64,000 nucleotides of DNA, taken from positions 1 to 64,000 of the forward strand of contig QCBX01000001.1 of NCBI GenBank assembly GCA_003281455.1, in the 5' to 3' direction. Below, piece by piece: positions 1-64,000 of the stretch; positions within the stretch are counted from its first letter, which is position 1, and each line of letters begins with the position of its first letter. The translations under genes and the position numbers were made by a program. This DNA is from Prochlorococcus sp. AG-347-J21. Lineage in GTDB: Bacteria > Cyanobacteriota > Cyanobacteriia > PCC-6307 > Cyanobiaceae. The notes beneath the pieces are model-generated. The model was not told the origin of the DNA. It saw only the letters and a program-made list of their open reading frames with translations, and did no database searches.

Positions 1-258
1 GGAGGTATTATGCTCTGTATAAAATTTTTGCACTTGCATGTAAAAATCAAATTGAGCTAATGCTGAGAAATTATTGATGTCTATTTGGTCTGCGCCCTCT
101 ATATTTGCCCAACTAACTTCTGTGGGAATTTCAACTAACCATTCTGTACATCTTGGATCAAATGGATTATCAAGCAAGCAGCCATTTTCATCTTTATCAG
201 ATTGAGATGGAACAACTGAGTAACCATAATCCATGCAAGCTAAAGCAATAATGAATAG
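1..258 (-). pseudogene. Truncated gene fragment running off the left edge
   Basis: The minus strand is open from a stop at 259-261 leftwards to the window edge. It reads as protein-like sequence with a short hydrophobic stretch (FIIALAC), then MDYGYSVV, several acidic residues and two Cys. The only ATG is at 232-234, inside the hydrophobic/Cys stretch, and it has no Shine-Dalgarno sequence. This looks like a gene that lost its 5' end where it abuts the plus-strand pilin-like fragment. The hydrophobic-plus-Cys start could be the end of a signal peptide. I do not recognise the family. Whether the gene is whole beyond the edge cannot be seen. Confidence 0.45.
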
Positions 259-1306
259 CTATGCTGCAGAATGTTTAGAAAAATTCAGAGATAGAACAAG
301 TTGGACCGAATATAGTAATGAAGAACCAAACAATGATGAAAAATAATTTAATACTTTAGGATATACGATTACACCTGAAAAAGATAAATGTATCGAATTA
401 GAAATCAAGCCTAATGACGAGAAAGAAAAAGATCTTTACGTATTTGGATTTAGTGTAAGCCCCAAGGGTAAAGTTATAAAAAAAGGAACCCCTACTAACA
501 AAAAAAGTTTTAGAAATTCCTGTTATAGCTGGGCAGGTAAAGGTTGCGGAGCATCACCTGAACAATTGGCTCTATGGGAGGAAGAAGCTGCCCAAGAACA
601 AAGGAGAGAAGATTGTAAAGAGGCAGAAAGAGAGCATAGGGCAGATAAGACAAGATATAGCACACCTATTGAAACTTGGGATAAAAGTACAGATCCACCA
701 AGTTGTACGAAAATGCAATATATGTATGAAGGGGTAGACGTTAATCCTAATGATCAAACCGGTGTAGATAAAGCACGAGAAGATCAACAAACTGAACAAT
801 GTAATGAGAATATAGTAAATACATCACTTAAAAATAATGGCATCTACACAAGTAAGAGGGAAGGAGAAGTGATTGAAGGTTGTGGCGAGGATAGAAAATT
901 TTGGTTTTACTCTGGAGACATTAAATATTCTGAAGACCAATGGATTGAGGCAAATAATACTATGAAGAAAAATGCATGCACTGATGATCTTGATAAAGCC
1001 TTAAAAAATACAGACAAATACGGACGGCAATATACACCAAAAACTCCTAAAAAATATTCAAGCCCAGACCCTTGCGGGAAACCATACTGGTTATGTGAAG
1101 GGGTGAAATACGATGATTACGATACATATAAAGAACAATCTGCCTGTGCAAAGCGTTCAAAACCCGAGGATAAAGAGCCAAGCAAAGAAATAAAGAAAAA
1201 ATTAGGAGATAAGAAAACTCAACAGCAAAGATGTAAAAATTTCAAACCTGACCCACGATGTGGGAATATAATTAAAAAAACCAGTCCAGTATGTAGGTGT
1301 AGATAA
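230..1306 (+). pseudogene. Broken pilin-like Cys-repeat protein upstream of pilB
   Basis: One plus-strand frame is coding-like from 230 to 1306 but is interrupted by TAA at 344-346. Before the stop it reads MNSYAAECLEKFR, resembling the segment after the N-terminal helix of cyanobacterial pilins. After the stop it continues (GYTITPEKDKCIELEIK) with no ATG. The longest intact start-to-stop ORF begins at TTG 566 and gives 246 residues. The prepilin leader and hydrophobic helix are absent, and sequence left of about 245 belongs to another gene. The C-terminal part carries four Cys-pair repeats. The frame ends at TAA 1304-1306, directly abutting the pilB ATG. The pilin assignment rests on context and weak resemblance; a short C-terminal protein could still be made from TTG 566. 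Confidence 0.5.
521..1147 (+). repeat. Four tandem ~60-residue Cys-pair repeats (protein level)
   Basis: Cys codons at 521/614, 704/800, 881/977 and 1073/1145 bracket four similar segments. The inner spacing is 31, 32, 32 and 24 residues, and the unit starts are 61, 59 and 64 residues apart. Shared pattern: Cys, an aromatic-rich patch ending in Gly (WAGKG, MYEGV, FYSGD, LCEGV), a Glu/Asp/Gln-rich stretch, then Cys. The first unit lies partly upstream of the TTG at 566, which supports that region being former coding sequence. The spacing suggests one disulfide per unit in an exported protein; that is inference. Confidence 0.6.
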
Positions 1307-2956
1307 ATGTCTAATAATCAATATACACCTACTAGCGTTAGAAAATTAGTTGATAAGTTTTTCTCACTTCAATGGTGTAGAGATAATTTAGTAGTTCCAC
1401 TATATGAAGAAACATCCTTGCCAATGAGCAATGGAGTTATAAAAATAGCAATTGCAAATTACTCTTACTTAGGAACAATCGCTTCTCCTATTAAAGAAAG
1501 ATTGAGTCAATCTGGTTTTAAATGTGAATTTGTAGAAAGATCTCAAGAAGAAATAGAGGAGATTCTTGATTTAGCTTCAAAAGAAAGATTTATTAGCGGG
1601 GATGCTATAGATGAATCACAATTTGATGAAGATGCAGTTCTAGAAGCTATCAAAGAAACATCTGAGAATTCAGATGATAGTTTTTCTTTTGAATTTGATG
1701 ATGATGATGAAATTCTTGTAGAGGACACATTAGATTTAGCAACTGAAATGATGGAAAGTAAAATACAAAAAGCGGCAGGAATGGTACTAATAAATTCAAG
1801 AAAAAATGATGTCTCTGATATTCATATTGAGCCTAGAGAAGAAGGTTACAAAATAAGGGTAAGGAAAGATGGTGTAATGCAGAAATTTATGAGCATGTCA
1901 AAAAAACCTGGGATTCAATTAGTTGCGTGTTTAAAAAATATGGCCAAGATGGACATCGCTGAAAGAAGGGCTAGTCAGGATGGGAAAATACTTAGAAAAT
2001 TTGAGGGTAATAGACTTGAATTCCGTTGCTCCACAGTTCCTGGGAAATATGGAGAGAAAATGGTTTTAAGAATTTTAAACAGTGATGCATCAGCCTTGAA
2101 TTTAGATACATTAATCCATATTGAAAGCGTAAGAAAAGATTTTAGAAAAATAATGAATACAACAAATGGTATTGTTATTGTCTCTGGGCCAACGGGTTCC
2201 GGTAAATCAACTACACTAGCTGCAGCATTAAGAGAAAAAGACACAGGAGATACAAATATAGTAACTGCCGAGGATCCTATTGAATATGACATGGGAGGAG
2301 ACATTAACCAAGTACAAGTCAATAGAGCAAAAGGCCAAACATTTGCAATGATTTTAAGGACATTTTTAAGACAAGACCCTGACGTTATCCTTATTGGTGA
2401 AACAAGAGATCCAGAGACTGCAGAGTCCTCAATGGATGCAGCTGAAACTGGTCATTTAGTTTTCACAACCCTTCATGCAAATTCATCAACAAGTTCATTA
2501 ACAAGATTACTTGATATGGATGTCCCAAAATATAAACTCAATGCCAGCGTAAGAGGTGTTTTAGCCCAAAGATTACTAAGAAAAGTTTGTACAGGATGTG
2601 GGATCAAAAGGCCAGTTTCTGATAGTGAAGCGATTTCTTTTAATATCAAAAAAAATACTCCAATAATGTATGCCAATTCACTTTCAGCAGAGGAGAAATT
2701 GAATAGAAAGAGGGAAAATACACTTTGTCAAAAATGTCAGGGATCTGGATACAAGGGTCGAGTCGGAGCATATGAACTACTTTTACTGGATAGGAAAATT
2801 CAAAACGGTATATCTCAAGGCTTAACTGATAGAGAGATAGAGAATTTAGCTGTCAATGAAAATTCAATGCTTACACTTTCTCAATACGGCATAGAGTTAG
2901 TTAAAGATCATCTAACAACAATATCTGAAGTGATTAGAGTGTGCAAATCAGATTAA
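1307..2956 (+). CDS. pilB: Type IV pilus assembly ATPase PilB (GspE family)
   Basis: Hexameric ATPase that powers pilin polymerisation at the inner membrane. At 549 residues it is slightly short for PilB. An N-terminal MshEN-like region is followed by an acidic stretch near residues 115-140. The core holds Walker A GPTGSGKST at about 294-302, the Asp box and Walker B (DPDVILIGETRD). The PilB/GspE zinc-binding pairs are C428/C431 and C474/C477, which separates it from PilT. ATG directly follows the TAA of the upstream broken gene, suggesting former translational coupling. pilT follows after 10 bp. A GspE role in secretion cannot be excluded from this protein alone. Confidence 0.88.
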   Translation: MSNNQYTPTSVRKLVDKFFSLQWCRDNLVVPLYEETSLPMSNGVIKIAIANYSYLGTIASPIKERLSQSGFKCEFVERSQEEIEEILDLASKERFISGDAIDESQFDEDAVLEAIKETSENSDDSFSFEFDDDDEILVEDTLDLATEMMESKIQKAAGMVLINSRKNDVSDIHIEPREEGYKIRVRKDGVMQKFMSMSKKPGIQLVACLKNMAKMDIAERRASQDGKILRKFEGNRLEFRCSTVPGKYGEKMVLRILNSDASALNLDTLIHIESVRKDFRKIMNTTNGIVIVSGPTGSGKSTTLAAALREKDTGDTNIVTAEDPIEYDMGGDINQVQVNRAKGQTFAMILRTFLRQDPDVILIGETRDPETAESSMDAAETGHLVFTTLHANSSTSSLTRLLDMDVPKYKLNASVRGVLAQRLLRKVCTGCGIKRPVSDSEAISFNIKKNTPIMYANSLSAEEKLNRKRENTLCQKCQGSGYKGRVGAYELLLLDRKIQNGISQGLTDREIENLAVNENSMLTLSQYGIELVKDHLTTISEVIRVCKSD

Positions 2957-2966
2957 ACTTCAACGT

Positions 2967-4010
2967 ATGTCTATAGCAAGAAAAATAGTTAGTTTTGCAA
3001 TGGAAGCAGGTTCTTCAGATATTCACCTTGAAGAAGAATCACCAATTGCAGTTAGGGTTAATTCTGATATTAAAGTTAGTCCTCAGAAATTGGATTCAGA
3101 AGATATGGATCAATTATTGCTTGAATTACTTGGTGAAGAAAAACTTAATGAATATAATCAAACGCGAGATTTAGATAGTTCAATAGGTATGGAAGGATTA
3201 TCTAGATTAAGAATAAATGCTTATGTAGCTAATGAAAAAAGGTGTCTAACTCTTAGACTTCTGCCAGATAAACTTCCTAAATGGCAAGATCTTGGTTTGC
3301 CTCAAACTTTTATAAATTTGTCAAAACTTCATAGAGGTCTAGTTCTTTGCACTGGACCTACAGGATCTGGCAAGTCAACTACTTTAGCCGCATTTATTAA
3401 CTGTATGTTAGAAACACAGCAAAGACATATTTTAACTATTGAGGATCCTATAGAGTTCATATTCAAACATACTAAAAATTCAATAATCCATCAGAGAGAA
3501 GTTAAAAGAGACACAAATTCATTTTCGATTGCTTTAAGAGCTGCTCTAAGAGAAGATCCCGATGTCATATATATTGGGGAGATGCGTGATTTAGAAACTA
3601 TTCAACTAGCCATTACTGCTGCAGAAACAGGACATCTTGTATTAGGGACTTTACACACATCATCTGCTGCTAAAACTGTAGAAAGAATTGTCGATGCCTT
3701 TCCAGCAGATCAACAGGAACAGGCAAGGCTTCAAGTTTCGACATCTTTAGCCGGTATCATGTCTCAAACTTTATGTAAGGACACTAGAGGTAAGCGATCA
3801 CTTGCTTACGAATTAATGATTAATACACCTGCTATGGGAAACTTAATTAGAGAAAAAAAAGTAAGTGAAATTTATTCTCAATTGCAAACTGGAAGTCAAC
3901 ATGGAATGAACACACTAGAACAATGTCTTAAGAACTTATATTCAGAAGGTTTAATTACTCAAGAAGAGGCATTAGGAAAAGCTTCAAACCCAAGATCAAT
4001 AAAATTTTAA
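2967..4010 (+). CDS. pilT: Type IV pilus retraction ATPase PilT
   Basis: 347 residues, typical for PilT, the ATPase that depolymerises the pilus. Walker A GPTGSGKST lies at about 130-138, followed by the Asp-box region (TIEDPIEF), Walker B (DPDVIYIGEMRD), the His box (GTLHTSSA) and a variant of the PilT AIRNLIRE motif (MGNLIREKK). The PilB-type zinc Cys pairs are missing, as expected. It sits 10 bp after pilB and 3 bp before pilC, so the three genes look co-transcribed. A retraction ATPase argues for true type IV pili rather than a pure type II secretion system. Confidence 0.88.
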   Translation: MSIARKIVSFAMEAGSSDIHLEEESPIAVRVNSDIKVSPQKLDSEDMDQLLLELLGEEKLNEYNQTRDLDSSIGMEGLSRLRINAYVANEKRCLTLRLLPDKLPKWQDLGLPQTFINLSKLHRGLVLCTGPTGSGKSTTLAAFINCMLETQQRHILTIEDPIEFIFKHTKNSIIHQREVKRDTNSFSIALRAALREDPDVIYIGEMRDLETIQLAITAAETGHLVLGTLHTSSAAKTVERIVDAFPADQQEQARLQVSTSLAGIMSQTLCKDTRGKRSLAYELMINTPAMGNLIREKKVSEIYSQLQTGSQHGMNTLEQCLKNLYSEGLITQEEALGKASNPRSIKF

Positions 4011-4013
4011 AAA

Positions 4014-5177
4014 ATGGTTGAATATGGTGTTGCTAACTTAGTTTCGAAAAAGGAAAAAAGAAATCCTCCATTAGTTGTTTTTGGTATTGCATTTGGAGAA
4101 ATTTCGCATTTAGATTATGAACCAAATACAAAATTAAAAGTATCCCTAAATGATTTACTCGTATTCTTTAGGCAAATGTCTGTAATGCTGAAAAGTGGTG
4201 TACCCCTCTCGCAGGCATTAGAGCTGCTAGCAGAAAATATGACTAACAAAAAATTTGGTGCAAATATATTTGATATCTCAAAAAGACTTGGAGGTGGAGA
4301 AGAGTTATCTGAAAGCTTAGGAAATTACCCTAGAATATTTAGCCCAATTATGATAGGACTTATTGCAGCTGGAGAAGCTGGAGGTATATTATCAGAAGTT
4401 TTAGAAAGATTAGCGTCATTAGTTGAGAGTAAGAGTAAAATCAAAGGTCAAATAACTGGAGCATTAATTTATCCAATAGCAATTCTTGTTTTAGCAGTTA
4501 CTGTAAGCCTCGCTCTTTTAATTTTTATAGTTCCTACTTTTGATGAAATGTTTAAAAGCATGGGAGCCGAACTTCCTGCTTTGACAAATTTTATGTTGGT
4601 TTTGTCAAGGATAGTGACCTCTTTAGGGTTTGTTATAGTCGCTCCAATTTTATTATTCATTGTTTCTTATATTTTTAATGTTAGTTACTCAACTAAAGCG
4701 GGGAGAAAATTGATTGATAATTTCGTACTTAAGATTCCTCTATTTGGAGATCTGATATTAAAATCTGAATTAGCTTCACTATCTGATACTTTAAGCACTT
4801 TAATTAATTCAGGGATTTCGATAGTAGAAGCTATGGAAAAAGGCATCAATTCTTCTAGTAATGAAATAATAAAAATTGCTTTAAGAAGGTCAATATCCCT
4901 TATCACACAAGGACAAGAATTAAGCACATCATTAGAGTCGGCTAAAGTAATCCCAAGATTACTTATTTCTATGATTAGGATCGGAGAGGAAACAGGTGAC
5001 TTATCATTTATGCTCGAAAACCTAGCTAAATTTTATAAGAGGGAAGTTGAGGAAGCAGTTACTGTTTTAACAAAAGCGATGGAACCTGCAGTTATATTTG
5101 TTGTAGCTGCGATAGTAGGTACCATAGTCATCTCACTTTATTTGCCAATGTTTAGCCTAATAAATAAAATTGGTTAA
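4014..5177 (+). CDS. pilC: Type IV pilus inner-membrane platform protein PilC (GspF family)
   Basis: 387-residue GspF-family polytopic protein that links the ATPase to pilin assembly. Two GspF repeats are visible: one starting near FRQMSVMLKSGVPLSQAL, the second near SELASLSDTLSTLINSGIS. Hydrophobic segments lie near residues 155-180, 205-225 and 360-385. Both halves have the usual Gly-Glu signature (AAGEAGG, RIGEETGD). The ATG at 4014 is 3 bp after the pilT stop. Its last 4 bases overlap the end of the convergent pilM-like gene, so transcripts of the two pilus half-operons collide here. Confidence 0.88.
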   Translation: MVEYGVANLVSKKEKRNPPLVVFGIAFGEISHLDYEPNTKLKVSLNDLLVFFRQMSVMLKSGVPLSQALELLAENMTNKKFGANIFDISKRLGGGEELSESLGNYPRIFSPIMIGLIAAGEAGGILSEVLERLASLVESKSKIKGQITGALIYPIAILVLAVTVSLALLIFIVPTFDEMFKSMGAELPALTNFMLVLSRIVTSLGFVIVAPILLFIVSYIFNVSYSTKAGRKLIDNFVLKIPLFGDLILKSELASLSDTLSTLINSGISIVEAMEKGINSSSNEIIKIALRRSISLITQGQELSTSLESAKVIPRLLISMIRIGEETGDLSFMLENLAKFYKREVEEAVTVLTKAMEPAVIFVVAAIVGTIVISLYLPMFSLINKIG

Positions 5178-6685
5178 TCCTCATCTAAGAAAGATTTATC
5201 CAATTTAAAAGATTTATTACTTTTTATTTGTTTTTTATCTTCTTTTATATTCAGTTGATCTCCACTATTATCTAAATTCTTTTTTATCTCTTCAGTATTT
5301 AATTTTTTAAAATTCGGTAATGGAGGTAATTCTTTTTTCTTTTCCTCGCTCTTAGTTTTAGTTTCTTCCTTTTGCTTTATTTTATTATTTTCTTTACTTA
5401 ATTTATCTAGGGAATCCATCAAGTTAGTGACAGTATTATTTTCAATATTCTTACTATTTTTATAAATATCTTCTTTTACATATTCGTTTAAATCTTCTTT
5501 ATGAGAAAAATCTTGCACTATAAATTCTTTATATAAAGATTCATCTTCTAAATCATTTTTCTTTATTAAAGTTAAGCCTAAGCCAATAAGTCTAGACATA
5601 GAAAATTGATTAATTTTATCAGGATTGTATGTGAATTCTTTTAAACAAGAAGTATTTATCGGCGAAATCAATGACACATCCATCTTTATATTTTTACCAA
5701 TTAACTCAACAAGATTCTTATGTTGACTATTTCTTCCAGATAAGAATATTTTCCCTTTTTTTTCTAAATTATTATTATTTAGGAAATTATTAAAGGAATC
5801 ATTTATTTCTCTAAATAATATTTTTAAATCAATTTTTGATAACGCATGATAAATTTCAGATTTATTTTGACTTTGGGGATTGTTAAATTTATCGGTATTT
5901 GAAGCATTAATTTTTTTCATCTCCTCTATTGAAGGATATTTTCTTATTGCGGCTAATCTTTTAATTAATAGTGGGCCTGTTTTATCAAAAATTACGAATT
6001 GAGTAAATTCGTCTAGTAAATCCAATGAAATTATCAATTCATTTTTACCTAGTTTATCTATTGCTGGTTTTAGTAAGTTTTCAATGCAATTATGGCTCAT
6101 CTGAATTGAACATATTTCTAAATTTGCATTTTTTATAGAATCAAGAATAATATCTACATTTTTCTTTGGTAAGGATGTTAAAAAATATTTATTGAAATTC
6201 TTGTTTTTATATTTTTTTTTCGGTAAATTTGTTAACTTTATATCAAAATCTGAATTCTCTAATGATATAGGTATTTGGATTCCCGAATCAGGATCCTCTA
6301 GAAAACTTATAGAATCTTCCTCTTTTACTTCTTCAGGTATCTCAACTAATCTTGTGTAGCAGGCATCAGAAGGAAGTAATAAAGCGACTCTATTAGTATT
6401 GATTTTATTTTCATCCAAAACTTGTTTTAAGAAAAGGCCAAAACTTTTTGAATCAGATGGGATTGATTTTTCTAAAGCTTCTTCAGGTATATCTTGCCTA
6501 AACACTTTCTTAATAAACAAATTATTTTTTTGAGATTTAGCAAGTCCAATATTTAAGAAATTATTTCCTATTTCAAGCAAAATAATTTTACTACTTATTT
6601 TCTTTAATACTTCAACAAAAAATTCTTTAACATCTTCAATTTGATATTCACTTATTTTTTTCTTAGTTGTTTGAGATGCAATCAT
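5174..6685 (-). CDS. pilM: PilM-like actin-fold pilus assembly protein with charged C-terminal tail
   Basis: 503 residues. The first ~385 look like a divergent PilM/FtsA-type ATPase: a beta-rich start (IILLEIGNNFLNIGLAKS), a middle segment (ELIISLDLLDEFTQFVIF) and a Gly-rich late segment (GKIFLSGRNSQ). PilM binds PilN's cytoplasmic tail in the alignment complex. Residues ~390-503 form a Lys/Glu/Asn-rich low-complexity tail, absent from typical ~350-residue PilM, with a proline patch (LPPLPNF). Its start overlaps the preceding prepilin stop as ATGA. It is last in this operon, whereas pilM is usually first in pilMNOPQ. The assignment leans partly on context. Confidence 0.65.
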   Translation of the reverse strand: MIASQTTKKKISEYQIEDVKEFFVEVLKKISSKIILLEIGNNFLNIGLAKSQKNNLFIKKVFRQDIPEEALEKSIPSDSKSFGLFLKQVLDENKINTNRVALLLPSDACYTRLVEIPEEVKEEDSISFLEDPDSGIQIPISLENSDFDIKLTNLPKKKYKNKNFNKYFLTSLPKKNVDIILDSIKNANLEICSIQMSHNCIENLLKPAIDKLGKNELIISLDLLDEFTQFVIFDKTGPLLIKRLAAIRKYPSIEEMKKINASNTDKFNNPQSQNKSEIYHALSKIDLKILFREINDSFNNFLNNNNLEKKGKIFLSGRNSQHKNLVELIGKNIKMDVSLISPINTSCLKEFTYNPDKINQFSMSRLIGLGLTLIKKNDLEDESLYKEFIVQDFSHKEDLNEYVKEDIYKNSKNIENNTVTNLMDSLDKLSKENNKIKQKEETKTKSEEKKKELPPLPNFKKLNTEEIKKNLDNSGDQLNIKEDKKQIKSNKSFKLDKSFLDED

Positions 6686-7224
6686 GGTTCTTTTTTACAA
6701 AAAGGTTTTGGTCTGCAAAATATCCTTCTTTGAGGCGTTGCTTTAAATGAAACACCACCCTCCGGTTTAGAATATAGGATATATATCCCTGGATCACCTT
6801 CATTATTTAATAATTCGGATAAACTACTTTCAGGGAAAGATGTTGTTGGCTTAATACATATTTTATATGATCCTGGTATTGCCTTTTCCTCGATAGATGG
6901 AATATCCCATTTTTCACGAGGATTATCAGTACATTCAAGACCTGCGATAAAATCTTTATCAATTCCAGGTTCAGAAAGGATTTCTATAACCGAATCAAAA
7001 GTAGTATTTATTTTGTAATTTATGTTCAACATATCAGTTAATTCTTCTTCTTCTTCTTCGAGTACAATGTTATCTTGTTTAGCTCCTTCATTTAAAGGCT
7101 CAAAGAATCTCGAAGTATATTCAATAACCATTACTGTTACTCCTGTGAATGCAGTTAACATTAATATTGCCAGTATTAATTCAGGGAAAGTCATTCCTCT
7201 ATTATTTGTTTTCTGATATTTCAT
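6682..7224 (-). CDS. Type IV prepilin-like (minor pilin) protein
   Basis: 180 residues with a classical class III signal: a short basic leader ending Arg-Gly, then MTFPEL (Gly at -1, Glu at +5) and a ~25-residue hydrophobic helix. PilD would cleave after the Gly and methylate the new N-terminus. The rest is soluble, with Cys at several positions near the C-terminus (CRPKPFC), probably a disulfide loop. Its size and position among assembly genes suit a minor pilin or pseudopilin rather than the major subunit. The stop overlaps the pilM-like start, and the preceding small ORF ends 3 bp before its ATG. Confidence 0.75.
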   Translation of the reverse strand: MKYQKTNNRGMTFPELILAILMLTAFTGVTVMVIEYTSRFFEPLNEGAKQDNIVLEEEEEELTDMLNINYKINTTFDSVIEILSEPGIDKDFIAGLECTDNPREKWDIPSIEEKAIPGSYKICIKPTTSFPESSLSELLNNEGDPGIYILYSKPEGGVSFKATPQRRIFCRPKPFCKKEP

Positions 7225-7227
7225 AAT

Positions 7228-7440
7228 TCATTCATTAAAGTCTAGAAGTTCTATTTCACGATTAATATCATCTATTTTTGTTTGATCCTTAAATCCTGCA
7301 TCTTCTAGAATCATCTTCTCCTCGTCTGTGAGTGGATATTTACCAACTTTATTTAATGCATTATCAGTAATCCTAATAGCAACTAACATTGCCACTGTAG
7401 CCGCAGACATTATTACAGCTCCGACCAATGAAGAAATCAT
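7228..7440 (-). CDS. Small pilin-like membrane protein lacking a prepilin leader
   Basis: 70 residues: an N-terminal hydrophobic helix (SLVGAVIMSAATVAMLVAI), then a charged segment rich in Asp, Glu and Lys. The shape is that of a mature minor pilin, but no Gly-Phe-Thr-Leu leader precedes it. ATG overlaps the upstream TGA as ATGA, so start and coupling are well defined. The frame reads back only a few residues further before a stop. It could be a minor pilin inserted without PilD processing, or a small inner-membrane accessory. No family recognised. Confidence 0.55.
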   Translation of the reverse strand: MISSLVGAVIMSAATVAMLVAIRITDNALNKVGKYPLTDEEKMILEDAGFKDQTKIDDINREIELLDFNE

Positions 7441-7859
7441 ATATTTTCTTCGAAAGGACAGAAACTTGCTTGAACTTCATCATTCAAATAACATGAAAAC
7501 ATCTTGTAAGGATATTCTTTTTTTATTAAAACCCTATGATCATTATTGATACTTGTTAGCACACAAGTATTAGAAAAGAAAAGATTTTCTGAAGGAGGAG
7601 GAGGCCCCTCATCTCTATACATAACTCCATTATTTCCCATTTTTTCTATCACATGCTCACAAACTTTTGAATCTGAATTCGAGTAGTTTTCTAAAATACT
7701 CAAAATCATTTTGTCATATTTTGGTAATTGTGTTTTAAAATAATAATCTCTTTTAAAGGTACTCAGAAACATCATATTATTAATATTATTTCCTATTTTC
7801 ATCATTGCAGAAATTCCTGAAATCATTGCGATTCCAAAGGCTAAATATAGTGCTATCAT
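7437..7859 (-). CDS. Pilin-like membrane protein of the pilus operon, function unknown
   Basis: 140 residues. It begins directly with a hydrophobic stretch (IALYLAFGIAMISGISAM), followed by a soluble domain with Cys pairs near the middle and C-terminus (SKVCEH, NTCVL, SCYL, SFCPF). As in the next gene, the shape is that of a pilin without its leader; a stop lies three codons upstream, so no leader is hidden in frame. It is 36 bp downstream of the pilO-like gene and overlaps the following ORF by 4 bp. Probably a minor pilin or an alignment-complex accessory; this is inferred from position. Confidence 0.55.
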   Translation of the reverse strand: MIALYLAFGIAMISGISAMMKIGNNINNMMFLSTFKRDYYFKTQLPKYDKMILSILENYSNSDSKVCEHVIEKMGNNGVMYRDEGPPPPSENLFFSNTCVLTSINNDHRVLIKKEYPYKMFSCYLNDEVQASFCPFEENI

Positions 7860-7895
7860 TGTAAATTAAGAAAATAAGTCATGTAAAAAATAAAA

Positions 7896-8549
7896 TTAAA
7901 TTACTCCATAAAATATTATTTTCATATCAACTTCTATATTGTTTTTAGGATTATCAATATCACTGTTCTTACTATTAGATTCAATATTAATTTCATCAAT
8001 TAAAATGATATTATCTTGAAATTCAATTTCTCTGAGGAAGGCAAGTAAGTCAATAAATTGAGTTTTAAAAGAGAGATCAATTTCATACTTTCTTGTCCCT
8101 TCGACTAATAGAGGATCTACTTTTAAATTAAATTGATTTTTAATTGTTCTCTTATTATTGATTTTTTTTTCAGCTGCTTTAATTAATTTTTTAGGACTTA
8201 TAGAATCAAATTCTATATTGTTATTCCTACCAATCTCACCTAACTTAGTAAGTAAAGTATCTAATTTTGATTTTCCAGTAATAAGTTCTATTATTTTTAG
8301 TTTTTCTTTATTTAATTTTTCATACTTATCATTAATTATTTTATATTGAGATTTTAAATTATCTAGTTCATTCTTTTTAGTAATTAATCTATCTAATTCC
8401 AAATTAACTTTATTAGATTTAGAGTATTGTGGCATAACAAAAAATATAATCACTAAAATTGATATGAATGAGGATAGAAAAACTGGTATAAAAGTTGCAG
8501 CTTTCTCTGGAGTTAATAAAAATCTTTTTCCCGCCATTGATTTATCCAT
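7896..8549 (-). CDS. pilO: PilO-like pilus alignment-complex protein
   Basis: 217 residues with PilO architecture: a short basic cytoplasmic N-terminus, one transmembrane helix near residues 17-40 (FIPVFLSSFISILVIIFFV), a Lys/Glu/Leu coiled coil near 45-95, then a periplasmic alpha/beta domain. PilO pairs with PilN and bridges the inner-membrane platform to the secretin. Sequence identity to well-studied PilO cannot be judged here; topology and position after the pilN-like gene (13 bp) carry the call. No separate PilP lipoprotein lies in the cluster. Confidence 0.65.
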   Translation of the reverse strand: MDKSMAGKRFLLTPEKAATFIPVFLSSFISILVIIFFVMPQYSKSNKVNLELDRLITKKNELDNLKSQYKIINDKYEKLNKEKLKIIELITGKSKLDTLLTKLGEIGRNNNIEFDSISPKKLIKAAEKKINNKRTIKNQFNLKVDPLLVEGTRKYEIDLSFKTQFIDLLAFLREIEFQDNIILIDEINIESNSKNSDIDNPKNNIEVDMKIIFYGVI

Positions 8550-8561
8550 ATAAAAATTCTA

Positions 8562-9248
8562 TTACAAAGTGTTTTCTATATTTTTTAGAATATTTAATCT
8601 ATTAAATAATCCAAACGAACCAAGTTTAGTTAAATATTTAGAATTAATCTCACTATATTTTGTAGAAACTCTAGTTTTAATATCAACTGAATAATTTTTA
8701 TTTTTCGATTCTTTTTTGGAGATTTTTATTTCCTTTAAATCAAAATCATCAAATTCTACCAAATCAGAATTATCTAAATTAAGTAAAAATGAATTTAGAG
8801 TTCCCAAATATTCTTTACCAGATAATTTCGCTTTCATGAAAAGATTTGCATTCTTTGATGTGTATTCAAAAAGTTGAATATCTTTGGGAATAATTAAGGC
8901 TATTTCCTGAAAAAAAGCAGAACTTGAGCTGATATTAATGATTGCATTTTTTAGATTATTATTAAATGCTGTAATTTCATTAAGTAGTATTGATTCCTTA
9001 TCTAATTTCTTTTCCAATAAATCATATTGATCACTGAATTCTCTTAATTTATCTTTTTTATTTTCTAAAAACTTTATTTTAAAAAGAAATGGAAGTCCGA
9101 GAATTAGAGATATTGTTATTAAAGTAAATCCTGAAATCAATCCTTTTTGAACATATTTCTTAGTATCTATAAAATAGGGTTCTGGTAAATATCCGGCCTT
9201 CCTTCTATTTCGAAGTAAATCTATTTTTTTAATATCGCCTTTTATCAT
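8562..9248 (-). CDS. pilN: PilN-like pilus alignment-complex protein
   Basis: 228 residues: a cytoplasmic N-terminus of about 35 residues containing IDLLRNRRK, close to the PilN motif (I-N-L-L) that docks on PilM. A transmembrane helix follows at roughly 36-56, then a coiled coil and a small periplasmic fold. It sits between the secretin gene and the pilO-like gene, which matches the N-O order in other pilus operons. The conserved Asn of the docking motif is replaced by Asp here, so the match is not perfect. Confidence 0.68.
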   Translation of the reverse strand: MIKGDIKKIDLLRNRRKAGYLPEPYFIDTKKYVQKGLISGFTLITISLILGLPFLFKIKFLENKKDKLREFSDQYDLLEKKLDKESILLNEITAFNNNLKNAIINISSSSAFFQEIALIIPKDIQLFEYTSKNANLFMKAKLSGKEYLGTLNSFLLNLDNSDLVEFDDFDLKEIKISKKESKNKNYSVDIKTRVSTKYSEINSKYLTKLGSFGLFNRLNILKNIENTL

Positions 9249-9264
9249 TAAAAATCAGAAATCA

Positions 9265-11187
9265 TTAATCCTTAAGAATCTTAGGGGTAACTAAGATTAT
9301 TAATTCACTTTTTCTTTTTTGTGTTGCATTACTCCTAAATAAACTTCCAAGAATAGGAATATCTCCTAATACTGGGACTTTAGATGTGTTTACCCCCTCA
9401 GAGTCTTGTAGAACACCAGTAAGAATCAATGTATCTCCATTTTTAACTCTAATAATTCCTGTATCTAATTTCCTAACACTAAGTGTATTCTGTATACCGC
9501 AACCAGTAATCGATACTGATCTTGTAACAGAAGATATTGCTGGACTCAAGGCAAAAGTTACATAACCATTATCATCAATTTTATCAACTTTTGCTCCAAA
9601 TGTTATTCCAGCAGTGTTTGTATCAGCCGTACATGTAGCCACTCCATCAGTGCTACTTTGTGTAAAATTGGTAATAACCTCTTCACCGACTTTTATAAAT
9701 CCCTCATTTTTAAAAGGCCTTCCAATCGTCGCTTCATCTAAACCATCGGCTACAGAAGCAGCTCCAGATGTAAGTATGTTTGGATTTTCGCCAAGTATCA
9801 AAGTTGGTGAGGCTAAAATCTTAGCATTCTCATTTTTTATTTTTGCTTCTAACCAATTAGTAAATTTACCTTCCATCAAACCACCGGTATCTAAAATATT
9901 TGGGATATTTGTTGTTGTTGGAGGAGAGTTAGGAGGCTCCATATTACCAATTCCTATCCCTAAACCACTGTTATTAATAACTCTTGTATCTCCTGTTCGT
10001 AGTTCAAGTACATTATTTTTTATATCAGATTTAGTCAAAGTCACATCAATTATTTTTATTGTCAATGCTACTTGTCTGTGCCTTACATCCAATGATTTTA
10101 TATATTTTTCTGCAGTTCTCACAAGATCTTTGGATCCTATTAAAGTTATAGTTTGCAATCTTAAATCAGCTGTTCCAAGCAACCCAGATAACGGACCTTT
10201 TGAGAGACTATATGTCTCTATTAACTCGTCATCTAATTCTTTTTTATTAAGATAACTATCATTAACTTCTGTTCCGTCAATAGAACCACTAACAAGCATA
10301 ACTTTTGATATTGTTGCTCCTAATGTTGAGAGATAATCTGCGACTGAAGCAGCATTAACCTGATTGAGTCTATAAGTTTTAGAAAATTTTGGTTTTAAAC
10401 TCTTATTTAATATATTTTTGCCGATAAAAATAATGTTTTTCTCAAGAGTTGCCTGCAAATTTGCAGAAAGCAAAATACTATTAAAAACATCAGAAATATC
10501 TTGTTCATTAAATGTGGCGGTGATTGTACTATCTAAATTTTTTTTATTTCCTTTATCGTTTTCATCAATTATGACCATTCCATAATTTCCCAATTTTGCA
10601 ATGAACTTAAGAGTTTCAATGGAATCAGCTCCTTTTAAATTTAGAGTTATTTTAGGTCCAGCTAATTTTATGTATCCTCTAGATGGGAAGGTAAATTCAC
10701 TAGTAGAAATTTTACTGCGAGAGGGCAATGGTAAATTATTCAGAATATCTTCTTTTTTATTTTTATAGATAATTTGTTTTTTACTTTTAGGTTTTATATC
10801 AGAATTTTCATTTGTCTCTATTTTTGGCTGATTTATTTCCCCTCTATTAATAACTTCATTCTTTGGCAATTCTTTTTTAAGGTTTTTCATCGGAACTTGA
10901 TCATTTGGCTCAAAAAAGTTATCAATTTCATTTGGACTAAAAGTTTCCTCTACAAATTTCTCAAGCATTTCTGCTTCCTTAATAAGCCTCTGATCATTAT
11001 TAATAGATTTATTAACACTTGAGATATAAAGTTCGTCATTATTTTTATTTCGAGTTATCTTCGTATTTTGATTATTTAAGTTTACTTTCCTGAAAGTAAA
11101 TGCATTTGCACTAATTAAGAATTGATTAAAAATCAAAAATAAATAAATAACACTTTTACTTTTTTTAAATTTTAAAAAATTTCTCAT
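9265..11187 (-). CDS. pilQ: Outer-membrane secretin PilQ (GspD/PilQ family)
   Basis: 640 residues. An N-terminal hydrophobic segment (about 14-30) ending SANAF serves as signal peptide. A charged, Asn/Lys-rich linker follows to ~150, then an STN-like domain near 180-255 and the C-terminal secretin barrel domain. The secretin signature VPVLGDIPILGSLFR lies near residue 610, followed by SELIILVTPKIL. It forms the gated outer-membrane pore for the pilus. There is no N-terminal AMIN domain like those in many PilQ proteins, so it resembles a shortened PilQ or a GspD. PilN, PilO and PilT-type neighbours favour the pilus role. Confidence 0.85.
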   Translation of the reverse strand: MRNFLKFKKSKSVIYLFLIFNQFLISANAFTFRKVNLNNQNTKITRNKNNDELYISSVNKSINNDQRLIKEAEMLEKFVEETFSPNEIDNFFEPNDQVPMKNLKKELPKNEVINRGEINQPKIETNENSDIKPKSKKQIIYKNKKEDILNNLPLPSRSKISTSEFTFPSRGYIKLAGPKITLNLKGADSIETLKFIAKLGNYGMVIIDENDKGNKKNLDSTITATFNEQDISDVFNSILLSANLQATLEKNIIFIGKNILNKSLKPKFSKTYRLNQVNAASVADYLSTLGATISKVMLVSGSIDGTEVNDSYLNKKELDDELIETYSLSKGPLSGLLGTADLRLQTITLIGSKDLVRTAEKYIKSLDVRHRQVALTIKIIDVTLTKSDIKNNVLELRTGDTRVINNSGLGIGIGNMEPPNSPPTTTNIPNILDTGGLMEGKFTNWLEAKIKNENAKILASPTLILGENPNILTSGAASVADGLDEATIGRPFKNEGFIKVGEEVITNFTQSSTDGVATCTADTNTAGITFGAKVDKIDDNGYVTFALSPAISSVTRSVSITGCGIQNTLSVRKLDTGIIRVKNGDTLILTGVLQDSEGVNTSKVPVLGDIPILGSLFRSNATQKRKSELIILVTPKILKD

Positions 11188-11222
11188 AATTAAACTTTAT
11201 AATTATTTCACTAATTAAATAT

Positions 11223-11585
11223 TTATTTTTTCAGATTATTATGATATTCATTAAATATCATATCATTTAACTTTAATCTATAAATTGATCGTAAAGCATC
11301 AGAATCATTAATGATATTTAAATCTGGATAGTAACTTGATTTTGGTAGATTAGTTTTTAACCCAAAAAATGTTTTTAATTGACCATCTAAACTATCGTAT
11401 TTCCAATAAGGTATTGAATTTTGAAAATATGCTTGATCAAAATCATAGTTTTTTTGATTTTCAATAGGATGAATTTTATTTTCAGATGATAAAGATTTTA
11501 AACTATTCATTAATAGAAAAAATCCAAACAAAAAAAAGTAATATCTATTTCTTTTTGAATGAGCTATTTTCTTAAAAAATTCCAT
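11223..11585 (-). CDS. Small membrane-anchored protein heading the pilQ operon, unknown
   Basis: 120 residues: a basic N-terminus, one hydrophobic segment at about 13-30 (YYFFLFGFFLLMNSL) and a soluble remainder rich in Asn, Asp and Tyr. It lies 35 bp upstream of the secretin gene on the same strand, so it is probably first in the operon. Its place and topology (single anchor, periplasmic tail) would suit a PilP-like secretin partner, but no PilP motif or lipobox is visible. Function unknown. Confidence 0.55.
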   Translation of the reverse strand: MEFFKKIAHSKRNRYYFFLFGFFLLMNSLKSLSSENKIHPIENQKNYDFDQAYFQNSIPYWKYDSLDGQLKTFFGLKTNLPKSSYYPDLNIINDSDALRSIYRLKLNDMIFNEYHNNLKK

Positions 11586-11824
11586 AAATGTAAATTATTT
11601 ATCAAAAGTTTTTAATAAACTAAATTTGTATTATTTTGAATACTTATATTAATTCTACTCTAAGATAAGGAACTATTCTCAATAAGTCGTTAAGATTCAA
11701 AAAAAGTAATTTAAAAATAACTAAATTCATATTTAAAAATTTTGATTAAATTAAATAGATCGACTATATTAGTAAAAACTAATTTTTCAGAAATGTTTAA
11801 TTAATATTTAAATAGATATTATTT

Positions 11825-12094
11825 ATGGGGAAAAGAAATCTTTTCAAAAATCATATTTTTAATGTTTTAATTTTTTTTACAGGGTTTTCCGCAGGAGTAA
11901 TATTAATATGGCCTGGAATATTAACTATTGATAACAGAAAATGTTTTTTTGATATCCTTAAGGATGGAAGTGATGGGAAAGTATCACTTGGAACAATTTT
12001 ATCTATAGAACCTAATTACCTTTTAAAAATAAATAACGCAGAAACGACGTATAACAAATTATTGTTGATAGGAGATCATTGTTTTCGAGGATAA
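11825..12094 (+). CDS. Small membrane protein, unknown
   Basis: 89 residues with one hydrophobic segment near 13-35 containing Gly and Pro, then a soluble C-terminal part with two Cys. ATG 11825 starts divergently from the pilus operon across a 239-bp AT-rich spacer. A second small membrane protein follows after 3 bp, suggesting a two-gene operon. A cysteine near each end (KCFF, HCFRG) could form a disulfide outside the membrane. No family recognised. Confidence 0.5.
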   Translation: MGKRNLFKNHIFNVLIFFTGFSAGVILIWPGILTIDNRKCFFDILKDGSDGKVSLGTILSIEPNYLLKINNAETTYNKLLLIGDHCFRG

Positions 12095-12097
12095 AAA

Positions 12098-12439
12098 ATG
12101 AAATTCAATTTACATATAAATTTTCCTCAAAGAAGTATTTTTGGATTTAGGATTTTATCTTCATTTCAATCCTCAATTTTTTGTTACATACTTTTATTTT
12201 TTGGCAAAATTGCAAATTATTTGTTTGGTTTTAGCAAGACACAAATTATCTCTGGATCTCTTTTTAATGTCATCTTGCATACTAGTATTGTAATACTAAT
12301 AATTAATGTTATTGACAAAAGAAAACAGCTTAAAAAAATAAATTTCTTATTTTTAAATTTTATATTATTTTTATTTTTACCTTTTTCATTTTATATGATT
12401 TTTAAATACACTTTGGTTTTATTCTCTTTCTGGATTTGA
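12098..12439 (+). CDS. Small multi-pass membrane protein, unknown
   Basis: 113 residues, almost entirely hydrophobic, with about three transmembrane segments separated by short basic loops (DKRKQLKK). It starts 3 bp after the preceding small membrane gene. No domain recognised. The Phe/Leu/Ile-heavy composition is partly a product of AT-rich sequence, but the abutting starts and clear ATG make a real gene more likely than not. Confidence 0.45.
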   Translation: MKFNLHINFPQRSIFGFRILSSFQSSIFCYILLFFGKIANYLFGFSKTQIISGSLFNVILHTSIVILIINVIDKRKQLKKINFLFLNFILFLFLPFSFYMIFKYTLVLFSFWI

Positions 12440-12656
12440 TTTTTTTTTAATTTATATAGTACATATTAAATTTTCAAAGATTATATGATTTCAAATAACT
12501 TTCTATATTCTGTTAATTAAAATTTTAAAAAACCTTTTGTGGATTTGTCCAATGTTTTTGAGTTTCTAATCTGAAAATTAAATTTATTTATTCTTCTAGG
12601 GATCTCTTGTTAATATAACTGGAAAAATTTTTACATAAAATACAACCAACCTTTGA

Positions 12657-12662
12657 TATAAT
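12657..12662 (+). promoter_or_regulatory. -10 element of the tRNA-Ser promoter
   Basis: A perfect TATAAT lies 28 bases before the tRNA 5' end. No good -35 box sits 16-18 bases upstream; the nearest candidate, TTTACA at 12630, is 21 bases away. Plausible promoter by position only. Confidence 0.4.
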
Positions 12663-12690
12663 GTAAAAGCAAAATTTAATATTTTCACCT

Positions 12691-12777
12691 GGAGGGGTGG
12701 TCGAGTGGTTTAAGGCTCTAGTCTTGAAAACTAGCGTGTCTGCAAGGGCACCGTGGGTTCGAATCCCACCCCCTCCG
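12691..12777 (+). tRNA. tRNA-Ser (anticodon UGA)
   Basis: 87 nt. A 7-bp acceptor stem (GGAGGGG with CCCCTCC) is followed by a D arm with the TGGTTTAAGG loop and an anticodon stem CTAGT/ACTAG. The 7-base loop CTTGAAA carries anticodon TGA. A long class II variable arm follows, typical of serine tRNA, then the T arm GTGGG-TTCGAAT-CCCAC and discriminator G. CCA is not encoded. A diverged copy of its 3' 60 nt lies at 13571-13630. Confidence 0.96.
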
Positions 12778-12797
12778 TTTCTATAACTAACTTTATT

Positions 12798-12822
12798 AAA
12801 ACTATTCCTGAGGGAGTTTTTT
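12798..12822 (+). terminator. Weak hairpin plus T-run after tRNA-Ser
   Basis: AAAACT and AGTTTT form a stem, with CC/GG pairs around a TGA loop and a two-base bulge, followed by TT. It lies 20 bases after the tRNA. Stability is low, so this is tentative. Confidence 0.35.
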
Positions 12823-12866
12823 ATTCCTCATTATTTTCGATCATTTTTCACAAGATTTCGCGTAAT

Positions 12867-12908
12867 TTCACATAATTAGGTGAAGAAAAGTGGCACAGAT
12901 TCGGCACA
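12867..12908. other. 18-bp near-palindrome followed by GGCACA direct repeats
   Basis: 12867-12884 is a near-perfect palindrome: TTCAC and GTGAA arms around TAATTA, with one mismatched pair. GGCACA follows at 12892-12897 and again at 12903-12908, 11 bp apart. This lies between tRNA-Ser and its duplicated 3' fragment. Candidate binding sites for a recombinase or regulator; no protein is assigned. Confidence 0.35.
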
Positions 12909-12968
12909 ACTAAATTAGAAAAATTAGGTTGACAATCAATCTAAAATAGGAAAAATAGTTTATTTGTT

Positions 12969-13451
12969 TTGAAAAAATTTTTTATATTAATCGCAGGCAA
13001 TTTACTATTAGCTTGTAACATTCCATTAGTTTATTCTAATGAATCTGATTTGAATTATTTTTTGAAAAATAATGAAGCAATTAAATTAATTAATGAGGGG
13101 AAAATTTCTGAGGGAGAAAAAAAATGTGATGAAATGATAGAAATGTATCCAGAAGGAAAATTAGGATACTTATGTAAAGGATCTTCCTTGCTTATTTCAG
13201 GGCTTGATAACCGAAAAGAAGAGGCTCTTAAAAATTTTACTCAAGCAATTGAAATAGACCCTGAGTATTACGAGGCATATTTTTTAAGAGGAATTTTGCA
13301 ATTTTCAATGGCTAGAAAAAGTATGTCAAAAATAGATAGAAATGCATGTAAAGATATTAAAAAAGCTTATTCAAATGGGTATCAATTTGCAATAGATTAC
13401 GTAAAAAATAATAAGTCTTTTTTAAAAAGGGATAAATGCTTTGGCTTTTAA
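12969..13451 (+). CDS. Exported TPR-repeat protein
   Basis: 160 residues starting at TTG (KKFFILIAGNLLLAC). The N-terminus is a signal peptide. A Cys in LLAC fits a weak lipobox, while cleavage after VYS would give a soluble periplasmic protein. Two tetratricopeptide-like repeats follow, the clearest near residues 80-115 (ALKNFTQAIEIDPEYYEAYFLRG). Such proteins act as protein-binding scaffolds. The gene lies between the tRNA-Ser and the diverged tRNA fragment, so it may be cargo of a former integrative element. Confidence 0.65.
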   Translation: MKKFFILIAGNLLLACNIPLVYSNESDLNYFLKNNEAIKLINEGKISEGEKKCDEMIEMYPEGKLGYLCKGSSLLISGLDNRKEEALKNFTQAIEIDPEYYEAYFLRGILQFSMARKSMSKIDRNACKDIKKAYSNGYQFAIDYVKNNKSFLKRDKCFGF

Positions 13452-13570
13452 GGGAACTTATGCAACATTAATAAGCCTATTTTTAAACGATAATCAAAAT
13501 CTAAATTGGCAAAATTTTGGCAATTATGTTTCACTAAACCACTAAACCCATTGCAATAACTTAAATCCTA

Positions 13571-13630
13571 CTAGGCTTGAAAACTAGCGTATCTGCAAGG
13601 GTACGGTGGGCTCGAATCCCACCACCTCCG
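13571..13630 (+). repeat. Diverged 3' half of tRNA-Ser (att-like duplication)
   Basis: These 60 bases match 12718-12777 of the intact tRNA-Ser(UGA) at 54 of 60 positions, covering the anticodon stem-loop, variable arm, T arm and acceptor 3' strand through the final G. The 5' half of the tRNA is absent, so this is not a functional tRNA. A partial tRNA 3' end in direct orientation is the usual scar of tyrosine-recombinase integration at a tRNA gene. The six mismatches show it is old or came with the element. Confidence 0.85.
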
Positions 13631-13714
13631 TTCTAGTAAAATCAACTTAAATTCAACCGAATAATATAAACGCCTTTTTGATACGTCTTTGTTATTATAA
13701 GTTTTATTTGATTT

Positions 13715-13915
13715 ATGAATAAAGGATTCGCCACAGATAATTTAATATCCAAAAAATCGAAAAAAAAAAATGTTTCAAATGAACCTCAAGGAAGATTAAT
13801 ATCTTGGTCTCCTTGGCCACCAGCTAATTTTCAGACAAGATATCCTGCTTTCCCTTTTGTTCTAACAATATTAATCATAGTAATCGGGCAATGGTATTTA
13901 TCTCTACTAAGGTAA
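13715..13915 (+). CDS. Small single-span membrane protein, unknown
   Basis: 66 residues: a basic, Lys-rich N-terminus, a Trp/Pro-rich segment (SWSPWPPANF) and one C-terminal transmembrane helix near 46-64. The layout resembles small thylakoid proteins, but the Glu/Asn/Arg chlorophyll-binding motif of high-light-inducible proteins is absent. It starts 84 bp after the tRNA fragment. No family recognised. Confidence 0.55.
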   Translation: MNKGFATDNLISKKSKKKNVSNEPQGRLISWSPWPPANFQTRYPAFPFVLTILIIVIGQWYLSLLR

Positions 13916-13969
13916 CCTGAACATGCTTTTGTCTTTGAATTCTAGATGAATTGAGTTTGAGATTTTATT

Positions 13970-14554
13970 TTGTTTTTTTCAATTTTATTATTAGCCCATT
14001 TTCAAGCGGCCATCATACCAATATTATTAGGTATTAGATCGATCAATAAATTTAAACATATAAGCAAAAACAAATTTATACCTCCAGGTTTTATTTTTTT
14101 AGGATTAGCATCAATTTCTGAGATGATAGATCATACTCAAACATTTTGGATTTATGTAGATCATTCCTCTTTTTTTAATTGGTTATTTTATTCTTTCCTA
14201 TCTTTAGGCCTAACATGTTTATCAATATCAGTTGTAAAAAATAAATTTATTCCAACAACTAATTTTTGCATTTCTTTATGTTCAATATTCTCATATTTTT
14301 TATTTGATAAATCTTTTGCTCTTCTTTTTCAAGTAATAATAAGTATCCTTCTAATTATAAATTGGCAAAGAGTTTTTAAAGATTGGCTTTTTATCCTTTA
14401 CCCAATATTTGGAATTTTTTTTACAACTTTCTTTGGAACAAGGCTCTCAATTAGTGGCGATCAATTTTGGCATGTTTTAATAGGCCCATCTGGAACAATT
14501 AGCGCTCTGACCTTTTATTTAGTATTAAAGAGATCGGGCAAAAAATTTACTTAA
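13970..14554 (+). CDS. Polytopic membrane protein, unknown
   Basis: 194 residues with about six predicted transmembrane helices. Start is TTG 13970; the in-frame ATG at 13946 is followed at once by a stop. Conserved-looking polar residues inside the membrane region include Glu, Asp and His (SEMIDHTQTFWIYVDH) and a later GDQFWHVLIGPSG motif. In-membrane His residues could bind metal or haem; that is speculation. It ends 7 bp before the next gene, probably co-transcribed. Confidence 0.6.
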   Translation: MFFSILLLAHFQAAIIPILLGIRSINKFKHISKNKFIPPGFIFLGLASISEMIDHTQTFWIYVDHSSFFNWLFYSFLSLGLTCLSISVVKNKFIPTTNFCISLCSIFSYFLFDKSFALLFQVIISILLIINWQRVFKDWLFILYPIFGIFFTTFFGTRLSISGDQFWHVLIGPSGTISALTFYLVLKRSGKKFT

Positions 14555-14561
14555 GATTCTT

Positions 14562-14891
14562 ATGAAAATAATTGTATTTACAAGTTTTATAGTGTGTTTA
14601 GTCACAATAATCTCTCCAGTAAGAATCCTTGCTGATACGGCACTTGATGTGTACATGAATGATTTTTATTCTAAATCGAATGCAGCTAGCCAGATTCTTA
14701 AAGAAATCGAAAATAGTCTAAAAGAGGGATCAAGAAAAAAAGTATGCTCTAGGCAAAGAGAGGCAGCAAGATTAGGCCTATTAGCTAATAAATCATTAAT
14801 TAAAGCCTTTGAAATAGAGGGAGCTAATCCACCAATGCAAGCAATAAAGGCAAGTCAACAAAGATGGGAATCTATTCTGAATGAGTGCTGA
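14562..14891 (+). CDS. Exported helical protein, unknown
   Basis: 109 residues with a Sec-type signal peptide (hydrophobic 3-20, cleavage likely after RILA) and a mature helical domain of about 85 residues with two Cys (KKVCSRQ and the last residue). The two Cys may form a disulfide. It starts 7 bp after the polytopic membrane protein gene. No family recognised. Confidence 0.6.
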   Translation: MKIIVFTSFIVCLVTIISPVRILADTALDVYMNDFYSKSNAASQILKEIENSLKEGSRKKVCSRQREAARLGLLANKSLIKAFEIEGANPPMQAIKASQQRWESILNEC

Positions 14892-14918
14892 AGAAAGTCA
14901 GTAAATCTATAAATCTTT

Positions 14919-15353
14919 TTAAATTTGCATTCTTACAGATTTACTAATTAAGGGAATTTCAGGTTCAACTCCATAAATACATTGAGAAATCGAATAAATA
15001 AAAATACATAGTGTAAATATAAAAATTATTGAGCCTAATTCAACTATGGGAAATATTCTCAAGAGATATGAAATTATTATTAAAGCAATATCAATTAATA
15101 AAGCTTGGCATGCGTTATATCTAACGAAATAGGGAACATTTGGATTTCTTACTAATCCAGCAAACAAAATTATAAATAATAAAAGACTACCAAAAGGCAA
15201 AGATTTTTCAATTATTGCTATCGGAAAAGTTAGTAATAATATTATTTTTAAAAATGAATATTTATAGAACAAATAATATCCAAAAGGTATTGATGCCTTT
15301 AATGGCAAAGTATACAAAAATACTGATGAGAGTCTTTGGAATATCTGATTCAA
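14919..15353 (-). CDS. Tic20-like membrane protein
   Basis: 144 residues with four predicted transmembrane helices. The segment VRNPNVPYFVRYNACQALL and a following hydrophobic stretch match what I know of cyanobacterial Tic20/Ycf60 proteins, relatives of the chloroplast inner-envelope import channel. The cyanobacterial role is unsettled. Stands alone on the minus strand, converging with the exported helical protein gene. The assignment rests on one motif and topology. Confidence 0.6.
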   Translation of the reverse strand: MNQIFQRLSSVFLYTLPLKASIPFGYYLFYKYSFLKIILLLTFPIAIIEKSLPFGSLLLFIILFAGLVRNPNVPYFVRYNACQALLIDIALIIISYLLRIFPIVELGSIIFIFTLCIFIYSISQCIYGVEPEIPLISKSVRMQI

Positions 15354-15486
15354 TATATTATTGAAATTATGTATTTATATTTTAACCTAATTTTTTGAAC
15401 TTAATACAAAGACTTACTTTCGAAAAAATCAACTTTGGCAGATGGTTATTAAATATTAGATAATTGATTCAGGTTCATAATTCAAA

Positions 15487-15876
15487 ATGCGTATCCTACA
15501 TACAATGTTGAGGGTTGGAGATTTAGATAAATCTATTGATTTCTACGTCAATAGATTAGGAATGAATTTATTGCGAAAAAAGGATTACCCTCATGGAAAA
15601 TTCACTTTGGCATTTGTTGGTTATGGCTCAGAAAAAGAAAACTCAGTAATTGAACTAACTTATAACTGGGGAAAAAAGTCTGAAGACTATGAGCTTGGAG
15701 ATAAATATGGTCATATAGCTATTGGAGTAGAAGATATTCATCTAATTTGCCAAGGATTAGAAAAAAATGGTTGTAAAATAACAACCAAACCCAAAAAAAT
15801 GAAAAACAGTACTACTGTCTTGGCTTTTGTTGAAGATCCTGATGGTTATAAAATTGAACTTATTGAAAGAGATTAA
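15487..15876 (+). CDS. gloA: Lactoylglutathione lyase (glyoxalase I)
   Basis: 129 residues, normal length for bacterial glyoxalase I, which converts the methylglyoxal-glutathione hemithioacetal to S-lactoylglutathione. The two beta-alpha-beta-beta-beta modules are clear. Metal ligands of the family are present: His5 ([12 protein letters not shown]), a Glu in VIELTYNW, a His in GHIAIGVED and a C-terminal Glu in KIELIE. Four ligands of this type fit a Ni/Co-preferring enzyme. It has its own upstream spacer and no operon partner. Confidence 0.9.
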
Positions 15877-16142
15877 AAGTTCAGAAGTTTTTAATTAAAT
15901 AAACAAATAACTAAAATTTAAAAAGATTAAATTATCAAATATATCTTTATTCAATTAACAAAAAATACCTCTAAGATCACATTGGATGGATTCTGCAGTT
16001 TCAATATATTGTAAAAGATTATTTTAAGACGAGGAATTATTAAAAATAAAATTAAAACTTTAAACAATCTGCACTAATTCTATTTAGATTGAGTAGACAA
16101 TCTATATAGATTTATATATCATAGAATTATCTTATAAAGCTT

Positions 16143-16640
16143 ATGCCTAGTAATTGGTCAAAAATAAGAGATGAATGGCTTGATAGAACCGCGGTTGCGA
16201 AAGATGATGCTAAATGGGCATTAGAAGCTTTAATTAATTCTGAAGAAGAGTTATTTGAAATAGAACAAAAAATAAAGAATAAAGAGGACGCTATAAGCCA
16301 AGTAAAATTTTTGAAGAAAAAGGTTAAAGAAACTATTTCCTCTAAAGAAATTAGTCTCGATGATATTGCATTAAATACTTCAAATTCAAACAAAGTACAG
16401 ATCTCAGTACCATCAAATCTTACTTATCTTTTGAAAGTTTGGGCCGCAGCAGAAGGAAGAGATCTATCAAGTGTTGCTTTTCAATGTTTAGAAACTGGTA
16501 TAAGGGAAATGAAAAGCAAAGGTTCAATACCTTCAATAGCAGTAAATAGATATGACTCGGCTTGTCAAAAGAGGATTGCACTAGCAGAAGTAAACAATCT
16601 ATTGGAGAAATACGAATTAGCTCAGGATGAAATCAGATAA
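16143..16640 (+). CDS. Coiled-coil protein with ribbon-helix-helix-like C-terminal domain
   Basis: 165 residues. The N-terminal half is helical with coiled-coil character and many Glu/Lys. Residues ~85-123 (KVQISVPSNLTYLLKVWAAA onward) have the beta-strand plus two-helix pattern of ribbon-helix-helix DNA-binding domains, with the alternating polar strand (QISVPS) that would contact DNA. A short helical tail follows. It ends 2 bp before the next gene. Possible regulator or DNA-associated protein; function unproven. Confidence 0.6.
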   Translation: MPSNWSKIRDEWLDRTAVAKDDAKWALEALINSEEELFEIEQKIKNKEDAISQVKFLKKKVKETISSKEISLDDIALNTSNSNKVQISVPSNLTYLLKVWAAAEGRDLSSVAFQCLETGIREMKSKGSIPSIAVNRYDSACQKRIALAEVNNLLEKYELAQDEIR

Positions 16641-16642
16641 TA

Positions 16643-17035
16643 ATGAATAACAGAAAAATCATTAAAGGATACAAAACATTAATATCATCAAGATTTAATG
16701 TGGATACTTCTGTAGATAAATCTAAAGATGGAATAATTTATACTCTTTATTCTGATGCATTTAATTCACTTAAAGTTGGTTTTGCTGAAAATGATAAGGT
16801 ACTAGAAAAAAAATTATCAAGTGAAGCATTGATATTGTTGGATATGAAAAAAGGCAAAAAGAAAGATCTACGTTTATTAATAACCACTCTAAATGAACTT
16901 GGCATTAAATATTCAGACAATTTTTATTTCAAATACTCAGGTTCTTTAATGAAACATTTATCTACTTTAGGTTGGCCTGTTGGAAGATCACTTTATAAAC
17001 AAAGAAAGATTAAAAAAGAACTTGTATGTGCATAA
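16643..17035 (+). CDS. GIY-YIG-like small protein, unknown
   Basis: 130 residues. The stretch GIIYTLYSDAFNSLKVGFAE resembles the start of GIY-YIG domains, as does the later NFYFKYSGSLMKHL with an aromatic-plus-Ser pattern. The arrangement parallels the protein at 36296-36838. Catalytic Arg and Glu of true GIY-YIG nucleases are not clearly placed, so nuclease activity is doubtful. ATG lies 2 bp after the RHH-like gene stop, so the two are co-translated. Resemblance noted by eye only. Confidence 0.5.
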   Translation: MNNRKIIKGYKTLISSRFNVDTSVDKSKDGIIYTLYSDAFNSLKVGFAENDKVLEKKLSSEALILLDMKKGKKKDLRLLITTLNELGIKYSDNFYFKYSGSLMKHLSTLGWPVGRSLYKQRKIKKELVCA

Positions 17036-17037
17036 AT

Positions 17038-17511
17038 TTAAATGTAATCGCACTCTAAAGTTTCTCTGGTTTCTCTATTTGTAATTGGATTAGTTCCAGT
17101 AGCACTTTCACAAAATTTCCTAATAATATCTTTTGGCAAAAAAACATTTGTGAAGTCTGCGCCTTGTATTTTTACATTTTCAAACTGGGTACTATAAGCA
17201 AAAGAATCCTCCAAGTTAGTATTTGATAAATCTGTTCCATCTAAAACAGCCGAGTCTAAAGTTACTTCTCTTAAGTTGGAGTTACTTAAATTAGTATCTT
17301 TCAACTTTGCTCCATAAAGAGTCGCATTTTGGAGCTCACAACCCGACAAATTTGCGTCTTGTAAATCAGTCAAATAGAAAGTTGCTCCTTTTAAATCAGA
17401 TCCAGAAAAATCAGCCCCTACCAAAGATTGTTTACCATAATCTAACGCAGCGAAGCTTCTAGAAGGGAGGGTTAAAACAACTATTAAAAAAGTTATAATT
17501 ATAAATCTCAT
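17038..17511 (-). CDS. Exported pentapeptide-repeat protein, likely thylakoid lumen
   Basis: 157 residues: a signal peptide (about 1-21, ending SFAA) and then some fifteen pentapeptide repeats of the A(D/N)LXX type (ADFSG, SDLKG, ATFYL, ANLSG, TNLSN, TDLSN), which fold as a right-handed quadrilateral beta-helix. The C-terminal cap carries two Cys (KFCES, LECDY). Cyanobacteria export similar proteins to the thylakoid lumen. It converges with the preceding gene across only 2 bp. Confidence 0.8.
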   Translation of the reverse strand: MRFIIITFLIVVLTLPSRSFAALDYGKQSLVGADFSGSDLKGATFYLTDLQDANLSGCELQNATLYGAKLKDTNLSNSNLREVTLDSAVLDGTDLSNTNLEDSFAYSTQFENVKIQGADFTNVFLPKDIIRKFCESATGTNPITNRETRETLECDYI

Positions 17512-17618
17512 TTGTTTGAGTAGTATTTCAACAAATTCTAACTTCTTAAGCTGAAATCTAAAAATTAATTATTTACTGAATGCTATATTTATTGAAATAA
17601 CAAATCACTAACTAGGTT

Positions 17619-19259
17619 TTGGATATAAGTCCTTATGATGCAATTGTTGTTGGTTCTGGAGCTACAGGAGGGACCGCAGCACATACATTAGCAGAACAGG
17701 GGATAAAAGTTTTAGTAATAGAAGCAGGGCCTCAACTTAAAAGGGATGAAGCTAGTAATTATGAGCCAAAAAGTACATTTAAAAGATTATCAGGAGTTCT
17801 AACAAAAAAACATGCTAATCAGAGTCAACATCCTGGTTATTGGAAAAATAATCCTGATTTATATTCAAATGAACTGAAGCATCCTTATGACTTCCCAAAA
17901 AAAAAGCCCTTCCTTTGGACTCAAGGTAAACAATATGGAGGGAGATCATTAACGTGGGGAGGTATAACATTAAGACTTTCCTCAGAAGATTTTCATCCAG
18001 CTAAAAAAGACGGATTCGGACCAAACTGGCCTATTTCATATGATGAACTGTCACCTCACTATGATTTCATTGAAAATTTCTGCGGAATTTATGGACGAAA
18101 AGATGATATTAAGGAAGTCCCAAACGGTAAATATATTAGTGAAATCCCTCTTACAGAAAACGAAAATGTTTTTGGCAGCCAAGTTAAATCAAAATTAAAC
18201 TATCCTTTTATCCAATCAAGAGGATTTGACAGTAATTCATCAGTAAAAGATAAAAAATGGCCCAAGTCATCCAGTGTAGGAAGCACTTTAAAAAAAGCTT
18301 TAGAAACTGGGAATGTACAAATACTCTCAAATCACCTCGTGGAATCTTTTGAGATTAACAAGATGACAGAGCTTGCATCAAAACTAACGATCATAAATCT
18401 AGAAAATGGATGTAAAAAAGAATTAAATTGTGAGTTAATCCTTCTTTGCGCATCAACAATTTCAACTCTAAGAATACTACTGAACTCAGAATACAAAACA
18501 AATTCATCAGGTTTTAAAGATGATTCTGGAAAATTAGGTAAATACCTCATGGACCATATATCTATCTGTAGATTTTTTTCAGTCCCAAAAACAAAAGAAC
18601 CAGGAAAACCATTAGATAATCCTCCCCATCTTTCTGGAGCAGGCAGCTTCTTTATTCCATTTGGTTCAAATTTGCCGAAAATTGACGACATAAATTTCAA
18701 TAGAGGTTATGGAATCTGGGGGGCAATTGATAGATTAGGGATACCTAAATTTATGCAAAAGGATACAAACAAATCTATTGGCTTTCTTATCGCTCATGGT
18801 GAAGTCCTTCCTAGAGAGAAAAACTCAGTTTCTCTCTCAAGAAAAACAGATGAATGGGGTATCCCAATTCCCTACATTGAATTCGAATGGAGCGAAAATG
18901 AGTTAAAAATGGCAAAACATATGGAAAAGACAATCCAAAAATCAATAGAAGCTGCAAATGGAGAAATAAAAAATATTGATGAACTAATTAATATCCCATT
19001 AGGTAGTTTGCTTACAAAAAACTTGATCTCACTTTCAGATAATCCCCCTCCCCCAGGATATTACATACATGAAGTAGGAGGCGCACCAATGGGAACTAAT
19101 GAAGAGAATAGCGTAGTTGATAAATTTAATAGAATTTGGAGATGCAAGAATGTACTTGTGCTAGATGGTTCGTGCTGGCCAACTTCATCTTGGCAAAGCC
19201 CTACACTTACAATGATGGCTTTATGTAGGAGAGCCTGCCTGAATATCAAAAAGATTTAG
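17619..19259 (+). CDS. GMC-family FAD oxidoreductase
   Basis: 546 residues starting at TTG. The N-terminus holds the FAD-binding motif VVGSGATGGTAAHTLAEQG and the ribose-contacting Glu (VIEAG). A GMC-type segment follows (GGRSLTWGG), and the C-terminal part has the catalytic His at residue 484 (YIHEVGGAPMG) and VLDGSCWPTSS. Such enzymes oxidise alcohols or sugars such as choline, glucose or sterols. The substrate cannot be deduced. Its 3' end overlaps the convergent DUF2811 gene by 14 bp. No cytochrome or small-subunit partner is adjacent. Confidence 0.82.
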   Translation: MDISPYDAIVVGSGATGGTAAHTLAEQGIKVLVIEAGPQLKRDEASNYEPKSTFKRLSGVLTKKHANQSQHPGYWKNNPDLYSNELKHPYDFPKKKPFLWTQGKQYGGRSLTWGGITLRLSSEDFHPAKKDGFGPNWPISYDELSPHYDFIENFCGIYGRKDDIKEVPNGKYISEIPLTENENVFGSQVKSKLNYPFIQSRGFDSNSSVKDKKWPKSSSVGSTLKKALETGNVQILSNHLVESFEINKMTELASKLTIINLENGCKKELNCELILLCASTISTLRILLNSEYKTNSSGFKDDSGKLGKYLMDHISICRFFSVPKTKEPGKPLDNPPHLSGAGSFFIPFGSNLPKIDDINFNRGYGIWGAIDRLGIPKFMQKDTNKSIGFLIAHGEVLPREKNSVSLSRKTDEWGIPIPYIEFEWSENELKMAKHMEKTIQKSIEAANGEIKNIDELINIPLGSLLTKNLISLSDNPPPPGYYIHEVGGAPMGTNEENSVVDKFNRIWRCKNVLVLDGSCWPTSSWQSPTLTMMALCRRACLNIKKI

Positions 19260-19503
19260 AAGGAGTAAATAGTTGGTTTAAATAAATCTCTGAAACAGAA
19301 TTATCAGTACAACCGTTTTGGACTAGAAAAGTAGCTAATGCTGAATTTATAAGCTTATATTGATCCCAAGTTGGATTACTTAATACGAAATCTTTCATGG
19401 TGTTATAGAGAGTTTCTGAAAGCTCTGTTTCTAAAGAGACTTTATTTGAAGAGAATTCCTTGTTTTTTACGTCGGATAAATTTGTTTGGCTGATTTGATC
19501 CAT
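19246..19503 (-). CDS. DUF2811 family small protein
   Basis: 85 residues. The segment from SLETELSETLYNTMKDF to the end, with SNPTWDQYKLINSALATFL and NGCTDN, matches my memory of DUF2811, a short cyanobacteria-only family of unknown function. A disordered N-terminal extension of about 23 residues precedes it. The single helix-rich domain resembles small DNA-binding folds, but no function is established. Confidence 0.7.
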   Translation of the reverse strand: MDQISQTNLSDVKNKEFSSNKVSLETELSETLYNTMKDFVLSNPTWDQYKLINSALATFLVQNGCTDNSVSEIYLNQLFTPSKSF

Positions 19504-19852
19504 AATTTTTTTTTCTACAAAACTATGATTATGTTTTTTTTTCTAATTGTCAAAAGGAATTTGTCATGTAACTTTTTGAATTATCATATAAGACTCATGT
19601 TATAAATTAAATTCTTAAAAATATACTTTTTAAATAAGGAAATTGATAAGGTCACAATAAAAAGTCAACAATAATGTTGAAGTCCTGTTTTCTGTGAAAA
19701 ATACTGGCATTTCTAATCCAATGTGGATTTGGACGTGGAAAAATACTTACAAATTGTGGAAAAGCCTATTGAAAATAGTTTCAAGATTTTATATAAAGAA
19801 TACTAATACATGCTGAGTCTATTAAGACTTAGTCGAGAAAGAGACAGGTGAT
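19504..19852. other. 349-bp gene-free spacer with TGTGGAAAA-like boxes
   Basis: No open frame is convincing here. The spacer must hold the promoter of the DUF2811 gene and the 3' end region of the chelatase gene. Four same-direction matches to the cyanobacterial DnaA box (TTTTCCACA read on the other strand) lie at 19693, 19722, 19734 and 19755; the last is perfect, the others have one to three mismatches. No strong terminator hairpin seen. Confidence 0.4.
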
Positions 19853-21085
19853 TCAGTTATTTTCAATGGATTTTCTTAAGATTTGATCTTCATTAGGCAA
19901 GCGAAGCGTGACAGGTCCTAAAGGGTGTTTTGAATTTGGATAAATACTATGGTGGTGGTGGTGATGATGCTCATGTTGATGAGCCTCCACATGTGCATGT
20001 TCCAAGTATCCACCTTCTGGTAAATTTGATTTTTCTTGGTTATGGTTTGGAATTTGATTTTGTATTTCACAAGCACCATTACATTCAGGATCACATAAAT
20101 CACAACTGATATCCAAACCCTCTACATGGTCATGATGACTTTCTTGTATCATTCCAACTTCTTTTTCAAAGCCAAATAAATTTGATCTATATTTACAAGT
20201 TGAGCAATTCATAAAATTCTTGCCTTCGTTATTAAGAACCTCTTCAATCCTTTCTACAAAAGTGTCAACAACATAAGGCTGTGACGAAAGATATTTTGCA
20301 TGTATAAATGAAATATTTGGATTATTGATTGCGACTAAATCACTTTGCCTCTTTATTCTTGTGACAAGGACACCTGAGAAAAGAAAATAAGGGAAAATAA
20401 TTATATTTTTATAACCAAGTCTCACAACATTTTTCAAGCCAGGTTCAACAAGAGGGAAAGTTACTCCAGAAAAAACTGTTTCCCCCCACCCTAAGCCAAT
20501 ACCCTCTACAATCATCCTCGTAACTTTTGAAACATTGGAATTCGCATCAGGGTCAGAAGAGCCTCTACCAACAACAACTAATAATGATTCTTCAGGTTTG
20601 AGAGTATTATTTTGTTTAAATACATCTTTTACTCTTTCACAAGCTGCACTAATCATTAAATTATTAATACCTAGTTCTCTCCCATAAATTATTTCAATAC
20701 CTGTTTTACTTGAATAATTCATAAGCACGCTAGGTATATCATTTTTTACATGACCAGCAGCGAAAAGCATTGCGGGTATTGCAATTACTTTTTTTATTGA
20801 AAGATCTTTTAACTTGTCTAAAGCATCAACAAGTGAAGGTTTAGCGAATTCCAAGAAACCATATTCAACTAAAAAGTTTGGATACCTTTTTTGGATGAAC
20901 TTAGTTAATTCTTGAAATTCAGAAATGGCTAGTTTATTTCTACTCCCGTGTCCACAGATAAGTATCGCGACTTGATTATTTAACTTCGAATCTAAATTAT
21001 CCAAATTCAAGTTATTACTTATACCATAATAGTAAAGAACAAGATCATGTAGTGAAAAATAATAATAACTTGCTTGAAGTTCCAA
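19853..21085 (-). CDS. CbiX-type sirohydrochlorin chelatase with His-rich tail
   Basis: Up to 410 residues, holding two CbiX modules: the first starts at ILICGHGSRN (metal-binding His46) and has AAGHVKND; the second has VVVGRGSSDPDANSN. CbiX/SirB enzymes insert cobalt or iron into sirohydrochlorin for B12 or siroheme. A Cys-rich part (CSTCKYR, CDLCDPECNGAC) and a His-rich tail with seven consecutive His (373-379) probably store or deliver metal. The first 25 residues overlap the divergent gene and precede the conserved region; TTG at 21010 or 21004 is a likelier start. Co versus Fe cannot be decided. Confidence 0.8.
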   Translation of the reverse strand: MELQASYYYFSLHDLVLYYYGISNNLNLDNLDSKLNNQVAILICGHGSRNKLAISEFQELTKFIQKRYPNFLVEYGFLEFAKPSLVDALDKLKDLSIKKVIAIPAMLFAAGHVKNDIPSVLMNYSSKTGIEIIYGRELGINNLMISAACERVKDVFKQNNTLKPEESLLVVVGRGSSDPDANSNVSKVTRMIVEGIGLGWGETVFSGVTFPLVEPGLKNVVRLGYKNIIIFPYFLFSGVLVTRIKRQSDLVAINNPNISFIHAKYLSSQPYVVDTFVERIEEVLNNEGKNFMNCSTCKYRSNLFGFEKEVGMIQESHHDHVEGLDISCDLCDPECNGACEIQNQIPNHNQEKSNLPEGGYLEHAHVEAHQHEHHHHHHHSIYPNSKHPLGPVTLRLPNEDQILRKSIENN

Positions 21086-22332
21086 ATATCAACTCAAAGG
21101 ATGCAAAATTAAAAAAATTAATTTATGACGTGAATGATTCCTTATTTAATAAGGATAATTATTCTAAGGAACATTTGGAATACCTTTGCGTATGTAGTGG
21201 AGGAACAACCTCTAGCTGTGCAAAAAATGGTTTTTCAACTCTTGATCTAAGAAAAAATCACAGCAAAATTCACCTTGATAGAGAAAGTAATTTAGTAACA
21301 ATTGGAGGTGGGGTACTAATGGGAGATCTAGTAAATTATTTACAAAAACATAATCGAAATTTTCCAATCGGACTTTCTAAACTTCCCGGAGCAGGCTATA
21401 TACTTACTGGTGGAGTAAGCCCACTCAGTAGAGCCTACGGATTAGCCATTGATAATATTGAATCAATAAAAGGTTTCTTAGGTAATGGCACATTTGTCTC
21501 TTTAAAAAAAAATCAAATAAATCCAGAAGAACAATTGATTTGGGAAGCAATTAAAGGAGCAGCACCATTCTTCTCAATTATTACCGAAATAGAACTTAAG
21601 ACTATTCAATCTAATCCAATTAAAGTTATTGAAGGATTTGTAAATCTAAATGAACTTTCAGAAATAATAAAACTATCAGAGGAATTTCCAGAAAATATTA
21701 GTCTTCAATGGATTTATGCCCAGAAAATTTACTTATATATTTTTGCTGAGCTCAAAAGTAATTTAGTGGATAAAAGAACAGAAGAATACTTAATGCTTCT
21801 AGACAAATTTCCTACTCTAGAAAAACATTATTATGAGAACTTTAACGAAATAAATTTCTTCCCAAAGGGATTGAATTTATATGAGCTAAATGCAAATAAC
21901 CATTCTGAGGTAATTAGTCTTCTTGGAGAAGATTTAAAAAATGATATCCCAATTTTTATAGAATGTATGAATGAGATAATGGACAATAAACCTAATAATT
22001 CCTGTTATGTTGCTTCTCAACAATTAGGTTGCAAAACTAAAAAGTTAAATCATGGCTCAAGCTTTTTTATTCATAGAAAAAGTACTTGGAAACCATGGAT
22101 ATATGCATCATGGGGAAAAAATGATCTTCAAGAAAAAGAAGTTGCTTTGGAATGGATGTATAAATCGTGGAGCAAGCTAAAGAGGTTTTATCCAAATATT
22201 CACTTAGCCCAATTGCATAATCATTTAAATTTTCATGAGGAAGAAATTATATTAGCCTTTGGAAATAGAATGAATGAATTAAAAACTTTAAAGAATATTT
22301 TTGACCCACAAGGTATTTTGCCTCCTTTATGA
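21052..22332 (+). CDS. FAD-binding oxidoreductase (PCMH/FAD_binding_4 type)
   Basis: 426 residues from GTG 21052 (TTG 21070 is an alternative that shortens the overlap with the divergent chelatase gene). The FAD domain shows VTIGGGVLMGDLVNYL, GAGYILTGGVSPLSRAYG and GLAIDNIESIKGFLG, typical of flavoproteins that bind FAD with a PCMH fold; the C-terminus ends with NIFDPQGILPP, as in glycolate oxidase subunits and berberine-bridge-like enzymes. Substrate unknown. SulP begins 30 bp downstream on the same strand. Confidence 0.75.
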   Translation: MKNNNNLLEVPNINSKDAKLKKLIYDVNDSLFNKDNYSKEHLEYLCVCSGGTTSSCAKNGFSTLDLRKNHSKIHLDRESNLVTIGGGVLMGDLVNYLQKHNRNFPIGLSKLPGAGYILTGGVSPLSRAYGLAIDNIESIKGFLGNGTFVSLKKNQINPEEQLIWEAIKGAAPFFSIITEIELKTIQSNPIKVIEGFVNLNELSEIIKLSEEFPENISLQWIYAQKIYLYIFAELKSNLVDKRTEEYLMLLDKFPTLEKHYYENFNEINFFPKGLNLYELNANNHSEVISLLGEDLKNDIPIFIECMNEIMDNKPNNSCYVASQQLGCKTKKLNHGSSFFIHRKSTWKPWIYASWGKNDLQEKEVALEWMYKSWSKLKRFYPNIHLAQLHNHLNFHEEEIILAFGNRMNELKTLKNIFDPQGILPPL

Positions 22333-22362
22333 GGTAACTTCTTAATTATCAAGAAATTTAAA

Positions 22363-23928
22363 ATGTCAAATTTCCTAAGATATTTATCTAAAAATTGGTT
22401 AGATGATCCAAAGTCAAATATTCTCTCTGGCTTAGTTGTTGCTTTTGCAATGATCCCAGAAGCAATTGCTTTTTCAGGTATAGCTGGAGTAGATCCTAAA
22501 GTTGGCCTTTTTGGTGCATTTTGCTTATCCATAACAATTGCGATCGTTGGAGGAAGAAGGGGTATGATCACTTCAGCCACAGGTTCAACAGCTCTTTTAA
22601 TGACTGGACTTGTTGCTTATGGAGAATCACAAGCTCCTGGATTAGGTGTCCCATATCTTATTGCAGCTGGAATATTAACTGGAATATTCCAAATTCTTTG
22701 GGGATATTTAAGACTTGCCTACCAAATGCGATTCGTGCCAACAGGAGTATTAAGTGGATTTGTAAATGCACTGGCACTTTTAATATTTCAAGCACAACTA
22801 CCTCAGTTAGGAATAGGTATTAAAGAATCAAAAGGGTTAGTTGAACAAACTATAAGTCAATATCCAATTAATTCTCAGATTCCAGTAGTTTGGATTCTTG
22901 TAATCCTAGGATTAGTAATTATTTATGGACTTCCAAAAATCACAAAAGTAGTTCCATCTCAACTTATAGCAATAGTAGTAATTACTCTTATAAGCATATT
23001 CTTTAATCTAGATGTCCCAACAGTTAGCGATTTGGGGAAATTACCTGATGGATTACCAAGTATTTCTCTTCCTTTTGGATCAATAGAAAGTGGGAAAGTA
23101 CCTTTTAGTCTTGAAACATTAGGAATAATTTTACCGACGTCACTTGCAATATCCCTCGTAGGTTTAATGGAAACCTTTTTAACTCAAGATATTTTAGACG
23201 ATGTGACTGATACAAGTTCTAATAAAAATAAAGAAGCAAGAGGACAGGGATTCGCCAATATTGTGGCATCCTTATTTGGTGGAATGGCAGGATGTGCCTT
23301 AGTTGGGCAATCTGTTATGAATACTGAAAATGGTGGTAAATCTAGATTATCAACCCTCTCATCAGGTATATCACTACTAATTATGATCATCCTCTTGAAG
23401 TCTTGGATTGGTGCGATACCAATGGCTGCTTTAGTAGCAATCATGATAACGATCGCAATAAGTACAGCAGATATAAATGGATTAAAAAATATTAGAAAGA
23501 TACCTAAAAGCGATACTGCAGTAATGCTTATGACTTTTGCAGTTACAATGCTTACAAAACCTCATAATCTTGCACTTGGAGTTATTGCAGGAGTTGCATT
23601 AGCTGCAATACTTTTCAGTAGAAAAGTCGCAAAAGTTATAACTGTCTCAAGAGCGAAAGAAAATAATTTGACTACCTACAAAGTAAAAGGACAATTATTT
23701 TTTGTAAGTAAAATTTATTTTTTACAAGGATTTGATATTCATGAACACCCAAAAAATATTGTGATTGACATGTCTTTAGCTCATATTTGGGATCAAAGTG
23801 GTGTTGTTGCTCTTGAGCAAATTATTAGAAAATTCCAGAATGGTGGTTCTAAAGTTGAAATTGTAGGATTAAATAAAGAAAGTCTTAACTTATTTGAAAG
23901 ACTAGGTGGTATGGAAAGCGCTCATTAA
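22363..23928 (+). CDS. SulP-family anion transporter with STAS domain
   Basis: 521 residues: about 10-12 transmembrane helices, including the SulP signature region (LSGLVVAFAMIPEAIAFS; GRRGMITSATGST), followed by a C-terminal STAS domain near 435-521 (NIVIDMSLAHIWDQSGV). SulP proteins carry sulfate or, as BicA in cyanobacteria, bicarbonate with Na+. The next genes, metA and metY, use reduced sulfur, which would suit sulfate; but the BicA alternative stays open because substrate cannot be read from sequence by eye. It converges with metA at a 5-bp gap. Confidence 0.85.
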   Translation: MSNFLRYLSKNWLDDPKSNILSGLVVAFAMIPEAIAFSGIAGVDPKVGLFGAFCLSITIAIVGGRRGMITSATGSTALLMTGLVAYGESQAPGLGVPYLIAAGILTGIFQILWGYLRLAYQMRFVPTGVLSGFVNALALLIFQAQLPQLGIGIKESKGLVEQTISQYPINSQIPVVWILVILGLVIIYGLPKITKVVPSQLIAIVVITLISIFFNLDVPTVSDLGKLPDGLPSISLPFGSIESGKVPFSLETLGIILPTSLAISLVGLMETFLTQDILDDVTDTSSNKNKEARGQGFANIVASLFGGMAGCALVGQSVMNTENGGKSRLSTLSSGISLLIMIILLKSWIGAIPMAALVAIMITIAISTADINGLKNIRKIPKSDTAVMLMTFAVTMLTKPHNLALGVIAGVALAAILFSRKVAKVITVSRAKENNLTTYKVKGQLFFVSKIYFLQGFDIHEHPKNIVIDMSLAHIWDQSGVVALEQIIRKFQNGGSKVEIVGLNKESLNLFERLGGMESAH

Positions 23929-23933
23929 AAAAG

Positions 23934-24824
23934 TTAATTAAGACTAACTTGTTGATAACAAAACCATAGCCATTGCTGAAAAAGCAAATTCCTATGAGAT
24001 CTCCAAGCGGTTTTTGAACTATTTATATCAAAATTTTCAGGTGGAGGAACATCTCCCTTTTCTTTGTCTCTTTCAATTTCACTAATAATTCTGTGCACCG
24101 TATATTCAGGATGACCTAAATGCATAAGTTGTTTTTGGTCATTAGATTCAAATATTGTATATCCAACATTTTCTCCATAAGCTAACAAATTCAATTTCCC
24201 ATTTTTTTGGGCCTTCTCCATTTCCAAATCTGGTAATCCAGCAAATCTACTTTGAGGACAAATAAATTCATCATCTTGTGTACCCATCAAAGGGTGACCA
24301 GGAACAAGACTTTTTAAGGGAAATACCCCAAATAATTTCCTATCAAAAACTTTCTTATCGACCCCTGCCAAATAAGCCAGCGCAAAGCCAGCCCAACATA
24401 ATCCAAGAGTACTCGCACAAGAATTTCTGGCTTCATTTACAATTTTCACAAATTCATCCCAATACTTAACCTCCTCAAAGGCTAGGTGCTCAATAGGTGC
24501 TCCAGTAATAATGATTCCATCTAACGGTTCTGGATTATTTGCTTCTTCCCAAGTAATGTATAGATTATTCAGATGATTAAGATCCCATGTTTTATAAGAG
24601 TGAGTTTTAAGCTTTATCCAAACTGGCTCAATTTGAAGAGGAGATAATCCAAGTGGATGCAGTAAGTTAAATTCATACTGCTTCCCAAGAGGCATTATAT
24701 TTAAAATACCAATCCTAAGAGGACGTATATCCTGTCTTTTTGCCAATTCTGGTTCAATCCAAGATATATGATTTTTCTCAACATCACTAATCTTGTGATA
24801 GTTACTAGGAATTATTAAAGCCAA
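23934..24824 (-). CDS. metA: Homoserine O-acyltransferase MetA
   Basis: 296 residues, typical of MetA, which activates homoserine by O-acylation for methionine synthesis. The acyl-enzyme Cys143 lies in GLCWAGFAL, and the catalytic His/Glu pair is in HLGHPEYT. FEEVKYWDE corresponds to the region setting acyl-CoA preference. The adjacent metY uses O-acetylhomoserine, so acetyl-CoA is the likely donor (inference). The start is TTG 24824, supported by a strong AAAGGAGA five bases upstream. Downstream member of a metY-metA operon, 13 bp after metY. Confidence 0.92.
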   Translation of the reverse strand: MALIIPSNYHKISDVEKNHISWIEPELAKRQDIRPLRIGILNIMPLGKQYEFNLLHPLGLSPLQIEPVWIKLKTHSYKTWDLNHLNNLYITWEEANNPEPLDGIIITGAPIEHLAFEEVKYWDEFVKIVNEARNSCASTLGLCWAGFALAYLAGVDKKVFDRKLFGVFPLKSLVPGHPLMGTQDDEFICPQSRFAGLPDLEMEKAQKNGKLNLLAYGENVGYTIFESNDQKQLMHLGHPEYTVHRIISEIERDKEKGDVPPPENFDINSSKTAWRSHRNLLFQQWLWFCYQQVSLN

Positions 24825-24828
24825 TAAA

Positions 24829-24836
24829 TCTCCTTT
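24829..24836 (-). promoter_or_regulatory. Strong ribosome binding site for metA
   Basis: AAAGGAGA lies five bases before TTG 24824 and just after the metY stop. Strong Shine-Dalgarno sequences are uncommon in this AT-rich window; this one fixes the TTG start. Confidence 0.7.
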
Positions 24837-24837
24837 C

Positions 24838-26181
<1,344 letters not shown>

Positions 26182-26210
26182 CTATTATCTATTTAACTTA
26201 AAAAAGTCCC

Positions 26211-26226
26211 AAAAAAAAAAAAAAAA
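26211..26226 (+). repeat. Run of 16 adenines
   Basis: Uninterrupted A16 between the metY start and the end of the next minus-strand gene. It reads as a T-tract after that gene but no hairpin precedes it. Probably slippage-prone. Confidence 0.8.
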
Positions 26227-26235
26227 GATAAATAT

Positions 26236-26937
26236 TTATAAATCCTTTTTTAATGAGGGGTAATTATCTTTCATATATGAACTAAAGTCTTCTTTTATCG
26301 CAGATCTAAGTTTCTCAATATTTGCAAAATCAATTATGGGAAAAGTTTTACTAGCCTCAGGATCTTTTTCAGTAATTGATTTCCAATTCTTACCTACATC
26401 TTTTTCAGAGCTGTTAAGAACCTCATCAAAATTAAAACACTTATTATTGTTCTTAGCATCAAATTCGCTAAAAGCTTTATTTATAAGCTCTTTCCTATTT
26501 TCAAATAGATTCTTAGCTTTTAAAGTATCTGGAAGACCCATAACTGGTTGTAATTCCTTAAGAAGTTTTATTTCCTCTTCAATTAAGAGTGTCCAAACAC
26601 CATATTTATTTTTTGGAAGATTAGAATTACTAAAATTATTAATTTCATCGAGGTAAAAATTTAACCATAGATAATAAGATTTTTCTTCAATAGTTTTTTT
26701 TACGGATATCTTTTTATTTTGGATTTTTGGGAGTAACTTTTCTGCCTTCCTTAAAAACTGTCTGTCTTCTCTTTCTAAATTTATTAATCCCCATCTTTGA
26801 CTGTAATCCCATAAATCTTCGTATCTTGATAAGTCTTCTTGATTCCAACCAAGAGCTTTAAGTTCATGAGAACGATGAGTTAATTCCTTTTTCAAAAAAA
26901 ACCTTTTAAACCATAATAATTCTAACCCTGCAATCAA
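26236..26937 (-). CDS. Conserved hypothetical protein, helical
   Basis: 233 residues from TTG 26937; an N-terminal hydrophobic patch (IAGLELLWFKRFF) may be a weak membrane contact. The rest is mixed helix, rich in Lys, Glu and Trp (GWNQEDLSRYEDLWDYSQRW). No known domain recognised. It lies 50 bp after the end of the preceding Rossmann-like gene on the same strand. Function unknown. Confidence 0.6.
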   Translation of the reverse strand: MIAGLELLWFKRFFLKKELTHRSHELKALGWNQEDLSRYEDLWDYSQRWGLINLEREDRQFLRKAEKLLPKIQNKKISVKKTIEEKSYYLWLNFYLDEINNFSNSNLPKNKYGVWTLLIEEEIKLLKELQPVMGLPDTLKAKNLFENRKELINKAFSEFDAKNNNKCFNFDEVLNSSEKDVGKNWKSITEKDPEASKTFPIIDFANIEKLRSAIKEDFSSYMKDNYPSLKKDL

Positions 26938-26987
26938 GATTAGTAAACAAATTAAGAACTTTGCTTTCTAGCGAATTAGAAGAATAA

Positions 26988-28496
26988 TCAATTATTAAAA
27001 TATTTATTAATGATTTTCAATACATTGATATAACTAGGATTTTTCTTAGAAATTTGATTAGTATAATTATTTGTTTCAAGGGCGTTTTGCTCTTTGTCAA
27101 TAAATAATTTCTTATAAAAGTTTTCAATATCGTCAAAAAGATAATCTCCTTTTAATTTTTCATTTAGTTCGAAAGATAATTCAGATTTAACAGATTCTTG
27201 GCAAAAATTAGTGATTTCTTCTGAACTAATTAAAACCTTATAAATTTCTTTTTTTTCTTCTGAATTAGCATTAAAGCATAAATAAATCAGATTAATCATT
27301 GAACAATTGTTATTTTTAATTTTGAATTCTTTATAAATTTCTGGCCAAAATTTTAAAGATTTTAGTCCTTCTAAACCTCCTTGACTGAGAGAGTATTTAT
27401 TACACCAATTCACAAATTCTGAGACATCTTTTGGACATCTGTTGAGTTTCAAAAGCATATCTGATAAAACTTGTCCTGCTTGAAAATTCCGTGTTGGTTT
27501 TCCTTCAGTTGGTAGAGTCATACTCCCTAAGACATCAGCCTTAACAGCATTTAATTGAGAAAAAGTATAATCTCCTTTTTCACAAAATTTATCATTAATT
27601 ATTTCCCTTGCACTAATTATTTCTTCACCATAACCAAGTTCTTTTAATGAAAGATATTTATTCTCTAATTTATTTTCTTTTCGTACTTTTATTGATACTG
27701 ATGCGGCCTGATCTAAACATTGAGTTAACAAAATCGTATTAATGGTAGGCAGCATTCCTGGCTTATCGGAATGAAAGTTATTTACAAAACCTGCAAATAT
27801 TGATGAGATATTTTTTATTGATTTTATATATTGACATTCAACATTGTGAACTCCAGGAGAAACTTGAATTTTCGGTGATAATTGATTCAAAATGCGTGCT
27901 CCTATTAATGCTGTTAGCGCATCAGGATGGCAGAAATTTGCAGTAAAACTATCATTAGGATTTCGTAAAGCACCGTGACGATGAAATCCTGTAAAAAAAG
28001 CTAAATTTGGATATTTATTACAAATAATAAAAGGGTTTTTATTTTTATTATCAATACAAAAAGAACCGACTAAACAGCCAAGAACCACATTTTCTCTTTT
28101 TAAATTTTTTCTGAGTTCTAAAGCATTTTTAACATCATCTTGTATGTGATTACTATTTGAAGCAAGAATAACTATCTCACATTTTAAGAGTAGATCTTTT
28201 AGATCAAAAGACTTTATTTTTCCCTCTGAAGAATAATTTCCCATTCCTTTAATCTTTTCAATAATCTCATGATCCATATCAGAAATAACATCATTTGAGA
28301 AAGCACCTAACAAATCTCTATCATCCCTAGGAGCCAAGAGAATATTATTTGATTTTCCATGCATAGCACAGTTGTATGCTAGTGATGCAGGATATAAACC
28401 AACACTGTAAAATCCAACTTTGCTATTATCAATATCTTCAATCAATGAATAAAAATATTTTTCATCTTTGATGTTTTCTAAGAAATTATTCTTCAT
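26988..28496 (-). CDS. Rossmann-like dehydrogenase-type protein, unknown
   Basis: 502 residues. The start region VGFYSVGLYPASLAYNCAMH fits a degenerate dinucleotide-binding loop (G-x-Y-x-x-G-x-x-x-A), with VILASNSNHI as the next strand, as in 6-phosphogluconate/glycerol-3-phosphate dehydrogenases. The central part (TGFHRHGALRNPNDSFTANF; SPGVHNVECQYIKSI) is His/Asn-rich and likely forms an active site. I cannot name the family. It is divergent from stpA across 153 bp; a role with glycerol-3-phosphate or a related phosphate ester is only a guess from that neighbour. Confidence 0.65.
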   Translation of the reverse strand: MKNNFLENIKDEKYFYSLIEDIDNSKVGFYSVGLYPASLAYNCAMHGKSNNILLAPRDDRDLLGAFSNDVISDMDHEIIEKIKGMGNYSSEGKIKSFDLKDLLLKCEIVILASNSNHIQDDVKNALELRKNLKRENVVLGCLVGSFCIDNKNKNPFIICNKYPNLAFFTGFHRHGALRNPNDSFTANFCHPDALTALIGARILNQLSPKIQVSPGVHNVECQYIKSIKNISSIFAGFVNNFHSDKPGMLPTINTILLTQCLDQAASVSIKVRKENKLENKYLSLKELGYGEEIISAREIINDKFCEKGDYTFSQLNAVKADVLGSMTLPTEGKPTRNFQAGQVLSDMLLKLNRCPKDVSEFVNWCNKYSLSQGGLEGLKSLKFWPEIYKEFKIKNNNCSMINLIYLCFNANSEEKKEIYKVLISSEEITNFCQESVKSELSFELNEKLKGDYLFDDIENFYKKLFIDKEQNALETNNYTNQISKKNPSYINVLKIINKYFNN

Positions 28497-28649
28497 TTTT
28501 GGAAACTCTTGATAATTTTTTTAATTTCTTACCCATACCTACATTTTTCTACATTAAAGCAATTTTTGACCATAGCAAATTATTTATTGAAAATATTGAA
28601 TTTTTTAATTTATAATTTCTGAAAAAGTGGAAATTTAAAAAAAATAATT

Positions 28650-29876
28650 ATGAATATGGAATATATGGCAAGTAATTTAAATGAACAAAAACAATTAATT
28701 TTTTCTGAAAATATCTTATTTATTCAAGACATTGACGGAGTTTGTATCCCTTTAGTTAAAGATCCAATGACTAGAGAATTAGAATCAAAATATATCTATG
28801 CAGTAAAAGAATTTGCCGAAGAATTCTTTGTATTAACTTGCGGGGAACATGAAGGTCCAAGAGGAGTTAACAGAATAATAGAGAGGAGTTTAAGGAGCAC
28901 TACTGAGCCTAAAAACAAAGAATTATATTTAAGAGGTTTAGCTGCCTGTGGAGTAGAGTATCAAGATAGTAATGGTGAAATAAGTTTTGAAGGAGTCTCA
29001 GAAAATGAACTAAGTTTTTTATCTAAAGTACCTAGTTTAATAAGACCAAAATTTAATTATATTGTTAAGAATATTTTTCCTGAACTTAGCCAAGAGGATA
29101 TCAATTTTCACGCAGTAAAATCAATATGTGAAACACGCTTCTCGCCAACGATTAATTTCAATAGTCTATTTGATTTAGTTCATGAAGATTCTGATAAAAG
29201 AAAGCTTATTCAAATTAGTTTTGAAAAAATGATGAATGAAATCATTTTAAAAGCTGAATCCGAAGGCCTCAAAAACTCATTTTTCCTTCATATTTCACCA
29301 AATTTAGGTAATAAAAATGGTATAGAAACAATTAAACTTTCCTCTCAAGATGATATCGGATCAACAGACATACAATTACTTATTAAAGGAGCAGTTAAAG
29401 ATTCTGGAGTTTTATTTCTTTTAAATAAATTTATTGCGGGCAAAACTGGTAAAGCTCCTTTTGGAAGAAATTTTAATTTTAGAAACTCTCCAAATTCTGT
29501 TACGGAAAAAATTGATTTATGCAAAAGAACTATTCAAAAAAAAGATATGCCTTTGATTGTAGGAGTTGGTGACACAGTCACATCAAAAAAAAATAATGAT
29601 GAAAAAAGTTATTCAAGAGGAGGAAGTGACAGGTCTTTTCTAGAATTAATACAAATATTAGGTAATGAATTTGGGATTAAGAATAAAATAATTTTTGTAG
29701 ATAGTAGTTCTGGTGAAGTTGTAAGACCCTCTACAAAAAAAACTGGTTTACTAGGGATCAGTGATCTTCATGACAATTTAAATTTTGACATAGTTTTTAA
29801 AAATGGCCCCAAAGAATACATAAGTTGGTTTATTGAACTTGCTAATGAGAGATCAAATTTTAGAAAAAATAGTTGA
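28650..29876 (+). CDS. stpA: Glucosylglycerol-3-phosphatase (StpA/GgpP family)
   Basis: 408 residues, close to the ~420 of Synechocystis StpA, which dephosphorylates glucosylglycerol-phosphate to the osmolyte glucosylglycerol. The N-terminal LFIQDIDGVCIPLVKDPMTR fits the family, with the phosphatase Asp pair in DID. Mid and late segments (CGEHEGPRGVNRIIERS; GVGDTVTSKK; YSRGGSDRSFLELIQ) also fit. A second ATG lies 6 bp in. The partner synthase GgpS is not in this window, so the phosphatase may act on another sugar phosphate here. arsS follows after 41 bp. Confidence 0.85.
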   Translation: MNMEYMASNLNEQKQLIFSENILFIQDIDGVCIPLVKDPMTRELESKYIYAVKEFAEEFFVLTCGEHEGPRGVNRIIERSLRSTTEPKNKELYLRGLAACGVEYQDSNGEISFEGVSENELSFLSKVPSLIRPKFNYIVKNIFPELSQEDINFHAVKSICETRFSPTINFNSLFDLVHEDSDKRKLIQISFEKMMNEIILKAESEGLKNSFFLHISPNLGNKNGIETIKLSSQDDIGSTDIQLLIKGAVKDSGVLFLLNKFIAGKTGKAPFGRNFNFRNSPNSVTEKIDLCKRTIQKKDMPLIVGVGDTVTSKKNNDEKSYSRGGSDRSFLELIQILGNEFGIKNKIIFVDSSSGEVVRPSTKKTGLLGISDLHDNLNFDIVFKNGPKEYISWFIELANERSNFRKNS

Positions 29877-29917
29877 CTTTTTTTATTTTCGAATGACAAT
29901 TTATACATAATAGATCC

Positions 29918-30850
29918 ATGAAAGAAAAATTCCCCTCAATATATAAAGAACATATAGAAACATTGCAAATTAACATAGGTTATAAATGCAATCAGGCTTG
30001 TAAGCATTGTCATGTCAATTCGAGTCCCCTAAGGACTGAAAAGATGTCCAATGAAATGATATCTCTTATTCCAAAGATAATTGAAAAATACAAAATCAAG
30101 ACTTTAGATATTACAGGTGGTGCGCCAGAACTTCACCCAAAATTTAAAAACCTAATAACCAGCTTGAACACCAAACAAGTTGATATTATTGATAGGTGCA
30201 ATTTGACAATTTTTTTTGAAGAAGGTTATGAAGATCTTCCTCAATTTCTTGCAAGAAATAAAGTGATAGTTACTGCTTCGCTTCCGTGTTATGAAAAAAA
30301 TAATGTTGATTTTCAAAGGGGTTTTGGCGTTTTTGAAAAAAGTATTAATGCCATAAAAATTCTTAATGATTTGGGCTATGGAAAGAAAGAAAATGGATTA
30401 CAGTTAAACCTTGTTTACAATCCTGTAAGCCCAACTCTTCCTCCTTCTCAGGAAATATTGGAGAAGGATTATAAAAAAATTCTATTCGAAAAATATAATA
30501 TCGTTTTTAATAATTTATACACAATAACTAATATGCCAATAAATAGATATGAAGAATCTCTTAGAAGAGAAGGGAAACTAAATACTTATTACAAATTACT
30601 AAAAGAAAATTTTAATGAAAAAAATTTAGAAAATCTTATGTGCAAAAAGACAATTAGCGTAAATTGGCTAGGAGAAATTTATGATTGTGACTTTAACCAA
30701 CAGATAAATTTCCGAGAGAATAAAGGACCAAAGACACTTTTTGATCTGTTGGATGAATCATTTATTTTTGACTACAGGGTAGCTGTGAAAGAACATTGTT
30801 TTGCTTGCACTGCAGGTGCAGGTTCAAGTTGCGGAGGGACTTTGAGTTAA
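29918..30850 (+). CDS. arsS: Radical SAM protein ArsS (arsenosugar biosynthesis)
   Basis: 310 residues. The radical-SAM cluster motif is C24-N-Q-A-C28-K-H-C31, followed by the SAM-binding DITGGAPEL. VIDRCNLTI, ASLPCYEKNNVD, LNLVYNP and NMPINR are family landmarks. The C-terminal DUF3641 part ends in CFACTAGAGSSCGGTLS. ArsS joins a SAM-derived 5'-deoxyadenosyl group to dimethylarsenic on the arsenosugar route. Its usual partner, the methyltransferase ArsM, is not in this window. Convergent with the Fur-family gene at a 6-bp gap. Confidence 0.85.
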   Translation: MKEKFPSIYKEHIETLQINIGYKCNQACKHCHVNSSPLRTEKMSNEMISLIPKIIEKYKIKTLDITGGAPELHPKFKNLITSLNTKQVDIIDRCNLTIFFEEGYEDLPQFLARNKVIVTASLPCYEKNNVDFQRGFGVFEKSINAIKILNDLGYGKKENGLQLNLVYNPVSPTLPPSQEILEKDYKKILFEKYNIVFNNLYTITNMPINRYEESLRREGKLNTYYKLLKENFNEKNLENLMCKKTISVNWLGEIYDCDFNQQINFRENKGPKTLFDLLDESFIFDYRVAVKEHCFACTAGAGSSCGGTLS

Positions 30851-30856
30851 AACCTG

Positions 30857-31354
30857 CTAAATGCAATTAGGACAAATTGCTCTTACATTTAAAGAGGATT
30901 CAATTAGTTTAAAACCATTAACTTTTGCTGCAACTTTGCCTGCCTCTAAAACCTCATCATTTTCGAATTCTTCTGTTCTTCCACACCTAATGCAAATCAA
31001 ATGATGATGATCCGGTGTGTCGTTACTAAGCAATTCATATCTGTGCCCACCCTCACTGAGTTCTAATTCATGAAGCAATCCCATCTGTACTAAAAGTCTT
31101 AAAGTTCTATAAATTGTTGCTAGTGAAACTTTGGAGCTTGTTTTAACTAACTTTTCATGAACCTCTTCAGCACTAAGATGCTTTCCAGAGCCAATATTTT
31201 CAAATAAATTAAGAACTTTTAACCTCTGAGGAGTTAATCTCTTCCCATCTTTATGTAATCCATCCCCAAGAGGAGAGGTGATTACTTTGTATTGAGAGGA
31301 TAATGACAAAATTAACCCTTGGCTATTCTCAATAATAACTCTAGATGAGAGCAA
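30857..31354 (-). CDS. Fur-family metalloregulator
   Basis: 165 residues from TTG. A winged-helix domain (KRLTPQRLKVLNLF; SLATIYRTLRLL) is followed by the dimerisation/metal domain with DHHHLICIRCG. The structural zinc site is formed by C121/C124 and C161/C164. Regulatory-site ligands (His in DHHH, Glu in the following strand) are present. Fur, Zur and PerR cannot be told apart here. The ~35-residue extension before the DNA-binding domain is long for the family, so a later start is possible. Divergent from the isochorismatase-like gene across 71 bp. Confidence 0.9.
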   Translation of the reverse strand: MLSSRVIIENSQGLILSLSSQYKVITSPLGDGLHKDGKRLTPQRLKVLNLFENIGSGKHLSAEEVHEKLVKTSSKVSLATIYRTLRLLVQMGLLHELELSEGGHRYELLSNDTPDHHHLICIRCGRTEEFENDEVLEAGKVAAKVNGFKLIESSLNVRAICPNCI

Positions 31355-31425
31355 AACAACTTATTTATTTAAAATGTTTACTAAAGTTCTTCAAAATATT
31401 ATGTTAAATGTATCTTTATATGTAA

Positions 31426-31995
31426 ATGATGAATGATCGAGAAATCTCTTCTGATAAATTATCATCGAAAGTAAACGCCTTGATAATTATTGATATTCAG
31501 GAAAAAATAATAAGACCAATTTTTAATAAGGATGCAATAATCAAAAACATTAAAAAGCTAATAAATGCTTACCAAATTTTAGAAGAAAACATATTTATAT
31601 CTGAGCAGAATCCATTCAAATTGGGAGTAACGATACCTGAATTATCACCCATAGCAGAATTTAGAAAATTTGAAAAAATGGAATTCAGCCTAGCTAAATT
31701 AGAAGATTTTTTAAAAGAACTTAAAGATAAGAAAATTACTAATTTGATAGTTTGTGGGATCGAAACGCATATTTGTATTCAACAAACAGTCCTAGATTGT
31801 TTACAAAAAGGATTTGAAGTTATTCTCATATCAGATGCCATGGGAAGTAGAAATAGTGTAGATCATGAAATAGCATTACAAAGAATGACTCAGAGTGGTG
31901 CGATCTTAACAACAACTGAATCAATAATTTTTGAATTATGCAAAACTGCAGATAGAGAAGAATTTAAAGAAATTAGAAACATAATAATGAGTTAA
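31426..31995 (+). CDS. Isochorismatase-family cysteine hydrolase
   Basis: 189 residues. The catalytic triad of the family is visible as Asp23 (IIDIQEKI), Lys84 (FEKMEFS) and Cys117 (GIETHICIQQT), with the cis-peptide region before Cys. These enzymes hydrolyse isochorismate, nicotinamide or other amides; no siderophore genes lie near, so an amidase-type role is more likely. Divergent from the Fur-family gene, whose product could bind the shared promoter region. Confidence 0.85.
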   Translation: MMNDREISSDKLSSKVNALIIIDIQEKIIRPIFNKDAIIKNIKKLINAYQILEENIFISEQNPFKLGVTIPELSPIAEFRKFEKMEFSLAKLEDFLKELKDKKITNLIVCGIETHICIQQTVLDCLQKGFEVILISDAMGSRNSVDHEIALQRMTQSGAILTTTESIIFELCKTADREEFKEIRNIIMS

Positions 31996-32073
31996 AGAAA
32001 AATAAAGACTGGTTTGTTGTTTTGAGATAATTTAAAATTTAATTAGAGATAAATTTTAAGGGTTAATTTGAAC

Positions 32074-33105
32074 ATGAAATTAGTTACTGAAAACTTCCTT
32101 CTGGCAATATCTATTTTTTTTATTGGAACTTTATTGTCGATAATAATTTCAAAAGTTGCAAAAATATTTTTTAAAAAGATTTCCAAAAGAACAAAAACAA
32201 ATTTCGATGATTTTATTTTTGAGGTGATCTCTGGAATTATAAAACCTATAGGTTTCCTCTTATCATTTTATTTTTCAATTGACTATTTTTTTGCTGATGA
32301 AATAACTTTTATCTCTGTCTTATTGAATATTTTGAAATTATTTATACTAATAATCATCATAAAAGCTCTCAACAAAGTTTTAATAAGATCTTTAACAGAA
32401 TCGACCTCGAAAATTAATGATTCCTCAATTAGTTCGATGGTATCTTCACTAACTCCATTGATAAAAGCATTAACATGGACTATTGGCTCAATTTTTTTCT
32501 TACAAAATATAGGTGTTCAAATGACTGCTATTTGGGCTTTACTAAGTGCAGGAGGTATTGGAGCAGGATTAGCTTTGAAAGATCCAGTTCAGGAGTTCTT
32601 TGAATATATAACAATTTTGCTTGATAAACCTTTTCAAAAAGGTGAGTTTATAAAATCTGATGGAGTCCTCGGAATGGTTGAGAGAGTGGGAGTTCGATCA
32701 TCAAGGATAAGAAGTATTAATGGAGAAGTAATAGTAATGAGCAATAGCGCCCTAACAAATGGAATAATTTCAAATTACGCACAAATGAAAAAAAGAAGGT
32801 TAGTGCATAAATTGGGAGTTGTTTATGAAACCTCTCCAAAACTTATGAAATTGATTCCAATAATAATTAAAAAAATAGTTGAAGATACAAAAGATGCGTC
32901 TTTTGATAGATGTCATTTCACAGATTTCGGCGACTTCAGTCTTAATTTCGAACTTGTTTATTACATCCCAACAAATAATTATCTCGCCGCAATGGAAGCT
33001 CAACAATCAATAAATTTAAGAATTATTGAGGAATTTGCAGTTAATAATATAGAGTTTGCATTCCCAACACAAACCTTAAATATTGAAAGTAACAAAGCCA
33101 AATGA
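32074..33105 (+). CDS. MscS-family mechanosensitive channel
   Basis: 343 residues from ATG 32074 (TTG two codons upstream is possible). About four hydrophobic segments cover the first ~165 residues, ending in the pore helix (WALLSAGGIGAGLALKDPVQE) with its Gly/Ala packing pattern. The soluble beta and C-terminal domains follow (PFQKGEFI; VIVMSNSALTNGIISN). It releases solutes on hypo-osmotic shock. Neighbouring stpA is also osmolyte-related. The 3' end overlaps the convergent SDR gene by 30 bp. Confidence 0.9.
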   Translation: MKLVTENFLLAISIFFIGTLLSIIISKVAKIFFKKISKRTKTNFDDFIFEVISGIIKPIGFLLSFYFSIDYFFADEITFISVLLNILKLFILIIIIKALNKVLIRSLTESTSKINDSSISSMVSSLTPLIKALTWTIGSIFFLQNIGVQMTAIWALLSAGGIGAGLALKDPVQEFFEYITILLDKPFQKGEFIKSDGVLGMVERVGVRSSRIRSINGEVIVMSNSALTNGIISNYAQMKKRRLVHKLGVVYETSPKLMKLIPIIIKKIVEDTKDASFDRCHFTDFGDFSLNFELVYYIPTNNYLAAMEAQQSINLRIIEEFAVNNIEFAFPTQTLNIESNKAK

Positions 33106-34077
33106 TCTACAAATCTCTTCACTTAAAATCCAGAGTTTTGAAGCCAACTCAGAATTATTTGCCTCATCACTAACCTTACTTTCAACTAATTTATGTTTTT
33201 TAAAAGATATAAGTTTATTACTTAAATGAACGTAACCAATATTATTTAAATTTGAATCAGAGACAATTTCAGAAAGTATCCTACCAGCATTTTCTATACT
33301 TTCAGAAATTCCTAAAATATTTTTTGCAGCGTTAGAAAAAATTAAATATCCAAAGAGATTAAAACGCTTACTGTATCTAAAAAAACCAAAATCATCATTT
33401 GGTATTACTAGACCAGGAGCCCAAGTAATTACAGAAATTTTACTAGAGAAAATCTTTAATTTTTTTTCAAGTTCTTTAGCAAACAAAATATTACATAACT
33501 TACTATTTTTATAAGCTTCATCAGCATTAAAATTTAAGAATTGCCCAGTTACTTTTTTTCTTAAATTAACTAAGTTATTAAGTCCCGCTTTCTTTCCTAT
33601 ATTGCCACCTGAACTTTTGGGGTCGTGTACATCTGATGATGTAATAATGATTCTAGATTCTTCTTTATCTCTAATAAAATCTTTTAGGACATTTACCAAG
33701 TAAAAATGTGCAAGATGATTTACTGCAAAAGTTAGTTCTATGCCTTGTTTTGATACTTTAGGGTAAAAAGAGCCTGTATATTGCAATCCTGCATTTAAAA
33801 CAAGCACATCTAAAAAAATCTTTTTACTAATAAAGTAATCTTTAATTTTTTTAATATTCTCTAGATCTGAAAGATCACAATTTTCAATAATATTTAAAAA
33901 TTTACTAAGGTAATTTTTATCAAAATGTTTCTCAATTTTTCTGAGAAATTCATTCTTTCTAAATTCGTTTTTTATTACAACATATAAAATATTTTTCGTC
34001 TTCAGTAAATTAATAATGGCAAAAAACCCTATTCCTGAATTACCTCCAGTAATTAAAATATTTTTATTTTTAATCAT
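33076..34077 (-). CDS. Protochlorophyllide-reductase-like short-chain dehydrogenase
   Basis: 333 residues. NAD(P) site TGGNSGIG, strand LVLNAG, the Ser of ITSSDVHD and the catalytic YKNSK are all present. Length, the long insertion between Ser and Tyr (GGNIGKKAGLNN) and the LELTFAVNHLAHF-type segment match the light-dependent protochlorophyllide oxidoreductase/WWOX-like group. I expect true POR elsewhere in the genome, and this copy is divergent, so substrate is uncertain. Overlaps the mscS gene end. Confidence 0.8.
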   Translation of the reverse strand: MIKNKNILITGGNSGIGFFAIINLLKTKNILYVVIKNEFRKNEFLRKIEKHFDKNYLSKFLNIIENCDLSDLENIKKIKDYFISKKIFLDVLVLNAGLQYTGSFYPKVSKQGIELTFAVNHLAHFYLVNVLKDFIRDKEESRIIITSSDVHDPKSSGGNIGKKAGLNNLVNLRKKVTGQFLNFNADEAYKNSKLCNILFAKELEKKLKIFSSKISVITWAPGLVIPNDDFGFFRYSKRFNLFGYLIFSNAAKNILGISESIENAGRILSEIVSDSNLNNIGYVHLSNKLISFKKHKLVESKVSDEANNSELASKLWILSEEICRSFGFVTFNI

Positions 34078-34301
34078 TTAAATTCCTATATTTTTTTTAT
34101 GATAAAAAAATAAATAAAGTTTTTTTTATTTTGTAATCTTATAAATTATTGTTAAAACACTGAAAACTTGGTCACTAGTATTTGAGTAATTTGATTATTA
34201 TTAATCTACTCTCATTATAAGTATTGGATGAAAAATATAATTCTAGGCTCAGAAGTAATAATTTGTTCCATAAATTTCTTTAATCATAAGATTTATATTT
34301 A

Positions 34302-35585
34302 ATGTCAAAAGAAAATATGCCAGATGTTCTTGTTTTGGGTGCAGGGCCTGCAGGTATGGCTATTGCCTCAGCTTTAGGGAAGGAAAAATTAGATGTTGAA
34401 GTGCTTTCTCCAAATGGACCAGATGAACCTTGGCCAAATACATATGGCATTTGGGGGAAAGAAGTTGATCAACTCGGGCTTCAGGATTTACTTGAATATA
34501 GATGGAAGAATACTGTAAGTTTTTTTGGGCATGGCGCTTTAGAAGAGCAGGACGACGAGAACAAAGCCACTGAACATTCACTAGATTATGGACTATTTGA
34601 TAAGAAGAAACTCCACAATTATTGGTTTAACGAATGCAATAAGTCTTTTATTAAATGGCATCAAGGCTTTGCAAACAAAATACATTTTGAAAAATACAAA
34701 AGTACAGTAACTACAAAAGATGGCAAAACTTACTCTGCAAGATTAGTAGTAGATGCAACAGGGTATGATCCTGTTTTTCTTAAATTAAAATCCTGTGGTC
34801 CCTTAGCAGTCCAAACTTGTTATGGGATAGTAGGTAATTTTAGTAAACCTCCACTTAAGAAAGGGCAGTTTGTATTAATGGACTATAGAAATGATCATCT
34901 TAACGATGAGCAAAAAAAAGAACCGCCAACTTTTCTTTATGCTATGGATATGGGAGATGGGAAATATTTTCTTGAAGAGACGTCTCTTGGTCTGGTAAAT
35001 CCTCTAACAATGGAAAATTTAAAAGAGAGACTAGAGAAGAGGCTTTCTTATCGAAATATCTCAATCACAAGCATGCAGCACGAAGAGCTTGGCTTATTTC
35101 TTCCTATGAATATGCCAATCCCAGATTTCAAACAACAAATACTTGGATATGGTGGTGCTGCTTCAATGGTACATCCTGCATCTGGATATTTAATTGGTAA
35201 TGTTTTAAGAAGAGCTCCACTTGTCGCAAAGGCAGTCTCAGAAGCAATTAAAAACAAAAATCTAAGTACATATCATATTGCTAGAAAAGGTTGGGAAACT
35301 TTATGGTCAAAAGAATTAATTAGGAAGAAATCACTTTACCAATTTGGATTAGAAAAACTCATGAGGTTTGATGAGAAACTTTTGAGAGAATTTTTTGGCA
35401 GTTTTTTCCAACTACCCAAAAATCAATGGTATGGGTTTCTAACTGATACTCTCTCTTTAAGAGAGATTGTATATGCAATGTGCGTAATGTTTATAAAGGC
35501 TCCCTGGAGTGTAAAGAAAGGTCTTATGATTATGCATGGAAGAGAATTTAAAATGTTACTTAGGATAATATTTCCAAACATATAG
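34302..35585 (+). CDS. crtL: Lycopene cyclase (CrtL family, probably epsilon type)
   Basis: 427 residues. N-terminal FAD/NAD motif VLGAGPAGMAIASAL, then WPNTYGIW, the cyclase motif FLEETSL and GGAASMVHPASGYLIG are diagnostic of plant/cyanobacterial CrtL flavoproteins, which cyclise lycopene ends. Prochlorococcus carries two: a beta cyclase and a bifunctional epsilon/beta cyclase giving alpha-carotene. From memory the epsilon type sits a few genes from pcbA, as here; that assignment is inference. The SDR at 35592 starts 6 bp later. Confidence 0.88.
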   Translation: MSKENMPDVLVLGAGPAGMAIASALGKEKLDVEVLSPNGPDEPWPNTYGIWGKEVDQLGLQDLLEYRWKNTVSFFGHGALEEQDDENKATEHSLDYGLFDKKKLHNYWFNECNKSFIKWHQGFANKIHFEKYKSTVTTKDGKTYSARLVVDATGYDPVFLKLKSCGPLAVQTCYGIVGNFSKPPLKKGQFVLMDYRNDHLNDEQKKEPPTFLYAMDMGDGKYFLEETSLGLVNPLTMENLKERLEKRLSYRNISITSMQHEELGLFLPMNMPIPDFKQQILGYGGAASMVHPASGYLIGNVLRRAPLVAKAVSEAIKNKNLSTYHIARKGWETLWSKELIRKKSLYQFGLEKLMRFDEKLLREFFGSFFQLPKNQWYGFLTDTLSLREIVYAMCVMFIKAPWSVKKGLMIMHGREFKMLLRIIFPNI

Positions 35586-35591
35586 TTAAAA

Positions 35592-36299
35592 ATGAGAACC
35601 ATATTAATAAGTGGAGCCAGTAGAGGTATTGGACTAAATATTGCACATAAAGAATTAAAAGAAGGCAATAGAATTAGTGTTGGCATAAGAGATTTAGAAT
35701 CATTAAAAGGAAGCGCTATTGATCCAAAAAAATGGCCAGAAGGGAAAATTATAATCAACCACTATGATGCTTTAAAAAAAATTACAGCCGAAAATTGGAT
35801 AAAAAATACCTTAAATGAATTTGGAGGATTTGATTCAGTAATAAATTGTTCTGGAGTATTATCGAAAGTTCCTTTCTTATACAAAGATGGTGATGAAGAA
35901 GATATTTTAAATACATTAAATATAAATTTTTTGGCAATTTGGAATTTATGTAGGCTTTCTTGGGATCATTTATGTACCTCTGGAAGAGGAAGAATTATTG
36001 TTTTAGTTTCAATGAGCGGAAAAAGGTCTAAAGGTGATTTAGCCGCTTATTCTTCTTCAAAGTTTGCTTTGATGGGATTATGCCAAACAATGAAGAATAA
36101 AGGCTGGGATAAAAATATAAGGGTTTCAGCAATTTGCCCAAGCTGGGTTAATACAAAAATGGCCCAGGGTATATCTTCCTTAGACAAATTAAACATGACA
36201 CAACCTGAAGATATTGCAGAAATATGCTCAACTATTCTGAAGTTACCTACCCAATCGGTTCCATTTGAAATTGCCTTAAATTGTAATTATGAAATTTAA
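35592..36299 (+). CDS. Short-chain dehydrogenase/reductase
   Basis: 235 residues, classical SDR: cofactor loop SGASRGIG at about 7-14, VINCSG, catalytic Ser in LVSMSGK, YSSSK and a C-terminal CPSWVNTKMAQ segment. The substrate is unknown. Its ATG is 6 bp after the lycopene cyclase, so it is co-transcribed with a carotenoid gene; a xanthophyll or quinone substrate would be a guess. The last 4 bp overlap the convergent next gene. Confidence 0.88.
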   Translation: MRTILISGASRGIGLNIAHKELKEGNRISVGIRDLESLKGSAIDPKKWPEGKIIINHYDALKKITAENWIKNTLNEFGGFDSVINCSGVLSKVPFLYKDGDEEDILNTLNINFLAIWNLCRLSWDHLCTSGRGRIIVLVSMSGKRSKGDLAAYSSSKFALMGLCQTMKNKGWDKNIRVSAICPSWVNTKMAQGISSLDKLNMTQPEDIAEICSTILKLPTQSVPFEIALNCNYEI

Positions 36300-36838
36300 C
36301 CTAAATTGAAAATTAAATAAGCCATTGAAAGCATTGCAATTGCAATAAATAAACCTTTTATTCGATTAGTTAACAATGAAAAAAGAGATAAATCTTCAGA
36401 AAAGTATCCGCCAAAACTACCTGTAATAAATAATATAACCATTGGTAGAGATGCCATTCCGAAAGAATAAGATATAGATTTTATAAATCCAAAATTTAAA
36501 TAATTAAAAATAAAGGAACCTAATGAAAACAATAAAAAAGATGCTAATAGAGTAATGGAAACTTCAGCATCTAAAGTGTGAGGTAAGCTTCCTTTTAATT
36601 CAAATTGCTTTTTACATTCTCTAATTTGTCTTTTAGAAAGCTTTAAATAACCAGTTTCAGGAATTCTTTGCGACTTATATTTTCTTAGTAATCTTGCTTC
36701 AAGTGTTTCTGGCTCCTTTGTCATTATTGATGTTAATAATTCGTCTGGCTTTAATTTCTTAATTTTCTTTTCAAGATTATCAGTTTTCCCAATCCTATAA
36801 AGGTCTCCTACTCTAATAAGGTAAACATATCCCGACAT
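36296..36838 (-). CDS. Membrane-anchored GIY-YIG-like protein
   Basis: 180 residues. Residues 1-85 look like a GIY-YIG/T5orf172 domain: SGYVYLIRVGDLYRIGKTDN (with Y-V-Y and I-G), then ETLEARLLRKYKSQRIPETG and a Leu-Ser end. The catalytic Arg/Glu may be present (Glu in ETLEARLL). The C-terminal ~90 residues form three transmembrane helices. A soluble nuclease-like domain fused to a membrane anchor is unusual. Nuclease activity is unproven. Compare 16643-17035. Confidence 0.6.
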   Translation of the reverse strand: MSGYVYLIRVGDLYRIGKTDNLEKKIKKLKPDELLTSIMTKEPETLEARLLRKYKSQRIPETGYLKLSKRQIRECKKQFELKGSLPHTLDAEVSITLLASFLLFSLGSFIFNYLNFGFIKSISYSFGMASLPMVILFITGSFGGYFSEDLSLFSLLTNRIKGLFIAIAMLSMAYLIFNLG

Positions 36839-36911
36839 TTGAGTGTAAAATTAATACTGTTCCTACTTAGATAATACTAAAAGAATTAGGAAAATTAATA
36901 GTTTTTACAAT

Positions 36912-37571
36912 ATGAAAAACGATATTTTATATTCATTTAGAAGATGTCCATATGCAATTCGTGCAAGATGGGCCCTGTTAATTTGTGAAATAAAAGTAGA
37001 GATAAGAGAAATAGATTTAAAAAATAAACCTCTAGATTTTTTAAATAATTCAAAGACGAAAACGGTTCCAATACTTATAAAAAAAAATAGTGAAGTTATT
37101 GAAGAAAGTCTTGAAATCATCCTGTGGGCTCTCTCAAAGTCAAAAAAGGAAAACATCAAATTAATTTATTTTCCTGAAAACAAAAAGGAAGCTATTTTTG
37201 AAATAATTAATGAAAACGATAACGAATTCAAATATCATTTAGATCGATTTAAATATGCCACAAGATATAAGAATAGTAATGAAGAATTTCATTTCACAAA
37301 TGCGATTAAATTTATAAAGAGATGGAACGAACTTCTTGCAGGAAACAAATACTTTTTTGGAGATAGCCCCACAATCGCTGATTGGTCTATTTGGCCTTTT
37401 GTCAGACAATTTAGAATCGCTTGTGAAAGTCAAAAAAGAACAAATTATTTTGAATCCTCAATTAAAAACTGGTTAGATTCATTTGAGAAAAATAGAGAAT
37501 TTAAATCCTTAATGTATAAATACGAATTATGGGAACCATATTCTAGAAAGAATTATTTCCCATCTAATTAA
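36912..37571 (+). CDS. Glutathione S-transferase
   Basis: 219 residues. The N-terminal thioredoxin-like domain has CPYAIRARWAL (Cys/Tyr at the glutathione site), VPIL with its cis-Pro and EESLEII. The C-terminal helical domain contains the GDSPTIADWSIWPF N-capping box typical of GSTs. Likely detoxification or glutathione-dependent isomerisation; substrate unknown. Three-prime end overlaps the small minus-strand gene by 4 bp. Confidence 0.88.
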   Translation: MKNDILYSFRRCPYAIRARWALLICEIKVEIREIDLKNKPLDFLNNSKTKTVPILIKKNSEVIEESLEIILWALSKSKKENIKLIYFPENKKEAIFEIINENDNEFKYHLDRFKYATRYKNSNEEFHFTNAIKFIKRWNELLAGNKYFFGDSPTIADWSIWPFVRQFRIACESQKRTNYFESSIKNWLDSFEKNREFKSLMYKYELWEPYSRKNYFPSN

Positions 37572-37825
37572 CTTTCCAACAACTTCCTTTTCTCAATTAT
37601 TCTTGCTAGCTCCAAAAAATATCCTGCAGTCCGAAATTTGCCTATATTTTTTTCCTTAAAATCAAGATCGCTTCTAATTTCTGCAGTCTCCGCCATTAGC
37701 AAATCTAAATCATTTGATCCAAGACTATACAATTCACCAAGTTCGATTTCCCTTCCGAGTAAATGACTCCTAAACCACTTCCCTTTATTTTCTTGAGGTG
37801 GAATATCGTAGGGAGTAAATGACAT
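37568..37825 (-). CDS. Small conserved hypothetical protein
   Basis: 85 residues, soluble and rich in Glu, Leu and Arg, with an N-terminal proline patch (PYDIPPQENKGKWF) and a C-terminal helix. I recognise it only as the kind of short protein seen in marine picocyanobacteria. No domain or function can be named. It is 36 bp after the start side of the gltS gene on the same strand. Confidence 0.6.
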   Translation of the reverse strand: MSFTPYDIPPQENKGKWFRSHLLGREIELGELYSLGSNDLDLLMAETAEIRSDLDFKEKNIGKFRTAGYFLELARIIEKRKLLES

Positions 37826-37861
37826 TTAAATAAAAGTTAGACTTATAACATTCTAGGGTTA

Positions 37862-39244
37862 TTATTGAAACTTTTTCATCTCTACCTTATTAAAAATCAA
37901 TGCAATAAAAAGAATTGCGAATGTAATGAGGGCACAAATTTCTGTCCAATAATCTAACCCAATTTTAGAAATCATTAATGGTGCAAGAACTGTGAATAGT
38001 CCCCCAGAAAGAATTAACTGAGCGAATAGCTGTTTTGACGTAAAAATTGGTAAGGTCTTAGATATATTTTTAGGATCTGCAAGCCTTAAAAGAAGTAACC
38101 CAGAAGCTACTACACCTGTAGAATTTCCAAACTCTATCAAACTTTTTTCAAACCAATAATCATTAAAAATAAAGTATGCGAAATAAGCAATGCAGATTAA
38201 ATTCCAAAATAAACCGAAAAGAGTAAATAATAAAATAAGTATCCAATTATCAAAAACAACTGCAATATCTAAACTTGCCATAGCTGTAAAAATCAATAAG
38301 TCTGTGGATAAAATACCAATCTCTCTTTGCAGAATATTTGAAATAAATTCTGTATTTTTCGTTTTCTCTAAAATATATCTAATAAGGAGCGAACCTATAA
38401 GAATAAAAGGGAATACTGGTAGTGAAAAAATAATTTCCTTCGAAAAATCACCAAAAGAACTTGATATATACCTTAAAAATTTAAGTAGCAAAACACCAAA
38501 AGAAATTGCCAAACCAGAGAATCCAAGATTTATTATAAAAATTCTTAAATCTGCAAAAATTCCTGTCTTATTTTTTCCCTTTAGAGTATCTTTTTGTTCA
38601 AGAATTTCCTCAGTATCTGAAAGACCTAAAGTCCTACCAAGAAAAATAAATATGCTGCCCAATATTGAAGAGGATAAAAGACCCATTGTTGCCATAGCTA
38701 AACCGAGATCTAAACCATTTGGGAAACCTAGTTTATTAAAACTTTCACCGATTATTGATGCAGCTCCATGACCACCCTCAAAACCTACCTCTATTAAACA
38801 ACCCATCAGAGGGTTCGCATCCATAGATGGAGGTAGAAAATATTTAACAACAAGTCCACCGACAAAAAATTGTCCGAAACCTAGCGAAAGAGCTAATAGA
38901 AATTGATTAAAAATTGGTTTAACTAATCCATTTATATTCGGGATAGGTCTTCCCATCATTAAAGTTGCGAAGACTAATGATAAAAGAGGAGTAGGAAAAT
39001 TACTCCAAACATTGATTGTTTCTTTTGGCAAAAAGTGTATCGCTCCAAATGGGCCTATAGATATACCTAAAATTCCTGATATAACTGCTATCGGTAATCC
39101 AAATCTCTCGAGTTGGACAGCTAGTTTAAATTTTCTCCCAAAAATCAATAAAAAAAATATTATTAATAATCCCAAAAAACTTATCAGTAGAGAATTTGAA
39201 AAAATATGTTTGTTCTGTATCAAAAAAATATTCAATGATTTCAA
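37862..39244 (-). CDS. gltS: Sodium/glutamate symporter-family protein (GltS)
   Basis: 460 residues, about 10-12 transmembrane helices in two inverted repeats. Characteristic segments are VGFEGGHGAASIIGESF, with Gly- and Ser-rich re-entrant loop residues, and STGVVASGLLLLRL in the second half. GltS proteins take up glutamate with Na+, useful to a cell in low-nutrient sea water. Transport direction and substrate are by family only. It lies downstream of pcb, separated by a strong terminator, so it is transcribed separately or by read-through. Confidence 0.88.
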   Translation of the reverse strand: MKSLNIFLIQNKHIFSNSLLISFLGLLIIFFLLIFGRKFKLAVQLERFGLPIAVISGILGISIGPFGAIHFLPKETINVWSNFPTPLLSLVFATLMMGRPIPNINGLVKPIFNQFLLALSLGFGQFFVGGLVVKYFLPPSMDANPLMGCLIEVGFEGGHGAASIIGESFNKLGFPNGLDLGLAMATMGLLSSSILGSIFIFLGRTLGLSDTEEILEQKDTLKGKNKTGIFADLRIFIINLGFSGLAISFGVLLLKFLRYISSSFGDFSKEIIFSLPVFPFILIGSLLIRYILEKTKNTEFISNILQREIGILSTDLLIFTAMASLDIAVVFDNWILILLFTLFGLFWNLICIAYFAYFIFNDYWFEKSLIEFGNSTGVVASGLLLLRLADPKNISKTLPIFTSKQLFAQLILSGGLFTVLAPLMISKIGLDYWTEICALITFAILFIALIFNKVEMKKFQ

Positions 39245-39292
39245 AAACGTATAATTCTAAATCTAAATTAATAAACAAAATTTTTCAAATAA

Positions 39293-39319
39293 AAAAGGCT
39301 CCTATACGAGGAGCCTTTT
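39293..39319 (-). terminator. Rho-independent terminator of pcb
   Basis: A perfect 11-bp inverted repeat (AAAAGGCTCCT / AGGAGCCTTTT) with a five-base loop, followed on the minus strand by a T-run. It begins 24 bases after the pcb stop, and is the clearest terminator in the window. Confidence 0.92.
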
Positions 39320-39342
39320 GATATTGGTAATAAAATTTGAAA

Positions 39343-40401
39343 TTAATCTTTAAGAGTAACTGTTGCACTATCAATATTACTGATAGCATTTGTAACTCTC
39401 TTGAAATCAAAGCCTAGTGCTCTTAAAGCGTGCCATAGGTGACCTTGAATAAAGAAGAATCCAAAATAGTAATGAACATTAGCTAACCATGCCCTTGAAG
39501 TGTACTCACCATCAGGAAGATCAACAGTATCTACCCAATAAGGAGAAATACTAAACTTCAATTCAAGTGGTTCACCAAAGAATTCAGTTGGATAAACTGT
39601 TGTGTTAGCGGCACTCCAGAAGGCTGCAATAATAGCCATCCAGCCTATTCCAGCTAGTGACCATGAGAGAACAGCTTCTGCTGATAGAAGTCCTTTACCT
39701 TTGAATTTGGTGTATTCACCAACTTGCTTAGTAGCAATATGCCAAGCACCACCAGTGATCTCAACGAAAGCAAGAAAAGCATGGCCTCCCATTACTTCTT
39801 CAAGGCTATCAATAGTCAAAAAGTCTGTTTGATGATTCCAAATTTTGGCCAAATTTAATTCATACTCAACCTGTCTTACAGAACCAATAGCTGGATCATA
39901 AATTCCATGAACCCTTGCCCATTCAACAAAAGCAATAACTGCGAAACCAAGAATAATTAGATGGTGACCAAGAATAAATGTCAATTTGTCTGGATTATCC
40001 CATTCAATATTGAATTTTCTAGCTCTTGCTACATCAGAATCTTCTAGATTTCCAGGAAGAAGTAAAGAGTGTAAAAGTCCGCCTGCTGCTAAAACCATAG
40101 AAGAAACTAAGTGAACTATAGCTATCGCTAGAACAGGTTTAGTATCTCCCATCGCTACGCCATTAGCATCAAACCCTATTCCAAGAGTTGCTAAATGAGG
40201 AAGAACGATTAGAGGTTGATGACCCATTGGGACACTGGGGTCAAATCGTGAAAGTTCAAAAAGGGTGAATGCACCCGCCCAGAAAACAATTAATCCTGCA
40301 TGAGCTACGTGAGCAGCAATGAATTTTCCTGAGCGATTTGCTACACCTGAATTACCAGCCCACCATCCATAGGTAGTATCTGGATTTCCATAGGTTTGCA
40401 T
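39343..40401 (-). CDS. pcb: Chlorophyll a/b-binding antenna protein Pcb
   Basis: 352 residues, six transmembrane helices of the CP43/IsiA/Pcb type, with paired His residues for chlorophyll in each span ([63 protein letters not shown]). The large lumenal loop of CP43 is missing, as expected of Pcb. It replaces phycobilisomes as the light-harvesting antenna in Prochlorococcus, here probably photosystem II-associated in the single-pcb high-light type. Single ATG start; strong terminator downstream and a 330-bp leader/promoter region upstream. Confidence 0.96.
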
Positions 40402-40731
40402 TTAGGAATTGATTAGCTTAAACGTTTTGAGAATACTTTAAATTTCACCAAACAGTTGAATTCATAACAAAATTGTAAAGGTTAGTAATTCTAACTATTA
40501 CTAAACAATTAATCCTCATAAGGCAGACTAATACCAAAAAAGGTAGATTTAATGAAGAAAAATTATTCCTAGAGACATAAGTTGTATCAAATAAACCATT
40601 ATTTTTAGAGTCAAATAAGTCAAATAAATTTTATTTTGCTGACATTAAACGATTTTTTGTTTCATTACATAATGATGTTTATTGCCTCATTTCCAAACAA
40701 TTATTAAATATGGGATAAGACATCTAATATT
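40402..40731. promoter_or_regulatory. Divergent promoter region of pcb with 9-bp tandem repeat
   Basis: 330 bp between pcb (minus) and a small plus-strand ORF. Two exact tandem copies of AGTCAAATA lie at 40609-40626, and the core TCAAATAA also occurs at 40587. No -10/-35 pair is strong enough to call. A regulator site is suggested but untested. Confidence 0.35.
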
Positions 40732-40908
40732 ATGACTACTTCTCAAGAGTCTTCTAGAAAATTTTCACTAGAAATGAAATCAGAAGTTCATTACAAAAAG
40801 GCTGCAAAATCATACAGAAAATCAAAACAATATATAAATATGATTAACTTATATCCAACTTTGCAAAACACTCTGATTGAGTGTAAGGATGAGAATCTAA
40901 TTGAATAG
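40732..40908 (+). CDS. Small 58-residue protein, unknown
   Basis: ATG 40732 to TAG 40906-40908, 58 residues, hydrophilic, rich in Lys, Ser and Glu (SEVHYKKAAKSYRKSKQY). A predicted helix and two Tyr-rich stretches; no domain seen. It is divergent from pcb and followed 47 bp later by the end of a minus-strand gene. Coding-like codon use and a clean ATG support it. Could be noise. Confidence 0.45.
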   Translation: MTTSQESSRKFSLEMKSEVHYKKAAKSYRKSKQYINMINLYPTLQNTLIECKDENLIE

Positions 40909-40955
40909 AGATTTTATATATTTGTCCAAATTAATCTTCAAAAATTATATTGTTT

Positions 40956-41189
40956 TCAGGCTGCAACATCATAGTTTTCTTCAAAATAAAATTTATTGAT
41001 TATTTCCCTACACATTTTTATATTATAAAGCGCTTTAGGATTCCAAGGTTTTTTCTGACCTAGTGGAGAGCTTTTCCAATGAATTCCAGGCTTGAGTATT
41101 CCATTTTCACGTAAAAAAGAGAGCTTAATTTCAGTTATTCCTAATTTTTCAGCGGTCAACTCAGATGAACTCCATATAACCCCTAACAT
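40956..41189 (-). CDS. Small helix-turn-helix-like protein
   Basis: 77 residues. TAEKLGITEIKLSFLRENG has the spacing of a MerR/excisionase-type winged helix-turn-helix, followed by a basic patch with Trp (WKSSPLGQKKPWNPKAL). It might be a small DNA-binding protein. Family not named; plausible also as a domesticated phage excisionase-like gene. No integrase lies nearby. Confidence 0.5.
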   Translation of the reverse strand: MLGVIWSSSELTAEKLGITEIKLSFLRENGILKPGIHWKSSPLGQKKPWNPKALYNIKMCREIINKFYFEENYDVAA

Positions 41190-41325
41190 TGAATTAAGTA
41201 AATATTATTAATCCTTAATAACGTTAATTTTATTTTTTTGAAAGGGGTAAAACTTTTAAATAATTATTAAAGTAACAAAATCCCAGTATTCATAAAGAAA
41301 AGAAAGTTTAAAGATTCATATCAAA

Positions 41326-41625
41326 TTAAGAAATGTTAAATAAAGAATCTTCATTAATGAATATCTCATCAATACCTTCTTCTTTCTTAATGGATTTATA
41401 TTCAATATATTCTTCAGTAATCGATTGAAGCTTTGGAAGATTGATCCATCCCTCATACCAATTTCCACTATTTATTAATTCTTCGTAAGTAGCTCTTAAA
41501 TTAATCTCAGAATCAAGTACAGAAACCATCAAAAAAGTAATATTTCCTTTTTCTTTAGTCTCATTTACCAAAACAAAATGCCTTAAACCATTTATAGGTT
41601 TAATAGAAGTCCAGTAATTTTCCAT
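41326..41625 (-). CDS. Trp-rich small protein (TIGR02450-like)
   Basis: 99 residues. WTSIKPINGLRHFVLVNE, then the ELINSGNWYEGWINLPKL segment, match the short Trp-rich family I know as TIGR02450 (pattern W-T...P..G.RHF...W..GW..LP). An acidic C-terminal extension of about 30 residues is added. The family has no known function. Stop and start are close to the next minus-strand ORF (2 bp), so it is part of an operon with hisS upstream. Confidence 0.75.
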   Translation of the reverse strand: MENYWTSIKPINGLRHFVLVNETKEKGNITFLMVSVLDSEINLRATYEELINSGNWYEGWINLPKLQSITEEYIEYKSIKKEEGIDEIFINEDSLFNIS

Positions 41626-41627
41626 AA

Positions 41628-41921
41628 TTATTTTTTCTTAATGTTCCCCTCAAAATTTTCTCTAGATATTTTTTTATATTCTTTTCTAATTTCGTCTAAC
41701 AATAGTTTTCTTCTATCCATATAGTTAACAGAATCTTGTTTTGATAAGTTATATCTTTCTTTTTTAGTTAAATTCATCCAATCATTGAAATTCTTCTTAT
41801 TGAAAGTTGTTAATTTTTTAGACTTAAAAACTTTTTGTTTTCCATTTAATTTAAAAAAATTTCTTAAATTAAAAAATATAAATATAAAAACAAACACTAT
41901 CACTATCTTTAAGAACATCAA
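41628..41921 (-). CDS. Small single-span membrane protein, unknown
   Basis: 97 residues. One N-terminal transmembrane helix (IVIVFVFIFIFFN) is followed by a Lys-rich basic cytosolic part. The start overlaps the hisS stop by 4 bp (ATGA type), so it is translationally coupled to hisS. No domain recognised. Confidence 0.6.
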   Translation of the reverse strand: MMFLKIVIVFVFIFIFFNLRNFFKLNGKQKVFKSKKLTTFNKKNFNDWMNLTKKERYNLSKQDSVNYMDRRKLLLDEIRKEYKKISRENFEGNIKKK

Positions 41922-43201
41922 TTTACAAGTAAGTTATTTTTTATCCACTTTTCTAATTTAATATCATTCTCAAAAGATATAACCTCTTCTTCATTTCCAT
42001 TAACTGATTTATCAAAGAGTTTTATAAGGAATTCTCCTTTGACTGCTTCATCATCACCAATAACAATAATACTTTTTGATTTTAATTTATTTGCCTTTTT
42101 AAATTGTTTAGAAAATGAGGCTCCGCTTAAATCTAACTCAACTAACAAATCATAATTTTTTAATTTTCTTGATAAATTCATTGCTAATGATTCAGCAATT
42201 AAGCCTTTGTTAATGATATAAATATCAGTTTTTCTTGGAATTTCAAGCTCTTTTCCTGCGAGTAAAATTAATCTTTCTAAACCAATAGCGAAACCAATTG
42301 CAGGGGTATTAGGCCCTCCCATTTGTTTTATTAAATCGTCGTATCTTCCTCCTCCGCAAACTGTAGCTTGGGAGCCTAAGGCTCCACTAGTAATTTCAAA
42401 AGCTGTATGGGTGTAGTAATCTAAACCTCTTACAAGATTAAAATTTTCCACATAAGGTATTTTTAAAACCTCTAAATTTTTTTTTAATTTTGAATATCTT
42501 TTATGACTTTTTTCAGATAAAAAATTAAATAATCTTGGGGCATTCTCTAAAGCTTTTTGTGTTTGAATGTTCTTAGAGTCCAAAATCCTTAAGGGATTTT
42601 TAGTAATCCTGTTCTGAGAATCTAAATCTAGAGAATTTTTATTTATTTCTAGCCATTTTAAAAAAGATTTTTGAAAATTTAATCTATCATCAAGATCGCC
42701 CAAAGTATTTATTTCAAGATTAAGTTCTTTAATTCCTAATTTACCTAATACATCCCAAGCTAAAGCAATAATTTCAACATCACTTCTAACTGAATCGTAT
42801 CCTATAAACTCAACACCTAACTGATGAAACTGTCTTTGCCTACCTGCTTGAGGTCTCTCATATCGAAACATAGGCCCCATGTACCAAAGTTTTTGAAGAG
42901 GATTATTAGACAACATTCCATTCTGTATTAACGCTCGAGCAACCGAGGCGGTTCCTTCAGGCCTTAAAGTGCATGATCTCTCCCCTCTATCAATAAATGT
43001 ATACATTTCCTTACTGACAACATCTGTTGCTTCACCAATTCCTCTTATAAATAATTCGGTCATTTCGAGTATTGGCGTTCTTATTTCATTAATAGATGCT
43101 CTTGCAAGCTGATCTAATACAATTTTCTCAACGTTTTGCCATTTTATTAATTGTTCAGGCAGCAAATCTACTGTTCCTCTAAGATTTTTTAAGTTATTCA
43201 A
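41918..43201 (-). CDS. hisS: Histidyl-tRNA synthetase
   Basis: 427 residues, class II aminoacyl-tRNA synthetase charging tRNA-His. Motif 2 (FRYERPQAGRQRQFHQLG), the class II TLRPEGTASVARAL, the histidine-specific LVRGLDYYTHTAFE and motif 3 (GFAIGLERLI) are all clear. An anticodon-binding domain occupies the C-terminal ~90 residues. Length is standard, and the annotated start fits the N-terminal NLRGTVDLLP. Two small membrane/Trp-rich genes follow in the operon. Confidence 0.97.
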   Translation of the reverse strand: MNNLKNLRGTVDLLPEQLIKWQNVEKIVLDQLARASINEIRTPILEMTELFIRGIGEATDVVSKEMYTFIDRGERSCTLRPEGTASVARALIQNGMLSNNPLQKLWYMGPMFRYERPQAGRQRQFHQLGVEFIGYDSVRSDVEIIALAWDVLGKLGIKELNLEINTLGDLDDRLNFQKSFLKWLEINKNSLDLDSQNRITKNPLRILDSKNIQTQKALENAPRLFNFLSEKSHKRYSKLKKNLEVLKIPYVENFNLVRGLDYYTHTAFEITSGALGSQATVCGGGRYDDLIKQMGGPNTPAIGFAIGLERLILLAGKELEIPRKTDIYIINKGLIAESLAMNLSRKLKNYDLLVELDLSGASFSKQFKKANKLKSKSIIVIGDDEAVKGEFLIKLFDKSVNGNEEEVISFENDIKLEKWIKNNLLVN

Positions 43202-43299
43202 AGTTCTAGAAAATAATTCAAAATTTTTAATTCAAATAGGAATTAATTTTTAATTGGATGTTTTGTGAGACAATTTTAATTTAACATTTAGAAAAACTA

Positions 43300-43722
43300 T
43301 TGGAAATTAATAAAATTAAAGAGAATCTGCATTGCGGTACAAAACCAAAAAAAATTGCTTTTGGAATAGCACCTCTTGGTATAGTTTCAGTAGGAATAGT
43401 GCCAATGGGAGTAATAAGTATTGGAGTAGTTCCAATGGGTGTATTCTCTTTTGGTGCAGTAGCAATGGGAATAGTCAATTTATCAGTAGTTGGGATGGGA
43501 ATTATCTCTGCTGGGGTGACGACTATGGGAATATGGGAGTATACACCTAATCCTCAAAACAAGCATCATAATCATTCCCAACAAATTTCAAATTCAACCA
43601 AAGAAAAGATGATTTCAGATCTATTTAACACTAAACAAGAAGCTGAAAAGGCTGCCTCAAAATACGGATGTATTGGAGCACATAAAATGGGCAATAAATG
43701 GATGCCCTGTAAGATGCACTAG
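43300..43722 (+). CDS. Gly-pentapeptide repeat protein with DUF3721 domain
   Basis: 140 residues from TTG. Residues 22-76 form eleven five-residue units, ten starting with Gly and one with Ser (GIVSV, GIVPM, GVISI, GVVPM, GVFSF, GAVAM, SVVGM, GIISA). Alternate units end in P-M or S-x. This uncharged region may be membrane-buried or a beta-helix. A His-rich linker (NKHHNHS) leads to a C-terminal DUF3721 domain (YGCIGAHKMGNKWMPCKMH), whose Cys/His pattern suggests metal or redox chemistry. I know of no function for the fusion. Confidence 0.7.
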   Translation: MEINKIKENLHCGTKPKKIAFGIAPLGIVSVGIVPMGVISIGVVPMGVFSFGAVAMGIVNLSVVGMGIISAGVTTMGIWEYTPNPQNKHHNHSQQISNSTKEKMISDLFNTKQEAEKAASKYGCIGAHKMGNKWMPCKMH

Positions 43723-43752
43723 ATATTTTTCTTAGTAAAAATTTATTGAATA

Positions 43753-44532
43753 TTAATTCAAAATCTCTACTCTAAAATCAAGATTTTTTGCCTCCTCATT
43801 AGTTAATTTTCTTGACCACGCTCCTTGCACAGGACTATTCCATCTAAACCCAGCATTTTTTGCTAAAGATCTTTCTTCGTAACTAATAAGCGCCTTGTAT
43901 AAAAACCTCGGTTCTGTCGCTTTAAGTAAAAGTTCCTCTAAATTATCGCATTTTTTGAAGACTTCAGATATGTAAAAGCAATCAGATAAAGCTCTATGTA
44001 AATTCCAAACTGGTATTGAAAAAGATAAAGCAAGATCAGTTACTGAAGGTCTATTTTTTAGTGATTTTTGAAAAGACCAATTAATATCCTCTAAACTGCA
44101 TATCCATTTTTTATTAAGTTTAGGTAATCTTCCTTTCCCAAACCATTTCTTATCAAACTCTGCATTATGCGCGACGATGATATCCGAACAATCAACAAGT
44201 TTCAGAAAGAAATTCAATCCATCTTCCCATGGTTGAGAGATATTAGTTACTTCAGCAGTTATACCATTAACATGTTCGGCTTCATTACTATTAACTGGAA
44301 ATAAAAATGAAACTTGTGAAAGCACGCACTTAAAAGATACATCAAACAAAATACAACCTATCTCTATTACTTCATCTTTATTTTCGTCTAAACCTGTTGT
44401 TTCAGTATCGAGAATTAAAACTTTTTCAATTTTTTTATTTTGATTGGCAACACTGTCTTCAGAAGGATAACTGATAACTTGATCCTTAAGAATATCCAAT
44501 TGATTTAATTCTTTTTTATTAGATAGTTCCAA
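43753..44532 (-). CDS. DnaQ-like DEDDh exonuclease
   Basis: 259 residues. DEDDh exonuclease core: Asp-Thr-Glu (LILDTETTGL) at motif I, HNAEFDKKWF at motif II and LHRALSDCF with His/Asp at motif III. Likely a 3'-5' DNA or RNA exonuclease, but the C-terminal ~60 residues (AGFRWNSPVQGAWSRKL) carry an extra conserved-looking domain not typical of polymerase epsilon subunits. Substrate unknown. Converges with the DUF3721-fusion gene across 30 bp. Confidence 0.88.
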   Translation of the reverse strand: MELSNKKELNQLDILKDQVISYPSEDSVANQNKKIEKVLILDTETTGLDENKDEVIEIGCILFDVSFKCVLSQVSFLFPVNSNEAEHVNGITAEVTNISQPWEDGLNFFLKLVDCSDIIVAHNAEFDKKWFGKGRLPKLNKKWICSLEDINWSFQKSLKNRPSVTDLALSFSIPVWNLHRALSDCFYISEVFKKCDNLEELLLKATEPRFLYKALISYEERSLAKNAGFRWNSPVQGAWSRKLTNEEAKNLDFRVEILN

Positions 44533-44649
44533 TTAGCTGAAAACACTTTCATTTATTTTGACGCATTTAATAAAATTTTCTCTTAAATTAATATAAATTA
44601 AGAAACATGATTAGAAAATAATTTTTGAAACACTCTTAGTTTATTGAAG

Positions 44650-45372
44650 ATGACTTTTACAAAATATCAATTTAACAATTTTTGTTATTGGCCTTCAAAT
44701 CCTAAAAAAATTGTGGAATTTATTGGTGGAAGTTATCTGGCTTCTAAACCAGATTTAACTTATAAAAGATTCATAGAGAGTTTAATTAATAAAAACTATG
44801 CAGTACATGCATATAGATACACTCCACAATTTGATCACCAACAACTCGCAATTAAGGCATGGAGGGATTTCAAGGATTGCAGAATATCTTTATCCAAGAG
44901 AATAGGAGTATCAATTCCTTCAATAAGAATTGGTCATAGCCTAGGCTGCAAACTTCATCTAATTTCCCCTGATGGTGGAAGAAATTGCGAAAAATTCATA
45001 TCAATTAGTTTTAATAACTTTAGTGCCAATAAATCAATTCCATTATTGAAACAAATTTCTCAAAAATTAGAATTCAGCAGTGAATTCTGCCCAAGTCCTG
45101 AAAGAACCTTGCGATTAATTGAAAAAACATATAATCAAAAAAATAACTTCCTAATAAAATTCAACTCAGACGAATTAGATCAAACAGATAAATTATTTTC
45201 TTGTCTGAAAGCAAGAAAAGAAGATAATTCTAAGGGGGTAATGTTAAAAGGTACACACACTATAATTGCAAGCGCAGGACTAAGAGAAAATTTTTTGGGA
45301 GACTGGGCCGATGATGAATTCAAAAGAAATACTATTAAAAAAATTTCCAATTTAATTGATGAATCTGATTAG
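44650..45372 (+). CDS. DUF1350 family alpha/beta-hydrolase-like protein
   Basis: 240 residues from ATG 44650 (TTG 44644 also possible). The nucleophile elbow GHSLGCKLH lies near residue 100, after [18 protein letters not shown]; this matches DUF1350, which occurs in cyanobacteria and plants. Probably an esterase or lipase-like enzyme, but substrate is unknown. Stop overlaps acsA's end by 4 bp, convergent. Confidence 0.82.
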
Positions 45373-47351
45373 GATAATTCTTTCAGCTTTTCCAATACAG
45401 AACTATCTTCAAGAGTGCTTATATCACCACTAATTTTTTCTCCAGCAGCCAAAGATCTTAAAATTCTCCTCATAATTTTTCCACTACGTGTTTTCGGAAG
45501 AGAGTCAGAAATAATAATCTTTTCAGGCTTTGCAATAATTCCAATTTCATTAACAACATGTTTCTTTAAATTCTCTACTAATTCTGAAGAACTATTCACG
45601 TCTTTCTCTAGAGATACAAAAGCAACTATAACTTCACCTTTTAAATCATCTTTTTTGCCAACGACTGCAGACTCTGCAACTGATTTATGACTTACCAAAG
45701 CAGATTCTATTTCCATTGTTCCTAACCGATGTCCTGAAACACTTATGACATCATCAACTCTTCCCATAATCCATATATATCCATCTTCATCAATGCGTGC
45801 TCCATCTCCAGCAAAATAAACATTTTTTTCTCCCTTAAAAGAAATATAGTCCCAATAACTCTCCAAATATCTCTCTGGGTTTCCGTGAATTGTTCTCATC
45901 ATTCCTGGCCATGGTTTCTTAATAATTAAATAGCCACCCTCGTTCTCCTCAACCTTATCTCCATTCTTATTAACGATTTCAACTTCGATTCCTGGCAGAG
46001 GGAAAGTAGCTGAACCTGGCTTAGTAGCAACGACTCCAGGCAAGGGACTTATCATCACACCACCAGTCTCAGTTTGCCACCAAGTATCAACAATAGGGCA
46101 TTTATTTTTACCAATAACATCCTTGTACCACATCCATGCTTCGGGATTAATTGGTTCTCCAACTGTTCCCAAAAGTCTAAGACTCCCAAGACTATATTTA
46201 TCAGGGATTTCACGGCCAGACTTCATAAATGCTCTTATTGCAGTTGGTGCAGTATAAAAAATAGAAACCTTATATTTTTGAACAATTTCCCAAAAAGCCC
46301 CTAAATTTGAGGGTCTTGGCACTCCCTCATACATTAAGGTTGTAGCACCATTAGATAAAGGCCCATAAACTATGTAACTATGCCCTGTAATCCAACCAAC
46401 ATCAGCAGTACACCAGTAAATGTCTTCATCTTTCAAATCAAAAATCCATTTAAATGTCAAATGGGACCAAAGATTGTAGCCACCTGTAGTGTGAACTACA
46501 CCTTTAGGCTTTCCAGTAGAACCTGAAGTATAAAGAATAAAAAGTCTATCTTCGCTATTCATTATTTCTGGTTCACACTGATCTTTTTGATCTTTTAATA
46601 ATTCGTGCCACCATAAATCTCTATCATCAACCATCGAAATATTTTTTTTGGTTCGTTGCACAACAACTACTTTTTCAATAACTTTATCTGCCCCACTTTC
46701 AATTGCAGCATCAACTGCTTGCTTAAGTTCAATCACTTTATCTTTTCTAAATCCACCATCAGCAGTAATTACAAATCTTGCGTTTCCATCAATTAACCTA
46801 TCTTTTAAAGCTTCTGAAGAAAATCCTCCAAAGACAACGGAATGAGGCGCGCCAATTCTCGCACAAGCTAACATCGCAAACATCGCTTCAGGAATCATAG
46901 GCATATAAATACATACCAAATCTCCTTTTCTTATCCCAATTGCTTTTAATGCATTAGCCGCTTTACATACCTCTTTTAGAAGTTCTTCGTAAGTATATTT
47001 TTTACTATCCCCTGGTTCACCTTCCCATATAAGTGCAGTCTTTCCTCCAAGCCCTCTCTTAATGTGTCTATCTAAGCAATTATATGTAATATTGAGTTTC
47101 CCTTCTTTGAACCATTTAAAAAAGGGAGCATTTTCGTTATCTAATACAGTTTGAAATGGCTCAAACCAATCTAATTCAGATTTTGCAAAAGATTCCCAAA
47201 ATTGAATAGGATTATCTGATGCTTGTTTTTTTAGACTTAGTAATTCTTCTTGAGTACTAATATTTGAGTTTTCTGCAAATTTTTTTGATGGAGGGAAAAT
47301 TCTCTTTTCTTCAAGTATGTTATTTATTGAATTTTTTTTATCTAATGACAT
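45369..47351 (-). CDS. acsA: Acetyl-CoA synthetase
   Basis: 660 residues, the usual length of AcsA, which activates acetate with ATP and CoA. AMP-binding motif [42 protein letters not shown] and the acetylation-sensitive Lys in [13 protein letters not shown] are all present, so it is active as judged by motifs. Salvages acetate in a phototroph. Fifth gene after comB, nit2, amidase, murI and sds on the same strand, but its start is 94 bp after sds, so it may have its own promoter. Confidence 0.97.
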
Positions 47352-47445
47352 TAAATAAATCTATGCTTAATAAATTTAGTCGAAAAAATAAAGGTTTTCA
47401 AAAATATTAATATTAATTTAGCTCAAAGATTTATTTCTAATAGAT

Positions 47446-48417
47446 CTAATAAATACGGCTTAGAACAAATTCTGGAAGAGCCATTAAAGCTCTTTTATAT
47501 TCTGAATCAGGAAGCCAGACTATAGCTTCTTTAGAAAGCATTGCAAAATCCTCAGCTAGTTTCCTGGAACTTTCAATAGCTTTAGAGTTCATGATGATAT
47601 TAAGAGCGTCATCTAAATCACCTTTTTCAGCAAGTTCTCTGTTTATAAGAACTGACAATTGTTTATTTTCTTCTAAGGCATATAAGACTGGGGCGGTAAG
47701 ATAACCACTAGCAAGGTCACTTACAGCAGGTTTTCCAAGTTGTTTATCATTTCCAGTAAAGTCAAGAATGTCATCTACAACTTGGAATGCTAAACCAATA
47801 TTTTTGCCAAAATCGTACAACGAGGTTAAGTTTTCGTCATTAATCCCACTCAAAACTCCAGCTGCTTTGCAACTATTTGCTATTAATGATGCTGTTTTAC
47901 AATAACTTTTATTGATGTATTTGGAAAAAGATTGAGCCGAATCAAATCTATTTAAATTTTGTTTGATTTCACCCTCGGCTAAATCCATTATTACTCTACT
48001 AAGTAATTTAACTACATTTACATTGTCAAGGTTTGCTAGGTGCCAACTTGCTTGAGCGAATAAAAAGTCACCGGCCAAGACAGCTACTCTGGTATTAAAT
48101 CTGCTATGAACTGTATCTACTCCTCTTCTTGTAGACGCCTCATCAACAACATCATCATGGACTAATGAGGCTGTATGAATCATTTCAGTTATTTCAGCAA
48201 GCCTTTTATGTTTGGTTGTCAAGCAAAATTCAGGAGATATAGCTTTTGAAATCAATAAAACTATACCAGGTCTCAACCTTTTCCCCCCAGCACTAAATAG
48301 GTGTTCTGCTGCGGCTTGAAGAATTGGGTGACCAGCTCCTATTAGATTTTTCAGTTCTAAAATAAGATCATCAAGATCATTTTCAACTGGTTGAAGTAGC
48401 TCTGTTACTGTATTCAT
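47446..48417 (-). CDS. sds: Solanesyl diphosphate synthase
   Basis: 323 residues, long-chain trans-prenyl diphosphate synthase that makes the C45 side chain of plastoquinone. First Asp-rich motif is LVHDDVVDEASTRRG, second is QVVDDILDFTG; GGKRLRPGI and the GHPILQAAAEHLFSAGGK start are typical. Start ATG has a strong AGGAGAGG at 48424-48431 six bases upstream. It lies 27 bp after murI in the same operon-like run. Confidence 0.9.
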   Translation of the reverse strand: MNTVTELLQPVENDLDDLILELKNLIGAGHPILQAAAEHLFSAGGKRLRPGIVLLISKAISPEFCLTTKHKRLAEITEMIHTASLVHDDVVDEASTRRGVDTVHSRFNTRVAVLAGDFLFAQASWHLANLDNVNVVKLLSRVIMDLAEGEIKQNLNRFDSAQSFSKYINKSYCKTASLIANSCKAAGVLSGINDENLTSLYDFGKNIGLAFQVVDDILDFTGNDKQLGKPAVSDLASGYLTAPVLYALEENKQLSVLINRELAEKGDLDDALNIIMNSKAIESSRKLAEDFAMLSKEAIVWLPDSEYKRALMALPEFVLSRIY

Positions 48418-48423
48418 GATTGA

Positions 48424-48431
48424 CCTCTCCT
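48424..48431 (-). promoter_or_regulatory. Strong ribosome binding site for sds
   Basis: AGGAGAGG six bases before ATG 48417, in the 27-bp gap after murI. Stronger than most in this window. Confidence 0.65.
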
Positions 48432-48444
48432 ATATCTTAAGGAA

Positions 48445-49239
48445 TCAAACATTACTTCGGAGGTTAACCAACCTAATTTCTTTATTAATTCCCAGCCAAA
48501 ATTTTGCTTTACTGGAAAACTCATCTCTTTCTGAAGTAACAAAAAACTTTACATTTTCGAAAAAAATACTCTCATAGCGGTCAGTTTCTGGAATAGCAAA
48601 AGATTCATTAAATTTTTTTATTAATGCTACAGATGGATCAATAATTTTTATATTTGAATCTAATTTTTTTCTTAAAAAGTCATAAATTAAAGGATAGTGA
48701 CTACATCCAAGAATTAATTCTTCAATATTTTTGTTTACTAGTGGTCTTAAATATAAATCAGCAAGATAATTTAACTTATCGAAATTTAATTTATCTTTTT
48801 CAATTTCCAATACAAATTCTGGACATTCTTGCTGAAATACTTTCGAGTTCTTTTTTAAGGAATTTATAGCATTTTTGTAATATAAAGATTTAACTGTTGT
48901 TTGTGTTGCTAAGACACCAATTATTTGTTTGTCAACCATTTCCGATACTGAGTTTATAAGATCAAAACAAGGGATTCCTAAGTTATTTTCTAGAATATCA
49001 AGTGCACATGCATTAGTTGTGTTGCATGCTATTAAAAGTGCATCCAGATTCTTATCTTCAAAAAAATTACAAATCTCTTTTGCAATTAATCTAATCTCTT
49101 TAAGATTTTTATTACCAAAAGGAATTCTTTTTGTATCCGCTAAGTAAAAAACTTCTACATCTTTACGTGTTTTTAGTAAAGAATTGAGGATAGTAAAACC
49201 ACCTATTCCACTGTCAAATATACCTATTTTAAGCTTCAC
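48445..49239 (-). CDS. murI: Glutamate racemase
   Basis: 264 residues, interconverts L- and D-glutamate for peptidoglycan. IFDSGIGGFT at the N-terminus, the first catalytic Cys in IACNTTNACAL and the second in LGCSHYPLI are in place. Start overlaps the amidase gene's end by 4 bp (ATGA). Part of the run comB-nit2-amidase-murI-sds. Confidence 0.95.
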   Translation of the reverse strand: MKLKIGIFDSGIGGFTILNSLLKTRKDVEVFYLADTKRIPFGNKNLKEIRLIAKEICNFFEDKNLDALLIACNTTNACALDILENNLGIPCFDLINSVSEMVDKQIIGVLATQTTVKSLYYKNAINSLKKNSKVFQQECPEFVLEIEKDKLNFDKLNYLADLYLRPLVNKNIEELILGCSHYPLIYDFLRKKLDSNIKIIDPSVALIKKFNESFAIPETDRYESIFFENVKFFVTSERDEFSSKAKFWLGINKEIRLVNLRSNV

Positions 49240-50321
49240 CCTACTTTATTTAAATATTCAAGGATGCCTTTTGCAATTGCGTAGGCTAATCTTTTACGGT
49301 GCATTGTTTTTTCTAATCTTCTTGCATCTAATCTTCCTGTTAAAAATCCAATTTCTACGAGTACCGCAGGCATCCTTGTATTTTTAATTACGTAAAATCT
49401 ACCTTGTTTAACTCCTCGATCAGGACTCCCAGGGGAAACTTTTAGGATTTGTTTTTGAATATTTTTAGCGAGTAATCTACCTCTCCATCCTCTGAAGTAA
49501 AAGGTTTCCAACCCATTAATGTCCCTTCTTTTCCCTCTTGAGGCATTTGCATGAATACTTACAAAGACATCTGCATCGGTATTGTTAGCAATGGAGACTC
49601 TTGGAGGCAAATCCAAGTCAACTTCATTTTTTCGAGTCAACCTCACTTCGACACCCTTATCAGAAAGTAATTCTTTAACAATTTTGGAAACCTCTAGTAC
49701 AACATCTGTTTCTCTGATACCACCAATACCTATTGCTCCCGGGTCCGGCCCTCCATGCCCTGGATCTATAACAACTAAGAATTTGTTTTGTTTTACATCT
49801 GGCAATTTAAAGTAATCATAATCGCTTTTCTTCGTCTTAATTAAGTTTTTATTTGCTTTAATTGTTCCTCTTCTCTTACCAACCAAACCTTCACCAATCT
49901 TCTTAAATGGATATTTTGGGTTAAATAGTTTAATTCTCCACCTATTTTGATCTAAGCCAACCATTTGCCAAGTCAAAGGATTTAAATATGTTTCTTCATT
50001 AAATTCGATTACTAGTCTTGTTTTGCCCTTATTTGGCTTACCTAATCTAATTTCTTTAATTGGACCATTACCTTTTATTGTTCTGGGATTTTTTAATTCT
50101 CCTGTGAAATCTACCCAGAATCTATCGCCATATATTTGGTTAGCCTTCTGAAAGTATGCTTTTAAGTTTGTATTCGATTTAGTTCTTAATTCAAGGGAAC
50201 CATTAGTTTTAATCTCCCATGCAGCGAGAGCACTTGAAGATTTAACTGGAAGGATTGAAGAATTTAAAAATAAAAAAATAGATAAATAACGAAAAAGTTT
50301 ATTATCTAAAAACCTTATCAT
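49236..50321 (-). CDS. amiC: N-acetylmuramoyl-L-alanine amidase (AmiC type, AMIN domain)
   Basis: 361 residues. Signal peptide about 1-33 (ending SSALA), then an AMIN domain (40-135) that binds cell-wall or pilus targets, and an Amidase_3 domain from about 180. Zinc ligands: His189 in IDPGHGGPDPG, Glu in GGIRETD, His in SIHANAS; the catalytic Glu is in VLVEIGFLTG. It trims peptide stems from the cell wall and helps daughter-cell separation. The start shares one base with the nitrilase stop. Confidence 0.92.
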   Translation of the reverse strand: MIRFLDNKLFRYLSIFLFLNSSILPVKSSSALAAWEIKTNGSLELRTKSNTNLKAYFQKANQIYGDRFWVDFTGELKNPRTIKGNGPIKEIRLGKPNKGKTRLVIEFNEETYLNPLTWQMVGLDQNRWRIKLFNPKYPFKKIGEGLVGKRRGTIKANKNLIKTKKSDYDYFKLPDVKQNKFLVVIDPGHGGPDPGAIGIGGIRETDVVLEVSKIVKELLSDKGVEVRLTRKNEVDLDLPPRVSIANNTDADVFVSIHANASRGKRRDINGLETFYFRGWRGRLLAKNIQKQILKVSPGSPDRGVKQGRFYVIKNTRMPAVLVEIGFLTGRLDARRLEKTMHRKRLAYAIAKGILEYLNKVG

Positions 50322-51148
50322 TAGTTTGAAAACAATTTGTTTTTTCTATGTTTAAGGCTTGGCATTTGCTCCCTAATTTTCTTTACTCTTTCTTTATCAG
50401 CCGGTGCTATTGCAGCTCCCTGAGTTTTTCCAGCGTCAGACAAAACTGTGCCCCATGGGTCAATTACCATTGCATGGCCATGACTTTGTCTTCTCCCATA
50501 GTGGATACCAGTTTGAGCTGGGGCAACTACATATGCTGTATTCTCAATCGCTCTTGCTTGTAATAGGATTTGCCAGTGATCTTTTCCAGTAAATGCTGTA
50601 AAAGCTGCAGGAATCATAATTAGCTCTGCACCATTGGAAGACAAATATCTATAAAGTTCCGGAAATCGAACGTCGTAACATATCGATAATCCTATTTTGC
50701 ATAAACCAGGGACATCTACAACAGGTGGATAGTCCTCCCCAGACAAAATAGTAGATGATTCTTTATATAGATTTCCATCTGGCAAATCAACATCAAATAA
50801 GTGAATTTTGTCGTATTTTCCCAAAATCTGTCCATCCTTCCCAAATAGTGCTGACCTATTAAAAGTATGACTTTCATCACCAGCGGGGACAGGATACCCT
50901 CCTCCCAAAAGAAATACTTGATATCTTTGTGACATGGTTTTAAGGAAATTTCCACACTTCAAAGACAATTCAGAAGCTAATCTGAGTTTTTCATCATCTT
51001 CTCCTAAAAAAGCAAAATTCTCAGGCAATCCTATTAACTCAGCTCCTCTTCTGGCAGCCAACTCAATCTGTTCTTCTGCTTCAGCAAAATTAGCTTCAAT
51101 ATTTGAAGTACTTGTAATTTGCAATGCGGCTACCAAAAAATCAGTCAA
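50321..51148 (-). CDS. Nitrilase-superfamily amidohydrolase (Nit2-like)
   Basis: 275 residues with the carbon-nitrogen hydrolase triad: Glu43 (GLPENFAF), Lys114 (YDKIHLFD) and Cys157 (SICYDVRFPEL). This pattern and length fit Nit1/Nit2-like deaminated-glutathione or omega-amidases. Substrate not determinable. It overlaps the amidase start by one base and is preceded by comB across 30 bp. Confidence 0.9.
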   Translation of the reverse strand: MTDFLVAALQITSTSNIEANFAEAEEQIELAARRGAELIGLPENFAFLGEDDEKLRLASELSLKCGNFLKTMSQRYQVFLLGGGYPVPAGDESHTFNRSALFGKDGQILGKYDKIHLFDVDLPDGNLYKESSTILSGEDYPPVVDVPGLCKIGLSICYDVRFPELYRYLSSNGAELIMIPAAFTAFTGKDHWQILLQARAIENTAYVVAPAQTGIHYGRRQSHGHAMVIDPWGTVLSDAGKTQGAAIAPADKERVKKIREQMPSLKHRKNKLFSN

Positions 51149-51178
51149 GAACTTACTCCCAGTGAACTAATTCGTAAA

Positions 51179-51913
51179 TCATGAGGCACGAATCACACCT
51201 CTTTCAACTTGAGCCGGAACTATATCTAAGCAATCAAGCTGTGAACAACATTTAAAATCATCCTCATAATCTCCAAGACTTGTCAATCTTTTGCCATGGG
51301 TTGCTGTTTTTAAACATTTCAAAATATCATTTTTCCAAGAATGCCATAGTGCCAACGCAGCCTGTAATTCATCATTAAGAATATTAATTTCAAAATCACA
51401 GTTTTTTTCTAAGTATGAGGCTAAAGCCCCTGCAGCTAAAGAATCCTCTAAAGAATATGAACCTTCCCAACCACTACCAAGTATTAAAACATTTTCACTT
51501 TGTAATGAAATAATTTTTTCTGCAACTGCTTTCCTGTTTGGGAGTCCCATAGCAAATAAATGCTTTGCATGTCGAACCTTTTGCAATGACTTAGTTCCAT
51601 TTGTAGTACTCATAAATAGTCTCTTACCATTAACAACTTTTTTTGTGACTGATAAAGGAGAGTTTCCTAAATCAAAGCCCTCAATCTTCTTGCCACCTCT
51701 CTCTCCAAGCAATAGTCTCTCATCAGCTTGCCACTTAATCGCAGATTCTTTCAACAAATCTAAATCTGCAAAAACTTGTATTGAGTCAGCTCCATTTTTC
51801 AAAGCCCAAGAGATTGTAGTTGTGGCTCTTAAAACATCAATAACCACTGCAATATCAGGACTTAAATCTGGAACATCATTTGCAACGTGATAATAAGTAA
51901 GATTAATAATCAA
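51179..51913 (-). CDS. comB: 2-phosphosulfolactate phosphatase (ComB)
   Basis: 244 residues matching ComB, which removes phosphate from 2-phospho-3-sulfolactate. Features are VVIDVLRATTTI at the N-terminus, LLLGERGGKKIEGFDLGNSP and STTNGTK. In methanogens this belongs to coenzyme M synthesis; cyanobacterial ComB-like proteins have an uncertain role, so the product name follows family only. First gene of the operon-like run. Confidence 0.85.
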   Translation of the reverse strand: MIINLTYYHVANDVPDLSPDIAVVIDVLRATTTISWALKNGADSIQVFADLDLLKESAIKWQADERLLLGERGGKKIEGFDLGNSPLSVTKKVVNGKRLFMSTTNGTKSLQKVRHAKHLFAMGLPNRKAVAEKIISLQSENVLILGSGWEGSYSLEDSLAAGALASYLEKNCDFEINILNDELQAALALWHSWKNDILKCLKTATHGKRLTSLGDYEDDFKCCSQLDCLDIVPAQVERGVIRAS

Positions 51914-52037
51914 ATCCTTTTCTGGGTTTATTATAGAAAACAGTTACTTAGTTTGAATATATTTTTTAAAAAACAAACTTATTGATAATATATATCTAAT
52001 TTGAATTTACAGTAATTCACCAAGCATTAATTTGAAA

Positions 52038-53348
52038 ATGAATAATATCCGCACAATAAAAGGTGGAGTAAATTTAAAAGGAAAAATAAAAGTACCAGGA
52101 GATAAATCTATATCTCACAGAGCTTTGATAATAGGAAGTATTGCAAATGGAGAGACTACTATTGAGGGTTTTTTGCATTCTGAGGATCCACTTTCGACTG
52201 CTGATTGTTTTAGAAAATTAGGCGTAAAAATACCAGAAATAAAAAAAGATGAGCCTTTTACAATTTCAGGCTTGGGTCTTGATGGAATAAAAGAGCCTAG
52301 AGAAATTCTTAATTGCGGAAATTCTGGAACTACTATGAGGTTATTAATGGGGTTATTAGCCGGTCAAGAAGGAAAGAGTTTTATTTTAACGGGGGACGCT
52401 TCTCTTAATGAGAGGCCAATGGGGAGAGTGGGCAAACCTTTATCTTTGATGGGAGGGAAAATTTTTGGTAGGCATAGAGGGAACAAGGCGCCAATCTCAA
52501 TAGATGGGAATAAGCTTAAAGGATGCGTTATTGGAACGCCAGTAGCAAGTGCTCAAGTTAAATCGGCAATATTATTGGCAGGCCTCAATGCCTCCGGAAC
52601 TACTTCTGTAATTGAGCCGGCATCTTCGAGGGATCATACCGAAAGAATGTTAAAAGCATTTGGGGCAGACATAAGTATTAGAGGAGAATTAGGAAGGAAT
52701 ATCGTAATAAAATCGGGTAGTAAGTTAATTGGGCAGAGAATATTAATCCCTGGGGACATAAGCTCTGCAGCATTCTGGATGATTGCTGCATCTATTGTCC
52801 CAAATTCAGAGGTTTTAATTAAAAATGTTGGATTAAACCCAACTAGAACTGGGATATTAGATGTAATGGATTCAATGGGATGTAATTATGAGATTTTAGA
52901 TAAATCAACAGTTGCAGGAGAACCTATTGGATCTATTAAGGTCAAGACTGCAAACAATTTAAGGTCATTCACTATTGAAGGAGATATTCTCCCAAAACTT
53001 ATAGATGAGATTCCTATACTTACTGTAGCGGCTTGTTTTTGTGAGGGAGTTTCTGAAATTAAGGATGCTAAGGAATTAAGAGTTAAGGAAACAGACAGAT
53101 TAAAAGTAATGGCAAGACAGTTAATCAAATTCGGTGCTGAAATAACAGAAAAAGAGGATGGGTTAATAATTAATGGCCAATCAAAATTTCATTCTGCGGA
53201 GGTAGACAGTGAAACTGATCATCGAGTATCGATGAGTCTCGCTATTGCTTCGCTTCTCGCCAAAGGCACCTCAAAAATAATGAGAGCAGATGCATCTAAT
53301 GTCTCTTATCCCGCTTTTTGGGAAGACCTTGCCAAACTTACTAGCTAA
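52038..53348 (+). CDS. aroA: 5-enolpyruvylshikimate-3-phosphate synthase
   Basis: 436 residues from ATG 52038 (TTG 52032 also in frame). Adds enolpyruvate to shikimate-3-phosphate in the aromatic pathway. [32 protein letters not shown] and [11 protein letters not shown] are the two family signatures and catalytic region. The Ala after [10 protein letters not shown] in glyphosate-insensitive enzymes is not judged here. It starts a plus-strand run with the MnmC-like gene and glmU. Confidence 0.96.
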
Positions 53349-53357
53349 CTAAAATTT

Positions 53358-54263
53358 TTGTCCGAATTCATTGAAGTTTTAACAAAAGATGGGAGTTACT
53401 CTCTAAAAAGTGTATATTTTCAAGAAAATTTTCATAGCTTATTGGGAGCCTTGGAGGAAACTAAAATAAAGTTTACAGCTCCTTCTGATTTGCATAGATT
53501 TAAGGGCAAATGTCTTAATGTTTTAGATATATGCTTTGGTTTAGGATACAATTCTGCTTCCTTATTAGATGAATTAATAAAACAAGAATCTCATTTGAAT
53601 TTATATGCTTTGGAGATCGATAAAAAGCCTCTTGAATATTCGCTTAGAAATGAAGCATTCATGAAATTATGGGCACCAAAAGTCAAAAATATTTTTGAAT
53701 CGTTGTACCGAAATGATTGTTTTGAGGACCCATTTTTTAAATGTAGTCTTTTGTGGGGTGATGCTAGAGAAAAAATCAATGTTATTCCTTCAGCTGTTAA
53801 ATTCGATCTAATATATTTAGATGGTTTTTCTCCCCAAAAATGCCCACAAGTTTGGACAATTGAATTTTTATCTAAGGTAACAAAAAAACTAAATCCTCAG
53901 GGATATCTAATAACTTATTCTTCTTCAGCGGCAGTAAGAAAGACATTAAGAAATCTTGGGTTAGAGATATTTACCATTAAACCAAGCCACAATAACAGTA
54001 ATTTCTGGAGTCAGGGAACTGTTGCAATAGCTAAATTTGATAAGAATAAATTTAAACCCAATTTAACTTTTAAAAAGTTATCAGTAATGGAAGAGGAACA
54101 TCTCTTAACTAAAGCGAGTATCCCTTACAAAGATAAAAGTTTAAACGCAAGTAAAGAAGATATTATTAAAAAAAGATTAGAGGAACAATTATTATCAAAT
54201 CTAGTATCTACTAAGAAATGGAGAGATAAGTGGGGAATGACGAAGTCGGCCTTTAGGAGTTAG
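53358..54263 (+). CDS. MnmC-like SAM-dependent methyltransferase
   Basis: 301 residues from TTG. SAM motif [17 protein letters not shown], then acidic [14 protein letters not shown] and [17 protein letters not shown], fit the methyltransferase half of MnmC (DUF752), which completes 5-methylaminomethyl-2-thiouridine on tRNA. The FAD oxidase half of E. coli MnmC is absent, so this is the one-domain form. It lies 9 bp after aroA. Confidence 0.82.
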
Positions 54264-54291
54264 ATTTATAAATATATGTATATTTAAAAAT

Positions 54292-55653
54292 ATGTTGAGT
54301 GTTGCAATATTGGCTGCAGGAAAGGGCACTAGGATGGAAAGCTCATTGCCAAAGGTTTTACATAAAATCTCTGGGAAAAGTCTTTTGCAGAGGATAATTG
54401 ATTCATGTATTAAATTAAAGCCTGATCAAATTTTCGTAATTACTGGACACAAATCACAAGAAGTAAAAGAATCAATCCCAAATAATAAAAAAATCAAATT
54501 CGTCATCCAAGAGCCCCAATCAGGAACTGGTCATGCTATCCAGGTACTTTGTAAAGAAGTAAAAAAACATGAAGGAAAACTTTTGGTACTAAACGGGGAT
54601 GTACCTCTCATCAAGCATGAAACTCTAAATAAGCTTTTAATCCTACATGATTCAAAAAATGCTGATGTTTCTTTAATTACTTCAAAGAAAAAAAATCCTC
54701 ATGGGTATGGCAGAGTTTTTTTGAAGGGGGATTTTATAGAGAGAATTGTTGAAGAAAAAGATTGCAATGATCTAGAAAGAGAAAATCCATTAATCAATGC
54801 AGGTGTTTACTGTTTTAACTGGGGTAACTTATCAGAAATAATTAATACCTTGCAAAGCAATAATAATCAAAAAGAGATTTACTTAACAGATACAATATCT
54901 CTGCTAAAAAACTCCTCAAGTCTCGAGGTAGAGGATAATGGCGAGCTTCAAGGAATTAATAACAGAATTCAACTATCAGAGTGCGAGGAATGTATTCAGA
55001 ATTCAATTAAAGAAAAACATATGCTTAATGGTGTAACTTTTATAAATAAAGCAAGTTGTTCAATTAGTGAAGAAGCAGAAATTGGTAAAGATGTAATCAT
55101 AGAGGCTAATACACATATAAGAGGAAATACGAAAATAAATAGTCATTGCATTATCGGTCCAAATACTTTTATTGAGAATTCTAATGTGGGATTAAATTGT
55201 GAAATTTTAAACTCTACTGTTTATGATTCTCAGATAATGGATCATATAAAAATTGGCCCTTATAGTCAGATAAGACCAAATTCCAAAATATCTTCCCATA
55301 GCAAAATAGGTAATTTTGTTGAGATCAAAAATAGTCAACTAGAGGAAGAATCTAAAGTAAATCATCTAAGTTATATTGGTGATTCTATTATTGGAAGATC
55401 TACAAATATTGGAGCAGGCACTATTACTGCAAATTTTGATGGACAGAAAAAACATCAAACAAAAATTGGCAAAAATTCCAGTATTGGAGCAAACACAGTT
55501 TTTGTAGCACCAATAAATCTAGGGGAATCAGTAACAACAGGTGCTGGTTCAGTGATCACAAAAGACTCTAAAGATAATTCATTAGCGATCTCAAGAACTA
55601 AGCAAGTAAACATAGAGAATTGGGGAAAAAGAAATCCTGATTTAGTTAATTAA
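54292..55653 (+). CDS. glmU: Bifunctional GlmU (UDP-GlcNAc pyrophosphorylase / acetyltransferase)
   Basis: 453 residues, complete. N-terminal uridylyltransferase signature [19 protein letters not shown]-terminal left-handed beta-helix from about 255 with hexapeptide repeats and the acetyltransferase region near NFVEIKNSQ and [17 protein letters not shown]. It makes UDP-N-acetylglucosamine for peptidoglycan and lipopolysaccharide. The last 12 bp overlap the end of murF. Confidence 0.96.
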
Positions 55654-57015
55654 TTCAATAATTTTTTCAAGTTGCCAACATCTGCTCCCTTTTATAAGAA
55701 TAGAATCACCTTTTTTTGTAGATTTGTTTATCTCTTGAGGTACATCTTTAATATTATTTAAAACTAAGAATTTATTCTTATCTTTAAGATAATTGGAGTA
55801 AATTTTTTCATTTTCTTTATCGCAAATAAATAAACACTTTTCTATGTCTGAATTATTTATTAAGTTGAATATTTCTTTGTGATACTTTTCAGATTCTTTT
55901 CCCAATTCTTGCATACTTCCAAATATGAAAAATTTATTTCTCGGTTTTTCAAGTAGGTTTTTAATACATGCTTTTACTGACTCAGGCGAAGCATTATATG
56001 ATTCATCATATATTGTTGTTTTTACTGATTTAAGAATTTTATTTCTTCCACCTAAACTTACAAAATCAAATTTATTAAAACTTGCAAAATCAATACCTAA
56101 CTCTTTAGCAACTGCATAAGCAAATAAGAAATTCGAAGCATTGTGAAATCCCTCAAATGAAATTTCAAAGGTATTTTCTTCAATTAAAATTGTTTTATTC
56201 GAAGGATTATAAAACCCTCGCAAATTATCATCTTTCCTAAAACTATCCTTTTGATTTTCTATGTTTAATAGTTTTACTTTTATTACTCTACCTTTCCAAA
56301 ATTCTTTTAAAGTTTTTTCTAGGAATGGATCATTTGCTGGAATTATTACAACTCCCTTTGGATTTAAGAACTTACTAATTTCACACTTTGCATGAGTAAT
56401 ATTTTTTTTTGAGCCCAACAATCCAATATGAGCTGTCCCAATGTTTGTAATAACTGCAATATCGGGTTCACTATATTTAGATAAATTCTCGATCTGTCCA
56501 AGACCTCTCATCCCCATCTCAAGAACTAAAACTTTATCTTCTTTATCTGTAGCAAGAATAGTAAGACCAACTCCAATCTCATTATTGAAATTTGCATGAG
56601 ATAATTTAATTCTTCCAAGTTTATTTAAAACTCCACCAATCATTTCTTTTGTTGTGGTTTTACCCACTGAGCCAGTTATTGCAACAATAGGGATATTTAA
56701 TTTTTTTCTTTTTAGCAATGCTAATTTCTGAAATGCTTCTAATGTGTCATTTACGACCCAATAAGGGAAATCACTAGGAAGTAATTTCTGCATCCCTTCT
56801 CTAATTATTACTGATTTAACTCCTTTATTTAAAACCTCTGGAAGAAAACTATGTCCGTCAAAATTTTTACCCTTGATAGCAATAAAAAGATCATTTTTTA
56901 ATAGAGTTCTACTATCAATACTTATATTTCTAAAATTTAAAAAATCTCTTTTTCCCTCGCTTAGATTTTTAATGTTCCCCAAAACATTGTTTAATTCTGA
57001 TAAAGAGAATTCCAT
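55642..57015 (-). CDS. murF: UDP-N-acetylmuramoyl-tripeptide--D-Ala-D-Ala ligase
   Basis: 457 residues. Mur ligase: ATP loop [11 protein letters not shown] near residue 115, the carbamylated-Lys region ([10 protein letters not shown]) and [13 protein letters not shown], typical of MurF. Adds D-Ala-D-Ala to UDP-MurNAc-tripeptide. Ends convergently with glmU, both peptidoglycan precursor genes. Twelve bp downstream of the GlgA stop on the same strand. Confidence 0.94.
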
Positions 57016-57027
57016 TAAAAAGTTAAG

Positions 57028-58479
57028 TCATACTTTTTTTAAAGATGGATCAGCTGATTGTCCGTAAGAGAACTTTTCAACTTCAGCAAAATCTGGAGAT
57101 GGTTCTTTTATTCCACAAACATCTTTGTACATTATTTCGTAATCGAGTGCGGATCTTTGCCAACTAAACTCTTGACTCATCGCTCTTTTTTGTAGCAATT
57201 CCCAACTATCTTTATGCCTAAAGGCCTCCCAAGACCTTACTAAAGATGTATAGAAATCTATAGGTTCAAATCGATCGAAGCAAAAACCTGTACCACTATT
57301 ATTTTCTGGGTCATGCGGTAAAACTGTGTCAACTAAACCTCCTACTCGCCTTACTATAGGAATAGAACCATACCTCATAGCAAGTAGTTGACTAATACCA
57401 CAAGGTTCGAATCTACTTGGCATTAAAAATGCATCAGAGCCACCATATATAAGTCTTGATAGAGAATCATCATAGGTAAGAAATACAGAAAATCTTCCTG
57501 GGTAATCTAATGCAAGTTGCCATAATCCTGATTCTAAATATCTATCTCCAGTCCCTAAAACAACTATTTGCGAATCTGTATATGCTAAAAGTCTTCTTGA
57601 AACTTGTAGAAGTAAGTCAACCCCTTTCTGATCAACTAACCTACTAACCATACCTAAAAGATATTTTTTAGGATTAACTTCGAGACCCATTTCTCTCTGA
57701 AGAATTTTTTTATTTTCTAGTCTATTTTCTAAATTTTTAATACTGAATTTTGCAGGTAAAACTGGATCTTTGGCTGGATTCCATTCATCAAGATCTATGC
57801 CATTAAGAATTCCCCTTAATTTACCTGAAATGTAATTAAGTAATCCTTCGAGGCTTTCCCCGTATTCATGGGTTTTAATCTCATCTGCATAAGTCGGAGA
57901 AACAGCATTGACCCTATCTGCGTACAACATTGCCGCCGCCATCGTGTGATCTCCATGCATATACCAAGGACACCAAGTCATTTTTTCAAGTTTCCACCTC
58001 CAAGGGCCTTGGTATTTTAAATTATGAATTGTGAAGACAGTACTAATTTCAGGATCCTGATGCATCCACACAGGAATCATTCCAGTGTGCCAATCGTGGC
58101 AATGAAGAACTTGAGGTTTCCAACAATTCCAGGCAAATTCTGCAGTGGCACTAGCAAAAAATGTAAAGCGCCAGTCCTCATTTTCGCCTCCGTATATTTG
58201 GTCAGAGTCAAATGTTGGATGACCCACTAGGTAAATCACATAATTGTGAATGGGATGTTTTGCTTCATATACGGCAAAATCAGTGCCCATTGTATTTGCT
58301 CTAAAGACTGGTTCATTCGATACCTCTAAAAGACTCCACAATTTTCCATATCCTGGAATTATTACCCTTACATCGTGACCAAGTTTTATCAAAGATGGAG
58401 GCAAAGAACCAACCACATCTCCCATACCTCCAACTTTGATCATTGGAGCACATTCAGCAGCGGCAAGAAGAATTCTCAT
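57028..58479 (-). CDS. glgA: Glycogen synthase
   Basis: 483 residues, GT5 glycogen synthase using ADP-glucose. N-terminal [13 protein letters not shown] is the variant of the family's KxGGL motif; [16 protein letters not shown] and [19 protein letters not shown] follow, the last with the catalytic Glu. Stores fixed carbon. It follows menB by 36 bp in a minus-strand run menD-menB-glgA-murF. Confidence 0.95.
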
Positions 58480-58515
58480 TGATAATTATTTAAAAAAGTT
58501 CTTTTGAAAAATAAA

Positions 58516-59373
58516 CTAGGGTGTCCACTTATAGTCAGAAAAGTCTGGTGGACGCTTTTCAAGAAAGGCATCTCTACCTTCTTGAGCTTCTTCAGTCGAA
58601 TAGAATAATTGAGTTGTGTATCCAGATAATTCTTGAATACCTGCAATCCCATCATTCTCTGCATTGAATGAAGCTTTAAGAATACGAATAGCAGTTGGAC
58701 TATTTCGTAAAATCTCTCTTGCCCAGATTACACCCTCAGCTTCTAATTCTTCAATCTTTGTAATTGCATTTATCAAGCCCATCTGCAGTGCTTCCTTGGA
58801 ATTATATTTTCTACACAAAAACCAAATTTCTTTTGCTTTTCTTTGACCAACAAGTCTTGCTAAATAACTAGATCCAAAACCCGCATCAAAACTACCAACT
58901 CTTGGACCTGTTTGACCAAATATTGCATTTTCTGAGGCGATACTGAGATCACAAATTAGATGAAGTACCTGCCCTCCTCCAATTGCGAAACCAGGTACTA
59001 AAGCAATAACCACTTTAGGCAAACTTCTTATTAATCTTTGAAGTTCAAGTACATTTAATCTCTGCTTCCCTTGATCATTTTTATATCCATTTTTACCCCT
59101 TACACTCTGATCACCTCCAGAGCAAAAAGAATAAATGCCTTTCTTGTCAGGTCCCGCACCTGTAAAGAGAACTACGCCAATAGTTTCATCATTTCTTACG
59201 ATATCAAATGCGTCAATGAGTTCATATACAGTTTGTGGCCTAAATGCATTTCTTTTTTCGGGCCGATTAATTGCAATCCTCGCGATTCCCTCATCTGATT
59301 TGTGAAACAATATATCCTCATAAGATTTGCATTCTGACCAATTTAAAGTTGTTTTTCCAGGTAATACTTTCAT
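58516..59373 (-). CDS. menB: 1,4-dihydroxy-2-naphthoyl-CoA synthase
   Basis: 285 residues, crotonase fold. [34 protein letters not shown] and [17 protein letters not shown] carry the oxyanion-hole and active-site residues of MenB. It closes the naphthoquinone ring of phylloquinone, the photosystem I acceptor A1. A menD gene follows upstream in transcription at a 35-bp gap. Confidence 0.95.
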
Positions 59374-59408
59374 GAAGTCTAATTATTCAAAGATAGAAAA
59401 TGATAAAT

Positions 59409-61172
59409 TTAGCTGCCAATTATTTTTTCTAGCAAGGCATTTTTTTCACAAATTTCATTTTCTGGATCAATATCAACTTTAATTATTACAGATTTCTGGA
59501 TAGAAATGCTCCAATCTAATGCCTCTCGTAATTTTTTAAAATTTGCCACACTTTTAAATTTTACTTGATAGCCCTCTGCGAGTTTTGGCCAGTTTATTTC
59601 TTTTGGCATAAGAAATAGTTTTTTTAATTCATCTTCTTTTAAATTTTTTTTATAAATACGATTAAATATATTTCCGCCATTATTATTTATTAGAAGAATT
59701 GTTAAATTCATGTCGATTGAATTTTCAATCAGCCAACCGTTTATATCATGAATAAAAGCCAAATCTCCAGTCACAAGAAGTAGAGGATTTTTAATTCTAG
59801 AAATACCTAATGCAAGAGATAAAGTACCGTCTATGCCAGAAGCGCCCCTAAAGCTAAAACAATTTCTTGTTAAAGTGCCATTTTCTGAAAATGTGAGCCA
59901 ATCTCTAATCGGGCTACTCGCCGAGAGCATTATAGGATTTTCAGTTGGCCAAAGTTTTGGAACAAGATTTGCAAGCATATACTCAGTAATTTGATTATCT
60001 TGAGCAATTTTCTCTTTTAAAATTTCTTTAATCTGCTCGCCTTCCTCTATTAATTTTAAAGCCATCGGAGTAAGAGACTTTTTGTTTTTTTCGTTGATTG
60101 ATAATTCTTCTAACAATAGAGTAGTGAAATTTGATAGCCCAAAATCATATTCAAATGATTTTTTTATAGGGTCCAATTTTCTATAGTTTTTCTCTTTTAT
60201 AAGAATTTGTATCCCTTTGAAGTTTATTAAAAACTTCTCCAAATCAATTGAGGATGACATAGGACCAAGCCTCAAAAGTTGATGACAATTTATTGAGTTT
60301 TTATTTTTTCTTAAGACTAATTCCCAATTCACGACTAGCCCTCTCAAACCAGAATAAACACCTGAAACAGGATCTGCAAATACTGGCCAACCAGTAATCT
60401 CTTGTAATTGTTCTAAAGACCTATTGAAAGAAGTTAAATCATTTATAGAACCTTGATAGGGACCTACCAAAATAATGCCGGATTCATCTAAATTTAAATT
60501 TTCTGAAATTTCGAAGAATTTGTTTTTATCAGACTTTATTTCAACTTCCTGAAACATATAATTTTTCTTTAAATACATTCTCTCAAAAACCTCTAAAACA
60601 TTTTTCTTATTTAAAAATGAAATACCTAAAGGCTTATCAATAGGAATATTTATATGAATAGGACCAGGGAAGGTTGATATTTGTTTCTCAATAGTTCGAA
60701 CTAAATTCAAGATTTCATTTTCTTGTGTTTCATGAAGTCCATTTAGATTTGTACTTAAAACTCTTCTGCAGACTGAACCCAAAAAATCTTCTTGATTTAC
60801 TGTTTGATTAGCGCCACAATCTTTTAATCTTAAGGGTCTATCAGCAGTAAGAAATATAATACCTTTACAAGATCGGTCTGCCTCAACTGCTGCTGGCAAT
60901 AAGTTACTTACAGCAGTCCCAGAAGTCGTAATAACTAAAGAGAGATTACCTGATGCAGCAGAAATCCCAAGAGAGTGAAATCCAGCAGATCTCTCATCTA
61001 TTGAATTAAAAATATTTACCAGTCCTAATTTATTTAATTCTCCAGCAGCTATTGCTAAAGGTGCTGATCTACTTCCAGGACATATTATTAAATTTTGAAC
61101 TCCTATTTTTATAAGAAGATTCAAAAGTTGTAAACTTCTAAGAAAATTTTTGCATTCAATAGATGATGTCAT
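59409..61172 (-). CDS. menD: SEPHCHC synthase MenD
   Basis: 587 residues, thiamine-diphosphate enzyme committing isochorismate to phylloquinone. Motifs [15 protein letters not shown] near the start with the ThDP Glu in [12 protein letters not shown], and the C-terminal cofactor motif [12 protein letters not shown] with [10 protein letters not shown]. Divergent from lepB across 50 bp. Confidence 0.95.
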
Positions 61173-61222
61173 AATTTATATAAATGCTTTGGGATTTTCC
61201 TTATAACTGAATTAAATAAAAC

Positions 61223-61807
61223 ATGTCTACAACTCAAGAAAAAAGAAATTCAATAATAAAGGATTTAAAAAATCTTTTATTATGGATATCTATAGCTTTA
61301 ATTATACGATGGCAGGTTATAGAGCCAAGATGGATCCCATCCGGTTCAATGCTTCCAACTCTTCAAATACAAGATAAAATTCTTGTTGAGAAACTAACCC
61401 CCAAAATCACATCCAAATCAAATCTTTCAAAATTAAAAAATAAAATAGTGGTTTTTAAAGTTCCGGAACAATTAATTAATGCTGGTTATGAAGCAGATAC
61501 TGCACTAATAAAAAGAGTAATTGGAATACCTGGAGACAAGGTAGAAGTAAGAGATGGTAACCTTTATTTAAATGATATCGCTCAAAACAATTACGTTTTT
61601 GACAAAAATATTAATTATTCAATGGGACCTTTTATTGTCCCAGAAGAATCATTATGGGTGATGGGAGATAATAGAAATAACAGTATGGACTCACATATTT
61701 GGGGATTTTTACCCTATGAAAAGGTTATTGGTAAAGCTATTTTTAGATATTGGCCGTTCAATAAAATTGGACCTATTCGGTTCCCTGTCCTTAATAATTT
61801 AGATTAA
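61223..61807 (+). CDS. lepB: Signal peptidase I
   Basis: 194 residues, one N-terminal transmembrane helix (about 15-30). Catalytic Ser42 lies in IPSGSMLPTL and Lys97 in ALIKRVIGIPGD; GDNRNNSMDS is the third family motif. It removes signal peptides from exported and lumenal proteins such as those in this window. DUF760 follows 45 bp downstream. Confidence 0.95.
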   Translation: MSTTQEKRNSIIKDLKNLLLWISIALIIRWQVIEPRWIPSGSMLPTLQIQDKILVEKLTPKITSKSNLSKLKNKIVVFKVPEQLINAGYEADTALIKRVIGIPGDKVEVRDGNLYLNDIAQNNYVFDKNINYSMGPFIVPEESLWVMGDNRNNSMDSHIWGFLPYEKVIGKAIFRYWPFNKIGPIRFPVLNNLD

Positions 61808-61852
61808 TGGGTACGTGATGTTGTAGGGTTTTTATATCTTGAAGTTGTAGAA

Positions 61853-62188
61853 ATGTTCAATCCAGAATTTCTTGCTACTGAAAATAATGATCCAAACGAT
61901 GAGAATGATTTAATCCAATATTTACAAAAACAATCTCCAGAAGTTTTGCAAAGAGTAGCAAAATCAGCTAGTGAAGATATTCAAGAAATTATTAGACATA
62001 ATGTTCAAGGTCTTCTTGGAATGCTTCTTTCAGATCAATTTGATGTAAAAATTACATCTTCAAAAGACAACATTGCTAATTTATTATCTTCTGCAATGAT
62101 GACAGGATATTTCTTAAGACAAATGGAGCAAAGAAAAGAGTTGGAACAAACTCTTAAAAATGATGAGAACATGTCTATTGAAGAATAG
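61853..62188 (+). CDS. DUF760 family protein
   Basis: 111 residues, all helical, containing VQGLLGMLLSDQFDVKI and SAMMTGYFLRQMEQR, the core of DUF760 found in cyanobacteria and chloroplasts. In plants related proteins occur in plastids; function is unsettled. ATG start. Converges with the DUF4336 gene at a 6-bp gap. Confidence 0.85.
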   Translation: MFNPEFLATENNDPNDENDLIQYLQKQSPEVLQRVAKSASEDIQEIIRHNVQGLLGMLLSDQFDVKITSSKDNIANLLSSAMMTGYFLRQMEQRKELEQTLKNDENMSIEE

Positions 62189-62194
62189 CAGTTT

Positions 62195-63367
62195 TTAAAG
62201 ATTTACTTCTTCAGGAATTATTCCTAGTTCAAACAACTTTTTATATAAACCCATCAAAAATTTATTATCCTCAGGAAGTTTGTCCCACTTTTGGGAATTA
62301 ATTTCATTAATTAATTTTTGACAATCTTCTACTGTAAATTTTATAGGGGCTGAAAAATGTGCTGGAATTAAATATTCCATATCTTCAAAAGACTTGATAT
62401 TTTCTAACCATTTAAGTAAAACTTCTTTTGAACGCGGAAAAATTAGTTTCTGTAAAACTGGTGCAATTTGAATCTTAGGAGTATCATTACCCATTATTTC
62501 AACAAGAGTGGATTCCCAATCTTCGTCCCATAAAAAGGGATAAATACCGAAATGAGATCTCCAATTTCTAAGATCTTTTTTGAATGAATACTTAAAAATT
62601 TGTTTTAAAGGTGGAATATTTAATTTACTTGGTTTCAAAAAAGATGAAAATAAGACTAACCTTTTCCACCCCTTTTCTCTTTGTTCGATGGAGTCAATCA
62701 AAGGTTCATCTCCTCTCTCTCTAGAATGAAAAAGAAGTGGAGTTGGATCAAAATTAAATATCTCAGGTGGTATGGAGTCTATTCCAACTATTGCGTCTGT
62801 TACGTGAAGAGTTTTCGAAGGATAATGGAAACAGCTTATTTCCTGATATCTTCCAAGTCCTAAATTCAGTGGACCTAATGAAGACCATTTAAAGGAGTTT
62901 GTATGTGGAGTACCTTCCTCAAACAGTATTTTTGATCTTTTTGATGGAATTCCTAAAAAATCTATTGGTAGATTAATGGGAAAACTCCATTGTCCAGGAC
63001 AAAGCCAAATTTCTGCATCTTTAAAAATTCTTGAAAGAGCTGGCAGTCCGATTTTATGTTCAAGTCCAGAGGCACTCGGTAGGATTATTGTTTTTACGTT
63101 GCCGTGTATCGTGATTAATTTTTCTAACTCATTTATTAATTCTTTTGTCGGTGGCAGTGGATTTATTAGCATCAATCCATTCTCAACCTTTATTACCGTC
63201 ATTCTTATTGGAACCGCAACATAATATAGTCCCTGTATTTGTTCCAAAGACCATATTTGATCAGGAATTAATTCTCTTATAATTGTTTTCTTTTTTCCAT
63301 AAGGATATAAAGGAAATAATGGCCACCAATTCCATTTTTTATTTAAAGTTTCTTCCGCCATTATCAT
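62195..63367 (-). CDS. DUF4336 family protein
   Basis: 390 residues. Internal IKVENGLMLINPLPPTKEL and the GLEHKIGLPALSRIF, ILPSASGLEH region fit DUF4336, which is related to metallo-beta-lactamase folds but with altered metal ligands. Found in cyanobacteria and plants; role unknown. Start overlaps the ABC permease stop as ATGA, so the two are co-transcribed; an additional ATG (MAEE) is two codons in. Confidence 0.75.
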   Translation of the reverse strand: MIMAEETLNKKWNWWPLFPLYPYGKKKTIIRELIPDQIWSLEQIQGLYYVAVPIRMTVIKVENGLMLINPLPPTKELINELEKLITIHGNVKTIILPSASGLEHKIGLPALSRIFKDAEIWLCPGQWSFPINLPIDFLGIPSKRSKILFEEGTPHTNSFKWSSLGPLNLGLGRYQEISCFHYPSKTLHVTDAIVGIDSIPPEIFNFDPTPLLFHSRERGDEPLIDSIEQREKGWKRLVLFSSFLKPSKLNIPPLKQIFKYSFKKDLRNWRSHFGIYPFLWDEDWESTLVEIMGNDTPKIQIAPVLQKLIFPRSKEVLLKWLENIKSFEDMEYLIPAHFSAPIKFTVEDCQKLINEINSQKWDKLPEDNKFLMGLYKKLFELGIIPEEVNL

Positions 63368-64000
63368 TTATAACCATCAAATAATTTCCTTAACTTAAAT
63401 ATTCCGTATCTTGGAGCAAATAAAAAAGCAAATAAAAATATAAAAGTTTGTGCCAAGACAATTGATCCACCTGTTTCAAGATCAAACCAAAAACTAACAT
63501 AGATTCCTATCAGGCTTGAGATAATTGCACTTAATACTGAAATTACTGTCATATTATCAAACTTATCCGTGAGTAAATATGCTGTAGCCCCTGGTGTAAT
63601 CAACATTGCAACTACCAAAATAATTCCAACAGACTGCAAGCCAACAACAGCTGCCAAAGATAAGCATGTGAGGAGTAAATAATGAAGAAAAAATACGTTA
63701 ATCCCAACTGTTTTTGCATGCCTAGGATCAAAACAATAAAGCATTAAATCTTTTCTAAAAATTGATAAAAGGATTACTACCAATAAAGAAATGAATATGG
63801 TTTGTTTTACATCTGAAAGTGATATTCCTAATGGACTACCAAAAAGAATTGAGTGCAGATCAATATTACTTTTAATCTTAGAAACCAATACGATTCCAAG
63901 AGCAAAAAATCCAGTAAATACTAACCCAATAACAGTATCTTCCTTTACTCTAGATTTCTGTTTAATAAACCCTATCAATGCTACAGACCCAACTCCAAAA
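63364..64000 (-). CDS. Metal ABC transporter permease, ZnuB/MntB type (cut by window edge)
   Basis: The reading frame continues from 63364 to the right edge, so the N-terminus is outside the window. At least six transmembrane helices are seen, with VGIILVVAMLITPGATAYLL, characteristic of ABC-3 permeases for zinc, manganese or iron. The Fur-family regulator seen at 30.9 kb could control such a gene, but no link is visible. The stop overlaps the start of DUF4336. Confidence 0.85.
   Translation of the reverse strand, partial: FGVGSVALIGFIKQKSRVKEDTVIGLVFTGFFALGIVLVSKIKSNIDLHSILFGSPLGISLSDVKQTIFISLLVVILLSIFRKDLMLYCFDPRHAKTVGINVFFLHYLLLTCLSLAAVVGLQSVGIILVVAMLITPGATAYLLTDKFDNMTVISVLSAIISSLIGIYVSFWFDLETGGSIVLAQTFIFLFAFLFAPRYGIFKLRKLFDGYK

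Follow-up and report, generated by a model that had tools for sequence, protein, structure and literature searches.

The window, a stretch of 64,000 nucleotides from the genome of Prochlorococcus sp. AG-347-J21, carries a functional tRNA-Ser(UGA) gene that is followed, in the same orientation, by a second copy of its own 3' part (Table 1). The two copies (12,718–12,779 and 13,571–13,632) are identical at 56 of 62 nucleotides, and their starts lie 853 bp apart. A preliminary description of this DNA had reported a 54/60 match 850 bp downstream that begins at the anticodon stem; the repeat was borne out, and the alignment indeed places the start of the displaced copy in the 5' strand of the anticodon stem. 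The runner-up match to the 62-nt repeat anywhere in the 64 kb was 30/62, and the best that 200 shuffled queries attained was 33. In the genome, which is 93% complete, only one full tRNA-Ser(UGA) gene was found; the remaining matches were the displaced copy, a 70% tRNA-like match, and short pieces. The contig ends where the window starts, hence the upstream side of the tRNA could be followed for 12.7 kb.

Table 1. Features in and around the tRNA-Ser(UGA) gene of the window.
Feature	Position	Strand	Basis or remark
Promoter region of the tRNA, 62% similar to type B of other strains	12630..12690	+	below class cut-off
Functional tRNA-Ser(UGA)	12691..12778	+	ARAGORN 12690-12778; Rfam 12691-12777
Core, anticodon stem-loop CTAGT-CTTGAAA-ACTAG	12718..12734	+	element/host sequence switch in relatives' 3' and 5' fragments
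Integrated element, spanning 853 bp between its two crossovers	12723..13582	+	repeat alignment, empty-site comparison, alleles
Left arm-type pair AGTGGCACAGATTCGGCACA, 11-bp spacing	12889..12908	+	repeat and genus-wide motif searches
Promoter-like box TTGACAATCAATCTAAAAT ahead of cargo gene	12929..12947	+	found at a similar offset in several sister elements; function presumed
Cargo gene, 160-aa protein with TPR repeats, TTG start	12969..13451	+	ORF list, domain search
Right arm-type pair TTGGCAAAATTTTGGCAA	13506..13523	+	differs from best left-right 20-mer match
Original 3' end of the tRNA, displaced (attR side; A49/T60 allele)	13571..13632	+	repeat alignment, allele comparison
Native downstream flank, displaced along with the fragment	13633..13714	+	equals post-tRNA flank of empty-site strains
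First conserved downstream gene (66 aa), the anchor	13715..13915	+	ORF list, cross-strain matches

Between the two copies lies a single gene, the cargo gene of Table 1. No other ORF of at least 60 aa was found between 12,780 and 13,570, and because the TPR gene is the sole ORF of that size, the element lacks an integrase; the ORF list thereby confirmed the earlier statement that the enclosed DNA holds one TPR gene and no integrase. The N-terminus of the protein looks by eye like a signal peptide. The protein is therefore probably exported, and its role as exported cargo is what we deduce from these features. In the window, L033, L061, L067, L086, and L123, a box of the form TTGACA-N7-TAAAAT, or near it, lies ~240 nt beyond the start of the tRNA, and the box also occurs elsewhere; the position of its -10 part came from a tie-break favouring 38 nt and carries no evidential weight.

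We then compared the locus across the genus, in which a tRNA query found matches in 197 of 200 genomes. The comparison set comprised 99 loci, from 98 other genomes and the window; 99 stretches had been taken, and L032 was left out since it holds no full tRNA. Many of the compared genomes are incomplete single-cell assemblies, and second tRNA-like matches in L119 and L124 were left uncounted. The preliminary description had reasoned that the same fragment and flanks in all strains, at constant length, would argue against ongoing element activity. Instead, the distance from the tRNA to the anchor gene, measured in 92 loci, was 160–241 nt in 35 and reached ~12 kb in others (up to 250 nt, 35 loci; 251–600 nt, 5; 601–2000 nt, 29; 2–5 kb, 15; more than 5 kb, 8). 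Two strains whose flanks are 98.2% identical over 2.5 kb nevertheless differ in occupancy (161 nt in L079 vs 3043 nt in L097). Downstream 3' fragments were present at 20 of the 99 loci, a count biased upward because the first eight loci (L031–L038) were picked for visible fragments and the others came, non-randomly, from the listing of tRNA matches; upstream 5' fragments were present at 35, and both kinds at 10.

In empty loci (anchor within 250 nt, n = 35, two of which, L048 and L120, have element-like remains), the intact tRNA is followed by the same flank that comes after the displaced copy in the window. Among the 12 occupied loci with the anchor no more than 400 nt from the last displaced fragment, 11 show this native flank, the window included, while in the twelfth, L035, remains of another element precede it. 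The window thus has the arrangement expected of a tRNA island, with a restored tRNA, a displaced end in the same orientation, and native flank beyond the fragment, but it lacks the integrase gene that such an island carries. These comparisons bear out the insertion of the tyrosine-recombinase type that had been proposed at this tRNA. Displaced copies in several strains are 98–100% identical. Walking the breakpoints between empty and occupied loci worked in two of 13 pairs (L097/L079 and L043/L070); indels defeated it in the remaining pairs, whose flanks were judged by eye. We also considered phage tRNA genes as the source of the repeat and rejected them, as they leave the displaced copy with its native flank unexplained. 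Among the 20 of 65 records listed, the best cyanophage tRNA-Ser genes were 88–89% identical. Full-length tRNA-Ser genes of 97.7% identity occur on three viral contigs (L160, L161, and L164), where they sit in phage tRNA clusters without a displaced fragment.

Where element sequence gives way to host sequence could be read from the relatives. Left of the anticodon loop, displaced 3' copies differ between elements, while right of it they follow the tRNA; in upstream 5' fragments, the order of element and tRNA is reversed. This pattern places the crossover in or beside CTTGAAA, and presumably inside this 7-nt loop (12,723–12,729), which contains the anticodon. Natural alleles of the tRNA offered a further marker. 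Positions 49 and 60, which pair and covary in the variable arm, are G49/C60 in 70 of the 99 loci and A49/T60 in 29. In the window, the functional copy has G49/C60 and the displaced copy A49/T60, therefore the incoming element supplied a different 3' half. Because the displaced copy has the other natural allele at two covarying variable-arm bases, the working tRNA is a chimera, with a 3' half supplied by the element and a 5' half that is either native or derived from an earlier upstream element. The same swap was seen in L059 and L067, and the reverse swap in L047; among 18 readable fragments free of indels, four differ in allele, 13 are the same on both sides, and L057 differs by one base.

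The six differences between the two copies in the window comprise one in the element-derived half of the core, two that make up the covarying allele, and three of decay type. Since only three of the six look like decay, the scar is younger than its raw identity implies. The preliminary description had called it old and decayed, which understates its condition. The arm-type repeats can be recognized at both ends, although the right pair is degenerate and excision may have been lost; the enclosed gene retains an open reading frame, and the left end is shared with sister elements whose cargo differs.

The arm-type pairs start ~110 nt past the tRNA and ~65 nt ahead of the displaced fragment. A consensus of the left and right pairs, derived from just these two, had no other match in the 64 kb and none in 100 shuffles. 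Across elements, GC-containing 8-mers repeated at exactly 11 bp marked 11 of 21 right ends, 10 of 20 left ends, and 5 of 279 control cargo stretches; about half of the ends on either side have no such pair, those at the left of L036 and L068 among them. Left and right ends were more alike within than between elements (mean 15.75 vs 14.42 of 20; 20 elements, permutation p = 1e-4), and the window ranked first in this comparison, by way of an AT-rich 20-mer distinct from its arm pair. In nine of the 20 elements (L035, L038, L047, L057, L068, L091, L092, L100, and L124), the element's own right end fell outside the top two. Such elements without a clear left-right match are what a plain tandem duplication might leave behind, or homologous recombination of one tRNA copy with another, neither of which involves a site-specific step, and tRNA fragments can be duplicated by chance. 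We nevertheless find this origin hardly credible for the window, since the edges of the fragments gather at the anticodon stem-loop, the paired arm repeats have fixed positions, and the native flank stays with the displaced copy.

The left pair of the window, which we refer to as the GGCACA type, had nine matches in 265 genus genomes, its own included, against none for a reversed control. All nine adjoin a tRNA-Ser 3' end, seven of them functional and two displaced (one of the latter, L306, on a weak 26-nt match of 77%). An arm pair beside a displaced tRNA end (n = 2) suggests that elements are stacked. A second pair type had four matches in 264 genomes and none for its reversed control, and all four lie beside a functional tRNA; this type also occurs on a satellite contig, L295, where it stands between the tRNA and a recombinase gene. 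We also noted that on two viral contigs (L312 and L313), from phages unrelated to the tRNA-Ser locus, a pair of the GGCACA type adjoins a gene with phage-integrase domains, which suggests that this arm-site motif is widespread.

The cargo behind these shared ends differs between elements. In the seven elements with a GGCACA left end, mean identity was 82% from the tRNA to the arms, 56% over the next 70 nt, and 31–32% in the cargo; six of the seven have distinct open first ORFs 34–101 nt past the arms, and L309 has none. Thirteen of the 20 first elements of the 3' type are no longer than 1.5 kb and hold either one or two ORFs of at least 55 aa. Reuse of the site, as had been suspected, is thus well supported: the length of the insert differs widely among strains, and unrelated cargo is bounded by shared ends. 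Proteins whose start is close to MKRLLLPLLAALALPTAVNA are encoded by six elements (L031, L034, L059, L086, L089, and L099), and TPR matches were found in two of these proteins (L031 and L099), as in the 160-aa protein of the window. The leader near MKRLLLPLLAALALPTAVNA heads different cargo in these six and in L167 (L166 and L167 were covered in part), and looks like one export leader with many fusions.

A different history would be that a satellite or tycheposon lost its integrase and other genes here, leaving one cargo gene, now immobile, between attL and attR: a CIME (cis-mobilizable element) formed by decay. The missing integrase, the three decay-type substitutions, and the degenerate right pair would all fit, passages of PMC5704250 describe CIMEs as arising in this way, and some neighbours are clearly remnants, such as L315, where a left end leads up to the anchor without any cargo gene in between. 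Independent deletions would, however, have had to stop at about one common point to yield so many elements of up to 1.5 kb with one or two ORFs, and decay does not readily account for different open genes set closely behind the same left end in six of seven cases. Decay by deletion is thus rather unlikely, if still the most serious competitor. We consider it probable that 12,723–13,582 is instead a small, non-autonomous, integrase-free cargo element that was moved in trans at a tRNA hotspot used from two sides.

We next looked for recombinases that might act on such ends. A satellite contig, L295 (the same as L162), has a functional tRNA, a GTGGCTCAC pair 138 nt further on, and a 381-aa tyrosine recombinase another 25 nt downstream. 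The left end of the window is built like that of this contig, and L086 and L059 carry the same GTGGCTCAC pair, or one a single base off, with no integrase between tRNA and fragment. Residues R244, K266, R333, H356, and Y365 are invariant in seven members of the recombinase family, and D331 is present where the usual tyrosine-recombinase motif has its first histidine. A structural model of the enzyme (mean pLDDT 81, pTM 0.50) had full-length lambda integrase as its best match, and the protein scores as an integrase with the PHROGs profiles and not with those of Pfam. Profile PF00589 likewise missed recombinases of 380–415 aa, hence its absence alone was not used as evidence; near the tRNA, among the matches listed, it hit only short proteins of 190–217 aa, in three genomes.

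Close relatives of the L295 enzyme were limited to a fragment at a contig end in G252 (90%) and, among viral contigs, to its own source; such a helper would therefore be rare or transient in cells. The genome of the window encodes no close relative, the best being a 28%-identical protein of 389 aa. This tyrosine recombinase, at G000:C1:140789-141904, is of a kind common to most of the congeners listed. A helper for the exact GGCACA pair of the window was sought in 265 genus genomes and in viral contigs, and no autonomous element with that pair was found in the genus. Given a rare close helper and only a 28% relative in the same genome, movement in trans is something we infer, and the element may still be mobile today.

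The phage contig L163 (IMGVR_UViG_3300030451_002253; 46.9 kb), of the T7-like cyanophage type, encodes a family A DNA polymerase and an integrase 36–40% identical to those of P-SSP7 and S-CBP1. Beside the integrase lies an attP of 59 nt that is 98% identical to tRNA-Ser(UGA); this region has the reverse-complement coordinates 7026-8084. Two host elements match the attP region, core included: L047 at 82% over 181 nt and L091 at 93% over 153 nt. A T7-like cyanophage integrase could on these grounds have made the insertion in the window as well, but the arms and flanks of the window resemble by eye the GGCACA family and not the phage flank, and we hold this source to be quite improbable. T7-like cyanophage sites published in the parts of PMC8776855 available to us all match the first half of tRNA-Leu; L163 is like them in having a tRNA attP beside an integrase, and differs in that the match is to the 3' part of tRNA-Ser(UGA). 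The elements of L047 and L091 also carry, 0.2–2.2 kb downstream of the tRNA, related genes for a T2SSE-type (pilus/secretion) ATPase, assigned by domain match in L047 and by eye in L091, and no integrase.

The tRNA is also used from its upstream side. At 17 of the 99 loci, a recombinase-like gene (24–97% identity to the L295 family) lies directly upstream of the tRNA. In L165, a 5' fragment and the tRNA enclose an element of ~8.1 kb that has two recombinases and matches to a primase-polymerase, a VapE-like helicase, an excisionase, and, weakly, a terminase small subunit. Upstream insertions replace the tRNA promoter and the 5' half. Promoter type A was taken as native because the upstream anchor is then mostly ~340–380 nt away, and a 5' fragment was found at one of 27 loci with type A, vs 34 of the 72 others (Fisher p = 3e-5). 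Promoter classes were set by a similarity cut-off that leaves nine loci outside, among them the window, whose promoter region is a possible mark of an earlier upstream insertion. In 19 of the 99 loci, a unit of ~166 nt stands upstream of the tRNA (for example, -167 to -1 in L031) that consists of a 5' tRNA fragment, a CAGTTCCGGATCAGTTCCGA-type arm pair, and the tRNA promoter, with no cargo, and is perhaps a solo att remnant. Further upstream in the window, 7896–11,585 carries secretin, PilN-like, and PilO-like genes. The secretin had tblastn matches in three of the 98 other stretches (L049, L062, and L113), which reach at most ~7 kb upstream; its rarity there indicates that the upstream side is variable too.

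We propose the following course of events. As a circle, the element would have carried an attP that combined its own copy of the anticodon-loop core with the 3' half of tRNA-Ser, a terminator-like stretch, and the two arm-type pairs. A tyrosine recombinase acting in trans, encoded by a satellite or phage that uses the same att family, would have crossed over within the 7-bp anticodon loop. The host tRNA thereby gained a new 3' half, with the original 3' end and the native flank pushed 853 bp downstream, and the acquired cargo is one gene with a promoter-like box for the probably exported TPR protein. Other elements enter at this loop from the upstream side, where they exchange the promoter and the 5' half. 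Of this course, the sequences show the integration, the place of the crossover, the chimeric tRNA, the end repeats, left ends shared by different cargo, and stacking. A broader and more tentative reading, which we put at somewhat worse than even, is that tRNA-Ser(UGA) serves as a cassette port at which recombinases of satellites and phages, acting in trans, insert and exchange cassettes of one or two genes, many of them for exported proteins, on both sides. If so, the promoter and both tRNA halves would be renewed by incoming elements, an integron-like arrangement built on a tRNA.

Integron cassettes are recognized by an attC site and an integron integrase. The elements described here resemble them in being small, in holding about one gene, and in joining conserved ends to exchangeable cargo, but differ from them in their tRNA target, in candidate recombinases of satellite or phage type, and in a promoter-like box of their own. 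Tycheposons, in the 2023 paper in Cell, reportedly carry a deep-branching tyrosine recombinase and other hallmark genes. They are 4–200 kb long and have a recombinase according to passages of PMC10872708. The preliminary description had brought in tycheposons, and the tRNA border agrees with that, whereas the size of 853 bp and the absent recombinase do not; the host, the presence of cargo, and relatives at the same tRNA with satellite genes and recombinases outside the usual Pfam profile are further points of likeness. Phage satellites differ in having an integrase, a primase/helicase, and a terminase small subunit. None of these is present in the window element; the upstream element of L165 has matches to each, if weakly for the terminase.

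CIMEs keep attL and attR and lack integration genes (passages of PMC5704250), and Dehalococcoides islands at ssrA are stacked at one target without an integration module (passages of PMC3146451). The window element resembles them in that it keeps attL and attR, as judged from sequence, has no integration or transfer genes, and belongs to insertions that stack at one target gene, as in tandem accretion at attR. By contrast, the elements here have one or two genes, are mostly shorter than 2 kb, share ends with changing cargo, show no conjugative parent, were likely moved in trans, and use the target from both sides. The Islander collection, in the sections of PMC4383910 available to us, counts 3760 islands with 3' fragments and 159 with 5' fragments. 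Its class A, with att in the anticodon loop, has a displaced fragment and a restored tRNA as here, whereas 10 of our 99 loci combine the 5' and the 3' type of fragment at a single tRNA. Islander drops candidates that are below 2 kb or have no integrase (same sections), so elements like that of the window fall outside the catalogue. Islands in tRNA genes with 3' or, rarely, 5' fragments, CIMEs, stacking, and tycheposons are thus already known from these sources (PMC4383910, PMC5704250, PMC3146451, PMC10872708, each in part). Use of a tRNA from two sides together with cargo units below 2 kb that have helper-type ends did not appear in the literature searched, and the primary tycheposon paper may have described them.

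If recombinases of satellites or phages move such elements in trans, they would offer a plausible route for exchanging genes one at a time. Prochlorococcus has small genomes and a large flexible gene pool, and large islands explain the gain of single genes poorly. At this locus, mobile DNA keeps replacing the promoter and the halves of a tRNA that was found once in the genome, with the anticodon protected inside the crossover region. The proposal predicts circular junctions, and a match between recombinases and elements by arm-site specificity.

Lastly, the locus appears twice in L119 (G096:C15), as a long inverted repeat that is probably a chimera of single-cell amplification. In the pairs L097/L079 and L043/L070, what the two borders of the element have in common is only ~12 nt from the 3' end of the tRNA (CACCCCCTCCGT), which by sequence we class as a third att type; this class of element has other arm pairs, such as ACTGGGGGATTTACTGTGGGATT.
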